Shown one piece after another: positions 1-64,000 of a DNA stretch of 64,000 nt. Source of the DNA: a virus; IMG/VR virus record IMGVR_UViG_3300040809_000464, positions 24,676 to 88,675 of that record. One strand, 5' to 3'. The position numbers were made by a program, and so were the translations under genes. How positions within the stretch are numbered: position 1 is the first letter of the stretch; each line of letters starts with the position of its first letter. The notes under the pieces are model-generated. The model made no database searches. It worked only from the letters and a program-made list of their open reading frames with translations, and was not told the DNA's origin.

Positions 1-1
1 T

Positions 2-1507
2 TCCAATTTAGATAGACCAGTCTCAAGATTAGGTTCTAAGCAGAAGTCCTACCCAGCTCTATCTGTTACAGGTGGTAAGATAACAGAAGAACGTATTAAA
101 GATTTACAGTATCAGAATCTATATAAAACTGTCAATGAGATGGTGAACGATGATGCTGTAGCGTTAGGTTACTTCACTAAGAGAGCGTTATTACAGATAG
201 CACTTTCTAAGGCTCGTATCAAGAAAGGTAAGAGTACTTCTCCTCAAGCTAAAGAAGCTTACGAATTTATAAAGTGGGTGTTCGATAATATTGATCAGTC
301 TTGGTATGATATTATAAGTAACATCACTACATATCCTAAATATGGTTTCTCCTTACAAGAGATTGTACTCACCACGATCAAAGAGGGTAAGTATGAAGGT
401 AAGAAGAAGCTTAAGAGATTGTCCCCTATATCAGCCAAGTCTGTAGAAGATTGGGTCTTTACAGATGACCAGAGAGAGTTGTTAGGTATTACACAATCTA
501 CAGCTTGGATGAATGACACTGGAATAGCTGGCACAAACACTTTTAAAACTGCTACAGAATTTAGAAGACAAGACAATAAAACAGATATTGCAATACCTAT
601 TGAAAGGTTACTACACTTTGCTTACAACGCCGAAGCTAATAATCCTACAGGGGAATCTCAGTTTAAGAGAGCCTATATAGCTTGGCGTGAGAAGACCCTT
701 ATTCAGGATCTAGCTCTTGTTGGTGTATCTAAAGATATGTCTGGTGTAATTCATATAGAGATACCTTCCGAAGTACTGGTCAAAGCAGCTAACGATCCAA
801 CCTCTCCAGAAGCAGACCTAGTAAACCAGATGGAAAGGGATGCAGCTAACATATCAGCCAACTCTCAAGCTTATTTTATTACTGCTTCTGATGTAGATGA
901 AGTTGGTAAGAATAAACTATACAGTATGACCTTGAAGGGTGTTGAAGGCGGTAGTAAGAACTATGATGCAGATGCTATGGTGTCTACTCGTAGGAAAGCT
1001 ATCTTAGACATCTTTGGTGTAGGCTTCATTGATAATAACTCTAACAGTTATAATAGCTCTGAAGCTGGTGCTAACTTTCATGAGCTGTTACTTGAGAGTG
1101 AATTAAATTTCATACTAGAACAATTCAACAGTAAACTTATCCCAACACTTCTAGCAGTGAATGGCTTTAGAGTGGACTCTGATGAAGCTCCTTATATGGA
1201 AGCTGGTAACGTTACAGAACGTTCAAGAGATGAGACCTCTAAGTTTATCCAACGTGTATTCGCTGTTAATGGTATCCCACGTACTAAAGAGATCATCTTA
1301 AAGCTTGTTGAAGATTCAGGACTACCTACAGAGGAACTTGAAGATTTAGAGACTGAAGAGATATGGGAACTTATGGGGTGGAATCCAGAAGATAAACCTA
1401 CTAGCAGATCTTCACAAGGGATGGAAAACGGGATGCCTAATGGCACTGGAAATGCAGATGGCAGTTCTGGTGATAGTAGCTCCTCTAACAATGAGAATGC
1501 TGAGTAA
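2..1507 (+). CDS. Portal protein, 5' end cut off by the window
   Basis: The reading frame is open from base 2, so the gene starts before the window; the first in-frame ATG at 140 is internal. The visible ~501 residues look like a phage portal (DUF935/gp6-like): an alpha-rich N-terminal part with a GFSLQEIV segment, a central region with an IPIERLLHF element, and a polar C-terminal tail rich in Ser, Asn and Gly. The portal is the dodecameric ring at the packaging vertex through which DNA enters and leaves the head. The position directly before an S49 protease/scaffold, decoration protein and capsid protein matches the lambda B-C-D-E order and supports the call. The terminase should lie just upstream, outside the window. 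Confidence 0.8.
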   Translation, partial: SNLDRPVSRLGSKQKSYPALSVTGGKITEERIKDLQYQNLYKTVNEMVNDDAVALGYFTKRALLQIALSKARIKKGKSTSPQAKEAYEFIKWVFDNIDQSWYDIISNITTYPKYGFSLQEIVLTTIKEGKYEGKKKLKRLSPISAKSVEDWVFTDDQRELLGITQSTAWMNDTGIAGTNTFKTATEFRRQDNKTDIAIPIERLLHFAYNAEANNPTGESQFKRAYIAWREKTLIQDLALVGVSKDMSGVIHIEIPSEVLVKAANDPTSPEADLVNQMERDAANISANSQAYFITASDVDEVGKNKLYSMTLKGVEGGSKNYDADAMVSTRRKAILDIFGVGFIDNNSNSYNSSEAGANFHELLLESELNFILEQFNSKLIPTLLAVNGFRVDSDEAPYMEAGNVTERSRDETSKFIQRVFAVNGIPRTKEIILKLVEDSGLPTEELEDLETEEIWELMGWNPEDKPTSRSSQGMENGMPNGTGNADGSSGDSSSSNNENAE

Positions 1508-1596
1508 TGAAGTTAACAATACAAGAATTAAAACAAATAGTAAAATGGGTGGGATATACAAATCCATCATCACCTAAGAAATACCTTAAGGAGTAA
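1507..1596 (+). CDS. 29-residue hypothetical protein
   Basis: A short ORF whose ATG shares one base with the portal TAA (TAATG), which suggests translational coupling. The product is small and basic, beginning MKLTIQELKQ. Its 3' end holds the AAGGAG Shine-Dalgarno of the protease gene, so it could simply be leader sequence that happens to be open. No function is recognised. Confidence 0.4.
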   Translation: MKLTIQELKQIVKWVGYTNPSSPKKYLKE

Positions 1597-1598
1597 CG

Positions 1599-3062
1599 AT
1601 GGCAGGTCCACTACAGAGACTCACCTCTAAGTTGTATGACACACCACACATTGTAACACAATCCCGATTAGATGACATCTTTGGTTATCTAGAAGAGCGT
1701 AACTTACGTCCTCATGACTTCCCAACTGATCAAGAACTCGTTAATGAATCAGCTCGCATTAAAGGTGAGTATGAAGCTACAGAGTTACAGATTGAAGATG
1801 GTATCGCTACATTAGACTTAAGAGGTACAACAGTTTACAGAGAGTCTGCTATTGATGCTTTCTGTGGATTGGTATCTTATCAGGGTTTGGTACGTAATAT
1901 TGATACGTTAGTTTCTCGTAAAGATGAAGTTAGCTTATTAGCTGTATTCATTGACTCACCGGGTGGTGAAGCCTTTAGAGCATTCGAAGCAGGTCGTTCT
2001 GTTAAAGAGAAACTTACTCAAGCTGGTATACGTTCAGTAGCTTACGTTGATGGTATTGCTGCTAGTGGTGGTTATGTATTAGCTAGTGCTTTCGATGAGA
2101 TTGTAGCTAATCCAGATAGTGAAGTAGGTAGTATTGGTGTTCGTGTAGCTCTACGTAATCCTTCACAAGAAGAAAAAGATAGAGTTCTGTATGTAACAGC
2201 AGGTGAGAATAAAGTTCCATTCGATGCAGAAGGTAACTTCACAGAGAGCTTTATTAATAAGATTCAAACAGGGATCAATGAAACATATGACACGTTCGTT
2301 ACTTATGTAGCTGATATGCGTGGTATGACTCGTGAAGCTGTTATCGATACAAAGGCAGATACTTTCTCAGCTAAACGTTCATTAGAGATGGGCTTGATTG
2401 ATAAAGTTATGACAGGTGATGAGTTTGTAAACTACATTGCTGATTTAAAAGATTCAAGTACTAAGAGTGGTAACTTACTAACTGTTAGTGCTGACACAGA
2501 TTCTCGTATAGAGGATGATTCCGTTGCAGAAGATTCTATTGTGGTTGAAAGCAACGAAAACTTAAATGTCGAGGAATTGTCCTCAGACGATACTACTATT
2601 GAAAATGGAGACATAATGTCTGATAAAGAATTAAGCCAACTTGAAGTGATGGAAAAGACCATTGCAGATATGCAAGCTCAAATGACTACTCTTACAGAGG
2701 CTAATGCTAAGTTAGCTGCTGAAAAGGTTGCTGCTGAAGAAGCTGCTGCTGAAGAGTTAGCTCGTAAACAAGAAGCAATTGATGCACAAGATAAAGAAGC
2801 TTATGGTGAATTCCTAAGTGGTTTATCTTTTGTTTCTGATAAAGAAGCTATGACCGATACGTTATTCAAGATTGATCGTTTTGAAGCTCAAATGGCTGAT
2901 GTTATCACTAGCGCTTTAACTGATGCACAAGCAGCTATCGATGCTGTTCCTGAGCAAATTTCTGTAGCGGCTCCTGAAGAAGAAATCGCTGAAGAAGCCT
3001 CTGAAGATGAAGCTCATGTATCTCGTGTAGCATCTCGTCTTAAGAACCTAACAAACAAATAA
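1599..3062 (+). CDS. Prohead protease (S49/SppA family) with C-terminal scaffold domain
   Basis: The N-terminal ~280 residues are an S49 (SppA/SohB, lambda gpC-like) serine protease. IDSPGGE sits near residue 118, the nucleophile Ser156 lies in AASGGYVLAS, and Lys205 in the VTAGENK segment fits the Ser-Lys dyad spacing of the family. From about residue 340 the protein becomes acidic, Ala/Glu-rich and coiled-coil-like, as expected of a capsid scaffold. The protease matures the prohead by removing the scaffold during capsid assembly. The start has AAGGAG 5 bases upstream. An internal start inside the gene should release the scaffold alone. Confidence 0.88.
   Translation: MAGPLQRLTSKLYDTPHIVTQSRLDDIFGYLEERNLRPHDFPTDQELVNESARIKGEYEATELQIEDGIATLDLRGTTVYRESAIDAFCGLVSYQGLVRNIDTLVSRKDEVSLLAVFIDSPGGEAFRAFEAGRSVKEKLTQAGIRSVAYVDGIAASGGYVLASAFDEIVANPDSEVGSIGVRVALRNPSQEEKDRVLYVTAGENKVPFDAEGNFTESFINKIQTGINETYDTFVTYVADMRGMTREAVIDTKADTFSAKRSLEMGLIDKVMTGDEFVNYIADLKDSSTKSGNLLTVSADTDSRIEDDSVAEDSIVVESNENLNVEELSSDDTTIENGDIMSDKELSQLEVMEKTIADMQAQMTTLTEANAKLAAEKVAAEEAAAEELARKQEAIDAQDKEAYGEFLSGLSFVSDKEAMTDTLFKIDRFEAQMADVITSALTDAQAAIDAVPEQISVAAPEEEIAEEASEDEAHVSRVASRLKNLTNK
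2616..3062 (+). CDS. Nested capsid scaffold protein (in-frame internal start)
   Basis: An ATG in the protease frame is preceded by GGAG with 5-base spacing (GGAGACATAATG), a far better ribosome site than expected by chance inside a gene. The predicted 148-residue product is the acidic, coiled-coil, Ala/Glu-rich C-terminal part of the protease-scaffold polypeptide. The arrangement is that of lambda C/Nu3, where the scaffold is made in excess from an in-frame internal start. Translation from this site is inferred, not shown. Confidence 0.65.
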   Translation: MSDKELSQLEVMEKTIADMQAQMTTLTEANAKLAAEKVAAEEAAAEELARKQEAIDAQDKEAYGEFLSGLSFVSDKEAMTDTLFKIDRFEAQMADVITSALTDAQAAIDAVPEQISVAAPEEEIAEEASEDEAHVSRVASRLKNLTNK

Positions 3063-3083
3063 GAATAATAAGAGGATAATATA

Positions 3084-3497
3084 ATGGCTAACGTTGGCTC
3101 TAAAAAAATTCGTTCTGGTGATGTAATCCAGTATGAACAAGCTCCACAGTTTGGTTTCTCTCGTGAAATGGCAACTGTTCAAATCGAAGCAGGTATGCGT
3201 GTCGGTGCTGTAGTTCAATGGGTATCTGGTAACTCTCGTTACGAGTGGGTTGCTGATGCAGATGTTGCTACACTTGACGCTGATGTACGTATCTTAGTAG
3301 ATGATTACTTATACGATAAAGATTTAAGCACTGTTCCTGTTGACCTTGAACTTGCTACATTAATGGATGATTCAATTGTAGGTCGTACTTTCTTACAGTA
3401 CGCTGATACAGTATCAGGTCCTAATCAATTAATCGTTGAAACAGCATTGAAAGATCGTAATGTTAAAGTTACTGATCAAGTACCTGCTAATTCTTAA
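3084..3497 (+). CDS. Head decoration protein
   Basis: A 137-residue protein lying between the protease/scaffold and the major capsid protein, the position of lambda gpD. The sequence is beta-rich and has no membrane segments, with Gly/Val-rich strands such as GMRVGAVVQW. Proteins of this family trim the outside of the capsid at local three-fold sites and stabilise the expanded shell. The start has an AGAGGATAAT leader. The call rests mainly on position, size and general character. Confidence 0.65.
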   Translation: MANVGSKKIRSGDVIQYEQAPQFGFSREMATVQIEAGMRVGAVVQWVSGNSRYEWVADADVATLDADVRILVDDYLYDKDLSTVPVDLELATLMDDSIVGRTFLQYADTVSGPNQLIVETALKDRNVKVTDQVPANS

Positions 3498-3528
3498 TCC
3501 ATAATAATAATTATAAGAGGTTTAAAAC

Positions 3529-4590
3529 ATGGCAATTTCACGTTCACATAACGATGTAAATCGTTTCGTAGACCACACAGCTACAGTATCAGAGATGCCT
3601 AATCTGTATGGTTTATTCAACCAGATGGGTTTATTCACTGAGGTAGGTATCCGTTCTACTTTCGTTCAATTCTGGAAAGAGTATCACACTGTAAGCTTAC
3701 TTCCTTCTGCTCCTCGCGGTGGTCGTGGCTTCGTTAAAGGTAAAGACAAAAGCGCTGACCTTTTCGTATTGAACACAACTTTCTTCAAGTACGCTGATCA
3801 TATCACTTCTGAAGATATCCAGAATTACACTCAAGTTTCTAGCACAGAAGAGCCTTTAGAAGAAACTGAAGCTAATATCGTTGCAGATAAGCTACAAATA
3901 GGTCGTGAACACTTCGATCAAACTATCGAGTATATGAAGTTCAATGCGGTTACTGGTATCTCTGTTAACCCTGATGGTGATGTACTTGCTAACATGTTCA
4001 CTGAATTCGGTGTCACTCAAGATGTTGTCAACTTCGACTTAGGTAATGCATCTAGTAATATCACGAAGCATGTATCTGAATTGAAGCGTATTGTTGCAGC
4101 TAACCTTAAGATGGGTCGTAATTTAACAGACTTATTCTTAGTAGTTGATAAGCAATTCTTCGATGATTATGTTAACCACGCTGATGTAGTTGATCGTTGG
4201 AATCAATACAACAATGCTGGTATGCAACGTAACCGTGACAACCTTCAAGATTTCCGTGAATGGGGTGCAATTTCGGTCTTTGAAGACCGAGGATTAACCC
4301 TAATCGAGTATAACCCGGAGTTCACATTACCAGATGGTACTACTACTAACGTACTGACTGCTGGTGAAGGTATTGCAATTGTTCCGGGCTTCACAGGTGC
4401 TAATGCAATCTACCGTGGCTACTACGCTCCTTCTGACAAGAAGTCTGATGCTAACCGTCCGGGTAACGAATTGAACGCTTGGGAATACACAGATGATCGA
4501 GATACTTATACAGATATCGAGATGCAGTCTGCACCATTGTTCTTCAATACTCGTCCGGGTATTGCTGTTAAGGTTACTGATCAGCCTTAA
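3529..4590 (+). CDS. Major capsid protein (lambda gpE family)
   Basis: 353 residues, close to lambda gpE (341), with the family's features: an early conserved segment around residues 20-60 (LYGLFNQMGLF), a basic RGGRGF region near residue 64, and a C-terminal half with GFTGANAIYRG. It forms the icosahedral shell. The start has AAGAGG upstream, and the gene ends at a hairpin terminator, consistent with a highly expressed final cistron of the head operon. Codon choice is relatively rich in C-ending codons compared with neighbours, also typical of strong expression. Confidence 0.9.
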   Translation: MAISRSHNDVNRFVDHTATVSEMPNLYGLFNQMGLFTEVGIRSTFVQFWKEYHTVSLLPSAPRGGRGFVKGKDKSADLFVLNTTFFKYADHITSEDIQNYTQVSSTEEPLEETEANIVADKLQIGREHFDQTIEYMKFNAVTGISVNPDGDVLANMFTEFGVTQDVVNFDLGNASSNITKHVSELKRIVAANLKMGRNLTDLFLVVDKQFFDDYVNHADVVDRWNQYNNAGMQRNRDNLQDFREWGAISVFEDRGLTLIEYNPEFTLPDGTTTNVLTAGEGIAIVPGFTGANAIYRGYYAPSDKKSDANRPGNELNAWEYTDDRDTYTDIEMQSAPLFFNTRPGIAVKVTDQP

Positions 4591-4598
4591 TAAATGAT

Positions 4599-4618
4599 AA
4601 GAGGGTTTTGTCCCTCTT
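4599..4618 (+). terminator. Hairpin terminator after the capsid gene
   Basis: A 7-bp stem AAGAGGG/CCCTCTT around a TTTTGT loop starts 8 bases after the capsid stop codon. The following tract (CTCTACTTT) is only moderately T-rich, so termination may be partial. Confidence 0.6.
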
Positions 4619-4624
4619 CTCTAC

Positions 4625-4653
4625 TTTACATAAATACATTTTCAAGTTATAAT
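4625..4653 (+). promoter_or_regulatory. Sigma70-type promoter for the Vsr-like nuclease
   Basis: TTTACA and a perfect TATAAT are separated by exactly 17 bases, directly after the capsid terminator and about 30 bases before the nuclease start. This makes the nuclease an independently transcribed unit inside the late region. Confidence 0.65.
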
Positions 4654-4659
4654 ATTCTT

Positions 4660-4677
4660 AAGTGTATTTATATAAGG
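4660..4677 (+). promoter_or_regulatory. Intergenic AAGTGT...TATATAA box, copy 1
   Basis: A divergent copy of a motif seen in three intergenic regions (AAGTGT, ATTTATATAAGG here). It lies in the leader of the nuclease and includes its AAGG ribosome site. In all three places a TTTACATAA string lies 35-44 bases upstream of the box. The role is unknown. Confidence 0.35.
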
Positions 4678-4685
4678 TAACAATT

Positions 4686-5213
4686 TTGAAAGATAATTAT
4701 TTAAACGAAGCAAGACTAGGTGAACACTTAAAAGTTATTTTCCCTGATAATGAATTTGTTCATGATAAACCAGTGCCTGATTCTTCTAATAAAAGAAGAC
4801 GTCCAGATTATAGATGTGATGAGCTAATGTTAATAGTGGAGTTCGATGGTATATCACATTATCAAAATATTAATATTATACTTTCTGATATTGAAAAAGA
4901 TAAAGATTACTCTTCTTTAGGTTACAGAGTACTACGCATACCTTATTTTGTACAACTGGACAAAACCACTACATATAACATATTCGGAATAGCTTTAGAA
5001 GAAGAGCTATACAGTTACCCTCAAGGTTTTATAGATAAGAAAGCAACTTTGCCAGCAAGCTTCTGTTACAATGGTTTGATGAAGTTTGAAGAAGACTTAA
5101 AAAGATTCTACTGGCTATCTCCTGATATACTATACAGCTTAGAAAGTAAGATACAGGAATTAGGTGAAGAGAGAGTCTTGCCAAAACCTTTACTACATTT
5201 GATAACTCAATAA
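4686..5213 (+). CDS. Vsr/PD-(D/E)XK-like endonuclease, probably free-standing homing type
   Basis: A 175-residue protein starting at TTG (AAGG 8 bases upstream); an upstream in-frame GTG at 4662 would overlap the ribosome site. Residues 38-60 hold RRPDY, about ten residues, then VEFDGISHYQ, the PD...E-x-D-G...H pattern of Vsr/DUF559-like nucleases of the PD-(D/E)XK fold. It sits between a terminator and a new terminator, with its own promoter, inside a late operon. That is the usual setting of a mobile homing endonuclease. Target site and activity are unknown; a repair role cannot be excluded. Confidence 0.65.
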   Translation: MKDNYLNEARLGEHLKVIFPDNEFVHDKPVPDSSNKRRRPDYRCDELMLIVEFDGISHYQNINIILSDIEKDKDYSSLGYRVLRIPYFVQLDKTTTYNIFGIALEEELYSYPQGFIDKKATLPASFCYNGLMKFEEDLKRFYWLSPDILYSLESKIQELGEERVLPKPLLHLITQ

Positions 5214-5217
5214 CAAT

Positions 5218-5260
5218 ACCCTCTACGCCTCTATGATAAGCGTACCAGAGAGGGTTTCTT
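5218..5260 (+). terminator. Terminator after the Vsr-like nuclease
   Basis: Outer stem ACCCTCT/AGAGGGT with an inner stem ACGC/GCGT, followed by TTCTTT. It closes the nuclease transcription unit and resembles the terminator after the beta-helix gene. Confidence 0.65.
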
Positions 5261-5293
5261 TACATAAGAGTATTCCTGACGAGTCCCACTTAG

Positions 5294-5311
5294 AAGTGTT
5301 CTTATATAAAG
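5294..5311 (+). promoter_or_regulatory. Intergenic AAGTGTTCTTATATAAAG box, copy 2
   Basis: An 18-base string identical to the copy at 7524. TTTACATAAG lies 35 bases upstream, start to start. Identity of 18 bases in two leaders points to a shared control element, perhaps a late promoter. It is not the T4 late TATAAATA consensus. Confidence 0.45.
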
Positions 5312-5353
5312 TATTTGATACATAGAATATTCATTACAAGATAGGATATAATA

Positions 5354-5698
5354 ATGGCGTTAGTTAATACAGTTGTAGCATCTACAACAAACGGTGCAGA
5401 GTTTCAACAATCAGATAGTGAGTTCTCTGTTGAGGTTAACCCGTCACTAGGAAGACACCAAGTAGGTGTATTTACAGATGTAACCCCTACAGCGGGAACT
5501 GCTTCAGTTTTTTATGAAGTATATAAAAATGTATACCTACCTGTAAAAGAAGAAGGTGTTAATAAAGTTATAGATCTAACAAACCCTCAAACATTTAGCA
5601 TGGACGTCCATACAGCCAGTTTTAAGTTTGTTCTCTCAGGTTTTGATGCTGACAAATTTGTGGGTGCATCGATTTACTCTAAGAATGATTTATCCTAG
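5354..5698 (+). CDS. Hypothetical virion-associated protein (114 aa)
   Basis: No family is recognised. It is Ser/Thr/Val-rich, predicted beta, without membrane segments or cysteines, like a small phage structural protein. It starts the accessory block after the capsid gene, 10 bases before the beta-helix protein, and is preceded by the conserved box at 5294. Co-transcription with the beta-helix gene suggests an adaptor or decoration role, which is inference. Confidence 0.6.
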   Translation: MALVNTVVASTTNGAEFQQSDSEFSVEVNPSLGRHQVGVFTDVTPTAGTASVFYEVYKNVYLPVKEEGVNKVIDLTNPQTFSMDVHTASFKFVLSGFDADKFVGASIYSKNDLS

Positions 5699-5707
5699 GA
5701 GTGATCT

Positions 5708-7447
5708 ATGAGCGTAAGAAACATAGAAGCTGTCACATTAGGTAATTCTTCTTCTGACTTACCTACAAAGGTATTCACACCAAGCGACCCTACAGGCAGT
5801 AAAGACGTAGCAGCAGAGTTAGAACAGTTTGTTACCAATAATCAAGGTAAGACAATTAGAGTAGATGGTGTTACTATCTTGCTTAATGATTTTGGTAATA
5901 AAGGCTTCCTTAAAGCTACAGATGATATCTTAATAGATTTCACTAACAGTACTATCCTTTACGATGAAGGTGAGGTTAGTATGTGGTTAGATAACAGCGG
6001 TAATGCTTCTTCAGAAGTCGGTGTAGCAAGTGTAATAGATACCACTATTAATTCTGTTAGCGGTGTTACTCAAATTACATTAGACTCAACATTAAACGCT
6101 AAAGCACATGATTGGATAGCTATATATTCAGATGATGCTAACCCGTCTAGAGCTGGTGGTAAGCTTGGTGAGATAATGCAAATCTCAGAGGACGAGTCAG
6201 GTCTAGTTATAAACTTAACAGGTAAGCTTGGTAGGACTTCACTGTATAGTACTAATGTAAGGGCAAGACTATTAGACAGTACTCGTAAATGCCAAATAAT
6301 AGGCGGTACGTGGAAAGCTAATGGTGATACTGATAACCCTGCTATTACTGACAGAGAGCAAGCTCTACATATTCAAGGCTTTGTAAATGCTAGACTAACT
6401 AATCTAACCTTTGACGCCCCTTGGGCACAGGGTGTACAAGTTCAATGTACAGCAGCAACAATTGTAGACAACCTAGAGATACGTAACACTCTTAATATGG
6501 GTAACTTCCAAGGGTTCTCTTATGGTGTTGTTCTTTACGGTATGAATGGCAGTAGTATAGTTAAGAATACTGTAGCTAGAAACTGTAGACATCCCGGAGG
6601 TACTACTGATGGCAATACAGCTTCTTCTACTTGGTATCAATTAGGTTTCCCTACATATTATAAGTTCCTGAACACAGCAGGCTATAACTGTTATGGTTCT
6701 ATAGGGGACTCTCATGAAGAGGGTATGTATGGTCTGTGGGATGGTCTTTGGGATCACAACCCTATACAAGATGCTAATGGAAGTTTCGTAGGAAGATTAT
6801 TCCAAGGTCGAGCTGCTTTTGAAACAGTACGTAATTTCGCTTCAATAGGTGGCTGTAGAGGTATCTCCTTTGATGATATAGACCACGGAGTTCTTGACGT
6901 TGTAGTTGTACAGAATGGTACAGTACGTAATAAGAATAATAGTGCGGTTAATGCAGAAGCTATCTATCTAGCAGATAACACTAATACTAATAAACGACAT
7001 TACAAGATTTCTAATGTAGAAATTGAGAAGGTCGATACAGGTATTTATGCAGGTAGAGAAAACATTATAACCTTAGATAATGTTAAGGTTAGCGGTAGTG
7101 AAGAGTATGCAGAATGTAGACCGGGCTGTGACATAACTGTAACTAATATGGTTAATGACCATAGAAACTCTGATGCTGCTGGTGCTACTTATGTATTCCA
7201 ATGTCGTTCTGATGTAACTTCAGGAGGATGCTCTGTAAGAATACTTGATAAACCTGTAATCATGAAAGGTAATTCTTCTAACAGACCTTCTGCACTGTTT
7301 AATGAAATAGATACTAATGCTAATAAGACTGTATGGCATAACGGTATCATACAATATAACCCAGATGGTGTTACAGATATATTATCTAAATCTTCTGGTA
7401 GTACTACTTTTGTCAATGCAACAGATATTGTAGAAGTAGCTTTATAG
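5708..7447 (+). CDS. Right-handed beta-helix (pectate-lyase-like) virion protein
   Basis: 579 residues. The N-terminal ~130 residues look like an attachment domain (KDVAAELEQF and DGVTILLNDF are typical of tailspike heads). The middle, about 180-500, has regularly spaced short strands rich in N, G, V and T (NARLTNLTF, DNLEIRN, NVEIEKVDTG), the mark of a parallel beta-helix. Such proteins bind or cut surface polysaccharide. The gene sits in the head/neck part of the late operon rather than with the tailspikes, so it may be a capsid- or neck-attached fibre. AGGAG precedes the start; a terminator follows. Confidence 0.65.
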   Translation: MSVRNIEAVTLGNSSSDLPTKVFTPSDPTGSKDVAAELEQFVTNNQGKTIRVDGVTILLNDFGNKGFLKATDDILIDFTNSTILYDEGEVSMWLDNSGNASSEVGVASVIDTTINSVSGVTQITLDSTLNAKAHDWIAIYSDDANPSRAGGKLGEIMQISEDESGLVINLTGKLGRTSLYSTNVRARLLDSTRKCQIIGGTWKANGDTDNPAITDREQALHIQGFVNARLTNLTFDAPWAQGVQVQCTAATIVDNLEIRNTLNMGNFQGFSYGVVLYGMNGSSIVKNTVARNCRHPGGTTDGNTASSTWYQLGFPTYYKFLNTAGYNCYGSIGDSHEEGMYGLWDGLWDHNPIQDANGSFVGRLFQGRAAFETVRNFASIGGCRGISFDDIDHGVLDVVVVQNGTVRNKNNSAVNAEAIYLADNTNTNKRHYKISNVEIEKVDTGIYAGRENIITLDNVKVSGSEEYAECRPGCDITVTNMVNDHRNSDAAGATYVFQCRSDVTSGGCSVRILDKPVIMKGNSSNRPSALFNEIDTNANKTVWHNGIIQYNPDGVTDILSKSSGSTTFVNATDIVEVAL

Positions 7448-7454
7448 ATAGGAT

Positions 7455-7481
7455 ACCCTCTAAGCTTATAGAGGGTTTCTT
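7455..7481 (+). terminator. Terminator after the beta-helix gene
   Basis: A perfect 8-bp stem ACCCTCTA/TAGAGGGT with an AGCTTA loop, followed by TTCTTT. Confidence 0.75.
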
Positions 7482-7523
7482 TACATAAGAATATTTATAG
7501 TATGCGTATAAAATACACCTTAA

Positions 7524-7541
7524 AAGTGTTCTTATATAAAG
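7524..7541 (+). promoter_or_regulatory. Intergenic AAGTGTTCTTATATAAAG box, copy 3
   Basis: Identical over 18 bases to the copy at 5294, again in a leader directly after a terminator with a TTTACATAAG string (44 bases upstream). It probably restarts transcription of the next late genes. Confidence 0.45.
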
Positions 7542-7608
7542 ATAGAAACCTATACAGACCAACCTTACAATTTAACATCCTCATTAACAAACCTTAAAAG
7601 GAGATATT

Positions 7609-8001
7609 GTGACAGACAATATTAAACGGATTTTAGGCTTTGTATTAACCTTCACACTCTATACCCTCTTTGGTTTACTCCTCTTAGATAACCCTTATCT
7701 AGCTTCATTCTTCTTAGTTACATTCTTAGGTATGCTCTTTGGTAATAACACCATTAAAGAGTATTGCACTAATGTATGGTTCCAGATAGATGTATTAGCA
7801 GGCAGTGTATTCCACTTTAAGAAGAGACGTACAGTTAGTGGTATTACTGGTGAGAGAGCTATTAATGAAAGGTATGGAGCTATTATCATGGAGAAGCTTA
7901 TTAATAAACTCTTCAATGATGACCTCCACTGTAGAAGAGCCTACTATCACGAGATTAAGCTTATAGAGTTTGAAGACTCTTTAAAAGAAAAACAGGAATA
8001 A
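7609..8001 (+). CDS. Membrane protein (130 aa)
   Basis: GTG start with AAAAGGAG 6 bases upstream. Residues ~8-46 form two hydrophobic helices (FVLTFTLYTLFGLLLL and YLASFFLVTFLGMLFG) separated by a short DNP turn; the rest is charged and probably cytoplasmic. No family is recognised. A holin-like role is possible, but no lysis enzyme is next to it. Confidence 0.6.
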   Translation: MTDNIKRILGFVLTFTLYTLFGLLLLDNPYLASFFLVTFLGMLFGNNTIKEYCTNVWFQIDVLAGSVFHFKKRRTVSGITGERAINERYGAIIMEKLINKLFNDDLHCRRAYYHEIKLIEFEDSLKEKQE

Positions 8002-8004
8002 GAG

Positions 8005-8712
8005 ATGTCATTACTTCAAGATATTATTGATGAACTAAACACTGGAAGTTATTCTTCTGATGATGTGACAGCTCTTGGAGAGTTGCAAGCTTCGGGTATA
8101 ATGAATCAAGGACCTGCTCCTGCTGGTTTAGTATTAACCTATTTAGCTGAAATTGGTAAGTTACAAACTGTAGAGGATATATCTAATAATAGTTCTCATC
8201 CTCTACAGAACGCTGCTAAAGCTGTAGTAGTTACATATTCTAATCGTACAGAGTTTGAGTTTCAGAAACCTACTGTACAAGCTATGTGCCAAGCCTTCGT
8301 AGATCTAAAACTAGACGGTAATCCTTCTAATGGCGTTGATGATGGTATTCTCACACAAGTAGAGAAAGATAACTTAGAAGCTATTGGACAGACTCCTAGA
8401 TTTGAACAAGCTACATTAAGACTTGTTAGGGAAGCTCGTGGTAAGACAAATACTCAGACGTTAAACTATGAAGTGAATAAGAATATCAAGCTAACTGTTA
8501 CAGATCCTCTACATGAAAGTGTTCGTCCTTATATAACTTATAGTGATGGTGTGGCTGCTGATAACTTACCTCTTGGTGCTACGGTAAACATAGATGGTTC
8601 TAAGCTGTATTATGAAGTAGACTTGAAGAACTTAAGATTAAAACTTAGAGGATCAACTGTATTCACTATCGAGCTAGGAGCGCCTAATAGTTTTACCGTT
8701 GAGATGGTGTAG
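8005..8712 (+). CDS. Hypothetical structural protein (235 aa)
   Basis: Follows the membrane protein after 3 bases and precedes the repeat fibre by 2 bases, so it is translationally linked to both. The N-terminal half is helical and polar (TQVEKDNLEAIGQ). The C-terminal ~90 residues are beta-rich. A TPRFEQATLRLVREARGK segment is the most distinctive stretch. No known family is recognised; a virion role is inferred from the operon. Confidence 0.5.
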   Translation: MSLLQDIIDELNTGSYSSDDVTALGELQASGIMNQGPAPAGLVLTYLAEIGKLQTVEDISNNSSHPLQNAAKAVVVTYSNRTEFEFQKPTVQAMCQAFVDLKLDGNPSNGVDDGILTQVEKDNLEAIGQTPRFEQATLRLVREARGKTNTQTLNYEVNKNIKLTVTDPLHESVRPYITYSDGVAADNLPLGATVNIDGSKLYYEVDLKNLRLKLRGSTVFTIELGAPNSFTVEMV

Positions 8713-8714
8713 GT

Positions 8715-10544
8715 ATGCCGTGGGCTTTACAATTTGATGGTGTTGATGATGTGCTTGTCGTACCATGCAGTAGTACAACAGTAACAGCAACAATAAACAT
8801 AAAACTTGGCGATGATATCCCAGCTTGGGCAGGAACAAATACCTATCTATTTGATGCAAGGTTAAGTAGATCGGCATATATATATAGAGCGGCATCCAAT
8901 GGCAATGTATATTCAAGCAACGTTTCAAATTTTAAAGTTAACGGTGCGTCAGTTGGTGTTGCTGATCTATTTTCTGCGGTGGCTGGTGATGTTTTATCTT
9001 TTGATTCAGATGTTAGGTTTAATTTTAAATTATTCAATAAGTACGATGAGACTAGCGGTCTGGCTGGAGCGGTTGAGTATGTTGAGCTGGATTATGGCAA
9101 TGGAGTTATACAGCGCAATGACGCAACAGCCAGCGACCATAGCAACACAGGACAGCAGCCTGTACTAGTTGATACCGTTGGATCCAATGACGCTACAGGT
9201 GTTAATATGCCGACAGACGGTAGCGCTTGGGTTGATCTTGGAGGTGGTGCTACACAACTCTTAGTAGATAACTCCTCTCAGATACAAGTTTTAGGGGTAT
9301 CAACGTTAGATACTACTACAGGTTTAATAACGGATAATGCTTTCCAAGAACAAACAGTAGAGAATGTAACACTAGTGAGTGGTGCTACCAGTTTGTCCGT
9401 GTTTAGCTCCTTCCAAGAACAATTCTTAGATACGGCTACACTAGATACTACAACTGGTATTACACCTGATAGTTTAGAGCAATTACAATTACTTAACACT
9501 GTTACGTTAGATACTACAACTGGTATTACACCTGATAGCTTAGCTCAAGTACAGATACTTGAAGCTGCCCTATTAGATACTACAACTGGTATTGTTCCTG
9601 ATAGTTTATCGCAGACACAGGTGTTGGATACAGCATCACTATCGTCAGGTACCAATATCTTAGTAAGTAACCTTCAGCAATTACAATTCACTGAAGAGGT
9701 CTTGCTAGATACGCTCACTGGGTTACTTGTTAATAACTCTTTTCAAGATCAGACAATCACTAATGTCTCCCTCGGTGTTGGTACATCATTACCCGTATCT
9801 GATATAGCCCAAGAACAATTCTTAGATAATGTTGCGGTAGATACCTTAACGGGTTTGCTTGTAGATAATACACACCAGACACAGCAAGTAGCTAATGCAA
9901 GTTTAGACACTGCAACTGCGTTACTAACTGATAGCTTAGTACAACAACAATTCTTAGAAGGTGTGTTACTAGATACTACTACGGGTGTTATACCTAACAA
10001 TACTATACAACTACAGATTGTTGAAAATGTATCCTTATCTACCGATGGGGTATTATTAGCAAGTAGCTTGATACAAGAGCAGTTCTTACAAGGTACTACT
10101 GTAGACACCACTACAGCACTACTAATAGATTCTACGTATCAAGATCAGACTGTAACGAATGTTTCTTTAGATGCTAATATAGATTTATTAGTTGCATCTG
10201 CATATCAAGAACAATATACACAAGAATCCTCTTTAGACACTACTACCAACATTATACCTCATAATAGTTTTCAAATACAGACGGTAACTAATGTAACATT
10301 TGGTGATGATGTAGTAGTTGTAGATAACTCCTATCAAGAGCAATATTTACAAACTGTAGTCGTGATTACTGATGACTCTGTTTATCCAGATAGTTCTATA
10401 CAATTACAATTTGTAGATACCGTGTTCTTAGGTGATAAGGTTAATGGTTATATTACCCTAACTATTACAGAACAAAATAACATATTTGATGTTCAGGTAC
10501 AAGAGTTATCTGAAATCTTTAGTGCAAACATTTATATTAATTAA
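8715..10544 (+). CDS. Repeat fibre-like virion protein with N-terminal lectin-like domain
   Basis: 609 residues. The N-terminal ~180 residues open with WALQFDGVDDVL, the usual beginning of LamG/concanavalin-like jelly-roll domains. Residues ~197-570 are 17 tandem 22-residue units of the pattern LDTTTGIIPDSLSQxQxLxxV. Units starting LDTTTG and units starting SL.. tend to alternate, which suggests a two-rung beta solenoid. The protein ends with a short unrelated cap. A long, regular, Thr/Asp/Gln-rich stalk with a lectin-like head suits a whisker or fibre on the capsid or neck. No cysteines occur in the repeats. The ribosome site is weak. Confidence 0.6.
   Translation: MPWALQFDGVDDVLVVPCSSTTVTATINIKLGDDIPAWAGTNTYLFDARLSRSAYIYRAASNGNVYSSNVSNFKVNGASVGVADLFSAVAGDVLSFDSDVRFNFKLFNKYDETSGLAGAVEYVELDYGNGVIQRNDATASDHSNTGQQPVLVDTVGSNDATGVNMPTDGSAWVDLGGGATQLLVDNSSQIQVLGVSTLDTTTGLITDNAFQEQTVENVTLVSGATSLSVFSSFQEQFLDTATLDTTTGITPDSLEQLQLLNTVTLDTTTGITPDSLAQVQILEAALLDTTTGIVPDSLSQTQVLDTASLSSGTNILVSNLQQLQFTEEVLLDTLTGLLVNNSFQDQTITNVSLGVGTSLPVSDIAQEQFLDNVAVDTLTGLLVDNTHQTQQVANASLDTATALLTDSLVQQQFLEGVLLDTTTGVIPNNTIQLQIVENVSLSTDGVLLASSLIQEQFLQGTTVDTTTALLIDSTYQDQTVTNVSLDANIDLLVASAYQEQYTQESSLDTTTNIIPHNSFQIQTVTNVTFGDDVVVVDNSYQEQYLQTVVVITDDSVYPDSSIQLQFVDTVFLGDKVNGYITLTITEQNNIFDVQVQELSEIFSANIYIN
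9303..10424 (+). repeat. 17 x 22-codon tandem repeat inside the fibre-like gene
   Basis: Period 66 bp, with one unit of 23 codons and one of 21. Protein-level repeats are clear, whereas DNA copies have drifted except for a few near-identical neighbours around 9438-9600 (for example TTAGATACTACAACTGGTAT), pointing to recent unit duplication. Confidence 0.85.
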
Positions 10545-10559
10545 AAAAACGAGGATGAA

Positions 10560-10928
10560 ATGGCTAAAGCTATACCTGATGCTATTATAGATTTACAATT
10601 AGGCGTACTAGAAGGTGATTCAGTTAATGTTAACTCTGCTGAACCTACAAACTACACCGAAGCAACCTCTACTTTCCAGCTTGCTTCACAACCGATCACT
10701 GGTGCCAACTTTACTTATGCTGCTGGAGATGTTAGTGGTCGTAAATGGACATTAACACCTGCAACAGGCACTAACATAGATAACTCTGGTACAGCTACTC
10801 ATGTATCTATCACTAACTTAGGTGATACAACTTTGAGGTTAGTAACTACCTGTACATCTACTGCATTAACAGCCACTAACGCTGTAGATATTAATGCTTT
10901 CCAACATGAAATTCGTGACCCAGCTTAA
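10560..10928 (+). CDS. Hypothetical virion protein (122 aa)
   Basis: Strong GAGGATGAA leader. Thr/Ala/Asn-rich, predicted beta throughout, resembling an immunoglobulin-like or fibre-tip fold, but no family is recognised. It begins a run of small soluble proteins in the accessory block. Confidence 0.55.
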   Translation: MAKAIPDAIIDLQLGVLEGDSVNVNSAEPTNYTEATSTFQLASQPITGANFTYAAGDVSGRKWTLTPATGTNIDNSGTATHVSITNLGDTTLRLVTTCTSTALTATNAVDINAFQHEIRDPA

Positions 10929-10939
10929 GGAAATAAAAC

Positions 10940-11152
10940 ATGACAGTTGAAATTAAATTAATCAAAGTAGTAATGCTAGAAGATTACAAACACGGTCGTG
11001 AAACTCTATGGAAAGGTAACTCTTATCCATTAGAAGAGCATGTTGCAGAAACTTTATTAGATGCTGGTGTATGCTCTACAGAGGGTCGTGAAGTTAAAGA
11101 ACGTGCTACAGGACCTTTCAAGATCTACCCGATGACTGTAGACCCGCAGTAA
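10940..11152 (+). CDS. Hypothetical protein (70 aa)
   Basis: Starts with VEIKLIKVVML and contains an YPLEEHVAETLLDAG helix, the layout of small phage proteins often found between head and tail genes. AAGGAAA precedes the start. No function is assigned. Confidence 0.55.
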   Translation: MTVEIKLIKVVMLEDYKHGRETLWKGNSYPLEEHVAETLLDAGVCSTEGREVKERATGPFKIYPMTVDPQ

Positions 11153-11169
11153 TAATATAGGAGGAGCTT

Positions 11170-11484
11170 ATGCCATCTCCTAATAATACATCTTATGTTA
11201 TTGTTAAATCTATACGTAATCAATCTACTGGTGAGATTATCAACGATGCTACTGTAACATTAATAGTATACGACTCTAATGATATCCCTATGACAGGTGA
11301 TACCTTCCCTAAAACACTAACATATATCCCTGATAGTAAAGGTCAGTATGAGGCTACATTATCGGATAGTATCCCTTGGGTTGTTGGAGAGGTCTACACC
11401 TACGAGTATACGGTTTTGTGGATGGGATTAAAAAGAGTCGTTACTTGCACTAAGACTGCTACAGAAGATACTTGTGGTTGTTAA
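11170..11484 (+). CDS. Hypothetical virion protein (104 aa)
   Basis: AGGAGGAG leader. A beta-sandwich-like sequence (TGEIINDATVTLIVYD) with the look of bacterial Ig-like/BppU-type small domains. It ends with a CGC motif, its only cysteines apart from one at the VVTCTK strand. Function unknown. Confidence 0.5.
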   Translation: MPSPNNTSYVIVKSIRNQSTGEIINDATVTLIVYDSNDIPMTGDTFPKTLTYIPDSKGQYEATLSDSIPWVVGEVYTYEYTVLWMGLKRVVTCTKTATEDTCGC

Positions 11485-11487
11485 TAT

Positions 11488-11505
11488 TACTAACAAAGGT
11501 TAGTA
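11488..11505 (+). terminator. Hairpin, possible weak terminator
   Basis: A 7-bp perfect stem TACTAAC/GTTAGTA with an AAAG loop just after the stop codon; followed by GACTAATTTTAA. Could be a terminator or a processing/stability hairpin. Confidence 0.4.
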
Positions 11506-11577
11506 GACTAATTTTAATATAACATAATCATTTAATGGAATGTACACGACAGATGATTTCTCTCAAAAGAGGACATT

Positions 11578-11829
11578 ATGTCAAGCGCGAATTATGTTGT
11601 AGACGACACAGCTTATACATTAGTATCAGCTACAGATAATGTGTTACAGAATAAATCTTCTGTGCATGTTAGAGTTATATTCTCTACAGTGCTTCCTGCT
11701 GTAGATGATGATAGTTATTTCTCAATACCACCCAATCAAGGTTTTGTTACCAAAGATGCACTCCCTGTAGGAAACACCTATGCAAGAGCTGAAGAAGGTA
11801 CTGCTAACGTTGTGGTCGGGGAGGGATAA
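11578..11829 (+). CDS. Hypothetical protein (83 aa)
   Basis: AGAGGACATT leader. Predicted beta, with segments HVRVIFSTVLPA and DDSYFSIPPNQG; resembles small capsid-associated proteins but no family is recognised. It follows the 11488 hairpin after a 93-base spacer. Confidence 0.5.
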   Translation: MSSANYVVDDTAYTLVSATDNVLQNKSSVHVRVIFSTVLPAVDDDSYFSIPPNQGFVTKDALPVGNTYARAEEGTANVVVGEG

Positions 11830-11831
11830 CT

Positions 11832-11981
11832 ATGATTCTTATTCAAGAATACTTAGTCAATTGGATTATCAATCCAGAAGAACTTATTACTAGAACTACT
11901 CCTACTTTTCCTTGGATTTTAGATACAGGGCAATGGACGGACTCTGCGTTCTGGTTAGATAATTCAGTATGGATAGACTAA
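11832..11981 (+). CDS. Hypothetical small protein (49 aa)
   Basis: GGGAGGGATAACT leader. Trp-rich (FPWILDTGQW, SAFWLDN, VWID); the two W-L-D segments look like a short internal repeat. It starts 2 bases after the previous stop and ends 1 base before the next ATG, so it is clearly part of the operon. Confidence 0.55.
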   Translation: MILIQEYLVNWIINPEELITRTTPTFPWILDTGQWTDSAFWLDNSVWID

Positions 11982-11982
11982 T

Positions 11983-13395
11983 ATGGCTAAGATATCACAA
12001 GTAAATAACGGTGATACTGGCTTAGTATCCCGTAATAAATTAAACGAAGCAATTGAAACTGTAGAAGTAGATGGAACCACTGTAGCAGGCGATGGTAACG
12101 TAGGGACACCTCTTAACGTATTATCTACAGGTTTGGATGCTGATCAGATCCCTTTCACATCAACCACTCCCAATATAACCGAGACAGAGTTAGGTCCAGC
12201 TTTAAACCAAATAGGTAACAGAGCAGCTAACTTAACAAAGGTTATCAATACAGAAGCAGACTTCCCAGCTCCAGTTAGTGGTGTTATCACATTAGAAGAT
12301 AACATAAACTACATTATTGGTCAACCTATCACAACAGCTAACAGGTTTGTCTTAGGAGCTAACAATTCTATAACAGCACGTAACCCGCTTATACCATACC
12401 TAACTTACACTGGTACTGGTACAATGTTCACAGGTACAGATACACCCTTAGAGATGTCTGCTATAGCTATCAACTGCCCTAATGCTGAAGCTTTTAATAT
12501 TACAGGAACTAACTTTGGTACGTTTGTATTATTTACTAAGGTGCTTGTAATATTCGCGCAGAAGTGGGGAACCTTTACTAATACAGATACACTTGATATA
12601 TCTAACTCAGGAAGTCTTTCTGTAGAAGATGGTATCTCACTAGGTGGTAGCTTATATTGGAAGCTTCTCACTATAGACCGTTTAAGTATTAAGACAACTA
12701 ATGCCTCTGCTATTGCTTTAGATGTTGGTGGTTCTGTACACCCTACTTTCAAGGTAAACTCTTTAGAGGTTGAAGGTGTACCGGGTACTATAGGTATATC
12801 TGGTTTAGCTAATTCAGCTAACATTACAGCAGGTACTATAGCAGCAGTTAATGATGGTGGTTTCTTAGGAGGTATGACACCTCTTAGTGGTATAGATGTA
12901 GATGATATTAGATGGTCTTTTGCTAATAATTCTAATCTGGAGAATTCTGTAGTAGCAGCAAACCCTTATGTAGACCCTTTAGCATCACCTCTTACTGTAC
13001 CAATCACTACAGTAGGGACATTTGTAAAGATTAATCAGGGTGCGTGGTTATCTACAATTAGTAAGAAGTTATCTGTAACTACTAATGGTGATGTAGTTAA
13101 TGATACAGAAATACCTCTTCAGTTGGACTGTAATGGTTTCGTAACTATGGAGAAGTCTGGTGGAGGTAGTGATGAATTGGCTGCTAGATTGGTGATCAAT
13201 GACCTACCTAACGATACAGCTTCAGTAGTTACAGAGAACTCTACGCAGAATACCACACCTACTAGTGTACCCCTTGTCGGCTTATTCACATTGCAACCGG
13301 GTGATACTATCTCACTGTACGTAGCTAACTTAGATGGTACATCTGATGTAATAGTACATAATGCTAAGTTCGTAAACTTCAGACTATTCCAATAA
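11983..13395 (+). CDS. Hypothetical fibre- or tail-associated protein (470 aa)
   Basis: Begins MAKISQVNNGDTGLVSRNKLNEA, a typical start of phage tail-fibre-associated proteins. The centre (about 110-310) has spaced strands rich in T, N, G and I, suggesting a beta-helix or beta-prism. The C-terminal ~140 residues look like a jelly-roll domain of the phage-fibre C1q/TNF type (GTFVKINQGAWLSTI, FTLQPGDTISLYV). Its role is probably receptor binding or fibre assembly. No enzymatic motif was found. Confidence 0.5.
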   Translation: MAKISQVNNGDTGLVSRNKLNEAIETVEVDGTTVAGDGNVGTPLNVLSTGLDADQIPFTSTTPNITETELGPALNQIGNRAANLTKVINTEADFPAPVSGVITLEDNINYIIGQPITTANRFVLGANNSITARNPLIPYLTYTGTGTMFTGTDTPLEMSAIAINCPNAEAFNITGTNFGTFVLFTKVLVIFAQKWGTFTNTDTLDISNSGSLSVEDGISLGGSLYWKLLTIDRLSIKTTNASAIALDVGGSVHPTFKVNSLEVEGVPGTIGISGLANSANITAGTIAAVNDGGFLGGMTPLSGIDVDDIRWSFANNSNLENSVVAANPYVDPLASPLTVPITTVGTFVKINQGAWLSTISKKLSVTTNGDVVNDTEIPLQLDCNGFVTMEKSGGGSDELAARLVINDLPNDTASVVTENSTQNTTPTSVPLVGLFTLQPGDTISLYVANLDGTSDVIVHNAKFVNFRLFQ

Positions 13396-13426
13396 CATTT
13401 AAAATAAAATTAAAAAGGAGACTCTC

Positions 13427-13492
13427 ATGGGTTCTACAACTACACCTAAACGTGGCGGCGGTACTAAACCTAAAAAACCTTCTAACCGTTAA
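13427..13492 (+). CDS. 21-residue basic peptide
   Basis: AAAAAGGAG lies 6 bases before the ATG, the best ribosome site in the neighbourhood. The product (MGSTTTPKRGGGTKPKKPSN + R) is Gly/Lys/Pro-rich and basic. The strong signal argues that it is translated. Function unknown; it could touch nucleic acid or be a virion component. Confidence 0.5.
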   Translation: MGSTTTPKRGGGTKPKKPSNR

Positions 13493-13511
13493 CTTAATAT
13501 TGTAGGTCAAG

Positions 13512-14045
13512 ATGGATATACAAGCTTTCCTAAATACACATTTAATAGACTCTATCTTTATTAGTTTATATTTAATATTAACGCTGATTTATATAAAGTC
13601 TAGGAAGGCTTTTATTCCTCTAGTGTTATCGATTTCAGTAGGATTACCTCTATTCTTTGTAACTAAATATGTAGAGGTATTTGAAAGTATTGAGCATATG
13701 TGGAGGTTCTACTTCATAATGACAATACTAGACTTTGGAGCTTTCTCAGTAGTTACATCTTCATATATAGATCTTAAAAAGAGAGCAGGCTTTTATATAA
13801 AGTTTGGATGTGCTTCTCTAATGATAGCATCTTTCTTCTCTCTAGTAGAGACAGCGTTTAACATAGAAAGAAACTCTATCAGTGATATCTTCTATAAGGT
13901 TATAACTCCATTAGCTCATATTCTCATAATAGTTAACCTGTTCAGAATAGGAGATCAATGTGTCAAAGGATTACCTGATAGCAGTGTTTCTAGGGATAGT
14001 GTTAGTAATAAGAGTAGTACGGATAATAGTGGAGGCTTACCGTGA
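13512..14045 (+). CDS. Polytopic membrane protein (177 aa)
   Basis: About five hydrophobic segments (around residues 12-27, 34-50, 66-85, 95-110 and 130-145) and a Ser-rich hydrophilic C-terminal tail. Its stop overlaps the next ATG by 4 bases (ATGA). No family is recognised. With the next gene it may form a holin pair or a superinfection-exclusion system, which is inference from topology only. Confidence 0.55.
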   Translation: MDIQAFLNTHLIDSIFISLYLILTLIYIKSRKAFIPLVLSISVGLPLFFVTKYVEVFESIEHMWRFYFIMTILDFGAFSVVTSSYIDLKKRAGFYIKFGCASLMIASFFSLVETAFNIERNSISDIFYKVITPLAHILIIVNLFRIGDQCVKGLPDSSVSRDSVSNKSSTDNSGGLP

Positions 14046-14362
14046 TGATCAATGTAATGGAGAGATTGAGTCGAGTACTAACGGAACATCCGATTACTGA
14101 TAAACTTACAGTGCAGACTACAGCGATTGCTTCTGGAGCTGGTACTGTTGCAGTGGATACGATGGTACAAGCACAACCTGAAATGTGGTTTGGTTTTACT
14201 ATAGTTGATTGGGCTGCAATCTTCTCAATCTGTTTGGCGTTAATAGCTCTAGGGAAGGAAGTCTTTAAAGGTATTAGAACGTTTAAGAATTTTCTTGAGA
14301 AGAGAAAACAAAAGAAATTAGAAGAACAACAAGAAAAGGAGACTCCAAGCAATGACTTGTGA
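14042..14362 (+). CDS. Small membrane protein, holin candidate (106 aa)
   Basis: Contains a clear transmembrane helix (WAAIFSICLALIALG, ~residues 57-71), possibly a second weak one (TTAIASGAGTVAV), and a strongly charged C-terminal tail with a KRKQKK cluster. That layout is common in class II/III holins. It is translationally coupled to the preceding membrane protein and overlaps the next gene by 11 bases. No endolysin is adjacent, which weakens the holin call. Confidence 0.45.
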   Translation: MMINVMERLSRVLTEHPITDKLTVQTTAIASGAGTVAVDTMVQAQPEMWFGFTIVDWAAIFSICLALIALGKEVFKGIRTFKNFLEKRKQKKLEEQQEKETPSNDL

Positions 14363-14840
14363 TATTTCTCCACCAGACTTTACTACAGAACTTGGTAAGG
14401 TCAGATACTATTCGGGTGATAGAACTCTTAATGAGAATGGGCAGTATATCATCCCCGATGCAGTGATATTAGAAATACTAGATATGTATGCTGATAAGCC
14501 TTCCTCTTGGAGAGTTTACTACGCTACATTAGATACACTCTTAATGATGAAAACAACCTTTGCCCCTTATGCAGCTAGAAGCAGAGAACGTGAAGGTAGT
14601 GTTGAGGTTGAATTGTATGGTAATGAACGTTATCAGAATATCTGTGACCTGTATGATTGGTTTAGGAAGAAGCCTGACATCATCGTTAAAGACGCTGTAC
14701 AAGGTTCTATCATCATAGGTGGTGTTCGTATAGATAAATACTGTGATGTATTGACTGATGCGAATGGTCTTTATAAAGGCTCTCGTATTGATGATATCTA
14801 TAAAGTTCCAGTTACTTCTAAGGCTCATAAACAACCATAA
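14352..14840 (+). CDS. Head-tail adaptor-like protein (162 aa)
   Basis: Soluble helical protein at the start of the neck genes. An N-terminal PDFTTELGKVRYYSG segment followed by helices around residues 38-70 is compatible with gp6/gp15-like adaptors that bind the portal. The next genes are tail completion, head closure and tail terminator candidates, so an adaptor is the missing function here. The call is by position and helical content. Confidence 0.5.
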   Translation: MTCDISPPDFTTELGKVRYYSGDRTLNENGQYIIPDAVILEILDMYADKPSSWRVYYATLDTLLMMKTTFAPYAARSREREGSVEVELYGNERYQNICDLYDWFRKKPDIIVKDAVQGSIIIGGVRIDKYCDVLTDANGLYKGSRIDDIYKVPVTSKAHKQP

Positions 14841-14857
14841 GAATAAAAGGATAAGTT

Positions 14858-15331
14858 ATGTTGAAAGCATCCCTAAGAACAACAGTTACACATGACTTAG
14901 ACGAAATAATAAGAAACTTAGAAGAACTAGACAACACAGAGGTTTCTGCTGGATATTACGACAGTCAAGAACATCCAGAACATGACCTTACAGTGCCAGA
15001 GATAGCAACGATAAACAACTATGGCTTCTTCAATGTACCTCGCAGACCTTTTATGTCTGATGCAGGGCAGGATAATATAAAAAAGACTACGGAATATATT
15101 GGAGAAGCTATCGTAGATGCTATACAGAATAAACCTGTAGATGATGACCTTCAAAGAGCTGCTGATAACTTAAAACAAAACATACAAGCTCGTATCCTTA
15201 CTAATGATTATGAAGAGAATAGAGAACCTTATAAATCATTCAAGCAAGAGGTATATGGTCATACTAAACCTTTAATAGCTACAGGGTATATGAAAGATAA
15301 TGTGAATACAAGAGTAAAGAAAGGTGGATAG
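14858..15331 (+). CDS. Tail completion protein (HK97 gp10/Mu gpG-like)
   Basis: Residues ~28-75 carry the family signature: VSAGYYDSQEH, then VPEIATINNYGF, then VPRRPFM. These match the V-G-Y-x...A-x-I-x-x-x-NE-F-G...P-x-RPF pattern of HK97-gp10/minor tail protein Z proteins. Such proteins sit at the tail-terminator/neck joint and are needed to complete the tail. It ends 1 base before the next ATG. Confidence 0.7.
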   Translation: MLKASLRTTVTHDLDEIIRNLEELDNTEVSAGYYDSQEHPEHDLTVPEIATINNYGFFNVPRRPFMSDAGQDNIKKTTEYIGEAIVDAIQNKPVDDDLQRAADNLKQNIQARILTNDYEENREPYKSFKQEVYGHTKPLIATGYMKDNVNTRVKKGG

Positions 15332-15718
15332 ATGATTTCAGGATTTCCTACTACAATGGGTTCGTGGAGACCTAAGCTACTACCAAGATTTACTTACCAA
15401 GCATACCACTACCAAGAAGTCACTGATGCAAGGGGTCGACCTTTAGCGCCAATCACAGAAGAATTTACAATAGAGAATGCTTCAGGACTTCAACCTGTGG
15501 ATGGTGATGTGCAGATGACTTTACCAGAAAACCTTAGAGATAAGGAAGTCTTCTGGTTTGCTACAACTACTCCTGTCAACACTGTAATGAACTTCACTGT
15601 AGAGTTATCTGATAGAGTAGTTGTTAATGGAGTCACTTATATAGTAATACGTAGTAAGAACTGGACCAGTAAGGTTAAGAACCATTATGAGATTTTAGTA
15701 GTGAGAGAGGATACATAA
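15332..15718 (+). CDS. Head closure/neck protein candidate (128 aa)
   Basis: A beta-rich 128-residue protein with FTIENASGLQPVDGDVQ and VVNGVTYIVIRSKNW, similar in style to head-closure (gp16/gpFII-type) barrels. Packed between tail completion and tail terminator candidates with 0-1 base spacing. Confidence 0.55.
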   Translation: MISGFPTTMGSWRPKLLPRFTYQAYHYQEVTDARGRPLAPITEEFTIENASGLQPVDGDVQMTLPENLRDKEVFWFATTTPVNTVMNFTVELSDRVVVNGVTYIVIRSKNWTSKVKNHYEILVVREDT

Positions 15719-16290
15719 TGAGTTTCTATGATATTAAGGTTACTGTTGAGAATGCTGTATGGGACTTCGTTAAAGATGTCTCTCAGTATGATGATAACAA
15801 CATTACCTTTGGTAAGACTAATAAGATACGCCCAGAAGACCCTTATATCACTATAAGGTTTCTCAATGCAGAGAGGTATGCTAGAGGTAGACGAGAAGGT
15901 TACACTCCTACTTGTGAAGAACAGACAGCAGCAGACTACAAACTACAATTCGAAATAGCTGCATTCAGAGATGACCCTACCAACTCTATAGACCCTTTCG
16001 CTACACTATGGCAAATCACTCATGCTTTTGGTCAACCCTCTCACTTACAAATTTTTAATGATGCTAATATAGGTTTCTCAGATAGTACAAACGTAATAGA
16101 TACGTCTGGTGTACGTGATGGTGCTACTTGGGAACAGTCAGGATCATTCTTCCTTACACTTAATGTTGGCGTCTTAGAGGTAGGTCGTGTACCTATTGAT
16201 ATTATTGAGACAGTCAACATGGAAGCAACACTTTTAGATACAGATGAATCGGTGATCGCTCAAGAGAACATATCTGTAACCAACCCTTAA
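15718..16290 (+). CDS. Tail terminator-like protein (190 aa)
   Basis: Pattern resembles the LIC_12616 type of phage neck proteins: an N-terminal helix, IRPEDPYITIRFL, then alternating strands with LQFEIAAFRDD. Such proteins cap the tail tube and join it to the neck. It directly precedes the sheath gene, as expected. Overlaps the previous stop by one base (TAATG). Confidence 0.55.
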   Translation: MSFYDIKVTVENAVWDFVKDVSQYDDNNITFGKTNKIRPEDPYITIRFLNAERYARGRREGYTPTCEEQTAADYKLQFEIAAFRDDPTNSIDPFATLWQITHAFGQPSHLQIFNDANIGFSDSTNVIDTSGVRDGATWEQSGSFFLTLNVGVLEVGRVPIDIIETVNMEATLLDTDESVIAQENISVTNP

Positions 16291-16332
16291 ACATTTTAAA
16301 TGTGTACACAACAATAACAATGGAGTCAATAT

Positions 16333-17691
16333 ATGGCTATAGCTGATATTAGTCAAGTAGTCAACGTCACCGTTTCACTTGATACAGCACCAATCCCACA
16401 GCAAGGTTTTGACACGGTTATGTTCTTAGGTGAACATAAAGTCTTCACTGAGCGCTGGAAGGTATATAACACTGCTGCTGATATGCTTAATGATGGTTTT
16501 GAATCTACAGACCCTTCATACTTAGCAATTGCAACTTTATCTAGCGGTCCTAACAAGCCTAAGATTATGATGGTAGGTCGTAGAGAGGTTGATAGCCTCA
16601 CATATACACCTACAGTAGAGAACTTAGCAGTTTACACCTTAGAGCTTAAAGTAAAAAGTAAAGCTTTTGAAGAGTTTACTTTTACATCTGATGCTGATGC
16701 TACTGCTACAGAAATCGTTAATGGTTTGATTGCAGATTTTACAGCTAACGCTACACCAGCTTTAGCAGCAGTGGTTACTCTTACGAATGTAGCTGATGAA
16801 TTAGAGGTTACAGGTACAGACGAGTGGGCAGTAAGAAATGTAACATCTAACTTAAATCCTGCTACAGCATCAAAAGTAGTAACAGAAACTATCCCTGAAG
16901 CCTTAGCTGCTCTTAAAGTAGCAGATGCTACATGGGCATATTTCGGTATTGAATCTAGACTAGCTGTAGATGTTAACGCTGCTAGGGACCATGCAGAATC
17001 TACCACTGAGATATTTGGTTTCTCTACCTCTGGTGCGGAAGGTAAACTACCTAATGGTAACAGCAGCCTAGATGATGCCTACGCAGACTTATCTCAATAC
17101 AGTGTAGGTATCTGGAGTGCTGATGCTGCTATGTATCCTGAGATGGGAATGCTTCGTCCATTAGCTACTGTTCAGATTCCGGGTCAAACTACTCTTCACG
17201 GTCAACAGTTATATGGCATCGCTGTAGATAAAGATTCTACACTCACTAATTCTGAATCTCTTATTGTACGTGGTAAGAACGCTAACACTTATGAACTCAT
17301 TGGTGGTGTTGGTTTTGTACGTGATGGTAAGGTATTCTCTGGTGAGTTTGTTGATAACGTAGACTTAGCTCGTTGGTTTAAAGCTCGCTTACAAGAGAAC
17401 GTATACCAGTTAGTAGTATCTAAAGCTCGTGCAAACACTAAAGTACCTTATACCAACTCAGGTATTGCTATGGTTGGTGATCGTATCATCGAAGTAGTTA
17501 ATCAAGGGATCAATGGTGGAGTCTTTAATGGTGACTTCAATAATGGTCTAGGTTATATCTTAGAGTTACCAGCTTTAGAGGAAATCCCTACTAATGATAG
17601 AGCTAACCGTGTATTGAATGGTGTTAAGATTACAGTACAAACTACTGGTGCAATCTACACTATCAATATCGATGGTATCATCACAGTATAA
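16333..17691 (+). CDS. Contractile tail sheath protein (DUF3383-like)
   Basis: 452 residues. Starts with a short strand region, then FDTVMFLGEHKVF, and ends with TTGAIYTINIDGIITV, the C-terminal strand that joins neighbouring sheath subunits. The middle part (about 110-200) is the variable outer domain. Position immediately before the tube gene and the overall form fit DUF3383 sheath proteins of small contractile tails. The sheath contracts to drive the tube through the cell envelope. Confidence 0.78.
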   Translation: MAIADISQVVNVTVSLDTAPIPQQGFDTVMFLGEHKVFTERWKVYNTAADMLNDGFESTDPSYLAIATLSSGPNKPKIMMVGRREVDSLTYTPTVENLAVYTLELKVKSKAFEEFTFTSDADATATEIVNGLIADFTANATPALAAVVTLTNVADELEVTGTDEWAVRNVTSNLNPATASKVVTETIPEALAALKVADATWAYFGIESRLAVDVNAARDHAESTTEIFGFSTSGAEGKLPNGNSSLDDAYADLSQYSVGIWSADAAMYPEMGMLRPLATVQIPGQTTLHGQQLYGIAVDKDSTLTNSESLIVRGKNANTYELIGGVGFVRDGKVFSGEFVDNVDLARWFKARLQENVYQLVVSKARANTKVPYTNSGIAMVGDRIIEVVNQGINGGVFNGDFNNGLGYILELPALEEIPTNDRANRVLNGVKITVQTTGAIYTINIDGIITV

Positions 17692-17708
17692 TAACATAGG
17701 AAATAATA

Positions 17709-18170
17709 ATGGCACAACTATTAGATGTAATTAATCCTTCAACGGATATAGTAAACATCTCTGGTCACGAAGTAACAGGTTTCGCTGATGACTCTATGTT
17801 AACTATTTCTCGTGATGAAGATGTAATGCTTAAGACTGTTGGTGTACAAGGTGATATGACTTTGTATCAAAACCAAAACAGAACAGGTACTCTAACTATC
17901 AGATTGCAAGAGACTTCACCTACGAATGATTTCTTCTCTGGTATCTTAGCAGGTATGAGAACTGGGACTATCAAAGGTGTAGTACCTTTCACTGTTATCC
18001 GTAATGGTTCTTACTCAAGTATCTCTGGTGGTCAGTGTTGGATTCAAGGTCAACCAGATCGTACATACGGTAAAGAGGGTGAAGTATATGAATGGACCTT
18101 CGGAGTGTTCGACTCTGAAGTGGGTATTTTAGGTGCAATAGAACAAGCTCAGGATATTGCTGGTCTATAA
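17709..18170 (+). CDS. Tail tube protein (DUF3277-like)
   Basis: 153 residues with the family's GFADDSMLTISRDEDV segment, the GDMTLYQNQNRTGTLTIRL beta hairpin and a C-terminal EWTFGVFDSEVGILG. It polymerises inside the sheath as the DNA conduit. Follows the sheath by 17 bases. Confidence 0.8.
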   Translation: MAQLLDVINPSTDIVNISGHEVTGFADDSMLTISRDEDVMLKTVGVQGDMTLYQNQNRTGTLTIRLQETSPTNDFFSGILAGMRTGTIKGVVPFTVIRNGSYSSISGGQCWIQGQPDRTYGKEGEVYEWTFGVFDSEVGILGAIEQAQDIAGL

Positions 18171-18214
18171 TGTACTTATATTTCACACTATATAATTTTT
18201 AGGATTTTCGATTG

Positions 18215-18248
18215 TCGTGTGGTCATGGAAGACCTTTTTCTTACACGA
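18215..18248 (+). promoter_or_regulatory. Hairpin between tube and chaperone genes
   Basis: TCGTGT pairs with ACACGA, and GGTC pairs with GACC around ATGGAA; GACC is followed by TTTTTCTT. This is a GC stem plus T-tract, so it probably acts as a partial terminator that lowers chaperone and tape-measure expression relative to sheath and tube. Confidence 0.5.
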
Positions 18249-18273
18249 CTTTCATTTTAAGGATTAACACGAC

Positions 18274-18705
18274 ATGACAATTCAAAACAATCAATCTCAC
18301 ATCAAAACCTCAAACAATACTTATCTCGCACATAGCTGGAACATGATTACACGCTTCCAGAGAATCCCCTACTTCGGTAAAATCTTAGGTATCCCATTCG
18401 CTCAGTTAGCCTCTGCTAAAGAGGAAGCAGACTTTGGAGAAGCCTTAGCAGACTCACTCTTCTTACTCTTCACTACTTTAGACGAAGTTGGTACAGTAGA
18501 CCTTATCAATAAACTACTAGATGGAGTACACTCTGTCAAAACTAATCAGCAAGTGGATATTGAAGCAGACTTCGATGGTGATATGTCTGAAGTAGTAGAG
18601 TTATGTGTAGCAGCCTTTAAGTTCCAATACGGGAGTTTGCTCAAGGGAAAGTCTTTGACAGGTCTAATCGAAGTGGGGAGCGGAATAAGCGCCTTAAAGG
18701 GTTAG
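18274..18705 (+). CDS. Tail assembly chaperone, short (gpG-like) form
   Basis: 143 residues, mostly helical, between the tube and tape-measure genes. This is the lambda gpG position. It probably coats the tape measure and recruits tube subunits during assembly, and is absent from virions. The reading frame carries the slippery heptamer GGGAAAG at 18645 near its end, the same heptamer used by lambda G/GT. This is the product made when ribosomes do not slip. Confidence 0.75.
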   Translation: MTIQNNQSHIKTSNNTYLAHSWNMITRFQRIPYFGKILGIPFAQLASAKEEADFGEALADSLFLLFTTLDEVGTVDLINKLLDGVHSVKTNQQVDIEADFDGDMSEVVELCVAAFKFQYGSLLKGKSLTGLIEVGSGISALKG

Positions 18706-18932
18706 ACGAATACATTGAACATAACACAACTGTTCCTTGGTATATGGCTAGAGTGCATAACCTTTTAAGAAGTTCTCAGAATAAGAATGGACAGCTTACA
18801 TATGACACTGTTATGTATAAGATGAGCCTAGAAGAGTTTATCCAAGCAGAGGAGCAGTTTGATATATTTCAGATGTATGAAGATGAGCTTGAGAAGATTG
18901 CTGAAGCGGAAGCTAAGACTAAAAATAATTAA
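18274..18932 (+). CDS. Tail assembly chaperone, long (gpGT-like) -1 frameshift fusion
   Basis: After codon 126 (AAG at 18649) a -1 slip on G-GGA-AAG enters a frame open from 18621 to the stop at 18932. This adds 93 residues that begin VFDRSNRSGERN and contain WYMARVHNLL, for 219 residues in total. The downstream frame has no start with a good ribosome site, and the first ATG (18744) would cut off a conserved-looking helical part. The size, position and heptamer are those of the lambda G-GT system. Confidence 0.75.
18645..18651 (+). other. Programmed -1 frameshift site GGGAAAG
   Basis: In frame as xxG GGA AAG, so both tRNAs can re-pair after slipping back one base. It lies 55 bases before the 0-frame stop, within the overlap of the two frames. 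Confidence 0.75.
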
Positions 18933-18948
18933 GGTAAGGTACTAGATC

Positions 18949-20994
18949 ATGGCAACAACTACAGTTAATGTTTCTGAAATTAAAAATATAGCCACGGTTG
19001 ATACTAGGTCTGCCTTAAGAAAGCTTAAAGAATATAAGAAAGAGCTAGAATCTTTCAAGAACATACAAATACCTAAGATTGGTCTTCAACGTTCTCAAGC
19101 TGTTACTAAGATGGGCTTAAAGGCTCAGAAGCAAGTCAATGAAGAGTTACGTAAGCAGAAAGAACATAGGAAGATGCTTGCTAATGCGGAGAGGGAAGCT
19201 CACAGAGAGAACTCTCAACGTATTAAGGAAGCTATAAGGCTCAGGCAACAACAATCTAAAGCTGAACAGAAAGCCTTAAACGATGCTCAACGTCAAGAAG
19301 CGAAACGTAGACGTGAACACGCTATCAAGGAAGAGAACATAGACTTCACTCGTGATAAGCTCAAGACTATGGGGGTCAGACCTGATAGTAAGCTTGCTAA
19401 GAGTGTGGAAGAATCTTCTAAGAGGTTACGTAGTGGTACTATCTCATTAAAGCGGTACAGACATGAAGTACGTATGGCTGAGATGGAGAACCGTAGATTA
19501 GCCCGTTCCACTAAAACTGTTGGTGAATCATTTAGAAGTCTTCGTTCAATGATTGTAGCTGCTACAGCCTCTATGACGTTGTTTGCAGAAGGTAGAGAGA
19601 TAGTTAGTACAGGTCTTGAGATTGAAGGTCTCCACTTAGCGTTGAAAGCTATTACGAAGGATACTGGTGCTGCCACTAAAGAGTATGAGTTCTTTAGGGG
19701 TGTAGTACATCAAACAGGTCTTGACTTACTTTCTAGTGCTAAATCATTTAAGATATTCACAGCAGCAGCATCTACTACAACATTGAAAGGTGAGAAGGCT
19801 AGAGCGCTCTTTGAAGAAACTTCTAAACAGATAGCTACATTAGGTTTGAGTGCTGATGAAGCATTCGGTATCTTCAAAGCTATGGGTCAGATAATGTCAA
19901 AGAACCGTGTTAGTGCGGAAGAATTATCTAACCAGTTGGGTGATAGGATGCCCGGTGCTGTAGGTTTGGCAGCTAAAGCGATGAACATGACAACCAAAGA
20001 GTTGTTAGCCTTAGTAGCTACAGGTAAGCTTACTGCTGAAGAGTTTTTACCTAAGTTAACCAAAGCCCTAAAGGATTCTAATAGTGGTTTCGCTGCTATG
20101 GCTGAAGAGAGTAAACGTATTGCTTTCGGTAGGTTCAAAACAGCTATCACAGATCTTCGTAATACAATCTTCCAAGGTGGTTTCGGGCAAGGGTTGGCTG
20201 ATTTAGCTAATACCATGTCAGAGATACTTATGAAGGCTAAACCGTTAGGTGCTTTCTTAGGTGGTACATTTAGAGGTATCCTTCTTGGTCTAGCTACTCC
20301 TGTTATGATACTAGTTGCTGCTTTAGTAGACCTAGTAAATATCCTTTCTGAAATATTCTTCGACAAAGCCTTTATAGATTTAGATAAGACAGACTTAGAC
20401 CTTATAGCATTGACAGGTACTATAGGTGGACTGGCTATTGGCTTAGGTGCTTTATCTGTAGTCTTAGTTAAGATAGTTGGTATCTTCAAATCACTACGTA
20501 AAGTGGCTCTAGGCGCTAGTTTAGCTATGTGGTTAAACCCTTTAGGTATTGCAGTAGCACTGTTCATAGGTTTGGCAGCAGGTGCAGTAGTCTTTAGAGA
20601 TGAGCTTAAGGGTGTTATCGAGGTAATGGATAAACTATTTGATAAGATGGAATCACTTTCAGAGTTTGCTGACAAGTTCCAACTAGGAGAGTGGTTTAAA
20701 GGTTTGCAAAGATTCAGTGAGTTTGTATCCCCGTGGACATCTGCACAAGGTAGACTTGATATACTAAGAGATAGATGGAATGAGAGTATCAATCCTCAAG
20801 CTTCTGTGCAAGGTAATACTACATCGGTCTCATCTAGTAACACTATTCAGAATGGTACAAGTGCGGCTCCTAAGACTGATGTGACTATCACATTACAGGG
20901 TGAACAATCTTGGCTTAGTGACTTTATCAACATCATTGTAGATGATAAAAGAGCGGATAGTGTACTTAAGATAATGAATGCAACATCTAAATAG
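18949..20994 (+). CDS. Tape measure protein
   Basis: 681 residues. N-terminal ~190 residues are a highly charged coiled coil. Residues ~200-410 match the tape-measure N-terminal domain: TGLDLLSSAKSFKIFTAAA, then VSAEELSNQLGDRMPGAVGL, then KLTAEEFLPKL and FGRFKTAITDL. Two hydrophobic stretches follow (about 425-450 and 480-555). The length sets the tail length; the protein is ejected to help form the channel. A size near 680 residues predicts a tail of roughly 100 nm by the usual 1.5 angstrom per residue rule. Confidence 0.88.
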   Translation: MATTTVNVSEIKNIATVDTRSALRKLKEYKKELESFKNIQIPKIGLQRSQAVTKMGLKAQKQVNEELRKQKEHRKMLANAEREAHRENSQRIKEAIRLRQQQSKAEQKALNDAQRQEAKRRREHAIKEENIDFTRDKLKTMGVRPDSKLAKSVEESSKRLRSGTISLKRYRHEVRMAEMENRRLARSTKTVGESFRSLRSMIVAATASMTLFAEGREIVSTGLEIEGLHLALKAITKDTGAATKEYEFFRGVVHQTGLDLLSSAKSFKIFTAAASTTTLKGEKARALFEETSKQIATLGLSADEAFGIFKAMGQIMSKNRVSAEELSNQLGDRMPGAVGLAAKAMNMTTKELLALVATGKLTAEEFLPKLTKALKDSNSGFAAMAEESKRIAFGRFKTAITDLRNTIFQGGFGQGLADLANTMSEILMKAKPLGAFLGGTFRGILLGLATPVMILVAALVDLVNILSEIFFDKAFIDLDKTDLDLIALTGTIGGLAIGLGALSVVLVKIVGIFKSLRKVALGASLAMWLNPLGIAVALFIGLAAGAVVFRDELKGVIEVMDKLFDKMESLSEFADKFQLGEWFKGLQRFSEFVSPWTSAQGRLDILRDRWNESINPQASVQGNTTSVSSSNTIQNGTSAAPKTDVTITLQGEQSWLSDFINIIVDDKRADSVLKIMNATSK

Positions 20995-21002
20995 GATAAC
21001 TT

Positions 21003-21659
21003 ATGGCAGACAACCTTGTAATATTAGCTGGAGGAGGTAGGAACTTAAATGAATCTGCCTTAATACCTTCAGTAGCAATAACAGTAGAACATAGTATGTC
21101 TAATGAGATCAGTAGTTATCCTATTGAGAAGATGGCTGATGCACTACTCAACTCTAAGAAGAATAACAACATCATTACGATGTCAGGTATGTTCTCCGAG
21201 ATACATTTACCTGCTGTCCTTGGTGGTGTTACTACTCCAGATGTTCTGAAAAGCACTATAGACTCTGGAGGTAACAGACCTCAAGCAGCTTTCGATTTGA
21301 TTGAAAGAGTAAGGAATGACAGCTCTTATGTAGATTTAGTCACCAAATATAAGACCTATAAAGATTGTCTCATCAAGACTTTCTTAGTGAATGAGGACAG
21401 TACAACTGATAAGGTTATGAGCTTTCAGATTACCTTTGAACAACCTCGCTTCATAGTTACTACTCAACAGGTAACAGCTAATATAGTTGAATCTAAACAG
21501 GATAGTGCTAGTGATAATATCTCTGGTAATCCTGCTACGAAGAAAGAAGAAGATGAGAAAACTTTAAGGGCGTTAGGTGATGTAGGAGATCTTATAGAGG
21601 ATATAGCTTCTGGGATCTTAGATACACTTAACCCTACAGAGGAGACACCAACACCATGA
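21003..21659 (+). CDS. Dit-like/distal tail baseplate protein (218 aa)
   Basis: The first ~160 residues fit the Dit-like N-terminal domain found after tape measures of small contractile tails (SEIHLPAVLGG, YKTYKDCLIKTF, SFQITFEQPRF). The last ~50 residues are acidic and low-complexity. It probably connects the tube end to the hub. Overlaps the next gene by 4 bases. Confidence 0.6.
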   Translation: MADNLVILAGGGRNLNESALIPSVAITVEHSMSNEISSYPIEKMADALLNSKKNNNIITMSGMFSEIHLPAVLGGVTTPDVLKSTIDSGGNRPQAAFDLIERVRNDSSYVDLVTKYKTYKDCLIKTFLVNEDSTTDKVMSFQITFEQPRFIVTTQQVTANIVESKQDSASDNISGNPATKKEEDEKTLRALGDVGDLIEDIASGILDTLNPTEETPTP

Positions 21660-22009
21660 CAGTATTTTCATTACCTGTATCAGATTATGCAGACAATACC
21701 CAAACGATTGTTTTGGATGGTGTATCCTACAGTATGAGATTACAGTGGAACACAAGAGATGAGTCTTGGCAGTGTTTCTTAGGTGCTACTGGAAGGGAGT
21801 TTAAGTGTAAGTTTAAAGTGGTTGTTGGTTTTGATTTACTAAAACCTTTTAAAGCTTATGACGAGACACCAAACGGTAAGCTTTTCGTGTGGGACAATGA
21901 GCGGTATTTTGGTAGAGTTGGGAGAGATAACTTCGGTATTGATAAGCGCTTTGAGTTCTTTTACGAAACAGAAGATGGTACAGTAGCAGACCAACTCTTA
22001 GGAGAGTAA
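21656..22009 (+). CDS. Baseplate plug protein (DUF6983/Pam3 gp18-like)
   Basis: 117 residues with LDGVSYSMRLQWNTRDESW, the characteristic segment of the small baseplate plug family seen in simple contractile phages such as cyanophage Pam3. It likely closes the tube end at the hub until contraction. Confidence 0.65.
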   Translation: MTVFSLPVSDYADNTQTIVLDGVSYSMRLQWNTRDESWQCFLGATGREFKCKFKVVVGFDLLKPFKAYDETPNGKLFVWDNERYFGRVGRDNFGIDKRFEFFYETEDGTVADQLLGE

Positions 22010-22010
22010 T

Positions 22011-22937
22011 ATGTACAAGTATGAACTTATTATAGGTGTTCCTTTAGAGATTGATAATCAGAATATAGATCAGCTAGCTACAGTTACTAATGAGTTCACT
22101 CTTACAAATAACCAGATAACGTTTGACATCAAGAAGAACAATGCAGCAGCTAGCAACTCTGGAAGTATAATAATAGTTAATGCTCCTCGTGAACTAGCTA
22201 ACTTACTTACTGAACAACAAGGTCAACGTTCTATTATAGAATTCAAAGCTGGCTTCACAACAGATCCAGAGCTACCTGAGATATTCAGAGGAGTGGTTGA
22301 GAACGCTACAGAAGACAAGCAAGGTGTGGATTATCGTCTGACCTTAAAGTTATCTGATGGCGGTTCAAACAAGAGAGAGTTTGTATCTAAAAGAGCATAC
22401 CCTACAGGTACTTCTATAGATGTCGTCTTAAGAGATTTAATAGGTGATGCTGGTTTGGCTAGGGGACCTATATATGAGATACGTGAAGAGTTGAAAGCAC
22501 CCTTATCTGTCTCTGGGAATACATACACGAACATAGTTAAGATAGCTGAGAAGTATGGTATGAACTTTTCTACTCAGAGTGGTACAGCTTATTTGATACC
22601 CGGTAATGCAGCTACGGAAGCACAAGTAGTTAGAATCAATGCAGATACAGGTATGGTTGGGAGTCCCTCTTTAGGAAGTAACCCAGCTAATCTATCTGGT
22701 GATGGTACGACACCAAAGCAAGGCATAGTTGTAACGAGTATCTTAAATGGTAATATCATCCCAGAGAACTTTGTAGAAGTAGCTTCTGAGAATGTGAACG
22801 GTTTATATAAAGTAGAAGAAGTACATCACAGCGGTAACTATGAAGGTTCTGTATGGTTTAGTAAGGTGACATGTAAACCTACTGATTACACTATTCAGAA
22901 TTATGTAGTAGAAGTGCCTTATAGAGTTGGAGGTTAA
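22011..22937 (+). CDS. Baseplate hub protein
   Basis: 308 residues, mixed beta, located between the plug and the spike. N-terminal half has paired beta barrels (EFTLTNNQITFDIKKNN, EIFRGVVENATED) as in gp27/gpD-type hubs; the middle domain (IVKIAEKYGMNF) is the usual alpha/beta insertion. It forms the trimeric hub carrying the spike. Confidence 0.7.
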   Translation: MYKYELIIGVPLEIDNQNIDQLATVTNEFTLTNNQITFDIKKNNAAASNSGSIIIVNAPRELANLLTEQQGQRSIIEFKAGFTTDPELPEIFRGVVENATEDKQGVDYRLTLKLSDGGSNKREFVSKRAYPTGTSIDVVLRDLIGDAGLARGPIYEIREELKAPLSVSGNTYTNIVKIAEKYGMNFSTQSGTAYLIPGNAATEAQVVRINADTGMVGSPSLGSNPANLSGDGTTPKQGIVVTSILNGNIIPENFVEVASENVNGLYKVEEVHHSGNYEGSVWFSKVTCKPTDYTIQNYVVEVPYRVGG

Positions 22938-22938
22938 T

Positions 22939-23847
22939 ATGAGTAATGTGAATGATGAGGTTCAAGCTCTTAGTAACTTCATAGACTCAAAGCATAATGA
23001 TCTATTTACACAGATACCAGCTAAAGTAACTGATGTAAGTATGGTAACAGAAGGTAAGCCTTTTATTAATGCTGAACCTCTTATCAATACTAAGCGTTCT
23101 GATGGTACATATTATGAATTAGCAGAGGTATTGGAAGTCCCTTTGATGGTATACTCTGCTAACAACGGTAAAGCTAAGTTCACTCTCCCTATTAAGGTTG
23201 GTGATAATGTATTACTAATCTATTCTATGAGGGATACAGAAGATTATCTAACCAAGGATAGAACTGCCGTAGCTAATGCTGAATATCTACAAGTCTTAGG
23301 TGAGTACCCTATCATGGCTATCCCAGCAGGGTACACTCAAAGTAATTATGTAGAGGTAGATCCTGATAATATTCTCATTGAGAATGATATTCTTAAAGTG
23401 GTTATGAAACCTGATGGGGAAATGACTACAGATAATGATGTTACAAATATTACACATCAAGCAGATGGTACTTCAACGTATTCAAATGATAAGGTCAACG
23501 TAGAGTATAACAATGATGGTACAGTAACTATTACGAATGGTACTGCTACAGTAACTCTTGAATCGGGTGGTAATATAGTAGCTAACACTTCTGGTAATAT
23601 TACAGCTACAGCAGGTGGTAATGCAGATGTAACAGCTTCAGCAATCACTCTTAACGGTCCAGTAACTATCAATGGTACACTCAATGTAACAGGTGCTACA
23701 ACAGCGGCAGCTATTACAGGGGCAGCTATATTAGGTACAAGTGTTGCTACTACTGGTGGTGTTAACTTGGATAGCTTCAAGTCTGATTACGATACGCATA
23801 CACATATTTCTAATGGTTCTGGTAATGAAACTGACCCTCCTTCTTAA
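22939..23847 (+). CDS. Central spike protein (Gp138-like N-terminal domain)
   Basis: 302 residues from the ATG at 22939 (GGAGG 5 bases upstream); a TTG 12 bases earlier is less likely because it would precede that site. Residues ~5-115 form an OB-fold with VGDNVLLIYS, as in Gp138/gpV-like spikes. A repetitive Thr/Asn/Gly-rich beta-helix needle (about 150-270) follows. The C-terminal THTH motif in DTHTHIS is the iron-binding HxH typical of spike tips. It punctures the outer membrane. Confidence 0.82.
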   Translation: MSNVNDEVQALSNFIDSKHNDLFTQIPAKVTDVSMVTEGKPFINAEPLINTKRSDGTYYELAEVLEVPLMVYSANNGKAKFTLPIKVGDNVLLIYSMRDTEDYLTKDRTAVANAEYLQVLGEYPIMAIPAGYTQSNYVEVDPDNILIENDILKVVMKPDGEMTTDNDVTNITHQADGTSTYSNDKVNVEYNNDGTVTITNGTATVTLESGGNIVANTSGNITATAGGNADVTASAITLNGPVTINGTLNVTGATTAAAITGAAILGTSVATTGGVNLDSFKSDYDTHTHISNGSGNETDPPS

Positions 23848-23868
23848 TATGGTCCTAGGATACTCCTT

Positions 23869-24507
23869 ATGTTCGATTTATATTTAGATCCCTACACTAA
23901 TGATCTTGTGATAGAGAATGATGATTTCAAGACAACCACCACGTTAGCCGAATCACTTAGACAGAGGTTATCTATCACGTTAAAGACTTGGCAAGGTGAA
24001 TGGTTTCAGGATACCACTTACGGTACTCCATATATACAGTCTATATTAGGTAAGCCAAGAACGCAAGAAGAAGTAGATGCTATCTTCTTATCTATCATAG
24101 GAGAGTATAACGCTGAGATACTTTCTGTAAACTCCTTCAATTCCAACTTCGATAGACGTACTAGAAACTTTGATTTAGATTTTGATGTAACAGCATTAGA
24201 TGGAAGTACCCTATCGTTTGGTACACCTTTACCTAGGGATGAAGAGATTTACCCTGACCCTGTAGACACAACTATCACACCAGTATGCCCTGTGAATATC
24301 CCTTTCGTAGTAGAGTGTGGTAACTGGTTAGCTCATGCAGCTATGGATGATTTTAGAGTCCAATCAGGTAACTATTTCACTAGTGATAGTGGTGAGATCC
24401 CTAATATACCTTATGGTTATGCTACGGAATCTGGAGAACCTTTCACTGAGTCAGGCGAAACTATTATGGAGTCAGGAACGTTTAATGATGTTACACCTGA
24501 CAGCTAA
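23869..24507 (+). CDS. Baseplate wedge protein, gp25-like (212 aa)
   Basis: Residues ~1-120 show the gp25/DUF2634 pattern: L-x-L-D...ESLRQRLSITLKTWQGEWFQD...G.PYIQSILG, then EILSVNSF. It joins hub and sheath in the baseplate. The remaining ~90 residues are an unusual acidic extension with repeated ESGE/TSDSGE elements not normal for gp25 proteins. Confidence 0.75.
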   Translation: MFDLYLDPYTNDLVIENDDFKTTTTLAESLRQRLSITLKTWQGEWFQDTTYGTPYIQSILGKPRTQEEVDAIFLSIIGEYNAEILSVNSFNSNFDRRTRNFDLDFDVTALDGSTLSFGTPLPRDEEIYPDPVDTTITPVCPVNIPFVVECGNWLAHAAMDDFRVQSGNYFTSDSGEIPNIPYGYATESGEPFTESGETIMESGTFNDVTPDS

Positions 24508-24529
24508 TTAATTTAAAGAGATTTATGAC

Positions 24530-26062
24530 ATGGCAGAATTTGGTGTAACAGGTTTTGGTTTTGTAAAGAAAACCAGAAACGAGATACTAGAAGATTTAAA
24601 AAGTAAAGCTAGAGACGAATATGGTAACTCTATAAATACTGATAATGATTCTCTGGTAGGGCAAACCTTAGCGATCTATACTGACCAGCTTACGGACTTA
24701 TGGGAAGGTTTAGAGGGAGTATATAATGCTCAAACTATTAATGGTGCAGAGGGTATTTACCTAGATGATGTACTATCTTTACAAGGTATTAATCGTAGAG
24801 GCAAGCAGAAAAGTACAGGTCTAGCATATCTAACAACAAATGGCTTTACCCCTAACAATACTGATTTAGATAGTGGTACTACTTTCCTAACTAATACTGG
24901 TGAGAGGTATCTACCCGTGTTAGATATTATAACAATCACCAACAATGTGATTGGTTCTAGGGTACATACAGATGATGTTATACTTAATGAGGTTTATAGT
25001 GTTACGTGTATATCAGAAGTTACAGGTACTACAGAGAGTATATCAGTAACAGCAACAACGGACGAAGAGAAGTATACTTTAGTAGTTCAAGGTATTTATA
25101 ACTTCTTGACGGGATGCCATCCTAGCCTTATCTCTCTTATACAGTTGGAGACGATAGCGGGTAGCCCTACAACGGGTGCTTGTTACCTCGGTTATGATAC
25201 TAATCTAAATCTGCAAGGGTTATCTGTCCCTATCCTCTTTGCTAAGACTCCTCAACTAAATCTTTCAGGTTATGAGTCGCTAGGTACACGTATTACACGT
25301 ATATCTGTAGAAGCAGAGGAAGCGGGTATCCAGAACGTTACAGCAGGGTCTCTTAACCGTATATCACCTGAACCAATAGGTTTTGATTCTGTTACTAATA
25401 TTAACAGTATGTCTGAAGGTGCTGGCGTAGAGACTGATGCAGCATACAGGTTCAGGTATAATCAGATAGTAGATAGTACAAGTGCTGCTACAAGAGATGC
25501 TATAGAGGGTGCATTACTTCAAGTTAACGGTGTAACCAAAGTACGCATTTATGAGAATACTACCCCAGTCGATACCCCTGAAGCGGATTCTTATTCATTC
25601 AATAGTGTTGTCCTTGGCGGTATAGCAGAAGATATCACACAGACTTTATTCGATAAGAAACCTATCAATGTTAAAGCTTCTGGGACTACTTGTGTAACTG
25701 TATTATCTAGTCAAAATGATGCTACAGTAGTGTGTTACAGCCCAGCAACAGAACAAGATTTATCAGTACGTATTACATATACAACTAAAGCTGGTACAGC
25801 CCTAACACAACAAGAGCAACTAGATGTAGCTGAGTCTTTAGAGAACTACTCTGCCAACTTAGATATAGGTGATACAGTCTTTATAGGGCAGCTTCAAAGT
25901 TACATATACAATGTTTTAGGTTTTGATAGGTTGATATTCTTACAAGTAGAACTTAAAGAGGTTAGCCAACCTGATAGCAGTTATGCTAGTAGTGATTACA
26001 CACCTGATTTTGATGAAGTAGTTGCTATCAACAATACCAATATTACATATATAAGGCAGTAA
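24530..26062 (+). CDS. Baseplate J/gp6-like protein
   Basis: 510 residues. Early segment NEILEDLKSKARDEYG, then LDDVLSLQGINR, then VTAGSLNRIS and EGAGVETDAAYRFRYNQ, ALLQVNGVTKVRIYENTT and a C-terminal DIGDTVFIGQLQSYIY; this is the order of landmarks in baseplate J proteins. It forms the wedge ring that triggers sheath contraction. Confidence 0.85.
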   Translation: MAEFGVTGFGFVKKTRNEILEDLKSKARDEYGNSINTDNDSLVGQTLAIYTDQLTDLWEGLEGVYNAQTINGAEGIYLDDVLSLQGINRRGKQKSTGLAYLTTNGFTPNNTDLDSGTTFLTNTGERYLPVLDIITITNNVIGSRVHTDDVILNEVYSVTCISEVTGTTESISVTATTDEEKYTLVVQGIYNFLTGCHPSLISLIQLETIAGSPTTGACYLGYDTNLNLQGLSVPILFAKTPQLNLSGYESLGTRITRISVEAEEAGIQNVTAGSLNRISPEPIGFDSVTNINSMSEGAGVETDAAYRFRYNQIVDSTSAATRDAIEGALLQVNGVTKVRIYENTTPVDTPEADSYSFNSVVLGGIAEDITQTLFDKKPINVKASGTTCVTVLSSQNDATVVCYSPATEQDLSVRITYTTKAGTALTQQEQLDVAESLENYSANLDIGDTVFIGQLQSYIYNVLGFDRLIFLQVELKEVSQPDSSYASSDYTPDFDEVVAINNTNITYIRQ

Positions 26063-26066
26063 GTAG

Positions 26067-26702
26067 ATGACTGAACCAGTTGAGAAGATACAGCTTGTAC
26101 CAAACAGAGAAGAACTTGCTCTAGAACTTTTACCTTCTCAATACCATGGTAAAGTTAATGTAGAGGGTCTTATAAAGATGTTCTCTGATGAGGTGCAACT
26201 TGTAGAGAATACTCTTATAGATTTACTTACTCTGAGAACCCTAAATAAAGCTTCTGGTGAGCAACTAGATGAGATTGGTAGGCGATTGAATCTATCAAGG
26301 ACCAGCCAAAATGATGAAATATTCAGAACTGCGATAAGAGTTAAAGCTCTAAGTAAGCGTAATGAAGGTACTGAAGAAGATGTAGCTAGGTTATTACAAT
26401 TAATCAGTGGCGACCCTAATGTATCACTCTATAAGTTTGAACCTTATGGTGTAACAGCTACGTATAATACAGCTTGTGTTCCCGAGGATAGAATAGAACA
26501 AATATCTGCTATATTCCCTGTAGTGACAGATTTATATTTAGAAGAGTTCATTACAGCAAGAGGTTTCGGTTTTAGTTCTATTACAGATCCAAACCCAGAT
26601 CTTAACACAGTTAATTACGGTCCTTTCAGTTCCATAGGCTCTCAGCCTGACCCCTTAACTCAAGGTACTTTTGTATCATTAGCATACTCTACCACGACAT
26701 AA
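26067..26702 (+). CDS. Baseplate wedge protein I/DUF2612-like (211 aa)
   Basis: Directly follows the J-like gene (4 bases). LLTLRTLNKASGEQLDEIGRRL is the conserved block of DUF2612/tail protein I-like proteins: L-x-x-A-x-G-x-QLD-x-IG. It connects the wedge to tail fibres. Confidence 0.72.
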   Translation: MTEPVEKIQLVPNREELALELLPSQYHGKVNVEGLIKMFSDEVQLVENTLIDLLTLRTLNKASGEQLDEIGRRLNLSRTSQNDEIFRTAIRVKALSKRNEGTEEDVARLLQLISGDPNVSLYKFEPYGVTATYNTACVPEDRIEQISAIFPVVTDLYLEEFITARGFGFSSITDPNPDLNTVNYGPFSSIGSQPDPLTQGTFVSLAYSTTT

Positions 26703-26717
26703 TATTAAGAGAAAACT

Positions 26718-28607
26718 ATGCCTATAAATAAACCTAGTGACTTCCCTGTGTGGGCATCTAATGATGTTACATTACCAGTGGCAGGGACAGATAATAAAGT
26801 AAAACCTAGAACAATATTGCAAACTCAGGGTGCAGACTTAGGTAATTTCTTTGCCGCTGAGGAAGCCAACTGGATGTTTGATAACCAGAATCAGTGGGTG
26901 CAATACTTTGATCAAGAGATTACAAACCTTGACAATCAGAACATAAAAGACTACCCCTCTACAATTGAGATGATAGCAGATACCTTCTTAGAAGAGAATG
27001 ACTATGTTAGAACATATGGTTATTCTTCTTTTGGTGATACTGGTGGAGCTATCTATAGAGTACTCACTACTGGCACTGCTGATGGGATGGAGGTTATAGC
27101 TCTTTCTAATGGATTGTTTGCACACTTCCAATACCTATCTAACGTAGTTAACCCTATGCAGTTTGGAGCTGCTGGTAATGGTACTGCTGATGATACCACT
27201 GCCCTACAGAAGATCATAGACCTTCCAGAAGATAATCCAGCCAACCCTCTCTTCACTAATGGTATTGTAGTAGAGTTGTCTAATAAGAGTTACGCCTGTA
27301 GTGTTGTATTTCAGAATAAAACAACTATTAGAAATGGTACATTGGTCCAACGTGCTTTAGGTGATAACATATTAGAACATGTAGAGGGCAGTACTAAGAG
27401 TACAGGGTGGAAGTTCTTAATAGTAGAGAATGTAACTTTCGATGGTAATGACTTTGAAGGTACTGATGTAAATACTATTGAGAATGATAACACAGCAGAT
27501 ATCATAAGTGGTAATACAGGATTATATGTAGATATAACAACTGTAGCTGTAGATAATGAATATAACCTATACTTCAAGGGTTGTACTTTTACAAAATTAT
27601 ATAACTCTAATATATGTTACCAGAATGCTAAGAGATTCACCACTGAAAAAGGTTTCAATACAATATTTGAAGATTGTATTATAGAGGAGACCACTAATGA
27701 TGATATCTTTGGTGGACCAGATTACACTAAGAAGTTACAGAATACTTTCATAATTGGTGATCCAGATTTATTTCTTTCTGCTCAACAAGAAGTATTGTTT
27801 AAGAATTGTAGGTCAGAAGATATTACATTAGGTTACATGTATGATAGAGGCTGTAGATTAATCTTTGACAACTCCTACATTAAAGGCTCGGGTACTTCTG
27901 GTGGTCCTAGTTTCTTAACAGGTAATGGGTCTGTGTCCTTTCTTAATAAATCGTATCTAGAGCTTACTTTAGATGATGCATTCTTGACAATGGATTCTTA
28001 CGATCTAGTAGTGGATAATAGTAAACTTGTGAATACTGCTACGGGAGAGTTAAAGGTTTGGTCTCAGTTTGGAGGATTCTACACCCCTGCAATGACCTTT
28101 ATTAGCGGTGGTAACTCTAACCTTGGACGACTTAGTATCTCTAGGGACTCAAACGGTAATGTTGGAGGAAGACCTGAGGTTAAGGTATCTATAGCAGATT
28201 CTTATGCAGATTACTTATTCATAAAACCTAGTGACTTGATAGAAGGGACCTCTCCAGACTTCGATACTATAACTATTACAGGTAGTACTCTAGACGATTT
28301 CAATATTGTATTAGATAGTGATTATAGTAGGTTAACACTTACAGGTAATGTACTTAACAGCTTCACTTCATATACAAACCTAGAGAGTATTGTACTTCCT
28401 GATAACACACCCTCAATGATCAGTATTACAGGTAATACATGTAATAAGCTATCTGGGGGTTCTGTAACAGCCTTATGTACTGCTGACAGGTCTAATGTAG
28501 ACACTAATAAATACTTTGCCTTTGGAGGTAACTGGTTAAACAACTATACGGATCTTCTAAGGTCTACTGATGACAGTACCACCCTCCCTACAGATTATAA
28601 TTTATAA
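26718..28607 (+). CDS. Tailspike with beta-helix (629 aa)
   Basis: N-terminal ~80 residues (PSDFPVWASNDV, ANWMFDNQNQWVQYFDQEI) are a baseplate-binding head. Residues ~90-150 hold a GDTGGAIYRVL segment and the VNPMQFGAAGNGTADDTTALQK motif that begins pectate-lyase-like spikes. The rest is a beta-helix with regular N/G/T-rich rungs. Likely binds or depolymerises capsule or LPS. It is the first of three spikes in a row and, being next to the wedge gene, the best candidate for direct baseplate attachment. Confidence 0.75.
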   Translation: MPINKPSDFPVWASNDVTLPVAGTDNKVKPRTILQTQGADLGNFFAAEEANWMFDNQNQWVQYFDQEITNLDNQNIKDYPSTIEMIADTFLEENDYVRTYGYSSFGDTGGAIYRVLTTGTADGMEVIALSNGLFAHFQYLSNVVNPMQFGAAGNGTADDTTALQKIIDLPEDNPANPLFTNGIVVELSNKSYACSVVFQNKTTIRNGTLVQRALGDNILEHVEGSTKSTGWKFLIVENVTFDGNDFEGTDVNTIENDNTADIISGNTGLYVDITTVAVDNEYNLYFKGCTFTKLYNSNICYQNAKRFTTEKGFNTIFEDCIIEETTNDDIFGGPDYTKKLQNTFIIGDPDLFLSAQQEVLFKNCRSEDITLGYMYDRGCRLIFDNSYIKGSGTSGGPSFLTGNGSVSFLNKSYLELTLDDAFLTMDSYDLVVDNSKLVNTATGELKVWSQFGGFYTPAMTFISGGNSNLGRLSISRDSNGNVGGRPEVKVSIADSYADYLFIKPSDLIEGTSPDFDTITITGSTLDDFNIVLDSDYSRLTLTGNVLNSFTSYTNLESIVLPDNTPSMISITGNTCNKLSGGSVTALCTADRSNVDTNKYFAFGGNWLNNYTDLLRSTDDSTTLPTDYNL

Positions 28608-28619
28608 GAGAATAATAAC

Positions 28620-31118
28620 ATGGCAAAGAATTTATTAACGACCTATCCGGGGAAGGTGAATCCATCTACACCACAATACCCTTATGGTGAACCTAAGAAT
28701 GTTAACGTTAATGGAGATGGTACGGGTACACCTTTTGAAGCTGAGTTAGTTAAAGATATTGCAGGTTTCCATCAAGCAATCTTAACTGAGGCTGGTATTG
28801 TACCTAGTAACATCGCGGATAATGCTACTAACAGTCAATATCTTGAGGGATTGAAGAGAATTGTTAAACAAGCTAATGTAATTACATCTGATCTTATTTA
28901 CAACCTTAACAATAATTACAGTACAGGTGTAGCAATACAAACTACAGGGTTCTCTGTAAACGGTGATGGCGGGGAAGGTTTGTGGTTAAAAACTGCGACA
29001 ACAGGTACCTCCTCTCAAACACCTGATGCATTAGGTTCACCATCACTAACAGATAGTAACGGTAATGTATGGTTGTTAGTATATGGAAATACTATAAAAA
29101 TTAAATCATTAGGTAATTCTGCTGTAGCTTGTGAAGGTGTATCCAATATAAAAGTAGATTTACAAGGTCAAACAGTACAAGCATTACTTGCTAGTGTTAA
29201 CAATCAGTATTTCAATGGCAGTCTTGTACTTACAGGGGCTAATGCTGATTTTTCTTTACAGAAGAATATCGTAGGTGAGAATGATTATGCTTTAACTAGA
29301 TCGAGAACTAAAAGCCCTGTATTAAACTGGGAGGGTAAGGATGTATTATGGTTAGGTACTTCAATACCAGCTCAAGGAGGTACAAACTCTTACCCTGATA
29401 TGTTTGCAGATACATTAAACTGTAACGTTAGCAACTTAGCCTTTGCAGGTTCCCATGCTCAGTGGGTATCTACAGATGACCCTTTTGCTATAGGTACTAT
29501 AAAAGCTTTATCCATGACTGAGGCAGACCGTCAGTGGGGTTTGACAACGTATGGACCTACATCTGCTTATGATGACTCTTTTGACGCGATTACTAAAGCT
29601 AGTCAAATGACAGCAGACCATAGAATTAAAGCAGAGTTCGCTAAATCAAATAAAGATGTAGTGTTTCTAGATCATAACCACAATGATAGACGTGGGGATG
29701 AAGGTGTATTAAACCCTACAAAGATAACTGTAACAGGTGTTACTATAGGTACTACCACACAAGTTGAAGTTACGGATGCTTCTAGTCTAACAGTAGGTAA
29801 CGGTGCTGCTTTAGAGATTGTAGGTATTACAAATCTTAACTACGCTGCTGGTAGAATAACATCCATAGTAAGCAACACGGTTACTATAGATTATGACAGT
29901 TCTTCTTTTACAGGTACATTTGTAAGTGGTGATCTGGTAGAGTTGGATAGAGCTACAGTGTATGGTTCTTGGAACTTCTTGATTTACTATATTAAGAATA
30001 TGTCTGTTATCTATGGTGATGGCGATGTTAAGATTATATTAAGTTCTGCACCATCAGAACATACTGATACTAATGTGTATGATCAGTATATCTATAGGAT
30101 TGGTCGTTACATTAAAAATATAGCGGATAAGTGGGATTTATCATTCTTTGATGTAGAGTATTTATATGATATTAAGTTTCACGATCATCTTACATATTTC
30201 CCTGATGGGGTACATCCAACAACAACAGAGTCAAGACAAGCATTAGCAAATCATTGGATCGAGTGGGCTGTAGGTGGAGTTACTAAGCAAGTCAACTCTA
30301 AGGATTTCCTACCATCAGCAGGCACACCTTATAAGGATTCAAGAGAAGCTTTATATAGTACCGCTGCTAGTGGTTTTGAAACTCCAGATTTCATATATAC
30401 AACAGGCACGCAACTTGTTAATGATGACTTTAGTGGTGGACTAGGTGATTGGACACTATCAGGTACATCTCCTGTTGTAGTGGGTGCGCCTTGGGTTGGC
30501 GGAGGTAGTGCTGTACTTTGTCAAGGTACTGATGCAACTAACAGCACATTAGATAACTTTAAAGCTTTTGGTGATGATGTAGAGTTTAGTTTTGATTTTC
30601 AAATGCCTGTGGTTAGTGGTTTAATTGACCAAGGAGACCCATTAGGTACTATTACAATATGCCAATGTAGAGTAGGTGGTGCATATTTACAACTACAACT
30701 TATTGCAAGACCTACAAGCCTAAACTTTAGAGCTGTTTACTTTGAATCGCCCAATACTGGATTGAATAATCTACCGGGTATTGCATATCCTTTTGAAGTA
30801 AATACTAAGTATAATATAAAAGTTAGACTTACTAAATCTACAAGTGATACAAATCCTAACGGTAAGATCGTTATTGAGATAGATAATGTAATAGTATTCT
30901 CAGCTGGTAACCTAGACACATACAATCAAAACCCTATTAATGAATTCACATTACAAAGTGCTATGTCTAATGTAGATTCTTTTGATTGTTACTTCGGTAA
31001 TGTTATTGTTAATCAATTAGATGCTAATGATTACACTCAAAGGTTTACTGGGAGTTTTACAGCTCAAGGTGGTGAAACTGTAACAGTTGTCAATGGTATT
31101 ATAACTACTGTCATATAA
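28620..31118 (+). CDS. Tail fibre/spike with SGNH-type esterase domain (832 aa)
   Basis: N-terminal ~150 residues are homologous to the next spike (TYPGKVxPSxPQYPYGEP). Residues ~238-545 are an SGNH/GDSL hydrolase: KDVLWLGTS with candidate nucleophile Ser248, then DHNHND near Asn355, then DGVHP with Asp529/His532. The GTS block is a variant of GDS. Residues ~605-800 form a lectin-like jelly roll (DDFSGGLGDWTLSG). Predicted to remove acetyl or acyl groups from the host surface glycan. Confidence 0.72.
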   Translation: MAKNLLTTYPGKVNPSTPQYPYGEPKNVNVNGDGTGTPFEAELVKDIAGFHQAILTEAGIVPSNIADNATNSQYLEGLKRIVKQANVITSDLIYNLNNNYSTGVAIQTTGFSVNGDGGEGLWLKTATTGTSSQTPDALGSPSLTDSNGNVWLLVYGNTIKIKSLGNSAVACEGVSNIKVDLQGQTVQALLASVNNQYFNGSLVLTGANADFSLQKNIVGENDYALTRSRTKSPVLNWEGKDVLWLGTSIPAQGGTNSYPDMFADTLNCNVSNLAFAGSHAQWVSTDDPFAIGTIKALSMTEADRQWGLTTYGPTSAYDDSFDAITKASQMTADHRIKAEFAKSNKDVVFLDHNHNDRRGDEGVLNPTKITVTGVTIGTTTQVEVTDASSLTVGNGAALEIVGITNLNYAAGRITSIVSNTVTIDYDSSSFTGTFVSGDLVELDRATVYGSWNFLIYYIKNMSVIYGDGDVKIILSSAPSEHTDTNVYDQYIYRIGRYIKNIADKWDLSFFDVEYLYDIKFHDHLTYFPDGVHPTTTESRQALANHWIEWAVGGVTKQVNSKDFLPSAGTPYKDSREALYSTAASGFETPDFIYTTGTQLVNDDFSGGLGDWTLSGTSPVVVGAPWVGGGSAVLCQGTDATNSTLDNFKAFGDDVEFSFDFQMPVVSGLIDQGDPLGTITICQCRVGGAYLQLQLIARPTSLNFRAVYFESPNTGLNNLPGIAYPFEVNTKYNIKVRLTKSTSDTNPNGKIVIEIDNVIVFSAGNLDTYNQNPINEFTLQSAMSNVDSFDCYFGNVIVNQLDANDYTQRFTGSFTAQGGETVTVVNGIITTVI

Positions 31119-31182
31119 CAGAGATCATGCAGGGTGTTGTTATAGACTCTGCACATATCAAATACAATAAGAGAATAATAAC

Positions 31183-33219
31183 ATGGCTAAGAATCCATTA
31201 ATAACGTACCCGGGTAAAGTACTTCCTTCTAGTCCTCAATACCCATATGGGGAACCTCGTAATGTCACTGTAAACGGTGATGGTACAGGTACTCCTTTTG
31301 AAGCTGAATACTTGAAAGATATCTATGGATGGCAACAAGCTATCTTGGTAGAGGCAAATATTGTACCCAGCAATACTGCCGACACCGCTACTGCTAGTCA
31401 ATATTTAGAAGGTATTAAAAAATTAGCTAGGATTGTTAATCTAACCACTAGTGATATCATTACCACTTCTACAGACTACACAGATGGTACTGTATTACAG
31501 ACTACAGGTTATCACTCTTCTGGTGATGGTGGTGAAGGTATGTGGCGTAAAACTGGTAACACAGGAGCGCCCTCTCAAGACCCTGCTGCATTAGGTGAGG
31601 CTAAATTCACAGACCTTAGTGGGGATGAGTGGGAGCTTGTAAATACAACACTTATTAATGTAGCTAGTCTAGGTGTAAACACTGGTATAGACTCAGCACC
31701 TATATTTAATGCGGCATTAACTTCTGTAGTTGATGGTGGTACAGTATTCAACAAGAGTACTTATGACGTAGAATCTGGCGAGATAACAATTCCCCCTTCT
31801 AAGACTCTTATAGTAGATCTAGGTAAGATTAGGCTTAGAGACGGAAGTGATACACCTCTAATATCAGGTACTAATATATTCACCGTAGTCATAACAGGTA
31901 ACTTCATAGACGGTAACAAGGCTAATCAAACCACTCCTCCAGCGGCTATAGGAGATTATCCTCTTATTAATATCTCTGGAAGCGAGAGGGTTACGGTAAA
32001 AGACTGTTATATTAAGAATGCTGCTGATGTATCTATAGAAGTTAATGATACTAAGCAAGTACGAGTGATAGATAACAATATAAATAACTCACAGTCTCAT
32101 GGTATCGTAGCTGCTGGTAATAATGAATTAGTTCTTATCTCTTCTAATACGGTCAAAGGTATTACAGAGGGTGCAGGTATAATCCCTATGGGGAATGCTG
32201 TATATACTTCTGTAGTAAATAATATTGTTGAAGATGTAGATGGAGATTCTGGTGATGCGATTACTTGTTATAGTGACACTGGCAAGTTTATAACTATCGC
32301 AGGTAACGTAGTTAAAGATGTAGAAGGCCATGGTATTCATACAGGCGGGGAGTACGTAACAGTAACAGGTAACGCTATAGACTCAGTAACAGCTGCTGGC
32401 ATCTATATAAGATCTCAATCTACAACTGCTAACTATGTATCTGTAACTGGTAACACTGTCAATGCAGATACTATAGGTGTAAGTACTTTCGCTAGAGATG
32501 GTATCTATATTAATAATGTAGAAACCTTTGCAGTCACAGGTAACACTATACATAATGCACAAGACCACGGTATACACTTGAAACAGTGTGCCGGAGGTGT
32601 TGTAAACGGGAATAGTGTAACTACATCTCTTAACACTGGATTATACTCTGAGATAGATGGTATACGTAATGTGTATTGTAATAATGTGTTTAGAAATATT
32701 AATAGTACAGCTATGTTATTCGACCAAGAAGACCAAGGGAAGATAAATGATAACCTTATAGAATCGTGGTCTGTAGTAGATGCTTCTGGTTATGGTATAG
32801 ACCTAACTGGTACTCTAATGAGTGTAGAGAACAATAGTATAAGACGAGGCACAGGTACAGTACCAGCTATCGGAAATTCGGTCTCTGCAACAGTGACTCT
32901 CAGTAAGTTCAAGGACAATGTAATCAGCTCTGGTAGTACTATAAATAAAGGTAGTGTTGCATCTAATACAACTACTAACTTACCGCACGAGTATGATTAT
33001 ATCACCATTTCTGGTACTACTCAGATAGATAATATGAATACTGATACTTACGAAGGTAGAGAGGTAACTCTTAGATGTACATCTTCAGGTCTTACAATTA
33101 AAGACGGTGTAGGTAATCTAATATTAAACGGTGATTTTGTAACTTCAGGCTCATCTAGTTTCATAAGGTTATTGTTCTCTGGGGGTTCTTGGTTTGAACT
33201 CACTAGAAGTATCAACTAA
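31183..33219 (+). CDS. Tailspike with beta-helix (678 aa)
   Basis: The first ~150 residues match the preceding esterase spike. The region ~165-600 is a right-handed beta-helix with many short rungs (NTVNADTIGVS, VTGNTIHNAQDHG). The C-terminal ~80 residues (TYEGREVTLRCTSSGLTI) look like a trimerisation cap common to phage spikes. It probably degrades or binds a different glycan from the esterase spike. It is the last gene of the late operon before the terminator. Confidence 0.75.
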   Translation: MAKNPLITYPGKVLPSSPQYPYGEPRNVTVNGDGTGTPFEAEYLKDIYGWQQAILVEANIVPSNTADTATASQYLEGIKKLARIVNLTTSDIITTSTDYTDGTVLQTTGYHSSGDGGEGMWRKTGNTGAPSQDPAALGEAKFTDLSGDEWELVNTTLINVASLGVNTGIDSAPIFNAALTSVVDGGTVFNKSTYDVESGEITIPPSKTLIVDLGKIRLRDGSDTPLISGTNIFTVVITGNFIDGNKANQTTPPAAIGDYPLINISGSERVTVKDCYIKNAADVSIEVNDTKQVRVIDNNINNSQSHGIVAAGNNELVLISSNTVKGITEGAGIIPMGNAVYTSVVNNIVEDVDGDSGDAITCYSDTGKFITIAGNVVKDVEGHGIHTGGEYVTVTGNAIDSVTAAGIYIRSQSTTANYVSVTGNTVNADTIGVSTFARDGIYINNVETFAVTGNTIHNAQDHGIHLKQCAGGVVNGNSVTTSLNTGLYSEIDGIRNVYCNNVFRNINSTAMLFDQEDQGKINDNLIESWSVVDASGYGIDLTGTLMSVENNSIRRGTGTVPAIGNSVSATVTLSKFKDNVISSGSTINKGSVASNTTTNLPHEYDYITISGTTQIDNMNTDTYEGREVTLRCTSSGLTIKDGVGNLILNGDFVTSGSSSFIRLLFSGGSWFELTRSIN

Positions 33220-33245
33220 ACCCTAACGTTCACCTAAAAAACACA

Positions 33246-33282
33246 AAAACCCTCTCAAGAGCAATCCTGAGAGGGTTTTTCT
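33246..33282. terminator. Strong bidirectional terminator between convergent operons
   Basis: A perfect 12-bp stem AAAACCCTCTCA/TGAGAGGGTTTT with a 10-base loop. It has a T-tract on the + strand and, through the A-run, on the - strand as well. It ends the rightward late operon and the leftward replication operon. Confidence 0.9.
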
Positions 33283-33334
33283 TTATATGCAATACCTACT
33301 ATGTAACTCTTCTAAGAACCTCTTACAAGGCTAT

Positions 33335-33976
33335 CTAGAATGGTGGTTTATCGCCATCGAAGTCATCTTCTGGTTCAGTTACGTTAGAAGGTTGTGCTGT
33401 ACTCTCTCCTCCAACCACAGTACCAAAAGCCCCACCACCTGAAGGTTCATACTCGATAAAGTCTGTAACTAAAAGTGAATTAAGTTTAAGAGATAAACCA
33501 CCGTAGCTATTCTTCTTAGCAATGAATGCTACATCAGCTTTACTGCCATTAGCTACTTTCTTTGTCCATGTAATATCCTCGTTAGTACCATCACCATTAG
33601 GTAACAACACTTTAGGTCGCCAATCTTTAGGTACTAGGTCGCCAGCTTTATATTGATTACCCTGTTTATCAGTGAAGTCATTAGAGAATTTCTCATCTAA
33701 CTTAAACTTATAAACATACTGCTCTTCTTGCTCAGGGAATGGGATAGCTACTTTCTTATACTTCTCATAATCTTCATTCTCAATCTCACGGCAAGTATTC
33801 TTCTTAAAGATTTTCTTCCAAGCTTTGTGTGTAGTTGCATCCATAGTAACTTCAATACTGTACTCTTTCTCTGTAGTACTTTCATATTTGAACTGCGGGT
33901 TGTTCAAACAGTTGTATGTTAATGTAACACCACGTAAGTAGCTAAAACCCTTTTCATTGTATTCTAATTTACTCAT
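33335..33976 (-). CDS. Single-stranded DNA-binding protein (T7 gp2.5-like)
   Basis: 213 residues from the ATG preceded by AAGAGGAA; an upstream ATG at 34012 has no ribosome site. The body is an OB-fold-like sequence with YSIEVTMDATTHKAW and VLLPNGDG. The C-terminal ~25 residues are disordered and acidic, ending EPEDDFDGDKPPF. An acidic tail with terminal Phe is the hallmark of phage SSBs that recruit polymerase and helicase. Its position in the polymerase/helicase operon fits. Confidence 0.8.
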   Translation of the reverse strand: MSKLEYNEKGFSYLRGVTLTYNCLNNPQFKYESTTEKEYSIEVTMDATTHKAWKKIFKKNTCREIENEDYEKYKKVAIPFPEQEEQYVYKFKLDEKFSNDFTDKQGNQYKAGDLVPKDWRPKVLLPNGDGTNEDITWTKKVANGSKADVAFIAKKNSYGGLSLKLNSLLVTDFIEYEPSGGGAFGTVVGGESTAQPSNVTEPEDDFDGDKPPF

Positions 33977-34024
33977 AAATATATTTCCTCTTATTTCAAC
34001 GTTGAATGTCATTCCGACAAAGTT

Positions 34025-34053
34025 ATTATCTCACAAGAACCTTTATATGTCAA
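34025..34053 (-). promoter_or_regulatory. Sigma70 promoter for the SSB gene
   Basis: Reading leftward: TTGACA (34053-34048), 17 bases, GATAAT (34030-34025). It gives the SSB its own early promoter inside the replication operon. Confidence 0.75.
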
Positions 34054-34077
34054 CCTCTTATGAGGTATTATTTTAAA

Positions 34078-34347
34078 TTAATTTACTATGTGGTTACGTA
34101 ACTTAATAGGGTTGGTCTCTACAAAGTAACTTCCCCAGACTCCTAACAAGTACCCTGCTGCAACTACACAAAGGAAGAGAATCATATTGGTAGCTAGTAT
34201 CTCTACATACGCCATCTCTTCATATTCAAACTCATACATACCCTTAGCTATAACGATAAACACTAAAGAATACACCATCCAGCTCAAACTCTGTAGGAAG
34301 TAACCAAACACTCTCTTACCTGTAGAGGAGGATTTCCTGTTAGTCAT
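34078..34347 (-). CDS. Small membrane protein (89 aa)
   Basis: Two hydrophobic helices (about residues 14-29 and 49-71, the latter with LFLCVVAAGYLLG) and short charged ends. Overlaps the RdgC-like gene by 8 bases. No family recognised; could be a membrane-anchored host-interaction protein. Confidence 0.55.
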   Translation of the reverse strand: MTNRKSSSTGKRVFGYFLQSLSWMVYSLVFIVIAKGMYEFEYEEMAYVEILATNMILFLCVVAAGYLLGVWGSYFVETNPIKLRNHIVN

Positions 34348-35218
34348 CCTTAAGCTTATCCTCTAAGTCTTTAACCATCAAGGATAACTCTGTAATAGTG
34401 TAGATCAGAGTCTTGCACAATGTATCATCCTCATCTTCTCCTTCCATATTGCTATCAAAGGACAACCCTTTAAAGACGAACTCCTTAGTGATTTCCCCTG
34501 TAATGAAACCATCATAAGCGAACTTACCTTGAGTGAACATCTTACCAGCTTCAATCATAGCATGGCATTCTTTACCTTCTACACTATTCTTATCAAGCAT
34601 CCCTTTAGATTTATCCTCACCTACCAAGATAATCTTATCACCCCACTCCATCGGTTCGACAAGGCTATTATCAATCAACATACTTGTCATAGTATCGCTA
34701 AGGTTATCCACTTGTACCTGCTCAATATCTTCCCCTTCTACAACGTCCATACCAATAAGTATATTCTTCATAGTATCAACCTCTTTAGATGAAGCTGAGA
34801 AGACGTATAAGCGGTTATCTTTAGGGTTGAGACATGATAGTACACTCTTGTTAGAATAGTTCGCATCGGGTAATAGAGAAGCTTCTACAGCGTCCATAAT
34901 ATCTTCTTTGGTTTCCTTATCAATACTATCTACAGAAGAATACTCACCAGAGTCTACTAAGCTAAGGAACCGTTCATGAGCTACATCTTTAACCTTATCC
35001 TTAGAGACTGAACGCTTATGGAAGTTGACAGAGAACCATAGCTTACCTTCTAGTTGTGTTAAGTATTCGTCCCAAGTATCCTTAATAGGAACCAATCCAA
35101 TAGATTCCTTATGAGAAGGGATACATCTAAAGGCGAATCGTTGCTGTGTATCCTCGTTAAGTAAGTTCTCTAAACGGGTATCTGTTAATTGTAATACTGT
35201 TAGGTTTTTTAAATTCAT
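34340..35218 (-). CDS. rdgC: RdgC-like recombination-associated protein
   Basis: 292 residues (E. coli RdgC is 303). The N-terminus NLKNLTVLQLT and the following FRCIPSHKESIGLVPI correspond to the RdgC start and its FTPC...GWVPP element. EASLLPDANYS corresponds to the LLPRAF region, and MIEAGKMFTQGKFAYDG to the IEAGKVVTKLALDW block. RdgC forms a ring around duplex DNA and limits RecA-dependent recombination. Here it probably guards replicating phage DNA. AAGGAG precedes the start. Confidence 0.78.
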   Translation of the reverse strand: MNLKNLTVLQLTDTRLENLLNEDTQQRFAFRCIPSHKESIGLVPIKDTWDEYLTQLEGKLWFSVNFHKRSVSKDKVKDVAHERFLSLVDSGEYSSVDSIDKETKEDIMDAVEASLLPDANYSNKSVLSCLNPKDNRLYVFSASSKEVDTMKNILIGMDVVEGEDIEQVQVDNLSDTMTSMLIDNSLVEPMEWGDKIILVGEDKSKGMLDKNSVEGKECHAMIEAGKMFTQGKFAYDGFITGEITKEFVFKGLSFDSNMEGEDEDDTLCKTLIYTITELSLMVKDLEDKLKDD

Positions 35219-35246
35219 TGTTTCTCCTTCGTGTTGTTTCGTGTGT

Positions 35247-35275
35247 ATTTTAGTTGTATTTGTTATTTATGTCAA
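35247..35275 (-). promoter_or_regulatory. Sigma70 promoter for the rdgC-like gene
   Basis: Leftward TTGACA (35275-35270), 17 bases, TAAAAT (35252-35247). The -35 box overlaps the end of the HNH endonuclease gene, so the promoter may predate or have been carried by that insertion. Confidence 0.75.
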
Positions 35276-35865
35276 GGGTTTCTTTCTAAATACTTTTCAA
35301 GTCTCCATTCAGGTAGACCTTTTAGTTCTTCCGTAACGAACTCCACCCATTCAGGATTACTTCTACCATTGTATACACTTGAGATAGTGGTACGTGCAAA
35401 ACCTAAGATATCTGCTGTTTCCTTCACACCTTTACCGAGTAACTTATACACCACTGCTTTAGTTCTATCCTCATCAGTTAACTGTTTAGTCTTCCCACGA
35501 GGTTTATTGTTAATCTTACCATCACGGACACCTTGAACAGTATTCTCCTTCTGTGTACCCCATGCGAGATTGCTTATGTGGTTATTCTTAGAATTATGAT
35601 CTAAGTGCATCACTTGAGGTTTGTCCTCTGGGTTAGGGAGGAATGCTTTAGCTACTAGGCGGTGAACATAGCATCTATCGTATAATCTTTTACCCTTACA
35701 ATCCTTACCCTTATACATCTGGACATACATATAACCTGAACCATTATCACCCGGCTTCATTACCTTTTCTTTCCACAGGGAATACACTCTGCCATAATTA
35801 CTGATCTTATAATTACTGTTTATCTCTACCGTTTCCCATACTTCATTTTCTAAATTTTCAACCAT
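35272..35865 (-). CDS. HNH homing endonuclease with NUMOD4 domain
   Basis: 197 residues. Residues ~8-35 are a NUMOD4 motif (EVWETVEINSNYKISNYGRV). Residues ~65-105 are the HNH core: YVHRLVAKAFLPNP, then VMHLDHNSKNNHISNLAWGTQ. A helix-turn-helix follows at ~125-160 (KGVKETADILGFARTTIS). This is the F-TflIV/I-HmuI-like domain order of free-standing phage homing endonucleases. It lies between polymerase and rdgC genes, a common target location. Confidence 0.88.
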   Translation of the reverse strand: MVENLENEVWETVEINSNYKISNYGRVYSLWKEKVMKPGDNGSGYMYVQMYKGKDCKGKRLYDRCYVHRLVAKAFLPNPEDKPQVMHLDHNSKNNHISNLAWGTQKENTVQGVRDGKINNKPRGKTKQLTDEDRTKAVVYKLLGKGVKETADILGFARTTISSVYNGRSNPEWVEFVTEELKGLPEWRLEKYLERNP

Positions 35866-35878
35866 TTCACCACCCCTT

Positions 35879-38572
35879 CTAATGGCATTCTGCCCAATCT
35901 CTACCTATTATATAACCTGCTGTTAACTCTATATTTAACTTGTAATAGTCTCCAGTTCTTTGAACTGCTTCTGCTGCTAATTGCCCAGCTTTACTGTAAG
36001 CCACAAACACACACTTGTCATTAGCTACAATATCACTCCAGATCTTACTGTTACTTTTAAACTCCGTATCTTTAAACTGTTGTGCTTCCTGTTTAAGTTT
36101 CTTAGTATGTAGTTTCTTGTCATCTTTATCCATATCTTTAAAACCTTCTGGATAATTAAATATCTTGAAAGTGACTTGATCCTTATTTACTTCTAGTTGT
36201 GCCTCATCGTGCATCGCTATCATTTGCTGGCAAAAGTCTTTTTTCTTCCAATCATCTTTAAAGAAATCAACTATTAGGTTATTCTCTCTGAGTAGCTCTT
36301 CATGTATTACCATCGCACGTTTAGCAGCTATAACACCAGCAGACTGAAAAGCAGTGTTTATTACATTACCTTTAGATCTCACAGGTAACTTCCTACCGTC
36401 TAACCCTAATAGGAACTTCTTCTGACCTTTTGTTTCCCAGTATCTCTGCATATTCTTCTTAAGCTGGTTAAGGGGGAACGCTTGATCCCAGAAAGTATCG
36501 AATATTACCTGAGCAGTTGGTAAATCACAACCTACGGTCCTTGCCACACGAGGAGGTTGAGCATTATAACTACAGCCATATTTAACACTCTTAGCAGATC
36601 CTCTAGGGAAATCAGTACCTAGTAGGTCAGATATCTTTTCAGCTAATTTAGTATGACAATCATTAGGCTTTTCTAAAGTAAGTGAATTACAATACTCTTT
36701 AGTAGGGTCATAGCGCCAACAATAATGCGACTCTATCTTAGCTTCTAAACTATCAAAGTCATAACCTATCTGATAATACCCTTCACCAGCACCAAATAGT
36801 GACCTCATATTACTACCATACAGAGAAGTTACCCTAGGTATGTTAGCTACAACCCTGTGTTTCATCCTAGAAGTAGCTGCATCACAAGTACCTGCTGGTG
36901 TAGCTATTCTACCATCTTCTCTGATATAAGCCATGTAACCTTTTTCAGCTTCCCCTTCTTCGTCCCATTCAAGACCACCACCTAAGATACTATTACGTCT
37001 ATGCTTGTAAGTCATATACTCTACGATATTTCTAGCGTAGGGGAACTTATCAGATAACTTATCAAGATTAGGACATATCTCTTTTTCTTGACCCTTAGTA
37101 AAGTTTGGATTTGTAGGTACTTTACACATACCACCGTCTTTAGTACGTAAAAGCTTAGCCTTCAACCTTGTACGTGTTGTCTCTAGGAGGTCTAACCTTT
37201 CTTTACAAAGTGGTGAATTCAATGTTTCTTCTACATACTTATCTACAGCTTCTTCAAACTCTTGTCTAGTTCTTTTAATCTTAGCTGTTTTAGTTTTTCT
37301 TTCATACAGATCCTTCTCTTTGAATTCACTAGGGACCCAACCAAACTCCTCAACAAGCCATCCTTTTATATGGGTAGAGTCATTGATAGTTGCAACCATA
37401 CTGGTCTTTACAGGTTCTAAGTCCATTGGTAGTGCATATGTTTTACCATATAAAGTTACTTCTGTATTGGCTTCATTAACACTACCTTCATGTCTATCTA
37501 AAAAGTTAACCATATGATTAGATAGTGTACGTTCTTCTTTTATTACAGTACCTTGTTTAATAGGTAAAGTATATGTCTTACCATATAAGGTACATTTACG
37601 GTCATCCAATAACTTCCCATTGTTCTTGTCAATGAACTTTAACATGATAGCACTTACATCACCACTCTTTTTAAACTGGGTCTTAGGTGGCTCTACTGTA
37701 ACTACCTTTACCTGATTTACTGGTGGAGTATGATCAGATAAGAATTTCTTTGTAGCTTTTCTAGGAGGAAGAACTGGCTCTACTGTAACTCTATGCTCTT
37801 CCATCATCTTATCTAACTCTTCAACAGAATCTTCTGCCAGTTTCCTATTAAAAGCAAAACCTCTATGTTCTTGTCTGGTAACAATATCCGCTACTTTCTT
37901 TTCAAGTCTGATCGGGTCATCCCATTCCCAGTTACCTTTCTCCTTCTCTAAGTATTTATACACCTTAGTATTTACAAGAACATCCCTGATACAGTAGTAC
38001 AACATATCTGCTGCAAACTCTTCAAACTTCTTTTGTTTGTCCTTGATATAGGGTCTGAAATCTATCTTACGTAAACCCACCTTCTCTGACAAGTTATCAA
38101 GACTATGCCCACCAAACCTATCAGGATTTAACGTCTTAGACAGTACCATTGTATCAACTATCTCGGTAGGTTTACCACACCAAGAGTCAGGCTCTACTTG
38201 ATAATCCATACCGTAGTAAAGTTTACAAACAAGATGATCATAGTTAATCCCATTGTGAGCCACCACCTTATTTATTTTATTACTTTCAATATAAGATTTA
38301 AACTCGTTCAACTGTTTATGTACATACTTGACAGGCTTATAATTCTCCAAGACGTAATCTACATCAATAGATCGACCTTTCTCAGAGTATTTCCTCCCAT
38401 CAAGTTCATAAGTATCACCATTATAGAAAGCAATGATCTCTCCAGTCTGGTGGTTCTCTGTAACAATACAATGCATCTTAAAAGAGTTTTTCAACTTGTA
38501 CGGTGAACTTAGGTAATCAATCGTATTATGGTTAAGTAAGTTATTAGCCTCTATATCGAAAGTAATATCCAA
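35879..38572 (-). CDS. Family A DNA polymerase with 3'-5' exonuclease (T7 gp5-like)
   Basis: 897 residues versus 704 in T7. Exonuclease motif I is FDIEAN (Asp6, Glu8), motif II VVAHNGINYDH, motif III YYCIRDVLVNTKVY. Polymerase motif A is YDFDSLEAKIES (about 602-613), motif B RGSAKSVKYGCSYN (about 654-667) and motif C AMHDEAQLEV (about 784-793). The extra length lies between exonuclease and palm (about 240-450). It carries two similar segments, TLYGKTYTLP and TLYGKTYALP, that look like an internal duplication. Replicates the phage genome. Confidence 0.93.
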   Translation of the reverse strand: MDITFDIEANNLLNHNTIDYLSSPYKLKNSFKMHCIVTENHQTGEIIAFYNGDTYELDGRKYSEKGRSIDVDYVLENYKPVKYVHKQLNEFKSYIESNKINKVVAHNGINYDHLVCKLYYGMDYQVEPDSWCGKPTEIVDTMVLSKTLNPDRFGGHSLDNLSEKVGLRKIDFRPYIKDKQKKFEEFAADMLYYCIRDVLVNTKVYKYLEKEKGNWEWDDPIRLEKKVADIVTRQEHRGFAFNRKLAEDSVEELDKMMEEHRVTVEPVLPPRKATKKFLSDHTPPVNQVKVVTVEPPKTQFKKSGDVSAIMLKFIDKNNGKLLDDRKCTLYGKTYTLPIKQGTVIKEERTLSNHMVNFLDRHEGSVNEANTEVTLYGKTYALPMDLEPVKTSMVATINDSTHIKGWLVEEFGWVPSEFKEKDLYERKTKTAKIKRTRQEFEEAVDKYVEETLNSPLCKERLDLLETTRTRLKAKLLRTKDGGMCKVPTNPNFTKGQEKEICPNLDKLSDKFPYARNIVEYMTYKHRRNSILGGGLEWDEEGEAEKGYMAYIREDGRIATPAGTCDAATSRMKHRVVANIPRVTSLYGSNMRSLFGAGEGYYQIGYDFDSLEAKIESHYCWRYDPTKEYCNSLTLEKPNDCHTKLAEKISDLLGTDFPRGSAKSVKYGCSYNAQPPRVARTVGCDLPTAQVIFDTFWDQAFPLNQLKKNMQRYWETKGQKKFLLGLDGRKLPVRSKGNVINTAFQSAGVIAAKRAMVIHEELLRENNLIVDFFKDDWKKKDFCQQMIAMHDEAQLEVNKDQVTFKIFNYPEGFKDMDKDDKKLHTKKLKQEAQQFKDTEFKSNSKIWSDIVANDKCVFVAYSKAGQLAAEAVQRTGDYYKLNIELTAGYIIGRDWAECH

Positions 38573-38584
38573 AATAAACTCCTA

Positions 38585-40354
38585 TTAAAAATCTTCTATA
38601 GTTTCTTCTACAGGTTTACCATTAGGATACATACTATACCATTCTTGTAGTGTTTGGCAAGAGTCATCTTCAAGGAAACCTTCTGGTGGTTCTACATAAT
38701 CCCCAGTGTCTACATCATAGAACATAGGTATCTTACCAGTGCGTCCATGTTTACGATCATCTAGTAGTACCATATGACTAGTGTTAATCTCTTTCTCAGA
38801 CAATTCTGGATCTTTATTACGTTCAATACCGATTAAATAATACGCGGCTCTCATCATTGCTCTACTGCCTGTAAACTGACTAGATACTACCTTACCACCA
38901 AACTCATGAGATGGTCCTTGAGATGGTGCTTTAAGGTGGCAGAAGCAGTAATAAGTGAAACCTAGATCTTTACTCATCTTACTAATTTCATCTGCAAAGC
39001 GCTCTAATTCAGTTGAAGCTTCAGAGGCAGACATACCAGAAGTTAGCCTCGTAATAGGATCAATAATGATATCTTCAATATGTTCTACCAACACAGCATG
39101 ACGTATAGCTCCTTTAAGCTCATCCCAATGACATCGACCATAGTTATTATACATAACCAGTCGTGGACCAATGGTATCAACAGCGTAGTCTAATTCTTCT
39201 TGAGTGAAGTATGTATCACGGTACTTAATATCTTCACCCCAGATATCATGCTCTCTTCCTGCTTCATCTATGAAGAGAATCTTCTCAGGGTTAGAAAAGT
39301 CTTTCTTGAAGAACTTACCAGCCACTTTCTTAATAGTGATATCTGGTTGTTCTTCAAATTTAAAGACTGCTACCTTTTGAGGTTCACCTAGACTGTTCTT
39401 ATCATTCTCTGTGATGTGTTGGATAAGCTTATTAGCCCACTCGCTCTTACCTTGCTTTACCCCGGCACCAATATAGTATCCCTCACCAAGTCGTCTTCCT
39501 AGAGTTTTACGGTACAGGGTTTCCCACGGCCATGCTTTACCAAGAATAGGCATCTCTTTAGCTTTGTTCTCAACTTCCTCATAACGTACAAACCCTTCAG
39601 GTGTAAACCTAATAGGTTTCATAACCATCCAGTATAGTTCTTTAGGTGTTAACTCATTATACACTTCACAAGGGTCTTTACCTTCAGGCAGAGGTGCTAC
39701 AAGGATGTCTGGAATAAGACCGTATACATCTGCTGTGGCTTCATTGCCTTTCTTGATTCCTTTCTCTTTTTCTTCTACTGTCGCCCTATCATTATCGAAC
39801 ACGGTAATCTTCTCAGGGAACTTATTGAGAAACTTCATATTCATTTTCTGACCTATGTGCTGGACAGCATTAGCAGTGCCAAACCCGATACTCAATACAG
39901 TAGGATTACCTCTTGGGTATTCATCCTTAAGAGTTTGGTGAACAATCATAGAATCATATTCACCTTCACAGATCCATACTTTCTTACCGCCTGTAGAATT
40001 ACCGCAATGAGTACCGAACAACTTAACTACATCTACCTTTACAAGACCTACGATTGAGAAGTGCCCTTTTTCTTTCTTGTGCTTAGTTAGATCGCGCTTC
40101 TTGAACCCTACAATTTGATCAGACTCATCATAATAAGGGAAGTAATGTGCAATTGGTGTAGATCCATCCTCAGTGCTTAATGCTGTACGTACACCGTAAT
40201 GTTCTGCTGTCTTTTGAGTGATGTTTCTATCAGGGATTGCTAAACACTGATACCCTAAGACATCTTCTACCGTTTCTTTTTCGTAAGACATACTCTCTCC
40301 TCTTTTCTTAGAAGTAAATGCTTCTGGAGCTGTATAACCTTGAGTGTACCCCAT
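38585..40354 (-). CDS. DNA primase-helicase (T7 gp4-like, no zinc domain)
   Basis: 589 residues. Toprim primase: WICEGEYDS (Glu130) and VFDNDRA (about 185). RecA-like helicase: Walker A GAGVKQGKSE (about 297-306), FKFEEQP, Walker B IIIDPITRL (about 429), CFCHLKAP and GSRAMMRAAYYLIG. The N-terminal zinc-binding domain of T7 gp4A is absent. A second in-frame ATG at residue 22 (40291) has a much stronger ribosome site, GAGGAGAG, so the true or a second start may be there. Unwinds DNA at the fork. Confidence 0.9.
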   Translation of the reverse strand: MGYTQGYTAPEAFTSKKRGESMSYEKETVEDVLGYQCLAIPDRNITQKTAEHYGVRTALSTEDGSTPIAHYFPYYDESDQIVGFKKRDLTKHKKEKGHFSIVGLVKVDVVKLFGTHCGNSTGGKKVWICEGEYDSMIVHQTLKDEYPRGNPTVLSIGFGTANAVQHIGQKMNMKFLNKFPEKITVFDNDRATVEEKEKGIKKGNEATADVYGLIPDILVAPLPEGKDPCEVYNELTPKELYWMVMKPIRFTPEGFVRYEEVENKAKEMPILGKAWPWETLYRKTLGRRLGEGYYIGAGVKQGKSEWANKLIQHITENDKNSLGEPQKVAVFKFEEQPDITIKKVAGKFFKKDFSNPEKILFIDEAGREHDIWGEDIKYRDTYFTQEELDYAVDTIGPRLVMYNNYGRCHWDELKGAIRHAVLVEHIEDIIIDPITRLTSGMSASEASTELERFADEISKMSKDLGFTYYCFCHLKAPSQGPSHEFGGKVVSSQFTGSRAMMRAAYYLIGIERNKDPELSEKEINTSHMVLLDDRKHGRTGKIPMFYDVDTGDYVEPPEGFLEDDSCQTLQEWYSMYPNGKPVEETIEDF

Positions 40355-40357
40355 ACA

Positions 40358-40738
40358 CTACCTCTCAAAATCCACATTAATAACGTCACCATCTACAGAA
40401 TAACTCTTCCTGTCATTATCATTTACGATATCATAATAATCTAGGTCCACATTAGATAGTCCACTCTCACCGTTCTGCTCTAATAGGTATTCATCTATCA
40501 TAATATTCTTATGCATCTTAGTGTACTGTGATAGGACAAACTCGTCTAGGCTAGCATGTTCTAGTTCCGTCCCCTTCCATTTAATGGTATAGTCGAAGGT
40601 GCAATCACAAAAGTACTCATCTGTACATGTCCCATTTGTAAAATTACCTTCATAAGAGGGGTTCTTTGTGATTGTGACGTTATCATATTTGAATGTGATA
40701 GTTTGTTTGTTGAAGTATTCTTCAAAGACTGTCTGCAT
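40358..40738 (-). CDS. Hypothetical replication-operon protein (126 aa)
   Basis: Acidic, Tyr/Asn/Asp-rich soluble protein with four cysteines in the NGTCTDEYFCDC region. Lies 3 bases upstream of the helicase gene. No family recognised. Confidence 0.55.
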   Translation of the reverse strand: MQTVFEEYFNKQTITFKYDNVTITKNPSYEGNFTNGTCTDEYFCDCTFDYTIKWKGTELEHASLDEFVLSQYTKMHKNIMIDEYLLEQNGESGLSNVDLDYYDIVNDNDRKSYSVDGDVINVDFER

Positions 40739-40781
40739 ATATTACTCCTCTGTGTTCTGCTAAAGTTTAAAGGTTTTCAAG

Positions 40782-41807
40782 TTACTTGAAAAGAGGGACC
40801 ACTAAAACAGTAGTTCTATTTTCTTTTACTTCTACAAGTTGATCATTATTAAATGTATACTCCCAACAGTATGTATCTCCATCAGGGTAGACCGATTTAG
40901 TCTTATTACCTTTAGAGTCATACTCCCAACAGTATGTACGCCCATTAGGGTGGACCAATTTAGTCTTATTACCTTTAGAGTCATACTCGTAACAGTATGT
41001 ACGCCCATCAGGGTAGACCTCTTTAGTCATATTACCTTTAGAGTCATACTCCCAACAGTGTGTATCTCCATCAGGGTGGACCTCTTTAGTCATATTACCT
41101 TTAGAGTCATACTCCCAACAGTATGTACGCCCATTAGGGTGGACCAATTTAGTCTTATTACCTTTAGAGTCATACTCGTAACAGTATGTACGTCCATCAG
41201 GGTAGACCTCTTTAGTCATATTACCTTTAGAGTCATACTCCCAACAGTATGTACGCCCATTAGGGTGGACCGATTTAGTCTTATTACCTTTAGAGTCATA
41301 CTCCCAACAGTATGTACGCCCATTAGGGTGGACCAATTTAGTCTTATTACCTTTAGAGTCATACTCGTAACAGTATGTATCTCCATCAGGGTAGACCGAT
41401 TTAGTCTTATTACCTTTAGAGTCATACTCCCAACAGTGTGTATCTCCATCAGGGTAGACCGATTTAGTCTTATTACCTTTAGAGTCATACTCCCAACAGT
41501 ATGTACGCCCATTAGGGTGGACCAATTTAGTCTTATTACCTTTAGAGTCATACTCGTAACAGTATGTACGTCCATCAGGGTAGACCTCTTTAGTCATATT
41601 ACCTTTAGAGTCATACTCATGTACAGGTCTTTCTTTTAACCATTCAACATAAGAATTGAAATCCCCTTTAACGTTTTGTAATTGGTCAAGAGGAAACCCT
41701 TCAAGACCATTTCTCTTAAAGAACACTATACCTTCAGAACAAGCTTTATGTTGTTTTAAATATTCTAAAGTTAATAAATTCTCAGATGTGTTTAATTCTT
41801 TTGACAT
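40782..41807 (-). CDS. YD-type tandem-repeat protein, 12 repeats (341 aa)
   Basis: A 63-residue N-terminal domain (LTLEYLKQHKACSEGIVFF, then VKGDFNSYVEWLK), twelve 21-residue repeats of the form EYDSKGNxTKxVxPxGxTYCW, and a 26-residue cap ending VVPLFK. A paralogue with six repeats lies at 54249 on the other strand. Repeats recall YD/RHS or MORN-like beta rungs, but no RHS core or toxin domain is present. The N-terminal AC-x-x-G-I-x-FF motif recalls the heads of phage pentapeptide-repeat proteins. Function unknown. TTGACA/TATAAT-like boxes lie upstream. Confidence 0.75.
   Translation of the reverse strand: MSKELNTSENLLTLEYLKQHKACSEGIVFFKRNGLEGFPLDQLQNVKGDFNSYVEWLKERPVHEYDSKGNMTKEVYPDGRTYCYEYDSKGNKTKLVHPNGRTYCWEYDSKGNKTKSVYPDGDTHCWEYDSKGNKTKSVYPDGDTYCYEYDSKGNKTKLVHPNGRTYCWEYDSKGNKTKSVHPNGRTYCWEYDSKGNMTKEVYPDGRTYCYEYDSKGNKTKLVHPNGRTYCWEYDSKGNMTKEVHPDGDTHCWEYDSKGNMTKEVYPDGRTYCYEYDSKGNKTKLVHPNGRTYCWEYDSKGNKTKSVYPDGDTYCWEYTFNNDQLVEVKENRTTVLVVPLFK
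40863..41618 (-). repeat. 12 x 63-bp tandem repeat
   Basis: Near-identical DNA copies, for example repeated CTTATTACCTTTAGAGTCAT on the + strand, differing by a few linked changes. The high DNA identity indicates recent expansion or homogenisation; copy number probably varies between isolates. Confidence 0.95.
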
Positions 41808-41847
41808 TGTATTCTCCTCTGTGTTTTCTTATATGTGTTCTATTTAT

Positions 41848-41874
41848 ATTATAGACGTATGGCTTTGTTGTCAA
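41848..41874 (-). promoter_or_regulatory. Promoter for the 12-repeat gene
   Basis: Leftward TTGACA (41874-41869) and TATAAT (41853-41848), spacing 15; an alternative TAATAT gives the ideal 17. Confidence 0.55.
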
Positions 41875-42070
41875 CTATTAATTTATAATCAACTAACAAG
41901 ACTGTCCTCACACCACCCAATTCAGAAGAGTTATCATATACATCCTCTACTGGAAATGTCTCTTCTTTAGAGTGTACATGTACCAGTATTCTCCCTTGAT
42001 CCATCATTTCAGTAAGTAGTTCTTCTTGTTGTTGGAGTGTTAGGTTTGATACCAATTGTTTTATGTTCAT
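41849..42070 (-). CDS. Hypothetical protein (73 aa)
   Basis: Helical N-terminus (LTLQQQEELLTEMMDQG) then a strand-rich half (GGVRTVLLVDYKLIVD). Starts one base into the stop codon of the preceding gene. Function unknown. Confidence 0.5.
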   Translation of the reverse strand: MNIKQLVSNLTLQQQEELLTEMMDQGRILVHVHSKEETFPVEDVYDNSSELGGVRTVLLVDYKLIVDNKAIRL

Positions 42071-42312
42071 TAACCTATCTCCTCCAGTACAATATAAGTA
42101 TTACACGCATAATGACACTTATCAATTCTAATCTGTGTATTACCCTCTGTATTAAGACACTCTGTTAAGATCCCCACTTGAGAGCGTAACTTAGTAGATA
42201 AGATAGCTTCAAGGTGTTTCATAGAAGTGCATCTTACGTAAAGGTGGTTGGTCTTAAAAGGTGAACTGTTTAGGAACTGTATACAGATGCCTTTCATTGG
42301 TGAGTCTTTCAT
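42070..42312 (-). CDS. Hypothetical protein (80 aa)
   Basis: Start chosen at the ATG with GAGGAGAA upstream; an earlier ATG at 42327 would include that site. Small basic protein with five cysteines, beginning MKDSPMKGICIQF. No family recognised. Confidence 0.5.
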   Translation of the reverse strand: MKDSPMKGICIQFLNSSPFKTNHLYVRCTSMKHLEAILSTKLRSQVGILTECLNTEGNTQIRIDKCHYACNTYIVLEEIG

Positions 42313-42340
42313 CGTTCTTCTCCTCAAATGTTGTCCTTAC

Positions 42341-42368
42341 ATAATACACGCTACTTGGTATATGTCAA
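42341..42368 (-). promoter_or_regulatory. Sigma70 promoter inside the end of the HNH-like gene
   Basis: Leftward TTGACA (42368-42363), 16 bases, TATTAT (42346-42341); drives the 42312 gene and downstream replication genes. Confidence 0.65.
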
Positions 42369-43100
42369 TACCTTTTTAATATTACTCTTTGAAAGGTTAG
42401 CTTCAAGCATACCTCTGGCGATGTTACTTACCCGTGCTATATTACTGTTACTAAAGGGTAAGGTCTTATCCAGTTTAACAAAACAGCTTTGATGATACCA
42501 ATCACTATTATCTAGCTTCACACCAGATAGCTTACAAGACTTTCTTAATAGTTCTCTCTTGTATGTAGCCAAACTGACAGAAGTTCTCTCTTCATCGTTA
42601 CCAATCCAATCGATATACTGCTTAGCTATGGAGAAATCACTGTTAGAGGAAGCCTTTACTGTAGTTTCTTTAGTCGCCTCTGTGACAGTCTCTTCTGTTG
42701 CTTTCTTTAAAGTTAGTGTCTGGTTAGTCATCTTTGTATACTCCTCATCTGAGATTCTGTACTTGTAAGTTAATTCTTCTCTGGTCTTTTCTTTAAGGGT
42801 TTTCTTAATAGTGTTTAGAATACCTAATACTCTTGGGTCTTGTGGAGGGTTTCTACCTTCCTCTATGTACTTACCTTTTATTTTATTTACTTCTTCTAGA
42901 ACGATACAACAGTTGTCTACAGTATACCCTTTAGTATTATCTATTCTTTCTACAGATTTAACTAGATACTCAGAGAACTCTACACCAGTATAATCACAAG
43001 TAGGGCTTCTATCTTGTAACCTATCAAAGTCTTCTCTGGTTAATGTAAAAGGTATACCACGTTGTAGTGCATTTCTTCTCTTATTAGCGTACTTAGACAT
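42351..43100 (-). CDS. HNH-like endonuclease (249 aa)
   Basis: Residues ~30-75 read CDYTGVEF...VERIDNTKGYTVDNCCIVLEEVNKIKG, the pattern of a degenerate HNH nuclease (R-I-D-N-x-x-G-Y-x-x-x-N). The remainder is Lys/Thr/Glu-rich and then helical, possibly DNA-binding (FSNSNIARVSNIARGML). First gene of the leftward operon, directly after the divergent promoters. It may be a homing enzyme or serve in host-DNA degradation. Confidence 0.65.
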   Translation of the reverse strand: MSKYANKRRNALQRGIPFTLTREDFDRLQDRSPTCDYTGVEFSEYLVKSVERIDNTKGYTVDNCCIVLEEVNKIKGKYIEEGRNPPQDPRVLGILNTIKKTLKEKTREELTYKYRISDEEYTKMTNQTLTLKKATEETVTEATKETTVKASSNSDFSIAKQYIDWIGNDEERTSVSLATYKRELLRKSCKLSGVKLDNSDWYHQSCFVKLDKTLPFSNSNIARVSNIARGMLEANLSKSNIKKVLTYTK

Positions 43101-43130
43101 TGTACATTCCTCTAACTGTTTCTTAATTAA

Positions 43131-43159
43131 ACTGTAAAGAAAGACCTCTTAAATGTCAA
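43131..43159 (-). promoter_or_regulatory. Leftward early promoter
   Basis: TTGACA (43159-43154), 17 bases, TACAGT (43136-43131) on the - strand. Back-to-back with the rightward promoter at 43197, making this the divergent early control region. Confidence 0.75.
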
Positions 43160-43196
43160 CACCTTTTTAGAGAATAAATATTTTATAAAATACCTC

Positions 43197-43223
43197 TTGA
43201 CATTTCTAATCTACACATATAAT
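43197..43223 (+). promoter_or_regulatory. Rightward early promoter
   Basis: TTGACA and TATAAT with 15-base spacing, or TAATCT at 17. Followed by ACAGGAGAG 5-10 bases before the first gene. Confidence 0.65.
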
Positions 43224-43254
43224 CTTCTTCATACACAAACACAGGAGAGATAAG

Positions 43255-43821
43255 ATGAAAGATATTACACTTAAAGATGCATTGTATAATGTAGATAAGA
43301 GCAGCCCTGATGAGGTATATAGTGAGAGTTTAACCTGCCTACCTTATCACTTACAAGAAGACCCTTGGCTTAAACTAGAAAGGATGTCTAGTTATTTCTT
43401 AGTTAAATGGATCTGTACAGATACATGGGTAGGTACTAGAGTCTATTATTTAGATGATAAACCTGTATGTGTTTCCACACAAACAGCTAGAAAGAGTGAT
43501 GAAAAGTTTAATTGGGTATCTCAAGAAGCTTTCGATAAGGTTGTAGAGTATGTAGAATCACTACGAGATAAATCTGAGTATGAAGTAGATACCATAAGCA
43601 ACATGGATGAAGTCTTCAAAGGTTATTACACTGTAGATTATGGTTCAGAGTTACTTGTTAACGAAGGCTATTATAAAGGTAAGAAAGTTAAAGTAATTAA
43701 ATCCTATCGGAGGCACGAAGATATTAAGAAGTGGAGACTTTTAGAACTAGATACTGGAGAAACTATAACTACTGGAGATTTCCATATACCACTACACTTA
43801 GAGGAGAAAGAAAATGACTAA
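43255..43821 (+). CDS. Hypothetical early protein (188 aa)
   Basis: First gene of the rightward early operon. Acidic and soluble, with aromatic-rich strands (SSYFLVKWICTDTW, TRVYYLDDK) and a C-terminal GKKVKVIKSYRRHED strand region that looks like a small SH3-like barrel. No family recognised; probable host take-over gene by position. Confidence 0.6.
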   Translation: MKDITLKDALYNVDKSSPDEVYSESLTCLPYHLQEDPWLKLERMSSYFLVKWICTDTWVGTRVYYLDDKPVCVSTQTARKSDEKFNWVSQEAFDKVVEYVESLRDKSEYEVDTISNMDEVFKGYYTVDYGSELLVNEGYYKGKKVKVIKSYRRHEDIKKWRLLELDTGETITTGDFHIPLHLEEKEND

Positions 43822-44107
43822 GTATATAGCCTATGAAGGTGAGTATTCAATGGAGATAACTGTTAAGGATGATGATGTTAGTATTGATGATAGTTGGATT
43901 GAAACTATTCATGTTAGTTATGGTGATACTAAGTTTATCTCATACACTTTAATAGATGGAGAGGTACATGTGCAGCAACATAAAGAGTTATCTATGAAGT
44001 GGATTGATATGTTAGACTTTGCACACCTATTAGATTACGCTAAGAAGGCGTACAACCTATTAGGTAAAGATGGTACGTGGATTCCTAGTTGCGAGATTGT
44101 TAAATAA
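43814..44107 (+). CDS. Hypothetical early protein (97 aa)
   Basis: Overlaps the preceding gene by 8 bases. Acidic, alternating strands at the start then one long helix (WIDMLDFAHLLDYAKKAYNLLG). Function unknown. Confidence 0.55.
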   Translation: MTKYIAYEGEYSMEITVKDDDVSIDDSWIETIHVSYGDTKFISYTLIDGEVHVQQHKELSMKWIDMLDFAHLLDYAKKAYNLLGKDGTWIPSCEIVK

Positions 44108-44134
44108 ATAGTTCATAGAACAACACACAGAGCA

Positions 44135-44197
44135 TCCTAAGAAGACTTCTCTTCAGAGTAATACGATTGGGTAGGTACTGAGGAGGAGGGCTTAGGA
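44135..44197 (+). ncRNA. Two-copy RNA-like element, copy 1
   Basis: Holds CTAAGAAGACTTCTCTTC followed by AGAGTAATAC, 27 of 28 bases identical to copy 2 at 52201. A 7-bp stem TCCTAAG (44135) / CTTAGGA (44191) closes the element, and GAAG/CTTC makes a small inner hairpin. Copy 2 has a matching closing stem with a C-G to T-A swap. Lies in an intergenic gap before the 70-residue gene. Confidence 0.45.
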
Positions 44198-44247
44198 GGT
44201 TATACAGTGGTATATTACAGAGAGTATTTAAATAGTGAGGTTAGGTT

Positions 44248-44460
44248 ATGAAAGAAGAAACAAAAGAGATTACATTTGAAGGGAAGGCTTATACAGTACC
44301 TACTTGGGTGAGGTGGGTTTCTAGAGATGAGAATGGTGAGGTATGGGGTAGCGATAATATATTTTATGCATCTAGAAGTTATTGGATTAACACCTCTGGT
44401 AAACTATCTAAGATTTCAGAAGCAGATACATCTTGGAAAGATTCACTAACAGAGGTTTAA
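44248..44460 (+). CDS. Hypothetical early protein (70 aa)
   Basis: Starts KEETKEITFEGKAYTVPTWV and continues RWVSRDENGEVWG, a pattern seen in small phage proteins that share an F-x-G-x-x-Y-x-VP-x-W opening. Single-domain beta protein. Function unknown. Confidence 0.55.
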   Translation: MKEETKEITFEGKAYTVPTWVRWVSRDENGEVWGSDNIFYASRSYWINTSGKLSKISEADTSWKDSLTEV

Positions 44461-44476
44461 CCAGAGGTATAATATA

Positions 44477-44806
44477 ATGTATGAATCTAACTATCTACAC
44501 GTAGAAAATATAGATAATACTATCATAGAGTCGACTACTTCACATACGGAACGCCTGTTTAAGATCCTTGTTAATAACCTTTTCTTGGAAGGGATTATCA
44601 AGAAGACTAATAAGTATGTATCTTTTGACGATATTGTAGTGACAGGATCTCAACTTAATGTTTATAAGGTTTGTAAAGAGGAACTTGATAGATTGTTCCA
44701 AGAGAGGTTAGGGTATTCTGAAGGCATTCGTAACTATTTTGTTTTTATAGAGAACAGACATTATGGTGATTGCGTGCAGAAGATATCTTTTAAGAAGAAA
44801 ATATAA
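44477..44806 (+). CDS. Hypothetical early protein (109 aa)
   Basis: Mixed alpha/beta soluble protein; central basic helix TERLFKILVNNLFLEGIIKK, C-terminal strands ending in KKKI. AGAGG upstream. No family recognised. Confidence 0.5.
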   Translation: MYESNYLHVENIDNTIIESTTSHTERLFKILVNNLFLEGIIKKTNKYVSFDDIVVTGSQLNVYKVCKEELDRLFQERLGYSEGIRNYFVFIENRHYGDCVQKISFKKKI

Positions 44807-44817
44807 CAGGAGGAACA

Positions 44818-45126
44818 ATGATAGATATAAATAATCTAATGGGAGGGCAACCTTCTAAGCAATATCCAGAAAGAGAGATCACTAATGAAGACGGTGAAGT
44901 GTTTGTACAGTATATGGATAGTCCTTCTAAGGCTATGCTTGATATGACTCATACGTTTACAGATGAATTGTATAAGGTTTGTACTGAGAAGAACCTACTC
45001 TGCAAGGAACAATACTTTCCGAATGATCCTAACATGTACTACATCGTAGGGTTGGATAGCTATGAGTATAATATGTTTAAGCTGGTGAATGATGGGTATA
45101 GTGCTAGTTGGAGTAGGGTTAAGTAG
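44818..45126 (+). CDS. Hypothetical early protein (102 aa)
   Basis: AGGAGGAACA leader. Acidic N-terminus, conserved-looking YFPNDPNMYYIVGLD and a Trp-containing C-terminus. No family recognised. The last gene before the XRE promoter. Confidence 0.5.
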   Translation: MIDINNLMGGQPSKQYPEREITNEDGEVFVQYMDSPSKAMLDMTHTFTDELYKVCTEKNLLCKEQYFPNDPNMYYIVGLDSYEYNMFKLVNDGYSASWSRVK

Positions 45127-45163
45127 TAATGTAATATATTTACAGATAAATGCAATAAAAAGG

Positions 45164-45192
45164 TTGACATATTAATGTTTCCATGTTATAAT
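45164..45192 (+). promoter_or_regulatory. Consensus sigma70 promoter before the XRE gene
   Basis: Perfect TTGACA, 17 bases, perfect TATAAT, ending 32 bases before the XRE start. The best promoter match noticed in the window, expected to be very strong and therefore probably regulated. Confidence 0.85.
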
Positions 45193-45224
45193 ATTAGTAT
45201 AAATTAGTAATCTAAGAGGTTGAT

Positions 45225-45440
45225 ATGAATAGTGTTGAAATTAAAGAGCATTTAATAGCTCACATCAAAGAAGAAATGTTTAAGAAAAACTTGACCCAGG
45301 AAGAAGTTGGTAAGATGGTTGGACGATCAAGAGCTTATATATCCGCCATATTACAAGGTAAATCAAGTATAGAGAAACTAGTAACTGTATTAGAGTGTTT
45401 AGGCTTAGAGATCACTTTAATGGTGTTGAATAATAAGTAG
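45225..45440 (+). CDS. XRE-family helix-turn-helix regulator (71 aa)
   Basis: Residues ~22-60 are a lambda-repressor-like HTH: KNLTQEEVGKMVGRSRAYISAILQG followed by SSIEKLVTVLECLGLEI. The final strand (ITLMVLN) resembles dimerisation strands of small antitoxin-like XRE proteins. It may repress its own consensus promoter. No partner toxin lies next to it. Confidence 0.8.
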   Translation: MNSVEIKEHLIAHIKEEMFKKNLTQEEVGKMVGRSRAYISAILQGKSSIEKLVTVLECLGLEITLMVLNNK

Positions 45441-45464
45441 TTGATTTCTGTATATTATTTAATC

Positions 45465-45546
45465 TAGGGAAAATTAAGTAAAACCTCTACAGGCTACGTA
45501 TACCGTGGTCTGTAGCTATTTTAGTACCCTCTCGGTGCTTTCCCTA
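45465..45546 (+). ncRNA. Candidate structured RNA, three-way junction
   Basis: Perfect 8-bp closing stem TAGGGAAA (45465)/TTTCCCTA (45539). Inside is a 12-bp hairpin (CTACAGGCTACG pairing with CGTGGTCTGTAG, two G-T pairs, TATAC loop). Then comes a 5-bp hairpin GTACC/GGTGC with a CTCTC loop, directly next to the closing stem as a tRNA T-arm would be. It lacks T-loop and D-arm sequences, so it is not a normal tRNA. The long hairpin followed by CTATTTTA could alternatively be an intrinsic terminator of the XRE transcript. Confidence 0.5.
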
Positions 45547-45615
45547 ATGTAATAACTATCATTCTATTACTATATATATACTCTTATCTTACTATCTATT
45601 ACTTACACTGTTACT

Positions 45616-45652
45616 CCTTAGAGGTTACTCTTTAAGGATCTACTCTAAAGAG
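45616..45652 (+). promoter_or_regulatory. Two competing hairpins at the ribosome site of the polymerase-like gene
   Basis: CTCTTTA (45628) pairs with TAAAGAG (45646), covering the AAGAGG ribosome site. An alternative upstream fold pairs CCTTA (45616) with TAAGG (45633) plus GAG/CTC, using the same CTCTTTA arm and freeing the ribosome site. This is the layout of a translational on/off switch. Confidence 0.45.
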
Positions 45653-45662
45653 GTTTACCTTA

Positions 45663-47027
45663 ATGGAACAACTATATACAAGATTATATTACTCATCTAA
45701 GAAACTATATAAACTTAACTCTTACTTCTATAAGTTATATAAACTACATTACTCTATTAATAGTTTTACTAACTCTAAGAGTGCAATAGATTGTTTCTCT
45801 TATAATATGGTAAGATGTTTAAAGTATAATAAAGATGCTCTATCTATCACAACAAAGGATATTTACTATAAAGATATTATAATCAATGGTAAGAGTGTTA
45901 GATCTGGAGTAGGTGCTGTAGCTACACGTAATATCTTAAATATGTTAGTGAAAGAAGGACTGATACAATGGGATAAAGGTTACAGGTATGATGATAACAG
46001 TAGGGAGTTAGGTAAAATTACATTGACTCAAGATTTTATTGTTGATATACTAAGTAAAGTGAATATAGAAGATGTAACTATTAGACCTGATCTAAATGTG
46101 CTAATATTAAGAGATAAGAGTAAGAATCAAATAGAGTTTGAACACAGTAGGAAGATTACAAATATGATTAGTGATTTACAAGATTACAATAAGTTCATGA
46201 ATAGCTTTGACGTAAGAGATTACCAAGGTGATAAGATTAATACTGATTTAACTCGAATCTTTAATGAAGACTTTGAACACGGTGGTAGACTTTATACTGG
46301 CGCTGGAGGGTATCAGCAAATACCTAGTCACTTAAGGAAAGGTATCACTATAGACGGTGAATACTTAAAAGAGATTGATATTAAAGGTTCTCACATAGCT
46401 ATCTTATACACCCTTGAAGGACATATACTTGGTAAAGGTTATGACCCGTACCAGATTGATGAAGTGGATGCAATTGACTACACTATGGAGTATGGTTTGG
46501 CACAAGAATATATAGATGAAAAGTATGATCCTAAGCGGAATATCATTAAGCTTGCTCTTGTTGTAATGATTAACTCTAAATCTAGACAGGCAGCTATTAA
46601 GGCACTTACCAATAAGGTTAACAAGGCTAATAAGAATACTATTATTAGTTACCTAGAAAGATTAGATGATTTAAGACTTGACACACCAGAAGCTAAAGGG
46701 TTAATATCTGAGATGCAGTCTTTAAAGTATACAGGCATTGTTGTGGAAGATATGTCTAAACTATTAGATGCTATTGAACATAAGCACAAAGCTATAAAGA
46801 AGTATTTCTATACTGGTGTTGGCTTAGTAGGTCAGAAACTTGAAGGGGATATTATGCAGAGTACATTGACAGAGTTGAAAGATAAAGGTTTACCTTCACT
46901 GTGTATTCATGATAGTATTATGGTTAGAGAAGGTGATATACCTACTGCTGTATTGGCTTTAAGAGATGCTTGGGGTTGTTGTGTAGGGGATACATACAAT
47001 TTAAGTTTGACAGACAATTTATATTAA
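45663..47027 (+). CDS. Compact polymerase-like protein (family A/T7 RNAP-related, TV-Pol-like)
   Basis: 454 residues. Motif A-like YLKEIDIKGSHIAIL (about 236-250), motif B-like RNIIKLALVVMINS (Arg, Lys at +4, Asn where family A has the Tyr) and motif C-like CIHDSIMV (about 413). HDS is the form used by T7 RNA polymerase, whereas family A DNA polymerases have HDE. The N-terminal ~180 residues are Tyr/Lys/Asn-rich, with a winged-helix-like segment (VATRNILNMLVKEGLIQW). This is consistent with the TV-Pol group described as related to both families. Activity (DNA or RNA, priming or transcription) is unknown. Confidence 0.55.
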   Translation: MEQLYTRLYYSSKKLYKLNSYFYKLYKLHYSINSFTNSKSAIDCFSYNMVRCLKYNKDALSITTKDIYYKDIIINGKSVRSGVGAVATRNILNMLVKEGLIQWDKGYRYDDNSRELGKITLTQDFIVDILSKVNIEDVTIRPDLNVLILRDKSKNQIEFEHSRKITNMISDLQDYNKFMNSFDVRDYQGDKINTDLTRIFNEDFEHGGRLYTGAGGYQQIPSHLRKGITIDGEYLKEIDIKGSHIAILYTLEGHILGKGYDPYQIDEVDAIDYTMEYGLAQEYIDEKYDPKRNIIKLALVVMINSKSRQAAIKALTNKVNKANKNTIISYLERLDDLRLDTPEAKGLISEMQSLKYTGIVVEDMSKLLDAIEHKHKAIKKYFYTGVGLVGQKLEGDIMQSTLTELKDKGLPSLCIHDSIMVREGDIPTAVLALRDAWGCCVGDTYNLSLTDNLY

Positions 47028-47043
47028 GAGAGGAGAATATACA

Positions 47044-47514
47044 ATGGGTTTAGATATAACAGCGTATAGAAACATTCAACGCACTTTTGAAAAGGATAGT
47101 AGAGATTCCTACGGAGATTTACTTGATGGTTGTTTTCAAGTTCATATACCTTCACCTCAAGAGGATATAGAAGATAGAGCTTACTATACATCAACGGAAG
47201 ATCAGTTCTATTTTAGAGCGGGTAGTTATTCAGGTTATAATCGCTGGAGAAACCAATTAGCACAACTAGTAGGATACCCTAGTGCAGAAGCGGTATGGAG
47301 TGACCCTAAAGATGGTCCTTTTGTAGAACTTATTAACTTTTCTGATTGTGAAGGAACTCTTGGCACAGCTATTTGCAGAAAACTCTTCGTAGATTTTGTA
47401 GAGAATACGCACTTAGCAGACAAACATGAATGTGATTACTTCAGAAGTCAGTATTTTAAATGGTTAGAAGCTTTTGAGTGGGCTTCTAAAGATGGTTGTG
47501 TAAATTTTGGATAG
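47044..47514 (+). CDS. Hypothetical early protein (156 aa)
   Basis: Begins MGLDITAYRNI, the opening of a widespread small phage and bacterial family of unknown function; SGYNRWRNQLAQLVGYPSAEAVW and NFSDCEGTLGTAICRKLFVDF are other family-like segments. AGAGGAG upstream. Confidence 0.65.
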   Translation: MGLDITAYRNIQRTFEKDSRDSYGDLLDGCFQVHIPSPQEDIEDRAYYTSTEDQFYFRAGSYSGYNRWRNQLAQLVGYPSAEAVWSDPKDGPFVELINFSDCEGTLGTAICRKLFVDFVENTHLADKHECDYFRSQYFKWLEAFEWASKDGCVNFG

Positions 47515-47525
47515 GAGACTCTATA

Positions 47526-47681
47526 ATGGATATGCCGACACCATGCCCTGAGTGCGGAGATATTGTAGAATTTAACAATATGATGAGAACAGAAGGTAAA
47601 CTATGCTACCATACCTTTGTCTGTGAATATTGTTATGACGAGTTAGAAAGTGATGAAGAAGAGTGGGAGGAGGAAGAATGA
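47526..47681 (+). CDS. Small zinc-ribbon-like protein (51 aa)
   Basis: Two CxxC pairs (CPEC near residue 7, CEYC near 35) form a likely zinc ribbon, followed by a nearly pure acidic tail (DEEEWEEEE). Start chosen at the ATG preceded by AGGAGACT; overlaps the ligase start by 4 bases. Confidence 0.6.
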   Translation: MDMPTPCPECGDIVEFNNMMRTEGKLCYHTFVCEYCYDELESDEEEWEEEE

Positions 47682-48820
47682 AGACACTATACAAGAAAGA
47701 CTCAAAAGGTAAGATACGTCAATGGGATGTATCTGTAGAAGGTAATACTATTACGGTATCTTCTGGGATATTAGATGGTAAGAAGACTACACAAGTTACA
47801 ACCTGTAAAGGTAAGAATATAGGTAAATCTAATGAGACCACTCCTGAAGAGCAAGCCTTATTAGAAGCACAATCTAAATGGAATAAACAAGTAGAGCGAG
47901 AGGATTACCATTGGGATGTAGAACGTTCTGGTAAACAGTTAAGGCCACAACTCGCATTAGATTATACTAAAGTCCCACATAGAGTAAACTGGGGTAGTGT
48001 TGTATCGCAACCGAAGCTAGATGGATTACGTTTGTGTGTAGGCTCAAGAGATACAATGAAAGGTTATGATCCAGATAGTATTGAGATGTTAACTCGTAAG
48101 GGTGAGACTTACAATGTAGACCACTTAGTGGAACCTTGTAAAGATCTTCTATCATATATTAATACTAATCTGGTAGAAGATAATAAATGCCTAGCATTGG
48201 ATGGTGAGATCTATAAGCACGGATTACCTCTACAGAAGATTGTTAGTGGTGCTAAGAAGCATCATAAGGGCTTGACTGAATCTTTAGAGTTTCATATCTT
48301 TGATTTAGTTATTGAGGATATGGGTTTCCAGCATAGGTATGATATCCTAAGAACGGCTATTAGTGTGGTAGCTAGTAAGAGTCTGCATTTAGTAAGTAAT
48401 GTGTTAGTGGATAATGTAGAGCAAGCCAAATTAGAATTAGGCAACTGGATAGAGCAAGGTTATGAAGGTTTGATGCTTAGGCATATAAACGGCACTTATG
48501 CTATAGGGCAACGCTCTCCAGATTTATTCAAGTATAAAGAATTTCAGGATAAAGAGTGTAAGATTATTGATGTGTGGGAAGATAAGAATGGTAATGCAAT
48601 GTTTACTTGCTTATTTGATAAAGATGATGTACTATCTAAATTCAATTGCACACCTAAACGTACACATGAAGAAAGGAAAGCTATCTTAGCTAACTCAAAA
48701 GAATATATTGGAAAGTGGTTAACTGTGAAGTATCAAGACCTAACAGATGATGGCTTACCGACATTCCCTGTAGGATTGGACTTGAGAGATTGTGACGAAG
48801 ATGGAAACCCTTTAAGCTAA
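47678..48820 (+). CDS. ATP-dependent DNA ligase with N-terminal WGR domain
   Basis: 380 residues from the ATG with GGGAGGAGGAAG upstream. Residues ~1-85 are a WGR-like domain (LYKKDSKGKIRQWDVSVEGN, then KGKNIGKSNETTPEEQAL). The adenylation motif is QPKLDGLRL with Lys113. LDGEIYKHG is motif III, FHIFDLV motif IIIa, GYEGLMLRH motif IV and LFKYK motif V; an OB domain follows to the C-terminus. It seals nicks during replication and repair. The WGR domain probably directs it to DNA or RNA ends. Confidence 0.9.
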   Translation: MKTLYKKDSKGKIRQWDVSVEGNTITVSSGILDGKKTTQVTTCKGKNIGKSNETTPEEQALLEAQSKWNKQVEREDYHWDVERSGKQLRPQLALDYTKVPHRVNWGSVVSQPKLDGLRLCVGSRDTMKGYDPDSIEMLTRKGETYNVDHLVEPCKDLLSYINTNLVEDNKCLALDGEIYKHGLPLQKIVSGAKKHHKGLTESLEFHIFDLVIEDMGFQHRYDILRTAISVVASKSLHLVSNVLVDNVEQAKLELGNWIEQGYEGLMLRHINGTYAIGQRSPDLFKYKEFQDKECKIIDVWEDKNGNAMFTCLFDKDDVLSKFNCTPKRTHEERKAILANSKEYIGKWLTVKYQDLTDDGLPTFPVGLDLRDCDEDGNPLS

Positions 48821-48836
48821 AGAGGAGAAACCTAAT

Positions 48837-49076
48837 ATGAAAACCTGTAACGAATTAGGCAGCTATCAAGGCTCCTGCTGCTGTAATTGTAAGTACCAGA
48901 TAGAGGTAATGAAGCATCCTTGGAACAAAGGGGGAGCTAGAGGACGTATAACTGAGCAATTAGGTTGGGTATGTTCAAACCCTTTAGATGTAGAAGACGG
49001 TCGAGTAATATTCTTTGATAGAGAACATAGTATGTGTGAGTTACATACACCTAAAGATGATGAGGAGAAACAATAA
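48837..49076 (+). CDS. Cysteine-rich, probably zinc-binding protein (79 aa)
   Basis: SCCCNCKYQ near residue 13, GWVCSNP near 43 and MCELH near 68 give a C-x2-C...C...C-x2-H pattern, as in small phage zinc proteins. Directly follows the ligase; overlaps the next gene by one base. Confidence 0.55.
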   Translation: MKTCNELGSYQGSCCCNCKYQIEVMKHPWNKGGARGRITEQLGWVCSNPLDVEDGRVIFFDREHSMCELHTPKDDEEKQ

Positions 49077-49396
49077 TGGAGAAATACATAAACGACCTAG
49101 GTGAAGTAGGAGTATTAGTATCAGAAGGTTATGGCTCGGGATGGTCTACATGGAATGATATTAGATACAGTAATTATCTTTGTATGGATAAAACCTTAGT
49201 AGAAATGAAACTAAAAGGTGCTTCCACTGAAGAGGTTGAGAAACATATTCTTAAAACTATAGATGGGTATGTATCCATGAGCGGGTGGGAAAATACAGAA
49301 GTAAACTGGGTAGAGCAAGGTACTGCTTTTACTCTAACGGTAAGAGATGGTGATGAGAGTTTGGAATATATAATGATTAATTGTATGGTTGCATAA
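49076..49396 (+). CDS. Hypothetical protein (106 aa)
   Basis: Gly-rich start (LVSEGYGSGWSTW), acidic helices, C-terminal strands. The GWSTWN stretch recurs in small phage proteins of unknown role. No family assigned. Confidence 0.5.
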   Translation: MEKYINDLGEVGVLVSEGYGSGWSTWNDIRYSNYLCMDKTLVEMKLKGASTEEVEKHILKTIDGYVSMSGWENTEVNWVEQGTAFTLTVRDGDESLEYIMINCMVA

Positions 49397-49417
49397 GATT
49401 TATATATTAAATAACCC

Positions 49418-49446
49418 TTGACAATCAAACCTAATAAGAATAACCT
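49418..49446 (+). promoter_or_regulatory. Probable sigma70 promoter
   Basis: TTGACA, 17 bases, TAACCT: good -35, weak -10. Upstream of the DUF4326 gene. Confidence 0.5.
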
Positions 49447-49493
49447 TTGAATGAAGGTAGCTTTTTATTTAAGAATTGAATAGAGCTTACAAT

Positions 49494-49790
49494 ATGTGTA
49501 GAGTTGTTAATAAATATAAAGAACCTTACGATATTTATATAGGAAGAGGATCTAAGTGGGGTAATCCTTACGTGATAAACCGAGACGGCACTCGTGAAGA
49601 AGTGATAGAAAGATATAAACAATATCTATGGGATAGTCTACTAAAAGGTGATATTACTATAGAGGATCTTTTAAACCTTGAAGGTAAAGTCCTTGGATGT
49701 TTTTGTAAACCCAAAGCATGTCACGGTGATATTATTGTTTCCGCTGTGGAATGGGCTGTTAACGTAGAAAGAGGAAACCTAATATGTTAA
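49494..49790 (+). CDS. DUF4326 protein (98 aa)
   Basis: Contains YIGRGSKWGNPY and the later LGCFCKPKACHGDI, the two signature blocks of DUF4326 (G-R-x-S-x-WGNP and C-x-C-x-P-x-x-CHG). The family is common in phages and linked by some to nucleotide-related functions, but its activity is not established. ATG chosen over a TTG at 49476 on ribosome-site spacing. Confidence 0.8.
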   Translation: MCRVVNKYKEPYDIYIGRGSKWGNPYVINRDGTREEVIERYKQYLWDSLLKGDITIEDLLNLEGKVLGCFCKPKACHGDIIVSAVEWAVNVERGNLIC

Positions 49791-49942
49791 GACTGATAAG
49801 ATTTCTAATTACTGGTAGCTGGCATGAACACACTTATGAGGTTATTAAAGAGTATGATGTAAACCACAGAGGAGGCTACCTGTACCGAGTTTATGTCTCA
49901 AGGTGTACTAAATGTGGTAAGATAACAAGTAAGAGTGTTTAA
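49784..49942 (+). CDS. Small CxxC protein (52 aa)
   Basis: GAGGAAACCTA leader; overlaps the DUF4326 stop. Contains RCTKCGKIT near the C-terminus and basic residues around it, suggesting half a zinc ribbon or a dimeric zinc site. Function unknown. Confidence 0.5.
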   Translation: MLRLIRFLITGSWHEHTYEVIKEYDVNHRGGYLYRVYVSRCTKCGKITSKSV

Positions 49943-49973
49943 GGGTGTCAGTGTTAACTGGAGGAGAATGATT

Positions 49974-50294
49974 ATGACGTTTGATGAAGTGTTGAGGAAA
50001 GCTAGTAACCTACGTATTAGTTATATACCTTGTGTAGGCAGTTTAGGTTATATCTACAGCTTTTATGGGAGCAGTATGATTGTCATGATTAAAAGGGATG
50101 ATAATAATGATTGTATAAAAGAATTAGTTGGTAGTAACTTAACAACATTAAAAGATTACTGTGAAGATAACGATTACAGTAGTGAGTATATGATAGGGCT
50201 AGCAAAAGATTTAAAGAAGGAACTCCTTCAGTTGATATCTAAAAAGGAATCCAGAATCATTCCTATAGAAGAATGGCGTAAGGAGTTGGACTAG
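49974..50294 (+). CDS. Hypothetical protein (106 aa)
   Basis: Start at the second of two close ATGs, 7 bases after GGAGGAG. Soluble alpha/beta protein (RISYIPCVGSLGYIY) with a charged helical end. No family recognised. A TTGACA at 50315 follows it, without a clear -10. Confidence 0.5.
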   Translation: MTFDEVLRKASNLRISYIPCVGSLGYIYSFYGSSMIVMIKRDDNNDCIKELVGSNLTTLKDYCEDNDYSSEYMIGLAKDLKKELLQLISKKESRIIPIEEWRKELD

Positions 50295-50368
50295 GTAAAT
50301 CTTAATAGAAAGGCTTGACAAGAGTAGTGTTATAGGTAACACATATTGAAACTTAGAGGAGAAACACA

Positions 50369-50512
50369 ATGGATAAGAGAAAAATAGGACCAGCTATCTT
50401 AGGGTTAGGTATGGCAGTTATCGCTGCTTGGATGAACATTAACAATCAGTCTGCATTCTTCTTGTGGTTAGGTGTGTTCTTTTGTGCATGGCAAGTTTTG
50501 GTAGAGGATTGA
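50369..50512 (+). CDS. Small two-helix membrane protein (47 aa)
   Basis: AGAGGAGAAAC leader. Two hydrophobic stretches (AILGLGMAVIAAWM and AFFLWLGVFFCAW) joined by NINNQS. A possible holin-, antiholin- or exclusion-type peptide, by topology only. Confidence 0.6.
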   Translation: MDKRKIGPAILGLGMAVIAAWMNINNQSAFFLWLGVFFCAWQVLVED

Positions 50513-50516
50513 TATT

Positions 50517-50834
50517 ATGATTAATAAGATAACTTATCCAAGTAAGTGCAATGTATTAAATGTAGACTACCCTAACAGTGCAAGAAATATAGTATCCCCA
50601 CCTTTACAGATAACAGTTCTAGGCTCTAACATAACCCTAGGAAGTACTAAAGTAAAAGGTCTCCATCCTTACACGTTCAAAGCTGGAGAGTGGGGAACTG
50701 TCATAGGGGTTGTACAAGAAACCCCTCAAGATCTACCTACAAGAGATTGCCTAAGAGTTAGATATGAAGATGGTATTGTTGATATAGTGCCTATTTCAGA
50801 CATCTCTGAAGGTATTTATGAGTTACAAGATTAG
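50517..50834 (+). CDS. Hypothetical protein (105 aa)
   Basis: Central GEWGTVIGVVQETPQ and CLRVRYEDG segments suggest a small SH3-like barrel, as seen in phage early proteins. The TYPSKCNVLN opening loosely echoes the next protein's NYPGKVSPYS. Function unknown. Confidence 0.5.
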   Translation: MINKITYPSKCNVLNVDYPNSARNIVSPPLQITVLGSNITLGSTKVKGLHPYTFKAGEWGTVIGVVQETPQDLPTRDCLRVRYEDGIVDIVPISDISEGIYELQD

Positions 50835-50849
50835 AGGAAAAGACCAATT

Positions 50850-51131
50850 ATGAGTGACACTAAAATAAACTACCCGGGTAAGGTATCACCTTATAGTATT
50901 CTTTACCCTGACGATTCTGAAGTAAGTCAACTTATGTCACTACTAGTTGCTTATGAGTTTGCTAGATCAGGACTTTATAAAGATAATCCATATGAAGTAG
51001 GTACAGATAAATACACTGCCTTTAACATAGGTCTTGGTGAGAGACGTTTCAGAGACTACCTAAAGGAGTGTTATAGTGAAGAGGTAGAAGAACTTACATT
51101 AGAAGATATTAAATCCCCAGAAAACCCTTGA
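50850..51131 (+). CDS. Hypothetical protein (93 aa)
   Basis: Helical and acidic (LMSLLVAYEFARSGLY, LKECYSEEVEEL). AGAGGAAAAG leader. No family recognised. Its last codons contain the -35 box of the next promoter. Confidence 0.5.
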   Translation: MSDTKINYPGKVSPYSILYPDDSEVSQLMSLLVAYEFARSGLYKDNPYEVGTDKYTAFNIGLGERRFRDYLKECYSEEVEELTLEDIKSPENP

Positions 51132-51156
51132 CAGACGATCCTAGATAGATTATTCT
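51128..51156 (+). promoter_or_regulatory. Sigma70 promoter for the first HNH-type endonuclease
   Basis: TTGACA, 17 bases, TATTCT. Confidence 0.65.
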
Positions 51157-51193
51157 TTACGTATTGAATTTGAGAGGAGAGATTGATATTCCT

Positions 51194-51859
51194 ATGGATA
51201 AAAGAAAGAAAACATGTAAAGATAAATATGAAGGTACTAGTTGGAGTAGTAATAATTTTGGTGACTTTGAGATATTAGAGTATTTTAATTATCATAAGGT
51301 AAAGATAAAATTTATAACCACAGGTTATACCACGCATGCTAAGATGGATAAGATAAGAAGAGGTAAAGTTAAAGATAAATTATTACCTTCGGTGTATGGA
51401 GTAGGCTACCTAGGTGATGGTCCCTACTCTGCATCTTTAATTGGTAAATACACTAAAGTATACTACACATGGCGTGCAATGCTTCAAAGATGCTACTGTT
51501 CTATGTATCAAGAAAATAAACCAACATATGAAGGTTGTACAGTAGCAGATGAATGGCATAACTTCCAGAACTTCGCTAAATGGTTTGAAGATAACTATAT
51601 AGAAGGTTATGAACTTGATAAAGATCTTAAAGTGGAGGGTAATAAAATATATAGCCCAGAAGCTTGTATGTTTGTTAGTAAACAACATAATACGGAAAAG
51701 GCTAATGCTAAACATTATAAAGTTCTAAGTCCTAGGGGTGAGGTGATTAATATCTACAACATGGCTAAGTTTTGCAGGGATAATAGTTTAAACCTTAGTA
51801 GTATGTATAAAGTACTTAATGGTAAATCAAGCCACTATAAAGGTTGGACAAAAACATAA
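51194..51859 (+). CDS. Homing-type endonuclease A (221 aa)
   Basis: N-terminal ~60 residues with YEGTSWSSNNFGDFEILEY resemble a DNA-binding module. The core (about 75-160) reads YYTWRAMLQRCY...YEGCTVADEWHNFQNFAKWF...YELDKDL...YSPEACMFVS, the W-x-x-M-x-x-RCY/W-x-x-F-x-x-F/LDKD pattern of an HNH-like phage homing family. The last ~45 residues (IYNMAKFCRDNSLNLSSMYK, ending YKGWTK) form an IENR1-type helix-turn-helix. Paralogue of the gene at 52646. The start has GGAGAG 13 bases upstream. Confidence 0.78.
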   Translation: MDKRKKTCKDKYEGTSWSSNNFGDFEILEYFNYHKVKIKFITTGYTTHAKMDKIRRGKVKDKLLPSVYGVGYLGDGPYSASLIGKYTKVYYTWRAMLQRCYCSMYQENKPTYEGCTVADEWHNFQNFAKWFEDNYIEGYELDKDLKVEGNKIYSPEACMFVSKQHNTEKANAKHYKVLSPRGEVINIYNMAKFCRDNSLNLSSMYKVLNGKSSHYKGWTKT

Positions 51860-51884
51860 CGTCATTTACAGGATTAAACATGAG

Positions 51885-52004
51885 ATGCTTAAACAAGGAT
51901 TCTCTTGGGAGTATGTTCTTATAGAGGTAGGCTGCATAGGTCTGGCTTTGATATGTTACCGTATGTACAACTATCACGATTATCTTGAGAGGAAAACTAA
52001 ATGA
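51885..52004 (+). CDS. Small single-helix membrane protein (39 aa)
   Basis: MLKQGFSWEY then VLIEVGCIGLALICYRMY, one transmembrane helix, and a short charged tail. Overlaps the lipoprotein start by 4 bases. Earlier in-frame starts would run back into the endonuclease gene. The ribosome site is poor, so the exact start is uncertain. Confidence 0.45.
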   Translation: MLKQGFSWEYVLIEVGCIGLALICYRMYNYHDYLERKTK

Positions 52005-52192
52005 AGAAAATACTACCAATAGCTCTTGTACTGATCCTGACAGGGTGTAAAACTCATGGAGATACAGCACAAGAAAATAAACACCTCTGCGATAATCACG
52101 GAGGTTATCAGACATGGACGTATACTAAAAGTAGAACCTTTACACTCATCCTTTGCAAAGATGGATCTGTAAAGTGGGCTGACCTCCTCTAG
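52001..52192 (+). CDS. Small predicted lipoprotein (63 aa)
   Basis: KK-charged N-terminus, hydrophobic ILPIALVLIL, then lipobox LTGC with the lipidated Cys at residue 16. The 48-residue mature part is polar with two more cysteines (HLCDNHGG, LILCKDG) that could form a disulfide. With the preceding membrane peptide it might act on the envelope, for example in superinfection exclusion. It lacks the Pro-rich look of Rz1. Confidence 0.6.
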   Translation: MKKILPIALVLILTGCKTHGDTAQENKHLCDNHGGYQTWTYTKSRTFTLILCKDGSVKWADLL

Positions 52193-52197
52193 AATCC

Positions 52198-52263
52198 ATT
52201 CTAAGAAGACTTCTCTTCAAAGTAATACCATTACCGCACCCTTCTAGTAAAACCTCTTAGAAT
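52198..52263 (+). ncRNA. Two-copy RNA-like element, copy 2
   Basis: CTAAGAAGACTTCTCTTC then AAAGTAATAC, closed by a perfect 9-bp stem ATTCTAAGA (52198)/TCTTAGAAT (52255). Relative to copy 1, one C-G pair is replaced by T-A, a compensatory change. Beyond the conserved ~32 bases the interior differs. Confidence 0.45.
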
Positions 52264-52275
52264 CAATCTGAGAGG
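52253..52275 (+). terminator. Hairpin overlapping the 3' arm of copy 2
   Basis: CCTCTTAGA/TCTGAGAGG (9 bp with one G-T, ATCAA loop). Shares the TCTTAGA arm with the closing stem of copy 2, so the two folds exclude each other. No clear T-tract follows, so termination is uncertain. Confidence 0.4.
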
Positions 52276-52321
52276 GTTCCATACTTAAACATATATCCGC
52301 TAAAAGATTCCCTAAAAAGTG

Positions 52322-52350
52322 TTGACAGAGGGTTTCTTTGTATGTATGAT
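52322..52350 (+). promoter_or_regulatory. Sigma70 promoter
   Basis: TTGACA, 17 bases, TATGAT, ending 36 bases before the next start. Confidence 0.75.
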
Positions 52351-52385
52351 CGTTGTAAGATTAATTGAGAGGAGTAGTGTTAAAT

Positions 52386-52649
52386 ATGAAAGACAACCAA
52401 CAAAACACTATCTACAGCAAATGGCGTAGGTCTGAAGCTTATATAGTTCCAATGACTTCAGAGGGTATCTCTAAAGCAGGACACCGTTATGATAACTTCA
52501 AGGTAGGTTTTGAATACGGAATGACCTATGCTATGGAAATCTTAGAAGAGTTACACAGGGAGAACAAAGACGTTCATAAGTTTTACCTGTTAGCTAAGAA
52601 CGCTGTAGATGAAGCTAGAAAGAATTGTAAAGAGAGGAGTGAGAGATGA
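52386..52649 (+). CDS. Hypothetical protein (87 aa)
   Basis: Start at the ATG 11 bases after GAGGAG; an upstream TTG includes that site. Helical, with GFEYGMTYAMEILEELHREN; charged C-terminus. The next start lies inside its stop region (ATGA overlap). Confidence 0.5.
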   Translation: MKDNQQNTIYSKWRRSEAYIVPMTSEGISKAGHRYDNFKVGFEYGMTYAMEILEELHRENKDVHKFYLLAKNAVDEARKNCKERSER

Positions 52650-53320
52650 ATAAACGAATATTAAAGCAGAAAGAGAAGTATGAAGGAACTTCATGGCTTA
52701 GTAACAAGTGCGGAGATTTTATTATAATAGAGTATATAAACGCTAGATCAGTTGTTTTAAGATTTACTAAGACAGGTTATATAACAATAACAGATCTGTA
52801 CTCTATAAAGAAAGGTAAGGTTAAAGACAGGTTACACCCTTCGGTATCTGGTGTAGGTTTTGTAGGTGAAGGGGTTTACACTCTTTACAATAGCATTAAA
52901 ATTTATTATTTGTGGGCGGCTATGTTAGGGAGGTGTTATGATAAAAAATGCCATGAAAATTATTCAACATATATAGACTGTACAGTCACTCCCGAATGGC
53001 ACAACTTCCAGAACTTTGCTAAATGGTGTGAGGATAATTATATTGAAGGATATCACCTAGATAAGGATATTAAAGTTGAAGGTAATCGGGTTTATGGACC
53101 CGACACTTGTATGTTTGTTAGTCCACAAGAGAATACCGAGAAAGCTTGTGCGAAATATTGGAAATTTGTAAGTCCAGAAGGTAAAGTTGTTGAGATTTAT
53201 AATATAGCTAAGTTTTGTAGGGAAAAAGGTTTAAATCGTACCAATATGTATGGTGTACATCAAGGTAAACAAAGTAATCACAAAAGTTGGACTAAATATG
53301 TAGAAGAGGTCTTGGGATGA
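52646..53320 (+). CDS. Homing-type endonuclease B (224 aa)
   Basis: Paralogue of the 51194 gene over its full length: N-terminal YEGTSWLSNKCGDF, core YYLWAAMLGRCY...TVTPEWHNFQNFAKW...LDKDIKVEG...CMFVS, and C-terminal IYNIAKFCREKGLNRTNMYG with HKSWTK. AGAGGAGTGAGAG leader gives a firm start. The two copies flank the small membrane peptide, lipoprotein, RNA element and 87-residue gene. Confidence 0.78.
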   Translation: MNKRILKQKEKYEGTSWLSNKCGDFIIIEYINARSVVLRFTKTGYITITDLYSIKKGKVKDRLHPSVSGVGFVGEGVYTLYNSIKIYYLWAAMLGRCYDKKCHENYSTYIDCTVTPEWHNFQNFAKWCEDNYIEGYHLDKDIKVEGNRVYGPDTCMFVSPQENTEKACAKYWKFVSPEGKVVEIYNIAKFCREKGLNRTNMYGVHQGKQSNHKSWTKYVEEVLG

Positions 53321-53517
53321 AGAATGAAGCTATTGAAGAATTAAAACTAGCACGGCAACAGATAGGTACATTAGAAGATATTAACATACTGTATCGTGAT
53401 GCAATTAATCAAATAGATGCTTACTTTGTAGAGGAGTATGAGTCGGATACGGACAGATACTTTGTGGATGGTGTGTTACACTCTTTAACTATCAAGTTGA
53501 AACACTTACAGAAGTGA
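53317..53517 (+). CDS. Small coiled-coil protein (66 aa)
   Basis: Overlaps endonuclease B by 4 bases. Almost entirely helical (AIEELKLARQQIGTLEDI) with an acidic middle. Function unknown. Confidence 0.5.
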   Translation: MKNEAIEELKLARQQIGTLEDINILYRDAINQIDAYFVEEYESDTDRYFVDGVLHSLTIKLKHLQK

Positions 53518-53524
53518 GGAAATA

Positions 53525-54172
53525 ATGGAAAAACTAAATACTGATCTTGAACCTTATCGTGTTGTACCTAACTGGAATGAAGCACCAGAAGGAACCACAC
53601 ATGCAGAATATATCGAACCGTGTTCTCTGACAGAAGGCGATCCTAATAGGCAACTGTGGGAATGGTATAAATATGATGGAACTAACAATTTCTACTGGAG
53701 AGATGGTTGGCAGAGAGATACATTGTTTAGTGATGTAGGGTTTAGTGAAACTGTTAGGGTACGCCCTCTAAGTGAATACCTGTTATGGAAACTTGGTAAG
53801 GGTACTGTCTGGAACTATCTTTCAATAAGAAAATATACAATTCTAACACTTACTAACTTAGAATCTACCAACCCTTCAGGATTCCCTTATACAGTAGTGT
53901 ACAAGGATAGTGATGGTCGTGTATGGTCTAAGTCTGTATATGAATGGATGGATAAGTTTACCTATGACAGTTCCTATGAAGAGAACCTAGCAGATGAAGC
54001 TGAGAAGTTGGCTAAGGTGTTGTGTGTACGAGATGGTAAGGATGTGGACGACTGTTATGATACCTTTGATAGAGGAGATTACAATGCAGAGCCACATATA
54101 ACGTATGTCTGGGAACATTACCTACAAGATGCTTACAACTTTTTAGAACTAAAAAGAGAGCTGAATTATTAG
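53525..54172 (+). CDS. Hypothetical early protein, two-domain (215 aa)
   Basis: N-terminal part with VVPNWNEAPEGTTHAEYIEP, a W-x-x-APEGTTH motif recurrent in small phage proteins, and aromatic FYWRDGWQRD. The second part (YTILTLTNL, VVYKDSDGRVWSKSVYEWM) looks like a small phage strand-rich domain. Acidic overall. Function unknown. Confidence 0.55.
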   Translation: MEKLNTDLEPYRVVPNWNEAPEGTTHAEYIEPCSLTEGDPNRQLWEWYKYDGTNNFYWRDGWQRDTLFSDVGFSETVRVRPLSEYLLWKLGKGTVWNYLSIRKYTILTLTNLESTNPSGFPYTVVYKDSDGRVWSKSVYEWMDKFTYDSSYEENLADEAEKLAKVLCVRDGKDVDDCYDTFDRGDYNAEPHITYVWEHYLQDAYNFLELKRELNY

Positions 54173-54189
54173 ACTTATTTAATTTGTGG

Positions 54190-54218
54190 TTGACTTAACA
54201 GTAAAGACGTATTAATAT
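54190..54218 (+). promoter_or_regulatory. Sigma70 promoter for the six-repeat gene
   Basis: TTGACT, 17 bases, TAATAT (a TATAAT lies 5 bases further). Confidence 0.65.
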
Positions 54219-54248
54219 ATAATCATATTTTATATGAGGAGAGATAAT

Positions 54249-54881
54249 ATGAACAAACATGAAACATTAACGCTGGAGTATTTAAAACAACATAGCGCTT
54301 GTACTGATGGGATTGAATTCTTTAAACGTGCAGGTCTTACAGGATACCCATTATCTAAACTGAAAGACGTTAAAGGGGATTACAATGAGTATGTTGAATG
54401 GTTAAAAAATATGCCTCTATACGAGTACAACGATAAAGGTTTGATGACTAAAGAGACTTATCCTAATGGAGATGTACACTTATGGAAGTACAACGATAAA
54501 GGTTTGATGACTAAAAAGACTTTCCCTTCTGGAAATGAATACTTATATGAGTACAACGATAAAGGTTTGAAGACTAAAGAGACTTTCCCTAATGGAGATG
54601 TATGTTTATACGAATACAACGATAAAGGTTTGAAGACTAAAGAGACTTTCCCTTCTGGAGAGGTATACTTATACGAATACAACGATAAAGGATTGAAGAC
54701 TAAAGAGACTTATCCTAATGGAGATGTATCCTTGTGGGAATACAACGATAAAGGTTTGAAGACTAAAGAGACTTATCCTAATGGAGATGTACACTTATGG
54801 GAATACACTTTCAAGCATGGACAACTTGTAGAGATGAAAGAAAATGGTAATACTATTTTAGAGATCCCACTTTTTAAGTAA
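54249..54881 (+). CDS. YD-type tandem-repeat protein, 6 repeats (210 aa)
   Basis: Start at the ATG after GAGGAGAG. A 58-residue N-terminal domain (LTLEYLKQHSACTDGIEFF, VKGDYNEYVEWLK) is clearly homologous to the 41807 gene, followed by six 21-residue repeats EYNDKGLKTKETFPNGDVxLY (shorter motif) and a cap ending LEIPLFK. Repeat bodies differ in sequence from the other paralogue, so arrays expanded separately from a shared head and cap. Each has its own promoter. Function unknown. Confidence 0.75.
   Translation: MNKHETLTLEYLKQHSACTDGIEFFKRAGLTGYPLSKLKDVKGDYNEYVEWLKNMPLYEYNDKGLMTKETYPNGDVHLWKYNDKGLMTKKTFPSGNEYLYEYNDKGLKTKETFPNGDVCLYEYNDKGLKTKETFPSGEVYLYEYNDKGLKTKETYPNGDVSLWEYNDKGLKTKETYPNGDVHLWEYTFKHGQLVEMKENGNTILEIPLFK
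54423..54800 (+). repeat. 6 x 63-bp tandem repeat
   Basis: Units share TACAACGATAAAGGTTTGA and differ by a few bases; same period as the array at 40863 but different sequence. Confidence 0.93.
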
Positions 54882-54888
54882 GTCTATA

Positions 54889-54918
54889 TTGACAACTAAA
54901 CTAACCTTCCTATATAAT
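54889..54918 (+). promoter_or_regulatory. Sigma70 promoter for the DenV-like gene
   Basis: TTGACA, 18 bases, perfect TATAAT. Confidence 0.75.
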
Positions 54919-54948
54919 CCTCTTATCAACTTAACGTAAGAGGGTTTT
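54919..54948 (+). terminator. Terminator of the six-repeat gene, overlapping the next promoter
   Basis: CCTCTTA/TAAGAGG followed by GTTTT. Part of the 3' arm can instead form GAGGG-TTTT-CCCTC (54940-54953) in the leader of the DenV-like gene. Confidence 0.5.
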
Positions 54949-54971
54949 CCCTCATATCAGAGGACAATATT

Positions 54972-55421
54972 ATGACACGTATCAATTGCATCCCATCACA
55001 CCTACTCCTAGATGAACACTTACACGCTGCTGTACGAGAAGGTAGTCGTCCTATCAATGAAGTCAGATCTGGTAAAGACAACATCAAGAATGCTCCCCCT
55101 CGTTGGAAATTAGGCACTGGACACGTACTCTTCTGCAAGAAACACCTTACATGGACTCACCAACAGTATGTATCTGCTAAAGAAGAATACTATAAGCGTG
55201 GCTTCAAAGGTCATGACTTTGTGGTGAGTCTTGATGGTATTCCTGTTAGGTTCCTTAATGATTACAACCCATCTAAAGCAGAACTCCGTACTAACTTAGC
55301 CCGTATCTGTGAGAGATTCCGTAAAAGAAAGAAACCTTATCATTTTCACGGTAAAGTAGTTGACACCAATAAGGATTCCCTATATTATTTATCTCAAGTG
55401 AAGAATAGTTTGAATGTTTAG
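54972..55421 (+). CDS. denV: Pyrimidine-dimer DNA glycosylase/AP lyase (T4 endonuclease V-like)
   Basis: 149 residues (T4 DenV 138). Begins MTRINCIPSHLLLDEH, matching T4 MTRIN...DQH, with Thr2 (the N-terminal nucleophile after Met removal), Arg3, Arg22 and Glu23 in the same positions. KLGTGHVLFCKKHLTW matches the LGAGHVTFFYDKLEF block, and EEYYKRGF matches ECLKRGF. The enzyme cuts UV dimers in DNA by glycosylase and beta-lyase steps. Own promoter, so it is an early repair gene. Confidence 0.88.
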   Translation: MTRINCIPSHLLLDEHLHAAVREGSRPINEVRSGKDNIKNAPPRWKLGTGHVLFCKKHLTWTHQQYVSAKEEYYKRGFKGHDFVVSLDGIPVRFLNDYNPSKAELRTNLARICERFRKRKKPYHFHGKVVDTNKDSLYYLSQVKNSLNV

Positions 55422-55434
55422 AGAGGAAGATGTT

Positions 55435-55770
55435 ATGACAATTATCACTACAAAGTTCTCCATAGGAGATAAAGTGCTTTACAAAGACAAGACTTGTGTA
55501 GTAGACTATATTGTAATTATGCAGTCTGAAGCACACTACTCTATAAAGTACAATGTTAAAGAGACTGACAGTAACACTTTTATAGTACCTACTTATACAG
55601 ATATCCATGAGTGTGAATTAAAAGAGTGCAAGAGTTACATCCTTCAGACTGACAGAGGTGAATTGGTACCTCTTAAGAGATTAGAAGATTATAAATACCT
55701 TGAAGATATATTAAACGCTAGAGGTGTTAAGTTTACTATATCAGAATTAAACAAGGTAGATTTACCTTAG
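55435..55770 (+). CDS. Hypothetical protein, SH3-like barrel (111 aa)
   Basis: ATG after GAGGAAGATGTT. IGDKVLYKDKTCVVDYIVI is a typical KOW/SH3-like opening; the second half is helical. No specific family. Confidence 0.5.
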   Translation: MTIITTKFSIGDKVLYKDKTCVVDYIVIMQSEAHYSIKYNVKETDSNTFIVPTYTDIHECELKECKSYILQTDRGELVPLKRLEDYKYLEDILNARGVKFTISELNKVDLP

Positions 55771-55782
55771 AGGAGATAACCA

Positions 55783-56007
55783 ATGAGTAAATTATTCTAT
55801 GCAGTTAACCGTCAAACTAGTGAGAGATGGGAACCTAATAAGACTTACAGAAAAGAATACCTATTTATGTACGATTCAGGCTATCTTGGTGTATGCTCTT
55901 ATGATGGATTCTATACGTATGTAGCACCACTATGTACCAAAACTTGGAAGGTAGTCTTCAACGATAGTATGGCTAATAAGATTGTTAAAAGTAGGATGGA
56001 TAAATAA
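55783..56007 (+). CDS. Hypothetical protein (74 aa)
   Basis: AGAGGAGATAACC leader. Aromatic, basic small protein (SERWEPNKTYRKEYLFMY). One-base overlap with the next gene (TAATG). Function unknown. Confidence 0.5.
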   Translation: MSKLFYAVNRQTSERWEPNKTYRKEYLFMYDSGYLGVCSYDGFYTYVAPLCTKTWKVVFNDSMANKIVKSRMDK

Positions 56008-56273
56008 TGAGTTGGAACTATAGAGTGATAAGACGCAGTGAAATATACTACGATGATTTAACAAGATCTGGATCTTATAAATGTTATGAAGTATTTATAC
56101 ATGAGGTATATTATGATGAGAGTGGTAATATAATAGGTTGGTCTGAGAACGCTGCGACTATCACAGGACACAGTAAAGAAGAACTACGAGGAGATTTAAA
56201 TCTATTTAATATGGCACTTAATAAACCCATCTTAGAAGAAGTTGACGGGAAGCTAGTAGAGGTAGAAGACTAA
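56007..56273 (+). CDS. Hypothetical protein (88 aa)
   Basis: Opens MSWNYRVIRR, then YKCYEVFIHEVYYDESGNIIGWSENA and TITGHSKEELRGDL. This W-N-Y-R-V-x-R...F-x-I-H-E-V-Y-Y-D pattern is a small family found in bacteria and phages, function not established. Confidence 0.6.
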   Translation: MSWNYRVIRRSEIYYDDLTRSGSYKCYEVFIHEVYYDESGNIIGWSENAATITGHSKEELRGDLNLFNMALNKPILEEVDGKLVEVED

Positions 56274-56521
56274 TGGCAGACTATTACACAGTACAGGACT
56301 TACTAAACGTAATGTTCATCATCGCATGTATTGCAGCAGGAGGTACTCTTATACAGTTCTTCCGCTACATCCACTTCATATGTAAATATAGCAGTGTGGA
56401 ACGTAATATGATGAAGAGCTACGGGATACACACTAAGTATGACCTTGGAGCATACACCTTCCTAGCGGGACTATGTTGGGTAGCTTACTACATTATGAAT
56501 TTCTTTAAAGATACACATTAG
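56273..56521 (+). CDS. Membrane protein (82 aa)
   Basis: Two hydrophobic helices (LNVMFIIACIAAGGTLIQFF and FLAGLCWVAYYIMNFF) with a basic cytoplasmic loop between them. One-base overlap with the preceding gene. Confidence 0.55.
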   Translation: MADYYTVQDLLNVMFIIACIAAGGTLIQFFRYIHFICKYSSVERNMMKSYGIHTKYDLGAYTFLAGLCWVAYYIMNFFKDTH

Positions 56522-56531
56522 GAGAGAACAC

Positions 56532-56723
56532 ATGACAGATACAAACATTGAATTAGTAGACCTGAAGAAGAAACAACAAGCAGCTAATGCTAAGATAGCG
56601 CACTTACAAGACCGTAAGAGAGACCTACGTAGAGAGATCCTAGATATCGATGAAGAGATTGAGAGTATCCGCTATGAATTAGAACAGCAGATCACACATT
56701 ATACAGAGCAACAGTACAATTAA
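56532..56723 (+). CDS. Coiled-coil protein (63 aa)
   Basis: Residues ~8-55 form one continuous heptad-rich coiled coil (LKKKQQAANAKIAHLQDRKR). GGAGAG leader. Possibly a small regulator or inhibitor; function unknown. Confidence 0.55.
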   Translation: MTDTNIELVDLKKKQQAANAKIAHLQDRKRDLRREILDIDEEIESIRYELEQQITHYTEQQYN

Positions 56724-56758
56724 TTATAAACATATTCCAAAGAGTTCTTAACATTTCA

Positions 56759-56787
56759 TTGACCACTTAGATAGGATCATATATAAA
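56759..56787 (+). promoter_or_regulatory. Sigma70 promoter
   Basis: TTGACC, 17 bases, TATAAA; precedes the 146-residue gene and the phosphoesterase. Confidence 0.7.
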
Positions 56788-56838
56788 TGAATACATAAGA
56801 TACAAAAGGTAAGACAAGCCCATACGAGGAGTAATAGT

Positions 56839-57279
56839 ATGACTACATTAATGGAACACTACAGAAAGTGTAAAAACAATAGAGAAGACATCACCACTTT
56901 ATATCTATCTATGAAGACAGAACTCCAAAGCTACATCGAAGAGGAGAGGTCCCTAGAGAAGTATCTGGAGAAGAATTACATCTGCTCTTCTAAAGTTCCC
57001 TATGTAGCATCTAACTACCTCCCAGTAATAGAAGACCTACGAGAGTACCACCTATCAAATTCTCTATGTAGACTCTTCTATAGCAATACTATTAAGAAAC
57101 TCTACGATAAGATAGCCCCTCGTGTATTCCACACCTTCCCAGATGCTAGATGTATAATGGAACTTGAGAGGTATTTCACATTGAGTAGACTTATCCAGAG
57201 ACTAAAAGAAGACCTAAGAAAGTTTTATAAGATGTACAACCATTTAATAGATTATAATAAAAGGATAGCACCATTATGA
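56839..57279 (+). CDS. Hypothetical helical protein (146 aa)
   Basis: ACGAGGAGTAAT leader. Charged, almost wholly helical, with aromatic patches (LIQRLKEDLRKFYKMYNHL). Overlaps the phosphoesterase start by 4 bases, so the two may work together. No family recognised. Confidence 0.5.
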   Translation: MTTLMEHYRKCKNNREDITTLYLSMKTELQSYIEEERSLEKYLEKNYICSSKVPYVASNYLPVIEDLREYHLSNSLCRLFYSNTIKKLYDKIAPRVFHTFPDARCIMELERYFTLSRLIQRLKEDLRKFYKMYNHLIDYNKRIAPL

Positions 57280-58094
57280 GAATTTACTACATGTCAGACA
57301 TCCACTTAGAGTTCTATCCTGTTAGTAACAACCCTAAGATAGTATTCCCTGTTAGTGATTACATTAAGATTAACTTCCCTGAAGATGCCCAGACCTCTAC
57401 GCTGGCTCTATGTGGGGATATCGGAATGGTGGACAGTCCTAAGAGGAGAGAACAATATCAAAAGTTTATTTCAAGACTGGCAGATGAATTCAAACACGTA
57501 ATCGTAATCCGTGGCAACCATGAATCTTACAGCTACTCCTTTGACAAAACTCCTAACAAGATAAGGGAGCTTATTAATGACACTGGTATATGGTACAATT
57601 CTAATATACATTTCCTAGATAATGAATTTTTAGAACTGGAAGGAAAATTAATATACGGTTCCCCGTTCTTCACAGACTTCTCAGGAGACTACCTTACAGA
57701 GTGGAACGTAAGCAAATCCTATAACGATTTTAAACGTGTGAGGAACAACCAACACAAAAGGAAGCTATCAACACAAGATTATATAGATTTCTATAAAGCT
57801 TCTGTAGAGCATTGTAAGACACGTTATCCAGATATCGTGTTATCCCATTACCTCCCTAGTTTAAGCCTCTTAGAATACTCTACAGGGACTCTAGATGGGG
57901 GTATGGGAGGGGAGGCTCTTAGGGATGTGACTTCTGATGGGAATAATCCTCCATCGGTGTGGATCTACGGTCATGATCACAGTAGAAAGGAAACTATGTT
58001 AGGGAATACACTATGCGTGTCCAACTGCTGGGGTTATTACGGTAATGAACACTTCAAGAAAGAGATGACATTTGATAAGTTTGTTGATGTGTGA
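57276..58094 (+). CDS. Calcineurin-like metallophosphoesterase (272 aa)
   Basis: All metal-binding blocks are present in order: SDIHLEF (Asp8, His10), LCGDIGM, RGNHES, LSHYLPS and YGHDHS. The family hydrolyses phosphomono- or diesters using two metal ions; phage members act on nucleic acids, nucleotides or host signalling nucleotides. SbcD-like partner genes are absent, so the substrate is open. Last gene of the strong Shine-Dalgarno part of the window. Confidence 0.85.
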   Translation: MRIYYMSDIHLEFYPVSNNPKIVFPVSDYIKINFPEDAQTSTLALCGDIGMVDSPKRREQYQKFISRLADEFKHVIVIRGNHESYSYSFDKTPNKIRELINDTGIWYNSNIHFLDNEFLELEGKLIYGSPFFTDFSGDYLTEWNVSKSYNDFKRVRNNQHKRKLSTQDYIDFYKASVEHCKTRYPDIVLSHYLPSLSLLEYSTGTLDGGMGGEALRDVTSDGNNPPSVWIYGHDHSRKETMLGNTLCVSNCWGYYGNEHFKKEMTFDKFVDV

Positions 58095-58461
58095 GGGATG
58101 AAAACTTGAAAGGGATTTCTTTTTAGATTTGAGGACCTGAGAGGATCTTTAAATTAGGGAACGGAATAGATTTTCAAGACTGGCTAGAAAAATGAGATAC
58201 GAGTAAAGAATTCATTTCAAAATTTTGGAACCAAAGCGATTTTTCACACAGCCTCTCAGATTCCTTCTCTAAAAATTTGTAACGACGAAATATATCAAAT
58301 TCAATCACCAAATAACAGGCAGGGGTGGTGTTTTGATCTTTCCCCGTGGCTTTCGCCTTGGTAGCCTACCTTTTTAAGTGTCTTGCTGGACTGTTTTTCT
58401 CAATTTGTATGGTAAAGTGTAAAGGATTAACGCTTGAACGTCAACCCTTTTGATAATTATA
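58095..58461. other. 367-base noncoding gap, boundary of the right-end region
   Basis: No ORF with a plausible start on either strand. The stretch 58310-58400 is locally G+C-rich against the surroundings and holds self-complementary pieces: GGGG (near 58322) to CCCC (near 58343), GGC-TTTC-GCC, and GGTAG-C-CTACC followed by TTTTT. The last could be an intrinsic terminator of the phosphoesterase operon or part of a structured RNA. On the - strand the middle hairpin has a GAAA tetraloop. Confidence 0.4.
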
Positions 58462-58683
58462 TTAGACCTCTTTTAAAACTATCGAATATTGTTCTTTCCC
58501 TTCTGACCATATTACATTTATAGTCCCGTTTTCATGTGTAATATTTAAAGAATCATAACTATATAGTAGTTCTAAAATATCGTTAAGTTTTATATTTTGT
58601 AAGCCTTCAATATTAGTTACATTAAAATAATCTTTTATATTATAACTTACGATAGTTAATACTTTCTTATATAATACTGTCAT
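58462..58683 (-). CDS. Hypothetical protein (73 aa)
   Basis: Acidic, Asn/Ile/Tyr-rich with an IKLNDILELLYSYDSLNITH core. Starts 5 bases after the 58689 gene's stop, so the pair forms a small leftward operon. No family recognised; poor ribosome site. Confidence 0.4.
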   Translation of the reverse strand: MTVLYKKVLTIVSYNIKDYFNVTNIEGLQNIKLNDILELLYSYDSLNITHENGTINVIWSEGKEQYSIVLKEV

Positions 58684-58688
58684 TGTTT

Positions 58689-58913
58689 TTAATACTCTTC
58701 AGGTTTACCGTGTGGATATATTCCGCCAAAAGTAGGGATATGTATTTTAACACTTATACATTCATTTTCAAGTATTTTAAACTTTCCCTTATCACTAGTT
58801 TCAAATGCTAACTTTTCTCTTATATTGCGATATCTACTCGCACGACATTTAAATTCTACAACTCTATGATAGCCATCTAGTATAAGATTGTAATAGTCAT
58901 TGTAAATACTCAT
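58689..58913 (-). CDS. Hypothetical protein (74 aa)
   Basis: Basic first half (YHRVVEFKCRASRYRNIREK) and a Gly/Pro-containing end (IPTFGGIYPHGKPEE). First gene of a two-gene leftward unit flanked by noncoding DNA; a toxin-antitoxin-like arrangement is conceivable from size and pairing only. Confidence 0.4.
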   Translation of the reverse strand: MSIYNDYYNLILDGYHRVVEFKCRASRYRNIREKLAFETSDKGKFKILENECISVKIHIPTFGGIYPHGKPEEY

Positions 58914-59140
58914 CTACATTATTAACCTTTATTTGTTTAATTTTCTTTAGTATATAGATTAGTTTCATATAGTCAAGCTATTAAGTTAATTTCTTTTATG
59001 AGTTATTCTTATATGTATATTACTTTTTAGTATGAATCTTTTTGAATTATTCTCTTGCTAATTAGAATTAGATCGCTAGTATTAGATGTATTGAAACGAG
59101 GCAATACTGCTTCAATGTTAAACTTAAAAAAGGTCTTATT

Positions 59141-59542
59141 ATGGACGCTATAAAACAAGCCAATCATTGCCGTAATACTTTAGTTAAAATGTTAAAAGTG
59201 TATAGTAAATATGAAGGTAAAAACTTAAACAGATATAAAAACTTAGAGGATATAGAAAATCTAAAACCCTTAATAGAGGACACACCTTTTAACATATCTG
59301 GTTTATTTTCTTGTCCTTACGTAGATCGTAAAAATGTTGATACTGTACAAATATCTCAGAAGATAGAGGAATTAGAAGGTATAATCTACGATCTTGATAC
59401 TGTTGAAACCGATCTATCTGAGCTAATAGAATTAACTATTTTAATTAAGAAGTATTCAGAAAAAAAGAAATTAATAATGAATAATTATAAAAATATCCCG
59501 ACCTATTTTATAGAAGACTTGATCCGTAAAGAATTAAAATAA
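59141..59542 (+). CDS. Hypothetical helical protein (133 aa)
   Basis: Lys/Leu/Asn-rich, mostly helical with a long C-terminal coiled coil (ELTILIKKYSEKKKLIM). No Shine-Dalgarno. Followed by a strong hairpin. Function unknown. Confidence 0.5.
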   Translation: MDAIKQANHCRNTLVKMLKVYSKYEGKNLNRYKNLEDIENLKPLIEDTPFNISGLFSCPYVDRKNVDTVQISQKIEELEGIIYDLDTVETDLSELIELTILIKKYSEKKKLIMNNYKNIPTYFIEDLIRKELK

Positions 59543-59553
59543 ATAACTCTCAA

Positions 59554-59584
59554 AGCTTGCATTATAAAAGTTATAGTGTAAGCT
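59554..59584 (+). promoter_or_regulatory. 14-bp hairpin after the 133-residue gene
   Basis: AGCTTGCATTATAA pairs with TTATAGTGTAAGCT (two G-T pairs) around an AAG loop. No T-tract, so it is either an operator, a processing hairpin or a factor-dependent terminator. Confidence 0.6.
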
Positions 59585-59585
59585 C

Positions 59586-59615
59586 TATCTAACAAGATAA
59601 TTATCTAACAAGATA
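59586..59615 (+). promoter_or_regulatory. Tandem operator-like palindromes
   Basis: TATCTAACAAGATA occurs twice with a 16-base period. Each copy is itself a palindrome TATCT-AACA-AGATA, the form of a repressor dimer site. Lies 17 bases before the next start. Confidence 0.5.
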
Positions 59616-59631
59616 TAAAAAGGTTAAGACA

Positions 59632-59931
59632 ATGATCAACTACCTAGAACAAACTCAAAACGAAATTATTAAACAAGTATTTGATAATGATCTAACTTTA
59701 AAGTTTGGATTCAATAGCGGGGGTTATGAGTGCTTCCAATACTTCATTACTACGGATGGTGGGGTCTTATCATTGGATGCTGTACGGGATGAACTTAAGC
59801 AAGATCCGACACTATTTGACACAGACTGGGATCAACAATGGTATATCGTCGCTAGTGAGATTAACTATGAGAATAACGATCTTTACTGTGATCACACAAA
59901 TAAACTAATTGAGTCAGCATACGAGGATTAA
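59632..59931 (+). CDS. Hypothetical protein (99 aa)
   Basis: Aromatic, acidic soluble protein (FGFNSGGYECFQYFITTDGG, WDQQWYIVASEINYENN). Starts in an ACAATG context without a Shine-Dalgarno. No family recognised. Confidence 0.5.
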   Translation: MINYLEQTQNEIIKQVFDNDLTLKFGFNSGGYECFQYFITTDGGVLSLDAVRDELKQDPTLFDTDWDQQWYIVASEINYENNDLYCDHTNKLIESAYED

Positions 59932-59935
59932 TACA

Positions 59936-60028
59936 ATGGCTAAACAATACACTAACAAACAAGACAAGAAAGCACATAAACAGAGACGCAACGAACGCAA
60001 ACACAGAAGATCCTTCAATTGGAGCTAA
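59936..60028 (+). CDS. Small basic protein (30 aa)
   Basis: Lys/Arg/His-rich (QDKKAHKQRRNERKHRRS). Starts 4 bases after the previous stop in an ATACAATG context. Could bind nucleic acid or ribosomes; function unknown. Confidence 0.45.
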   Translation: MAKQYTNKQDKKAHKQRRNERKHRRSFNWS

Positions 60029-60034
60029 ACTAGT

Positions 60035-60211
60035 ATGTTAATATTCTTTGCAATGCTAGTAGCCCTAGGAATCGTTGTAAGCTTCTTTATGTATACGTTC
60101 TGCCCTTTAGTAGTAAGACTGTTATGGCTAGCTATAGGGGGCGATCCTGAACGTTTTAAGCTACCAGTTAACACTAAACCAACAAGACAATCTGACAAAT
60201 TCTATCGTTAA
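60035..60211 (+). CDS. Small membrane protein (58 aa)
   Basis: Residues 1-36 are strongly hydrophobic (MLIFFAMLVALGIVVSFFMY), the rest polar and basic. Sits between small right-end genes. Function unknown. Confidence 0.45.
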   Translation: MLIFFAMLVALGIVVSFFMYTFCPLVVRLLWLAIGGDPERFKLPVNTKPTRQSDKFYR

Positions 60212-60229
60212 ACTATTGGACTGATTACA

Positions 60230-60703
60230 ATGTCATTACTTAAATTATTTAACCTGAACAAGCAAGCACTAGAACAAGAAAACCTTGAAAAGCTATCTGA
60301 TACTGAATTACATAAACAGTTAACAACTTATGAAGTATTCGCCGCAGAGTACCTTGATCAACTGTATTACAATCTCAAAGATAAGCATAAGATGGCATTT
60401 CCTGAAGACTTCACGCGGCTTACCGACCACATAGTAAACACAACCTATTTTAAGGTGTGCTATACAGCTAACGATATCTTTACCCGGTTGATCTTTGTCC
60501 GTGACTATCTAACAGCATTCAATACGATTAACGATGAATATAACCAGATAGATTATTTTATTAGTGCTTTACAAGATGAGTTAAATACTATAGCGAGTGG
60601 GGCTAATGGATTAATCTATAGAAGATATGTTGAAGTAGTACGATCTAGGCGGTATAAAAATAAATTAAAAATATCTAAAATAAAGTTTGACATTAGAAGA
60701 TAG
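60230..60703 (+). CDS. Hypothetical helical protein (157 aa)
   Basis: Helical, with NLEKLSDTELHKQLTTYEVF and a basic C-terminus (RSRRYKNKLKISKIKF). ATTACAATG start context, no Shine-Dalgarno. No family recognised. Confidence 0.5.
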   Translation: MSLLKLFNLNKQALEQENLEKLSDTELHKQLTTYEVFAAEYLDQLYYNLKDKHKMAFPEDFTRLTDHIVNTTYFKVCYTANDIFTRLIFVRDYLTAFNTINDEYNQIDYFISALQDELNTIASGANGLIYRRYVEVVRSRRYKNKLKISKIKFDIRR

Positions 60704-60769
60704 ATCTATAAACTTAAGCATATCAAGACAACGCAACGACAATTAACAATTAAATATATTGGTGACATT

Positions 60770-61207
60770 ATGAAACTTTCAGATATCCGCAAACTTAAAA
60801 ACTTTTGTAATGCTTTAGATAGCGATCCTTGTTACAGAACGGTATTAGATAACGTACTGGCAGAATATGACGACTTTGAAGTTGACAACGTTAGATTCAT
60901 CAAAGCTTCAGAGATTGACGACATACAAGTTAATGAACTTGAAAGTGACGCGTATTGTTTAGGCTGTTTTAGATCTGAATTCTTAGCACGTATCACTGGC
61001 TTAGATTCTTCTTTGATTGATATCATTCAAGAGTCAGAAGGCTTTGAAAAGTTAGGCGAATGGCTTATCAATGAAGGGCACACTAAACAGATTCAAGAGG
61101 AATATTCAAGCTCAGACGGATACGGGCACCACTTTAACAGCTATGACTTTTCAGAAGAAGAAATAACTATAGATGGTATCGATTATTATGTATTCGATAA
61201 TCACTAA
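60770..61207 (+). CDS. Hypothetical acidic protein (145 aa)
   Basis: Contains VRFIKASEIDDIQVNELES followed by DAYCLGCFRSEFLARITGL and a C-terminal DGYGHHFNSYDFSEEE. The D-x-Y-x-LGCF block looks conserved; I cannot name a family. Very acidic, so a DNA mimic is one possibility, purely inferred from charge. Confidence 0.5.
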   Translation: MKLSDIRKLKNFCNALDSDPCYRTVLDNVLAEYDDFEVDNVRFIKASEIDDIQVNELESDAYCLGCFRSEFLARITGLDSSLIDIIQESEGFEKLGEWLINEGHTKQIQEEYSSSDGYGHHFNSYDFSEEEITIDGIDYYVFDNH

Positions 61208-61296
61208 ATAGTATTTACATTTAAATAGCTCTTGCTAAGCTTCAGGGGCTATCAACACTTAAACAAGTAACAACCAACCCAACACAGGCTAATACA

Positions 61297-61566
61297 ATGA
61301 ACACTTACAGCATTAACACATTAAACACTTTCACAACTACTCAATTAAAAGATATGCTCGACACTAAAGCCATGCAAGCGATCTATCTCAATAAGGTGCT
61401 TAAGAAATACTCTAATAGCCATACAGCAAAGCGCCTTATCACAACACAACTAAACAATATCAAAGCTTTCATTAGTGCGGCTCAAGAGATGGTTTATCTT
61501 AAACAGGATAACATTAATAACGATAACCAATATAGTAATATTAAAAAGATATATAAACTTGTGTGA
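61297..61566 (+). CDS. Hypothetical helical protein (89 aa)
   Basis: Thr/Lys/Asn-rich helices (TTTQLKDMLDTKAMQAIYLN). TACAATG start context. The leader holds an ATAGCTC/GGGCTAT stem near 61222-61247. Function unknown. Confidence 0.45.
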   Translation: MNTYSINTLNTFTTTQLKDMLDTKAMQAIYLNKVLKKYSNSHTAKRLITTQLNNIKAFISAAQEMVYLKQDNINNDNQYSNIKKIYKLV

Positions 61567-61636
61567 TCAATAGTTGCAATCTAACAAATAATAACTAAAC
61601 TGTAGAATATTGGAAACATCAAACGAGCAGCTAACA

Positions 61637-61744
61637 ATGATCAAGCTTAAAAGAAAAAACTTTAAAGATTCTATGCTATACGGTTATATTTATTTTATTA
61701 GTCTTGTTAGTATGCCACTGGGTATGATGTTTATTTTACTTTGA
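61637..61744 (+). CDS. Small membrane peptide (35 aa)
   Basis: Basic N-terminus then one transmembrane helix (LYGYIYFISLVSMPLGMMFI). ACAATG context. Could be a type I toxin-like or other membrane peptide; unproven. Confidence 0.35.
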   Translation: MIKLKRKNFKDSMLYGYIYFISLVSMPLGMMFILL

Positions 61745-61773
61745 TTAATTTATTTAAAAAGGTGAATACAAAA

Positions 61774-61932
61774 ATGTATATTTATATAGTGTTAGATAAT
61801 TCTAAAAGTTGTTATGATGCCGCTGGGATCTATGTAGAGGTATTCGGAACGCTTATAGAGGCTAAAGAGTTTATTAATAAGTATGATAACTATGACAGAC
61901 AATACTTCGAAATAATCAAAGAAAGTATTTGA
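61774..61932 (+). CDS. Hypothetical protein (52 aa)
   Basis: ATG with AAAAAGG upstream. Opens MYIYIVLDNSKSCYDAAGIY and has an EAKEFINKYD helix: a small alpha/beta domain resembling short phage proteins that begin Y-x-V-x-x. Function unknown. Confidence 0.45.
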   Translation: MYIYIVLDNSKSCYDAAGIYVEVFGTLIEAKEFINKYDNYDRQYFEIIKESI

Positions 61933-61999
61933 CATTCTAAGTAATAACCCTTAAGCTCTACCATAACACTTAACAAACTAAACCAACAGGTATAACACA

Positions 62000-62435
62000 A
62001 TGGCTAAACAAGATTATATTAACGCTTTCAATTCTTTTAATGATGCTATCGATTTAAAAGTTAAACATACTGGTATTGTCGGCACTGTACACGTCACCAC
62101 CGCCTCAGAATACTTTGAAGTATGAACACGGGGCAGAAGAAGATTGGGCTAACTGGTTAGATTCTGAAGGCTTAGATCAAGATTGTTCCTTAGAAGACGC
62201 CTTAAACGATAACTTTCCAGAAGACACCTATTCAGTATCATTCGAGCTTACTTATGAGTCTAGCAACGATGCTGTACAAGATGAGAACGCTATCGAGGAA
62301 TTAAAAAGAATGCTTAAGGGGGTGCTTGCTAAGTTGGATAAATGTAGCCCCACAGATGAATATATTGCTGAGGCTGTTAAGGATCTAAATGGTAATACAG
62401 TTGGCGATCTATCTTTAAGTATTGAAGCTGAATAG
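62000..62435 (+). pseudogene. Gene with apparent +1 frameshift, acidic protein
   Basis: The frame from the ATG at 62000 (ACACAATG context) codes for MAKQDYINAFNSFNDAIDLK and runs to a TGA at 62123. The next frame then continues without a start as YEHGAEEDWANWLDSEGLD to the TAA at 62435. The two parts read as one acidic protein. Dropping one T of the TTT at 62115-62117 or a +1 slip at GTA-TGA would join them. It may be a decayed gene, a programmed frameshift or a sequence error. Confidence 0.5.
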
Positions 62436-62446
62436 GGGATCTGGTA

Positions 62447-62708
62447 ATGAATACATTAACTGTCGGTGAACTAATAGAACAACTACAACAATATGATCAA
62501 GATATGCTAGTTGTATCATGTAGGTTATTTATAAATAATAAACTATGGGGATCGCTCCAACACTATGCAAGCAATACCCACAACAGAATTAAACGAGGTG
62601 TATCTATCTAAAGCGACCTATTCAGAGTCAGGCTATAAAGTGGTTGAAGATGGGGATCAACAAGAGGATGATCAAATGGTGGTGGTGTTGAATTATGAAG
62701 ATCTTTAA
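62447..62708 (+). pseudogene. Gene with apparent +1 frameshift, small phage protein
   Basis: The first frame (MNTLTVGELIEQLQQYDQDM, LVVSC) has the opening of a common small phage protein and stops at 62611. The +1 frame continues NYGDRSNTMQAIPTTELNEV and VVVLNYEDL to 62708. Removing one A from the AAA near 62539 gives a continuous ORF. An ATG at 62565 could start the second part alone (47 aa). Confidence 0.5.
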
Positions 62709-62734
62709 GTAATAACCCTATAATATCCCCCTAT

Positions 62735-62757
62735 AAAGCCCTCTACGGGCTTTTCTT
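62735..62757 (+). terminator. Intrinsic terminator of the right-end genes
   Basis: Perfect 7-bp stem AAAGCCC/GGGCTTT with a TCTAC loop, followed by TCTT. Confidence 0.85.
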
Positions 62758-63149
62758 GTATCTACCAACACCAATACCTTACCAACCTATTAAAATAGCT
62801 TACAATTAAGCACAGGCTTATTAAGACTATATATTAATAATACCTATTAAGATCAACACTTTAAGCTATTACATACCTTAATAGGGGCAGCTTAGCTGCG
62901 GGTTTATTAAGCTAATTCTATTAAGATTGATCTATTAAGAAAGGGCTATTAAGACTGTACATCTTAAAGGGTTGGTATGTAGGGGGTAATTTGGTACTGT
63001 GTAGTACCATCTAAGGTAGTATGTTTAATAGTATAACTGTTTAGGTGGATCTTATTGGTATAGCTTTGTAGGGTGCATTATAGCGGGGATTTGTAGGTGG
63101 GACTTGGGGGGATGGTCTATCTGTGGGTGTTAGACCTAAAAAGATCCCC

Positions 63150-63264
63150 CTGTCAAGTACTTTTTAAGAATAATTATGCAGAAAAGTGAATAAATATGTA
63201 TATCCTTGACCAATACTATACAGGTCTAATCTATAACGGAACATTCTAAAGGGGTACTTGACAG
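63150..63264. promoter_or_regulatory. Divergent GTACTTGACAG inverted repeat
   Basis: GTACTTGACAG reads rightward at 63254 and leftward at 63160-63150. Both contain a perfect -35 box, but no good -10 lies at 17 bases on either side. The 93 bases between are A+T-rich. Confidence 0.4.
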
Positions 63265-63477
63265 ATACCTGATTATGTGATTCTGATTAGGGGGCTTATT
63301 AAGATGAGCTATTAGGGTTGGCATGATAGGTGCTATTGCAAGGATTAGACCAATAGAGGTAGGCGCTATATAAGAATAGTCTATTAGGTAGTAGCATAAC
63401 TACCATTGATTAAGCTTTACATATTAAGACTAATCTATTAAGATCTAGATACACCTTAAGAAATGAGAGTATATAAA

Positions 63478-63684
63478 ATGAATACAGCAAGAGAGTTAGA
63501 GCTATTGAATGGTAAGTTATCTATTGAGGCTTTAGAGGCTAAAGCTAAACAGTTAGCAATAAACACGTTGCACTATAACACTAGTAGCACATATGATTTT
63601 AAGGATGGCTCACTGGTAACGTTTATTACATTAAAGAGTTTTGATATAGGTAGGATTATGCAAGTACAAGATAACAGAGTTTAA
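63478..63684 (+). CDS. Hypothetical protein inside the octamer array (68 aa)
   Basis: Opens MNTARELELLNGKLSIEALE and ends IGRIMQVQDNRV; helical then strand-rich. The ATG follows GAGAG; another at 63463 adds five residues. The only credible gene after 62.7 kb. Confidence 0.45.
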   Translation: MNTARELELLNGKLSIEALEAKAKQLAINTLHYNTSSTYDFKDGSLVTFITLKSFDIGRIMQVQDNRV

Positions 63685-64000
63685 AAACTAAAAAGGAAAA
63701 TTAAGATCAAAGACTGGATTAAATAATAGATTATCGATTTCTAATAGAGGTAGTCTATTAAAGATAATCTATTAAGAATAACCTATTAAGCTACCATCTA
63801 TTAGGATCATAGATTAAGCTATATGTCAAATAAATATCAGTGATAACCTCTATTAATCTGAATGATACTATGGTTGGCACACTTATTGATCTAGCTATTA
63901 AGGTAGACCTATTAAGAATACCCTATTAATAGAACACTATTAAGATGAGTCTGTCAAAGGGTTATGATGATATCATAGTTATATAGTATATGAGAATGTT
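63685..64000. other. 316-base noncoding end of the window
   Basis: No gene seen. Contains five exact CTATTAAG octamers, a TGTCAA (leftward TTGACA) at about 63826 and another near 63953, and a short palindrome ATGATATCAT near the end. Confidence 0.5.

Follow-up and report, generated by a model that had tools for sequence, protein, structure and literature searches.

The question raised by this locus is how a phage comes to place a strongly folding RNA between a small regulator gene and the gene for a polymerase-like protein, and what that RNA would do for the second gene. The window, by which we mean the whole stretch of 64,000 nucleotides that was analysed, is part of a virus record that spans 88,675 bases. 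An earlier note on this DNA had proposed a structured leader ahead of the polymerase-like gene, acting as a riboswitch or as a protein-sensing leader. We compared the fold, the base composition and the repeats of this leader with shuffled sequence, with the rest of the genome and with the leaders of related genes in other phages.

The locus and its polymerase-like protein

The features of the locus are collected in Table 1. The promoter is one of five perfect promoters in the 88,675 bp of the record. The promoter scan found no plus-strand promoter matching at least 10 of 12 positions between 45192 and the polymerase-like start codon, so the polymerase-like gene is probably transcribed through the leader.

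Table 1. Coordinates of the features of the locus, as positions in the window
Feature	Position	Strand	Basis or remark
Sigma-70 promoter, perfect TTGACA-17-TATAAT with TG	45164..45192	+	common to the paralogous locus
XRE-type HTH gene, 71 aa, first gene of the transcript	45225..45440	+	Pfam HTH_37 8.7e-10, HTH_3 2.1e-7
Three-way-junction RNA	45465..45546	+	folding energy against dinucleotide shuffles, pair probabilities, flank shuffles
P1, 8 bp, perfect	45465-45472/45539-45546	+
Possible anti-SD strand in the junction	45473..45488	+	could pair with 45649-45664 at 14 of 16 bases
P2, 12 bp, including G-U	45487-45498/45504-45515	+
P3, 5 bp, adjoins P1 directly	45524-45528/45534-45538	+
G-free, A/U/C-only unstructured tract, 60 nt	45550..45609	+	fold p=0.24
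Three near-palindromic repeats of ~10 bp	45614-45623, 45628-45637, 45643-45652	+	also form exclusive hairpins
Shine-Dalgarno AGAGG region	45648..45652	+	sequence
Polymerase-like gene, 454 aa, phrog_4756	45663..47027	+	winged-helix-like N-terminus plus PolA-like motifs A/B/C

The assignment of the polymerase-like gene to phrog_4756 has an E of 2.3e-67, and the proteins of this family carry no assigned function in PHROGs. A tblastn search found the family in 173 of 50,697 phage records, and 10 of the 17 records that were searched whole gave two or three matches, one match being a fragment. Across 32 aligned members D239, R292, K296 and D417 are invariant and H416 is kept in at least 90%; we take these residues to be motifs A (D), B (R...K) and C (HD) of the PolA-like (family A) polymerases. 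Judging from the presence of motifs A, B and C, the gene product is PolA-like (family A), and the family profile matches DNA polymerase I (7r0k) weakly, with an E of 0.0011. The mean pLDDT of the structure model is low (42.6), and the model was used solely for the order of elements in the N-terminal 130 residues, which are predicted at moderate confidence; there, residues 16-121 have an order of helices and strands that resembles a winged helix, again at moderate confidence. The same phage has a separate full-length gene of the DNA polymerase I type at 35879-38572, whose best tblastn matches are in phages labelled Klebsiella, Escherichia and Campylobacter, at about 50% identity.

Relatives of the polymerase-like protein also occur in bacterial contigs, one a Porticoccaceae MAG (L062, E 3e-31) and one from Sphingobium (L063, E 7e-29), the latter with an ORF that by eye resembles a serine recombinase. 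In two loci (L023 and L029) homing endonuclease genes are annotated immediately after the polymerase-like gene.

Folding of the leader

The fold described in the earlier note, an 8-bp stem enclosing hairpins of 12 and 5 bp, was borne out, and with it the presence of a structured leader ahead of the polymerase-like gene. The minimum free energy of about 45465-45546 is -32.2 kcal/mol (z -5.51, with 0 of 200 shuffles as good), and a second fold run against dinucleotide shuffles gave z -5.1. When the transcript was folded from its predicted start to 45720, nearly all pairs of P1, P2 and P3 had probabilities above 0.9, with the innermost (last) pair of P1 at 0.56. Most of the folding signal comes from the P2 hairpin, which on its own reaches z -4.7. 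With P2 held fixed and the flanks shuffled, the contribution of P1 and P3 had p=0.021 (wide) and p=0.039 (tight), so these two stems are just moderately beyond chance.

The junction is one among several dozen strongly folding places in the window. A blind fold scan in 12-nt steps, in which 387 stretches were scored, ranked its place 30th with z -3.46, because the scanned stretch was out of register with the fold. Five of the 17 other same-direction gaps of the window also have z below -3.3 (44108-44247, 7448-7608, 18171-18273, 54882-54971 and 59543-59631, with z from -3.4 to -4.4). The first of these, 44108-44247, is on the same strand as the leader and folds strongly, with z from -3.5 to -5.4. 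The 3' arm of P1 together with the bases after it, 45539-45559 (TTTCCCTAATGTAATAACTAT), is 81% like the real gene start at 45655-45675 and contains an ATG with a stop codon immediately after it.

The G-free tract, the repeats and the paralogous leader

The record holds a second phrog_4756 gene outside the window, starting at G000:13385 (locus L002, G000:C1:13424-14743), and the two copies are 21% identical. Upstream of this paralog there are the same promoter core, a small ORF of 58 aa and a leader about as long as that of the polymerase-like gene. A local alignment pairs ~90 nt of one leader with the other at equal offset and has a score of 33 (p=0.0115, 2000 shuffles), a score that is attained by 1 of 775 genome windows.

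The longest plus-strand G-free runs in the record, 67 nt at 13259 and 60 nt at 70225 (record numbering), are the tract of the paralog leader and that of the polymerase-like leader, respectively, and the next run has 52 nt; the opposite strand has runs of 66 and 57 nt, and when one G is allowed the two leaders lose first rank among the G-poor runs. The repeats, of the CTCTTTARAG type and spaced 14-15 bp, were searched with 10-mers taken first from both paralogs and then from the polymerase-like leader alone, and the latter search is the one relied on here. Within one mismatch of the three 10-mers of this leader there are 51 sites in the genome, and at least three such sites per 100 nt occur solely upstream of the two phrog_4756 genes in the 88,675 bp. 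With two mismatches allowed the number of sites rises to 452, and clusters of four are found elsewhere too, so the result on repeat clusters is stringency-dependent. Within one leader the repeats are not significant (p=0.12 for that at 45614-45652 and p=0.68 for the paralog).

The folded part is where the two leaders differ. A search of the phage's own genome showed the three-way junction to be missing from the paralog leader, which as a whole folds in an ordinary way (p=0.36), its best part of 61 nt being marginal (p=0.03). The promoter, the G-free tract and the repeats are common to both copies beyond chance.

The ribosome site

Two mutually exclusive hairpins can form at the ribosome site: hairpin A (45615-45638; -10.5 for the piece 45611-45640) leaves the site free and hairpin B (about 45628-45652; -7.6 for the piece 45627-45657) covers it, with probabilities of about 0.65 and 0.31. 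The existence of these hairpins had been claimed correctly, and their claimed role in deciding ribosome access found no support, the region 45605-45662 folding no better than its shuffles (z -1.0, p=0.16); the extended region 45605-45680 is slightly better folded than shuffled sequence (p=0.018). The claimed coupling of the hairpins to the junction did not appear in the nested ensemble of the leader, where the mean unpaired probability of the SD was 0.16 with the junction and 0.12 when the junction was removed. The exclusive hairpins are more simply accounted for by the three near-palindromic repeats.

A pseudoknot between the possible anti-SD strand and its partner at 45649-45664, which comprises the ribosome site and the AT of the start codon, may form and was considered as a rescue of the switch: 14 of the 16 bases would pair, yet the duplex energy is not significant (p 0.06-0.08). 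After shuffling, 8% of leaders and 6% of ribosome sites reach it, as do 151 of 733 genome windows. Elsewhere in the window a gene with YD-like repeats on the minus strand (40782-41807) has two 23-nt copies, at 41193-41215 and 41571-41593, that match the ribosome site and beginning of the polymerase-like gene with at most three mismatches (0 of 100 shuffles); the likeness is probably that of an SD plus AUG in common.

Conservation and survey of family leaders

Rfam gave no match at gathering score in the window, chance-level matches alone on 45420-45690 with E up to 5, and nothing usable on the loci of 20 relatives. A model of the junction was searched against 43 of 67 sources (285,693 bases), a set that left out repeated stretches, a near-duplicate (L045) and a fragment locus (L019), and below E 1 it matched just itself and its own opposite strand. 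By sequence or structure, then, there was no homologue of the junction in its own genome or the 43 sources. Viral contigs were queried with the protein and its paralog, with the promoter string and alignments, and with a degenerate motif pattern; these searches returned distant relatives of the locus and no close ones for covariation, and one search of genome contigs likewise gave distant relatives only. The conservation of the stems on which the earlier note had staked its proposal could thus be followed in distant relatives only, where the junction failed; the tract and the repeats held up in one paralog only.

The leaders of phrog_4756 genes vary, and some members have none; in the ICP1 homologue, for example, the upstream ORF overlaps the polymerase-like gene. 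For the comparison of structure we used the 17 of 32 family loci in which ORFs of at least 60 aa are separated by a same-direction gap of 80-450 nt, and these gaps were no more structured than 57 other same-direction gaps (p=0.57). The base composition of 200 nt was examined in 29 of 37 family leaders, kept after near-duplicates and short flanks had been dropped, and compared with that of 190 other starts: the family leaders are slightly richer in pyrimidine tracts (p=0.013) and poorer in G (p=0.008). The leader of a Vibrio phage relative also has a long pyrimidine-rich tract, at L059:1236-1500, that lies beyond the 200 nt examined.

Two candidate counterparts were rejected. A large ncRNA of ICP1 lies between gp139 and gp140 (PMC7567579), a location unlinked to the polymerase-like gene. 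A hairpin of the form CCCTTG-loop-AAGGG recurs in L004-L010, L027 and L029, where it sits between the polymerase-like gene and a small gene upstream, and 3 of 32 leaders have its strict form, with 0.27 expected; this pattern of Aeromonas phage leaders was picked post hoc, and the polymerase-like leader of our phage does not have it.

A candidate translational operator

The explanation that we favor, tentatively and at less than even confidence, is that 45441-45662 may be a cis-acting leader working like the operators of T4 genes 32 and 43, with the polymerase-like protein as the likeliest repressor. Of the two guesses in the earlier note, the protein-sensing leader is the better one, and the riboswitch finds no support. 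The strong promoter at 45164 would yield a single transcript with the XRE gene, the leader and the polymerase-like gene, and the leader would act in three parts, the folded junction, the G-free single-stranded tract and the repeats across the ribosome site. A nucleic-acid-binding phage protein would grip the folded element first and then cover the unfolded tract, the repeats and the ribosome site, and with the protein in excess the translation of the polymerase-like gene would be shut off. We infer that control would act after initiation and in the direction of repression. The likeliest repressor would be the polymerase-like protein itself, its RNA binding being putative, because promoter, tract and repeats recur at the paralog while the folded part there is different. 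Self-specific repression would call for such a combination, a folded part that differs and a downstream part that is common, and a distinct folded element for each paralog could give each copy its own specificity.

If the polymerase-like protein binds its own leader, it would be a nucleic-acid-binding regulator with an identified target; if it does not, the leader would still mark the phrog_4756 genes as tightly dosed. The family occurs in many large phages, and a leader common to two distant copies offers a concrete handle on it.

Comparison with known leaders

The operator of T4 gene 32 consists of a ~28-nt pseudoknot followed by more than 40 nt of less structured RNA with UUAAA/UAAA repeats and the RBS (PMC535899), and the operator of gene 43 is a hairpin of 16-18 nt that lies some 40 bases ahead of the start (PMC3014915). 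Our leader resembles the gene 32 operator of T4 and RB69 in its 5' fold, its less structured tract and its repeats across the ribosome site, each in the message of a phage replication gene, and it resembles the gene 43 operator of these phages in that a polymerase mRNA carries a hairpin upstream of its RBS. There are also differences: the T4 pseudoknot precedes an SSB gene whereas here an 82-nt three-way junction precedes a polymerase-like gene, the tract here has 60 nt and is G-free, the repeats are of the CTCTTTARAG type rather than UUAAA, and the structure lies 117-198 nt upstream of the start. In addition, gp43 is the replicative polymerase of T4, whereas the PolA-like protein here stands alongside a separate replicative polymerase. 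The gp43 protein of T4 is a family B polymerase. A fold that precedes an unstructured tract and RBS-spanning repeats, the layout of a T4-type operator, is present here; homology to the gp32 or gp43 protein or operator was not found, and since the protein is a phrog_4756 member, PolA-like by profile, the leader at most works like the T4 operators and is not a member of their class.

Alternative explanations

Partial termination is a less probable explanation but a serious one. It holds that P2 would act on the XRE transcript as a weak intrinsic terminator, or that the G-free tract would be a loading site for Rho, or both, and that the strong promoter would consequently yield much XRE and little polymerase-like mRNA. 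P2 starts 47 nt downstream of the XRE gene and is flanked by UAAAA/UUUUA, with an A-tract before it and a U-tract after it, and it is the sole terminator-like site in 44000-46000; however, P2 with its tail CTATTTTAGT was flagged by a search in which 1 site was found against 0.5 expected by chance, the tail has just 5 T and is interrupted, and the clear hairpins of this phage carry GGGTTT tails. Rho-dependent terminators are defined by C-rich, G-poor, unstructured RNA of ~70-80 nt. The excess of C over G in the leader, 16 in 78 nt, is in the top 1.4% of plus-strand windows (2.0% for the paralog) yet outside the top 12, so that at least 12 plus-strand places exceed it. The leader shares a hairpin, a weak U-tail and a G-poor tract with intrinsic and Rho-dependent attenuators while scoring near background, and termination leaves P1, P3 and the repeats unexplained.

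Somewhat more doubtful is a DNA operator, in which the repeats at 45614-45652 would bind an HTH protein, the candidates being the winged-helix part of the polymerase-like protein and the XRE protein, while the hairpins at the ribosome site would be a by-product of the palindromic sequence. The near-palindromic form of the repeats, their spacing of 14-15 bp and their clustering only here and before the paralog are consistent with this, as are the XRE gene upstream and the winged-helix-like order of elements in the moderate-confidence model. The repeats, however, lie downstream of the promoter and over the ribosome site rather than at the promoter, they overlap an SD-like sequence of a kind that recurs at gene starts, and the 58-aa ORF upstream of the paralog is by eye unlike an XRE protein.

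It is unlikely that the leader has no regulatory role, in which case its hairpin would shield the XRE message at the 3' end or the fold would have arisen by chance in an AT-rich gap. The other strongly folded gaps of the window and the lack of conservation of the junction fit such a reading, but the promoter, tract and repeats in common with the paralog are not chance. Less probable still is that the leader would be both the recognition and the start site of the protein encoded after it, a winged-helix/PolA-like initiator that would bind the folded strand and the iteron-like repeats next to an A+T-rich, G-free tract and begin to copy at that place; if this were true, phages would carry plasmid-like replicons, and this genome would have two with separate addresses. 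The riboswitch of the earlier note, taken as a small-molecule sensor in which the junction would serve as aptamer and the two hairpins would form the platform, is very improbable, since a three-way junction 5' of two alternative hairpins and a junction strand that could pair with the ribosome site are set against the lack of an Rfam match, of a junction homologue in the 43 sources and of predicted coupling, and against an anti-SD pairing energy that is not significant.

One further place in the window combines a promoter with a folded RNA. At 54889-54971 a perfect promoter with an 18-nt spacer is followed immediately by a hairpin with a GGGTTTT tail, an arrangement that is possibly an attenuator.

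What the first reader, a model, noticed from the sequence alone, without database searches (positions are those of the whole stretch)
45663..47027. Compact polymerase-like protein with T7 RNAP-style HDS motif
The protein shows three ordered motifs: E-I-D-x-x-G-S-H, R-x3-K-x7-N, and I-H-D-S. They match motifs A, B and C of family A DNA polymerases and T7-like RNA polymerases in 454 residues. Seen: the motifs and their order. Known: Iyer, Abhiman and Aravind described a polymerase family related to both groups (TV-Pol). Inference: this is a member, and it may supply primers or late transcription, since the helicase lacks a primase zinc domain and no T7-type RNA polymerase is in the window.
Basis: partly seen in the sequence, partly recalled or inferred. 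Interest (0 to 1): 0.75.

Follow-up and report, generated by a model that had tools for sequence, protein, structure and literature searches.

The report
Extra minimal phage DNA polymerase, divPolA2-type
This phage gene encodes a stripped-down second polymerase of a family named only in 2024 and not known to have been tested in the laboratory; relatives are swapped in and out of phage genomes together with a small gene just upstream, often a DNA-binding one, and one sits in the well-studied cholera phage ICP1, where its role could be tested.

Summary
The ORF (45663-47027 +, 454 aa) and its motifs are real. It matches phrog_4756 (E 2e-67), the family described in 2024 as divPolA2 (PMC11348598): divergent family-A polymerases carried beside the main DNA polymerase, one to three per phage. 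This phage has a second copy outside the window and a normal PolA with exonuclease. In 75 aligned members both catalytic Asp and the motif-B Lys are invariant. An AlphaFold2 model (pLDDT 90.6) matches only family-A DNA polymerases in the PDB top 50; no T7-like RNA polymerase appears there. 'HDS' does not diagnose an RNA polymerase: A, E and G occur in place of S, and the residue at the Pol I sugar-gate position is His (66/75), not the Gly of T7 RNAP. The TV-Pol idea is partly right: a phage-only divPolA2 profile finds integrase- or transposase-linked plasmid proteins of TV-Pol type (E 1e-46 to 3e-50). New here: the N-terminal domain resembles a winged helix (weak support); a small HTH gene is enriched directly upstream; polymerase and upstream gene are exchanged between near-identical phages. 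Best reading: an accessory, non-proofreading DNA polymerase for priming or gap-filling. Late transcription is unsupported but not excluded.

The parts
45663..47027 (+). divPolA2 / TV-Pol-like polymerase gene, 454 aa
   Evidence: ORF; phrog_4756 E 2.3e-67; AF2 model pLDDT 90.6; PDB fold matches
45768..46025 (+). N-terminal domain core (residues 36-121), predicted winged-helix-like
   Evidence: Domain model pLDDT 84.4; PDB top 50 mostly winged-helix regulators (MarR, CodY, PadR types) and ribosomal proteins, best E only 0.025
46257..46298 (+). Beta-hairpin with R209 (GGRLY), resembling the Pol I GRL motif (about residues 199-212)
   Evidence: R in 74 of 75 members; strands 196-201 and 207-212 in the model
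46371..46394 (+). Motif A, E237-I-D239-I-K-G-S-H244; D239 catalytic, H244 at the sugar-gate position (D+5)
   Evidence: D 75/75, H 66/75; strand 233-240
46536..46574 (+). Motif B in the fingers helix, R292-x3-K296-x7-N304
   Evidence: R 73/75, K 75/75, N 69/75; helix 290-304
46908..46916 (+). Motif C, H416-D417-S418; D417 catalytic
   Evidence: H 73/75, D 75/75, S 67/75; lies between strands 413-415 and 418-422
45225..45440 (+). 71-aa XRE-type helix-turn-helix protein, likely partner or regulator
   Evidence: HTH_37 E 8.7e-10, HTH_3 E 2e-7; HTH genes enriched directly upstream of family members
45164..45192 (+). Perfect sigma-70-type promoter (TTGACA-17-TATAAT, TG-extended) before the HTH gene
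   Evidence: 12 of 12 positions; 2 exact matches in the window, 0.14 expected
45487..45515 (+). 12-pair hairpin with a weak T tail, in the 222-nt gap between the HTH gene and the polymerase; terminator- or attenuator-like
   Evidence: the 45441-45690 stretch folds with z -4.3; leader structure is not a family-wide feature
35879..38572 (-). Context: the main family-A DNA polymerase with 3'-5' exonuclease domain
   Evidence: PF00476 E 5e-15, PF01612 E 8e-7; phrog_17 E 1.4e-106
38585..40354 (-). Context: T7 gp4-type primase-helicase without a zinc-binding motif
   Evidence: phrog_239 E 8e-132; no CxxC

Best explanation
The gene encodes an accessory, template-dependent DNA polymerase of the divPolA2 family, the tailed-phage branch of the TV-Pol-like minimal family-A polymerases. 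It keeps the palm and fingers (D239 and D417 holding two metal ions; R209, R292 and K296 handling template, primer and incoming nucleotide) and lacks an exonuclease. Its N-terminal domain, where other family-A enzymes carry exonuclease and thumb parts, looks like a winged helix and probably grips DNA. It is not the replicative enzyme, which is the exonuclease-bearing PolA at 35879-38572. I infer that it makes short DNA tracts, either primers (in a phage whose primase-helicase lacks the zinc domain) or gap-filling and repair patches. The gene is probably transcribed early by host RNA polymerase from the consensus promoter ahead of the small HTH gene, which I infer regulates or assists it. Shown by computation: family, motifs, fold, missing exonuclease, second polymerase, HTH enrichment, cassette exchange. 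Inferred: DNA rather than RNA product, priming or repair role, HTH function, timing.
For: phrog_4756 E 2.3e-67 for this protein and 1.8e-91 for AUR84708, the published divPolA2 representative (PMC11348598). Catalytic residues invariant in 75 members. AF2 pLDDT 90.6; PDB top 50 all family-A DNA polymerases, best E 3.3e-6; BFVD top 11 are full-length matches at TMq 0.50-0.77, those with names being family members. A separate PolA in this genome and PF00476 hits in 33 of 41 genomes that carry the family. PF00940 RNA polymerase in 2 of 42. Bulky residue at the D+5 sugar-gate position, as in DNA polymerases, instead of the Gly of T7 RNAP (T7 residues from established knowledge and the T7 sequences aligned). 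HTH directly upstream, 8 of 71 against 0 of 148 control ORFs, Fisher p 9e-5. Consensus sigma-70 promoter.
Against: No activity has been measured, to my knowledge, for any member. The Pol I Tyr that pairs with the Glu gate is Asn here (69/75), so sugar choice cannot be read off with confidence. The published comparison for AUR84708 also found RNA polymerases among structural neighbours. Foldseek TM-scores to solved polymerases are low (about 0.3 over the whole chain). The winged-helix call rests on weak matches (best E 0.025). Cassette exchange is unusual for a housekeeping repair enzyme. HTH genes were recognised in only about 11 of some 48 loci, several of them related.
Confidence: 0.65

Rival explanations
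1. A compact single-subunit RNA polymerase that transcribes late or accessory phage genes, as the first reader and the 2024 authors suggested, with the HTH protein as a promoter-recognition subunit.
For: HDS motif C as in T7 RNAP; 40 of 42 family-bearing genomes, this one included, show no T7-like RNA polymerase; a winged-helix-like N-terminus and HTH partners would suit promoter recognition. The published structural comparison placed mitochondrial and N4 RNA polymerases among the hits (PMC11348598).
Against: HDS is not diagnostic (A/E/G variants) and plasmid relatives have it too. No Gly at D+5. No RNA polymerase in the PDB top 50; one at rank 41 in BFVD. Profile matches to T7 and N4 RNA polymerases are insignificant. 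Two members coexist with a nearby T7-like RNA polymerase (KASIA, L077). The number of copies varies and cassettes are swapped, odd for a sole late polymerase.
Confidence: 0.17
2. A true primase-polymerase that starts DNA chains without a primer, as CcPol-MP does with its SSB-fold partner; the small upstream protein or the N-terminal domain would hold the single strand.
For: TV-Pol relatives were predicted to be primases (PMC2579912) and CcPol-MP was shown to prime (PMC7581432, PMC10061031). The primase-helicase here lacks a zinc motif and no DnaG zinc ribbon is in the record.
Against: No OB-fold or SSB-like partner was recognised next to the gene. CcPol has Glu at the gate (PMC7581432), this protein His. 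Host DnaG could prime. One to three copies per phage are not explained.
Confidence: 0.3
3. An arms-race module (counter-defence or superinfection exclusion) whose polymerase activity modifies or fills in particular DNA, regulated by its HTH protein, with alleles exchanged under selection.
For: Polymerase plus upstream gene is replaced as a block between near-identical ICP1 isolates, with flanks 100% and 98.8% identical, and within Plateaulakevirus. Variable copy number and decayed copies. HTH of HigA type upstream in some.
Against: No direct link to any defence system; the catalytic site is strictly conserved; the 2024 authors interpret exchange of polymerases in general as possible defence avoidance, which does not need this role.
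Confidence: 0.2
4. A catalytically dead relic or structural protein.
For: Some copies in other phages carry internal stops or are 47-residue remnants.
Against: D239, K296 and D417 are 75/75 across very divergent members; this copy and its paralog are intact.
Confidence: 0.03

Closest known systems
divPolA2 (Virol J 2024, PMC11348598; barbaviruses and many Vibrio and Aeromonas phages)
   Same: Same profile family (phrog_4756); same architecture of N-terminal globular domain plus palm/fingers without exonuclease; extra to a regular polymerase; paralogs; variable neighbourhood
   Different: This protein belongs to the majority His-gate/HDS group, whereas the modelled representative AUR84708 belongs to a small Glu-gate/FDE clade; HTH partner, winged-helix reading, TV-Pol link and cassette exchange were not reported in the section I read
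TV-Pol (Iyer, Abhiman, Aravind 2008, PMC2579912)
   Same: Minimal family-A core, hairpin Arg, two Asp, RxxxK, no nuclease; N-terminal extra domain in a subset; significant profile match to integrase- or transposase-linked plasmid relatives
   Different: No D5 helicase, resolvase, integrase or transposase partner here; lies in a large tailed phage with its own PolA; the one published TV-Pol phage examined (Ma-LMM01) gives only a marginal match (E 0.0009)
CcPol-MP of SCCmec (PMC7581432, PMC10061031)
   Same: Small family-A polymerase encoded beside a small second protein, on mobile DNA
   Different: MP is an OB-fold SSB, here the neighbour is an HTH; CcPol keeps the Pol I Glu gate; CcPol sits beside its own helicase gene
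T7 RNA polymerase and N4 RNAPII
   Same: Palm fold superfamily, HD at motif C, compact size in the case of N4 gp16
   Different: No significant profile match, Gly against His at D+5, no RNA polymerase N-terminal domain

Membership tests
divPolA2 | Sequence homology with the published representative AUR84708 | tested here: met
   Both match phrog_4756 over nearly full length; one alignment and tree
divPolA2 | Palm with catalytic residues, no 3'-5' exonuclease, unrelated N-terminal domain in place of a thumb | tested here: met
   Model and Pfam/PDB searches
divPolA2 | Encoded in addition to a regular DNA polymerase, often as paralogs | tested here: met
   PolA at 35879-38572; paralog at G000:C1:13424-14743
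TV-Pol | Core with hairpin Arg, two palm Asp, RxxxK in the fingers | tested here: met
TV-Pol | Sequence relationship with TV-Pols | tested here: inconclusive
   Strong with TV-Pol-like plasmid proteins beside an integrase or IS21 genes (E 3e-50, 1e-46), marginal with Ma-LMM01 MAP_030, which I took to be the published TV-Pol from its context; the other published TV-Pol sequences could not be fetched
TV-Pol | Linked or fused D5 helicase, or resolvase/integrase/transposase neighbours | tested here: not met
   No D5_N in the record; no such genes among the neighbours examined
TV-Pol | Thumb of two antiparallel helices | tested here: inconclusive
T7-like single-subunit RNA polymerase | PF00940 / RNAP-specific domains | tested here: not met
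   No Pfam match; no PF00940 match in the genome, this gene included
T7-like single-subunit RNA polymerase | Template-dependent NTP incorporation | not testable with these tools
   Needs biochemistry
Primase-polymerase (CcPol-MP-like) | OB-fold partner encoded next to the polymerase | tested here: not met
   The upstream neighbour is an HTH; nothing OB-like recognised in the upstream set by sequence; neighbours were not folded

The most novel reading that the evidence does not exclude
divPolA2 genes travel as two-part cassettes (small, often DNA-binding, protein plus winged-helix-polymerase) that act at sequence-specific sites as a new kind of phage initiator or primer-making system, with different site specificities exchanged between sibling phages under selection.
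Probability: 0.12. Interest if true: 0.85.

Novelty: new member of a known kind. Interest (0 to 1): 0.48.

Why it matters
The family is widespread in large Vibrio, Aeromonas, Pseudoalteromonas, Shewanella and Rheinheimera phages, is mostly annotated 'hypothetical protein', and its product, DNA or RNA, is an open published question. The present data lean towards DNA, connect the family with the mobile-element TV-Pols, and show that ICP1 (gp100), a phage with working genetics, carries a member with natural allele swaps. That makes the question directly testable by deletion.

Tried and rejected
Single-sequence and profile searches of PDB sequences gave nothing, so the fold had to carry the argument. 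hhalign against three-sequence profiles of PolA and T7 RNAP, and against N4 gp16 alone, was too weak to discriminate. The search for related loci with the single protein, and with the Glu-gate clade, returned no relatives. An RNA leader as a family feature was rejected: leaders of 30 members fold no better than 120 controls, although this one has a strong hairpin; Rfam gave only a chance-level match. A standalone zinc-ribbon partner replacing the missing primase zinc domain was considered (51-aa C4 protein at 47526-47681), but such proteins are scattered without a fixed position in other loci. Tight covariation between the D+5 and K+8 positions was considered and dropped: E goes with Y in the two members of one clade, but H occurs with both N and Y. 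No ICP1 expression value for gp98-gp101 was found in the main text of the transcriptome paper.

Full report
Observation. The ORF at 45663-47027 is open for 454 codons from ATG and its reverse strand is closed. The three motifs are present as described. A fourth, GGR209-x-Y...Q, stands before motif A and resembles the Pol I GRL...LQNIP motif. Of 75 distinct family members collected from phage records, IMG/VR contigs and the window's own genome, D239, K296, D417, R225 and Y263 are invariant and R209, R292 and H416 nearly so, although lineages are mostly 16-35% identical. This is far beyond chance motif matching.

Family. The protein matches PHROG 4756 (unknown function) at E 2.3e-67 and nothing convincing in Pfam, NCBIfam or PDB sequences. 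Its relatives lie mainly in 75-145-kb Vibrio, Aeromonas, Pseudoalteromonas, Shewanella, Rheinheimera and a few Klebsiella and Pseudomonas phages. A 2024 paper (PMC11348598) describes this family as divPolA2: a divergent PolA, extra to the regular polymerase, sometimes two or three per genome, without exonuclease, with an N-terminal domain of unknown kin, possibly a repair DNA polymerase or an RNA polymerase. Its modelled representative, AUR84708 (L011:25469-26761 -), matches PHROG 4756 at E 1.8e-91. Membership is therefore tested and met. The window lies in an 88,675-bp IMG/VR record that carries a second member at 13424-14743, outside the window, 22% identical to the first.

Fold. AlphaFold2 with 36 family members gives pLDDT 90.6 and pTM 0.83. 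The 50 best PDB matches are all family-A DNA polymerases (apicoplast polymerase, Bst, Taq, Klenow, T7 DNA polymerase, Pol theta and nu; best E 3.3e-6, probability 1.00), with low whole-chain TM-scores (about 0.3). In BFVD the first 11 matches align over nearly the whole length (TMq 0.50-0.77); those with names are family members, including one labelled DNA polymerase in a barbavirus. Mostly DNA polymerases follow, with one RNA polymerase at rank 41.

DNA or RNA. T7 RNAP has Gly at the fifth residue after the motif-A Asp (D537, G542); Pol I has the sugar gate Glu710 there (established knowledge; the T7 RNAP and T7 DNA polymerase residues can be read in alignments A8 and A7). Here it is His in 66 of 75, and Q, W, E, F or S in the rest, never Gly. 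The HDS motif varies to HDA, HDG, YDE and FDE. The Pol I Tyr766 / T7 RNAP Tyr639 position is Asn in 69 of 75. I read this as leaning to DNA synthesis, but the Asn is unusual and no biochemistry exists to my knowledge. A T7-like RNA polymerase gene is found in only 2 of 42 genomes with the family, and in both it lies close to the divPolA2 gene. ICP1, which carries a member (gp100), is described as not predicted to encode an RNA polymerase and as using PolI Gp58 and primase-helicase Gp57 (PMC9040626).

TV-Pol. A profile built only from phage and window members finds a 619-aa protein on a Paracoccus plasmid, next to a tyrosine integrase gene, at E 3e-50, and a 326-aa protein on a Thioclava plasmid, next to IS21 genes, at E 1e-46, while T7 RNAP, N4 gp16, T7 DNA polymerase and the window's own PolA are not found. 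Both have the D-F-K-x-x-H motif A and HDS motif C. The N-terminal domain also aligns weakly (15 bits). These have the context Iyer and colleagues gave for TV-Pol (PMC2579912). The Ma-LMM01 protein that fits their description, MAP_030, gives only E 0.0009. So divPolA2 and at least part of the TV-Pol-like group form one homologous family, a link I did not find stated in the sections of the 2024 paper that I read. I do not file this protein as a TV-Pol outright because the defining context was tested and not met.

N-terminal domain. Modelled alone (pLDDT 84.4), its PDB neighbours are mostly winged-helix regulators (MarR, CodY, PadR types) and eukaryotic small-subunit ribosomal proteins, but with best E only 0.025. 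A DNA-binding winged helix is my inference.

Context. A 71-aa XRE-type HTH gene lies directly upstream (45225-45440), behind a perfect extended sigma-70 promoter at 45164-45192 (2 exact matches in the window, 0.14 expected). Among 71 small ORFs directly upstream of family members at least 8 match a Cro/C1-type HTH model; among 148 size-matched ORFs elsewhere in the same loci none of the 25 most common families is such an HTH (Fisher p 9e-5 if taken as 0). By eye 11 loci have one (window, L002, L004, L018, L019, L022, L024, L029, L047, L052, L083); some are related, so the p-value is optimistic, and four ORFs (L002, L021, two in L024) were added by hand. Other loci have a different 58-63-aa family in that place (L001, L008, L012, L013, L015, L028).

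Cassette exchange. Two ICP1 isolates are 100% identical over 1893 bp on the left and 98.8% over 2994 bp on the right, but between these flanks carry unrelated cassettes, each an HTH gene and a divPolA2 gene with about 18% protein identity. In Plateaulakevirus, L012 and L015 share flanks (85% and 93.5%) around polymerases only 28% identical, whereas L002 and L012 share the polymerase (92%) but differ in the upstream gene. This argues for an accessory role under diversifying or exchange pressure rather than a core replisome part.

Mechanism and verdict. Most likely an accessory DNA polymerase without proofreading that makes short tracts, for priming or gap repair. The zinc-less primase-helicase makes priming attractive but does not show it; host DnaG could serve. 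Confidence: polymerase of the divPolA2 family about 0.95; DNA rather than RNA product about 0.7; a specific role in priming or repair about 0.4. Interest is moderate: the family is already named, but its function is open, and the TV-Pol link, HTH partner, winged-helix reading and allele exchange add testable content.

Noticed in passing
G000:C1:13424-14743 (L008:1360-2724), outside the window: Second, divergent divPolA2 gene (22% identical to the window copy) with motif C HDG, preceded by a 58-aa ORF and, further up, by a 225-aa ORF that reads like a 3'-5' exonuclease/RNase T type protein (judged from sequence only).
   Followed up: partly
L018:1894-4269 and L024:2678-5293 (ICP1 isolates); L002, L012, L015 (Plateaulakevirus): HTH/small gene plus divPolA2 replaced as a block between nearly identical flanks; the small gene can also be swapped alone.
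   Followed up: partly
L077:1320-3368 and L006:1119-3758: The only two family-bearing records with a T7-like RNA polymerase have it next to or close to the divPolA2 gene.
   Followed up: no
window 40782-41807 (-): 341-aa protein made of repeated EYDSKGN-K/M-TK-x-V-x-PDG units, like YD/RHS repeats, close to the replication genes.
   Followed up: no
window 51164-54881 (+): Four ORFs of 215-231 aa in a row (51164, 52646, 53525, 54234); the first two are clearly paralogous and look like HNH/homing-endonuclease-type proteins; the other two were judged by size only.
   Followed up: no
window 35272-35865 (-): NUMOD4-HNH endonuclease gene between the RdgC-like gene and the PolA gene.
   Followed up: no
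window 47526-47681 (+): 51-aa four-cysteine zinc-ribbon-like protein two genes downstream of the polymerase, in a phage whose primase-helicase has no zinc motif.
   Followed up: partly
window 45441-45690 (+): 222-nt gap between HTH gene and polymerase with a strong hairpin (z -4.3); possible attenuator, not conserved in the family.
   Followed up: yes
W04:C1:128462-129730 and W08:C1:116817-116957: Decayed divPolA2 copies (internal stops; 47-residue remnant) in Vibrio phage 166E36-1 and Aeromonas phage vB_AceP_PAc.
   Followed up: no
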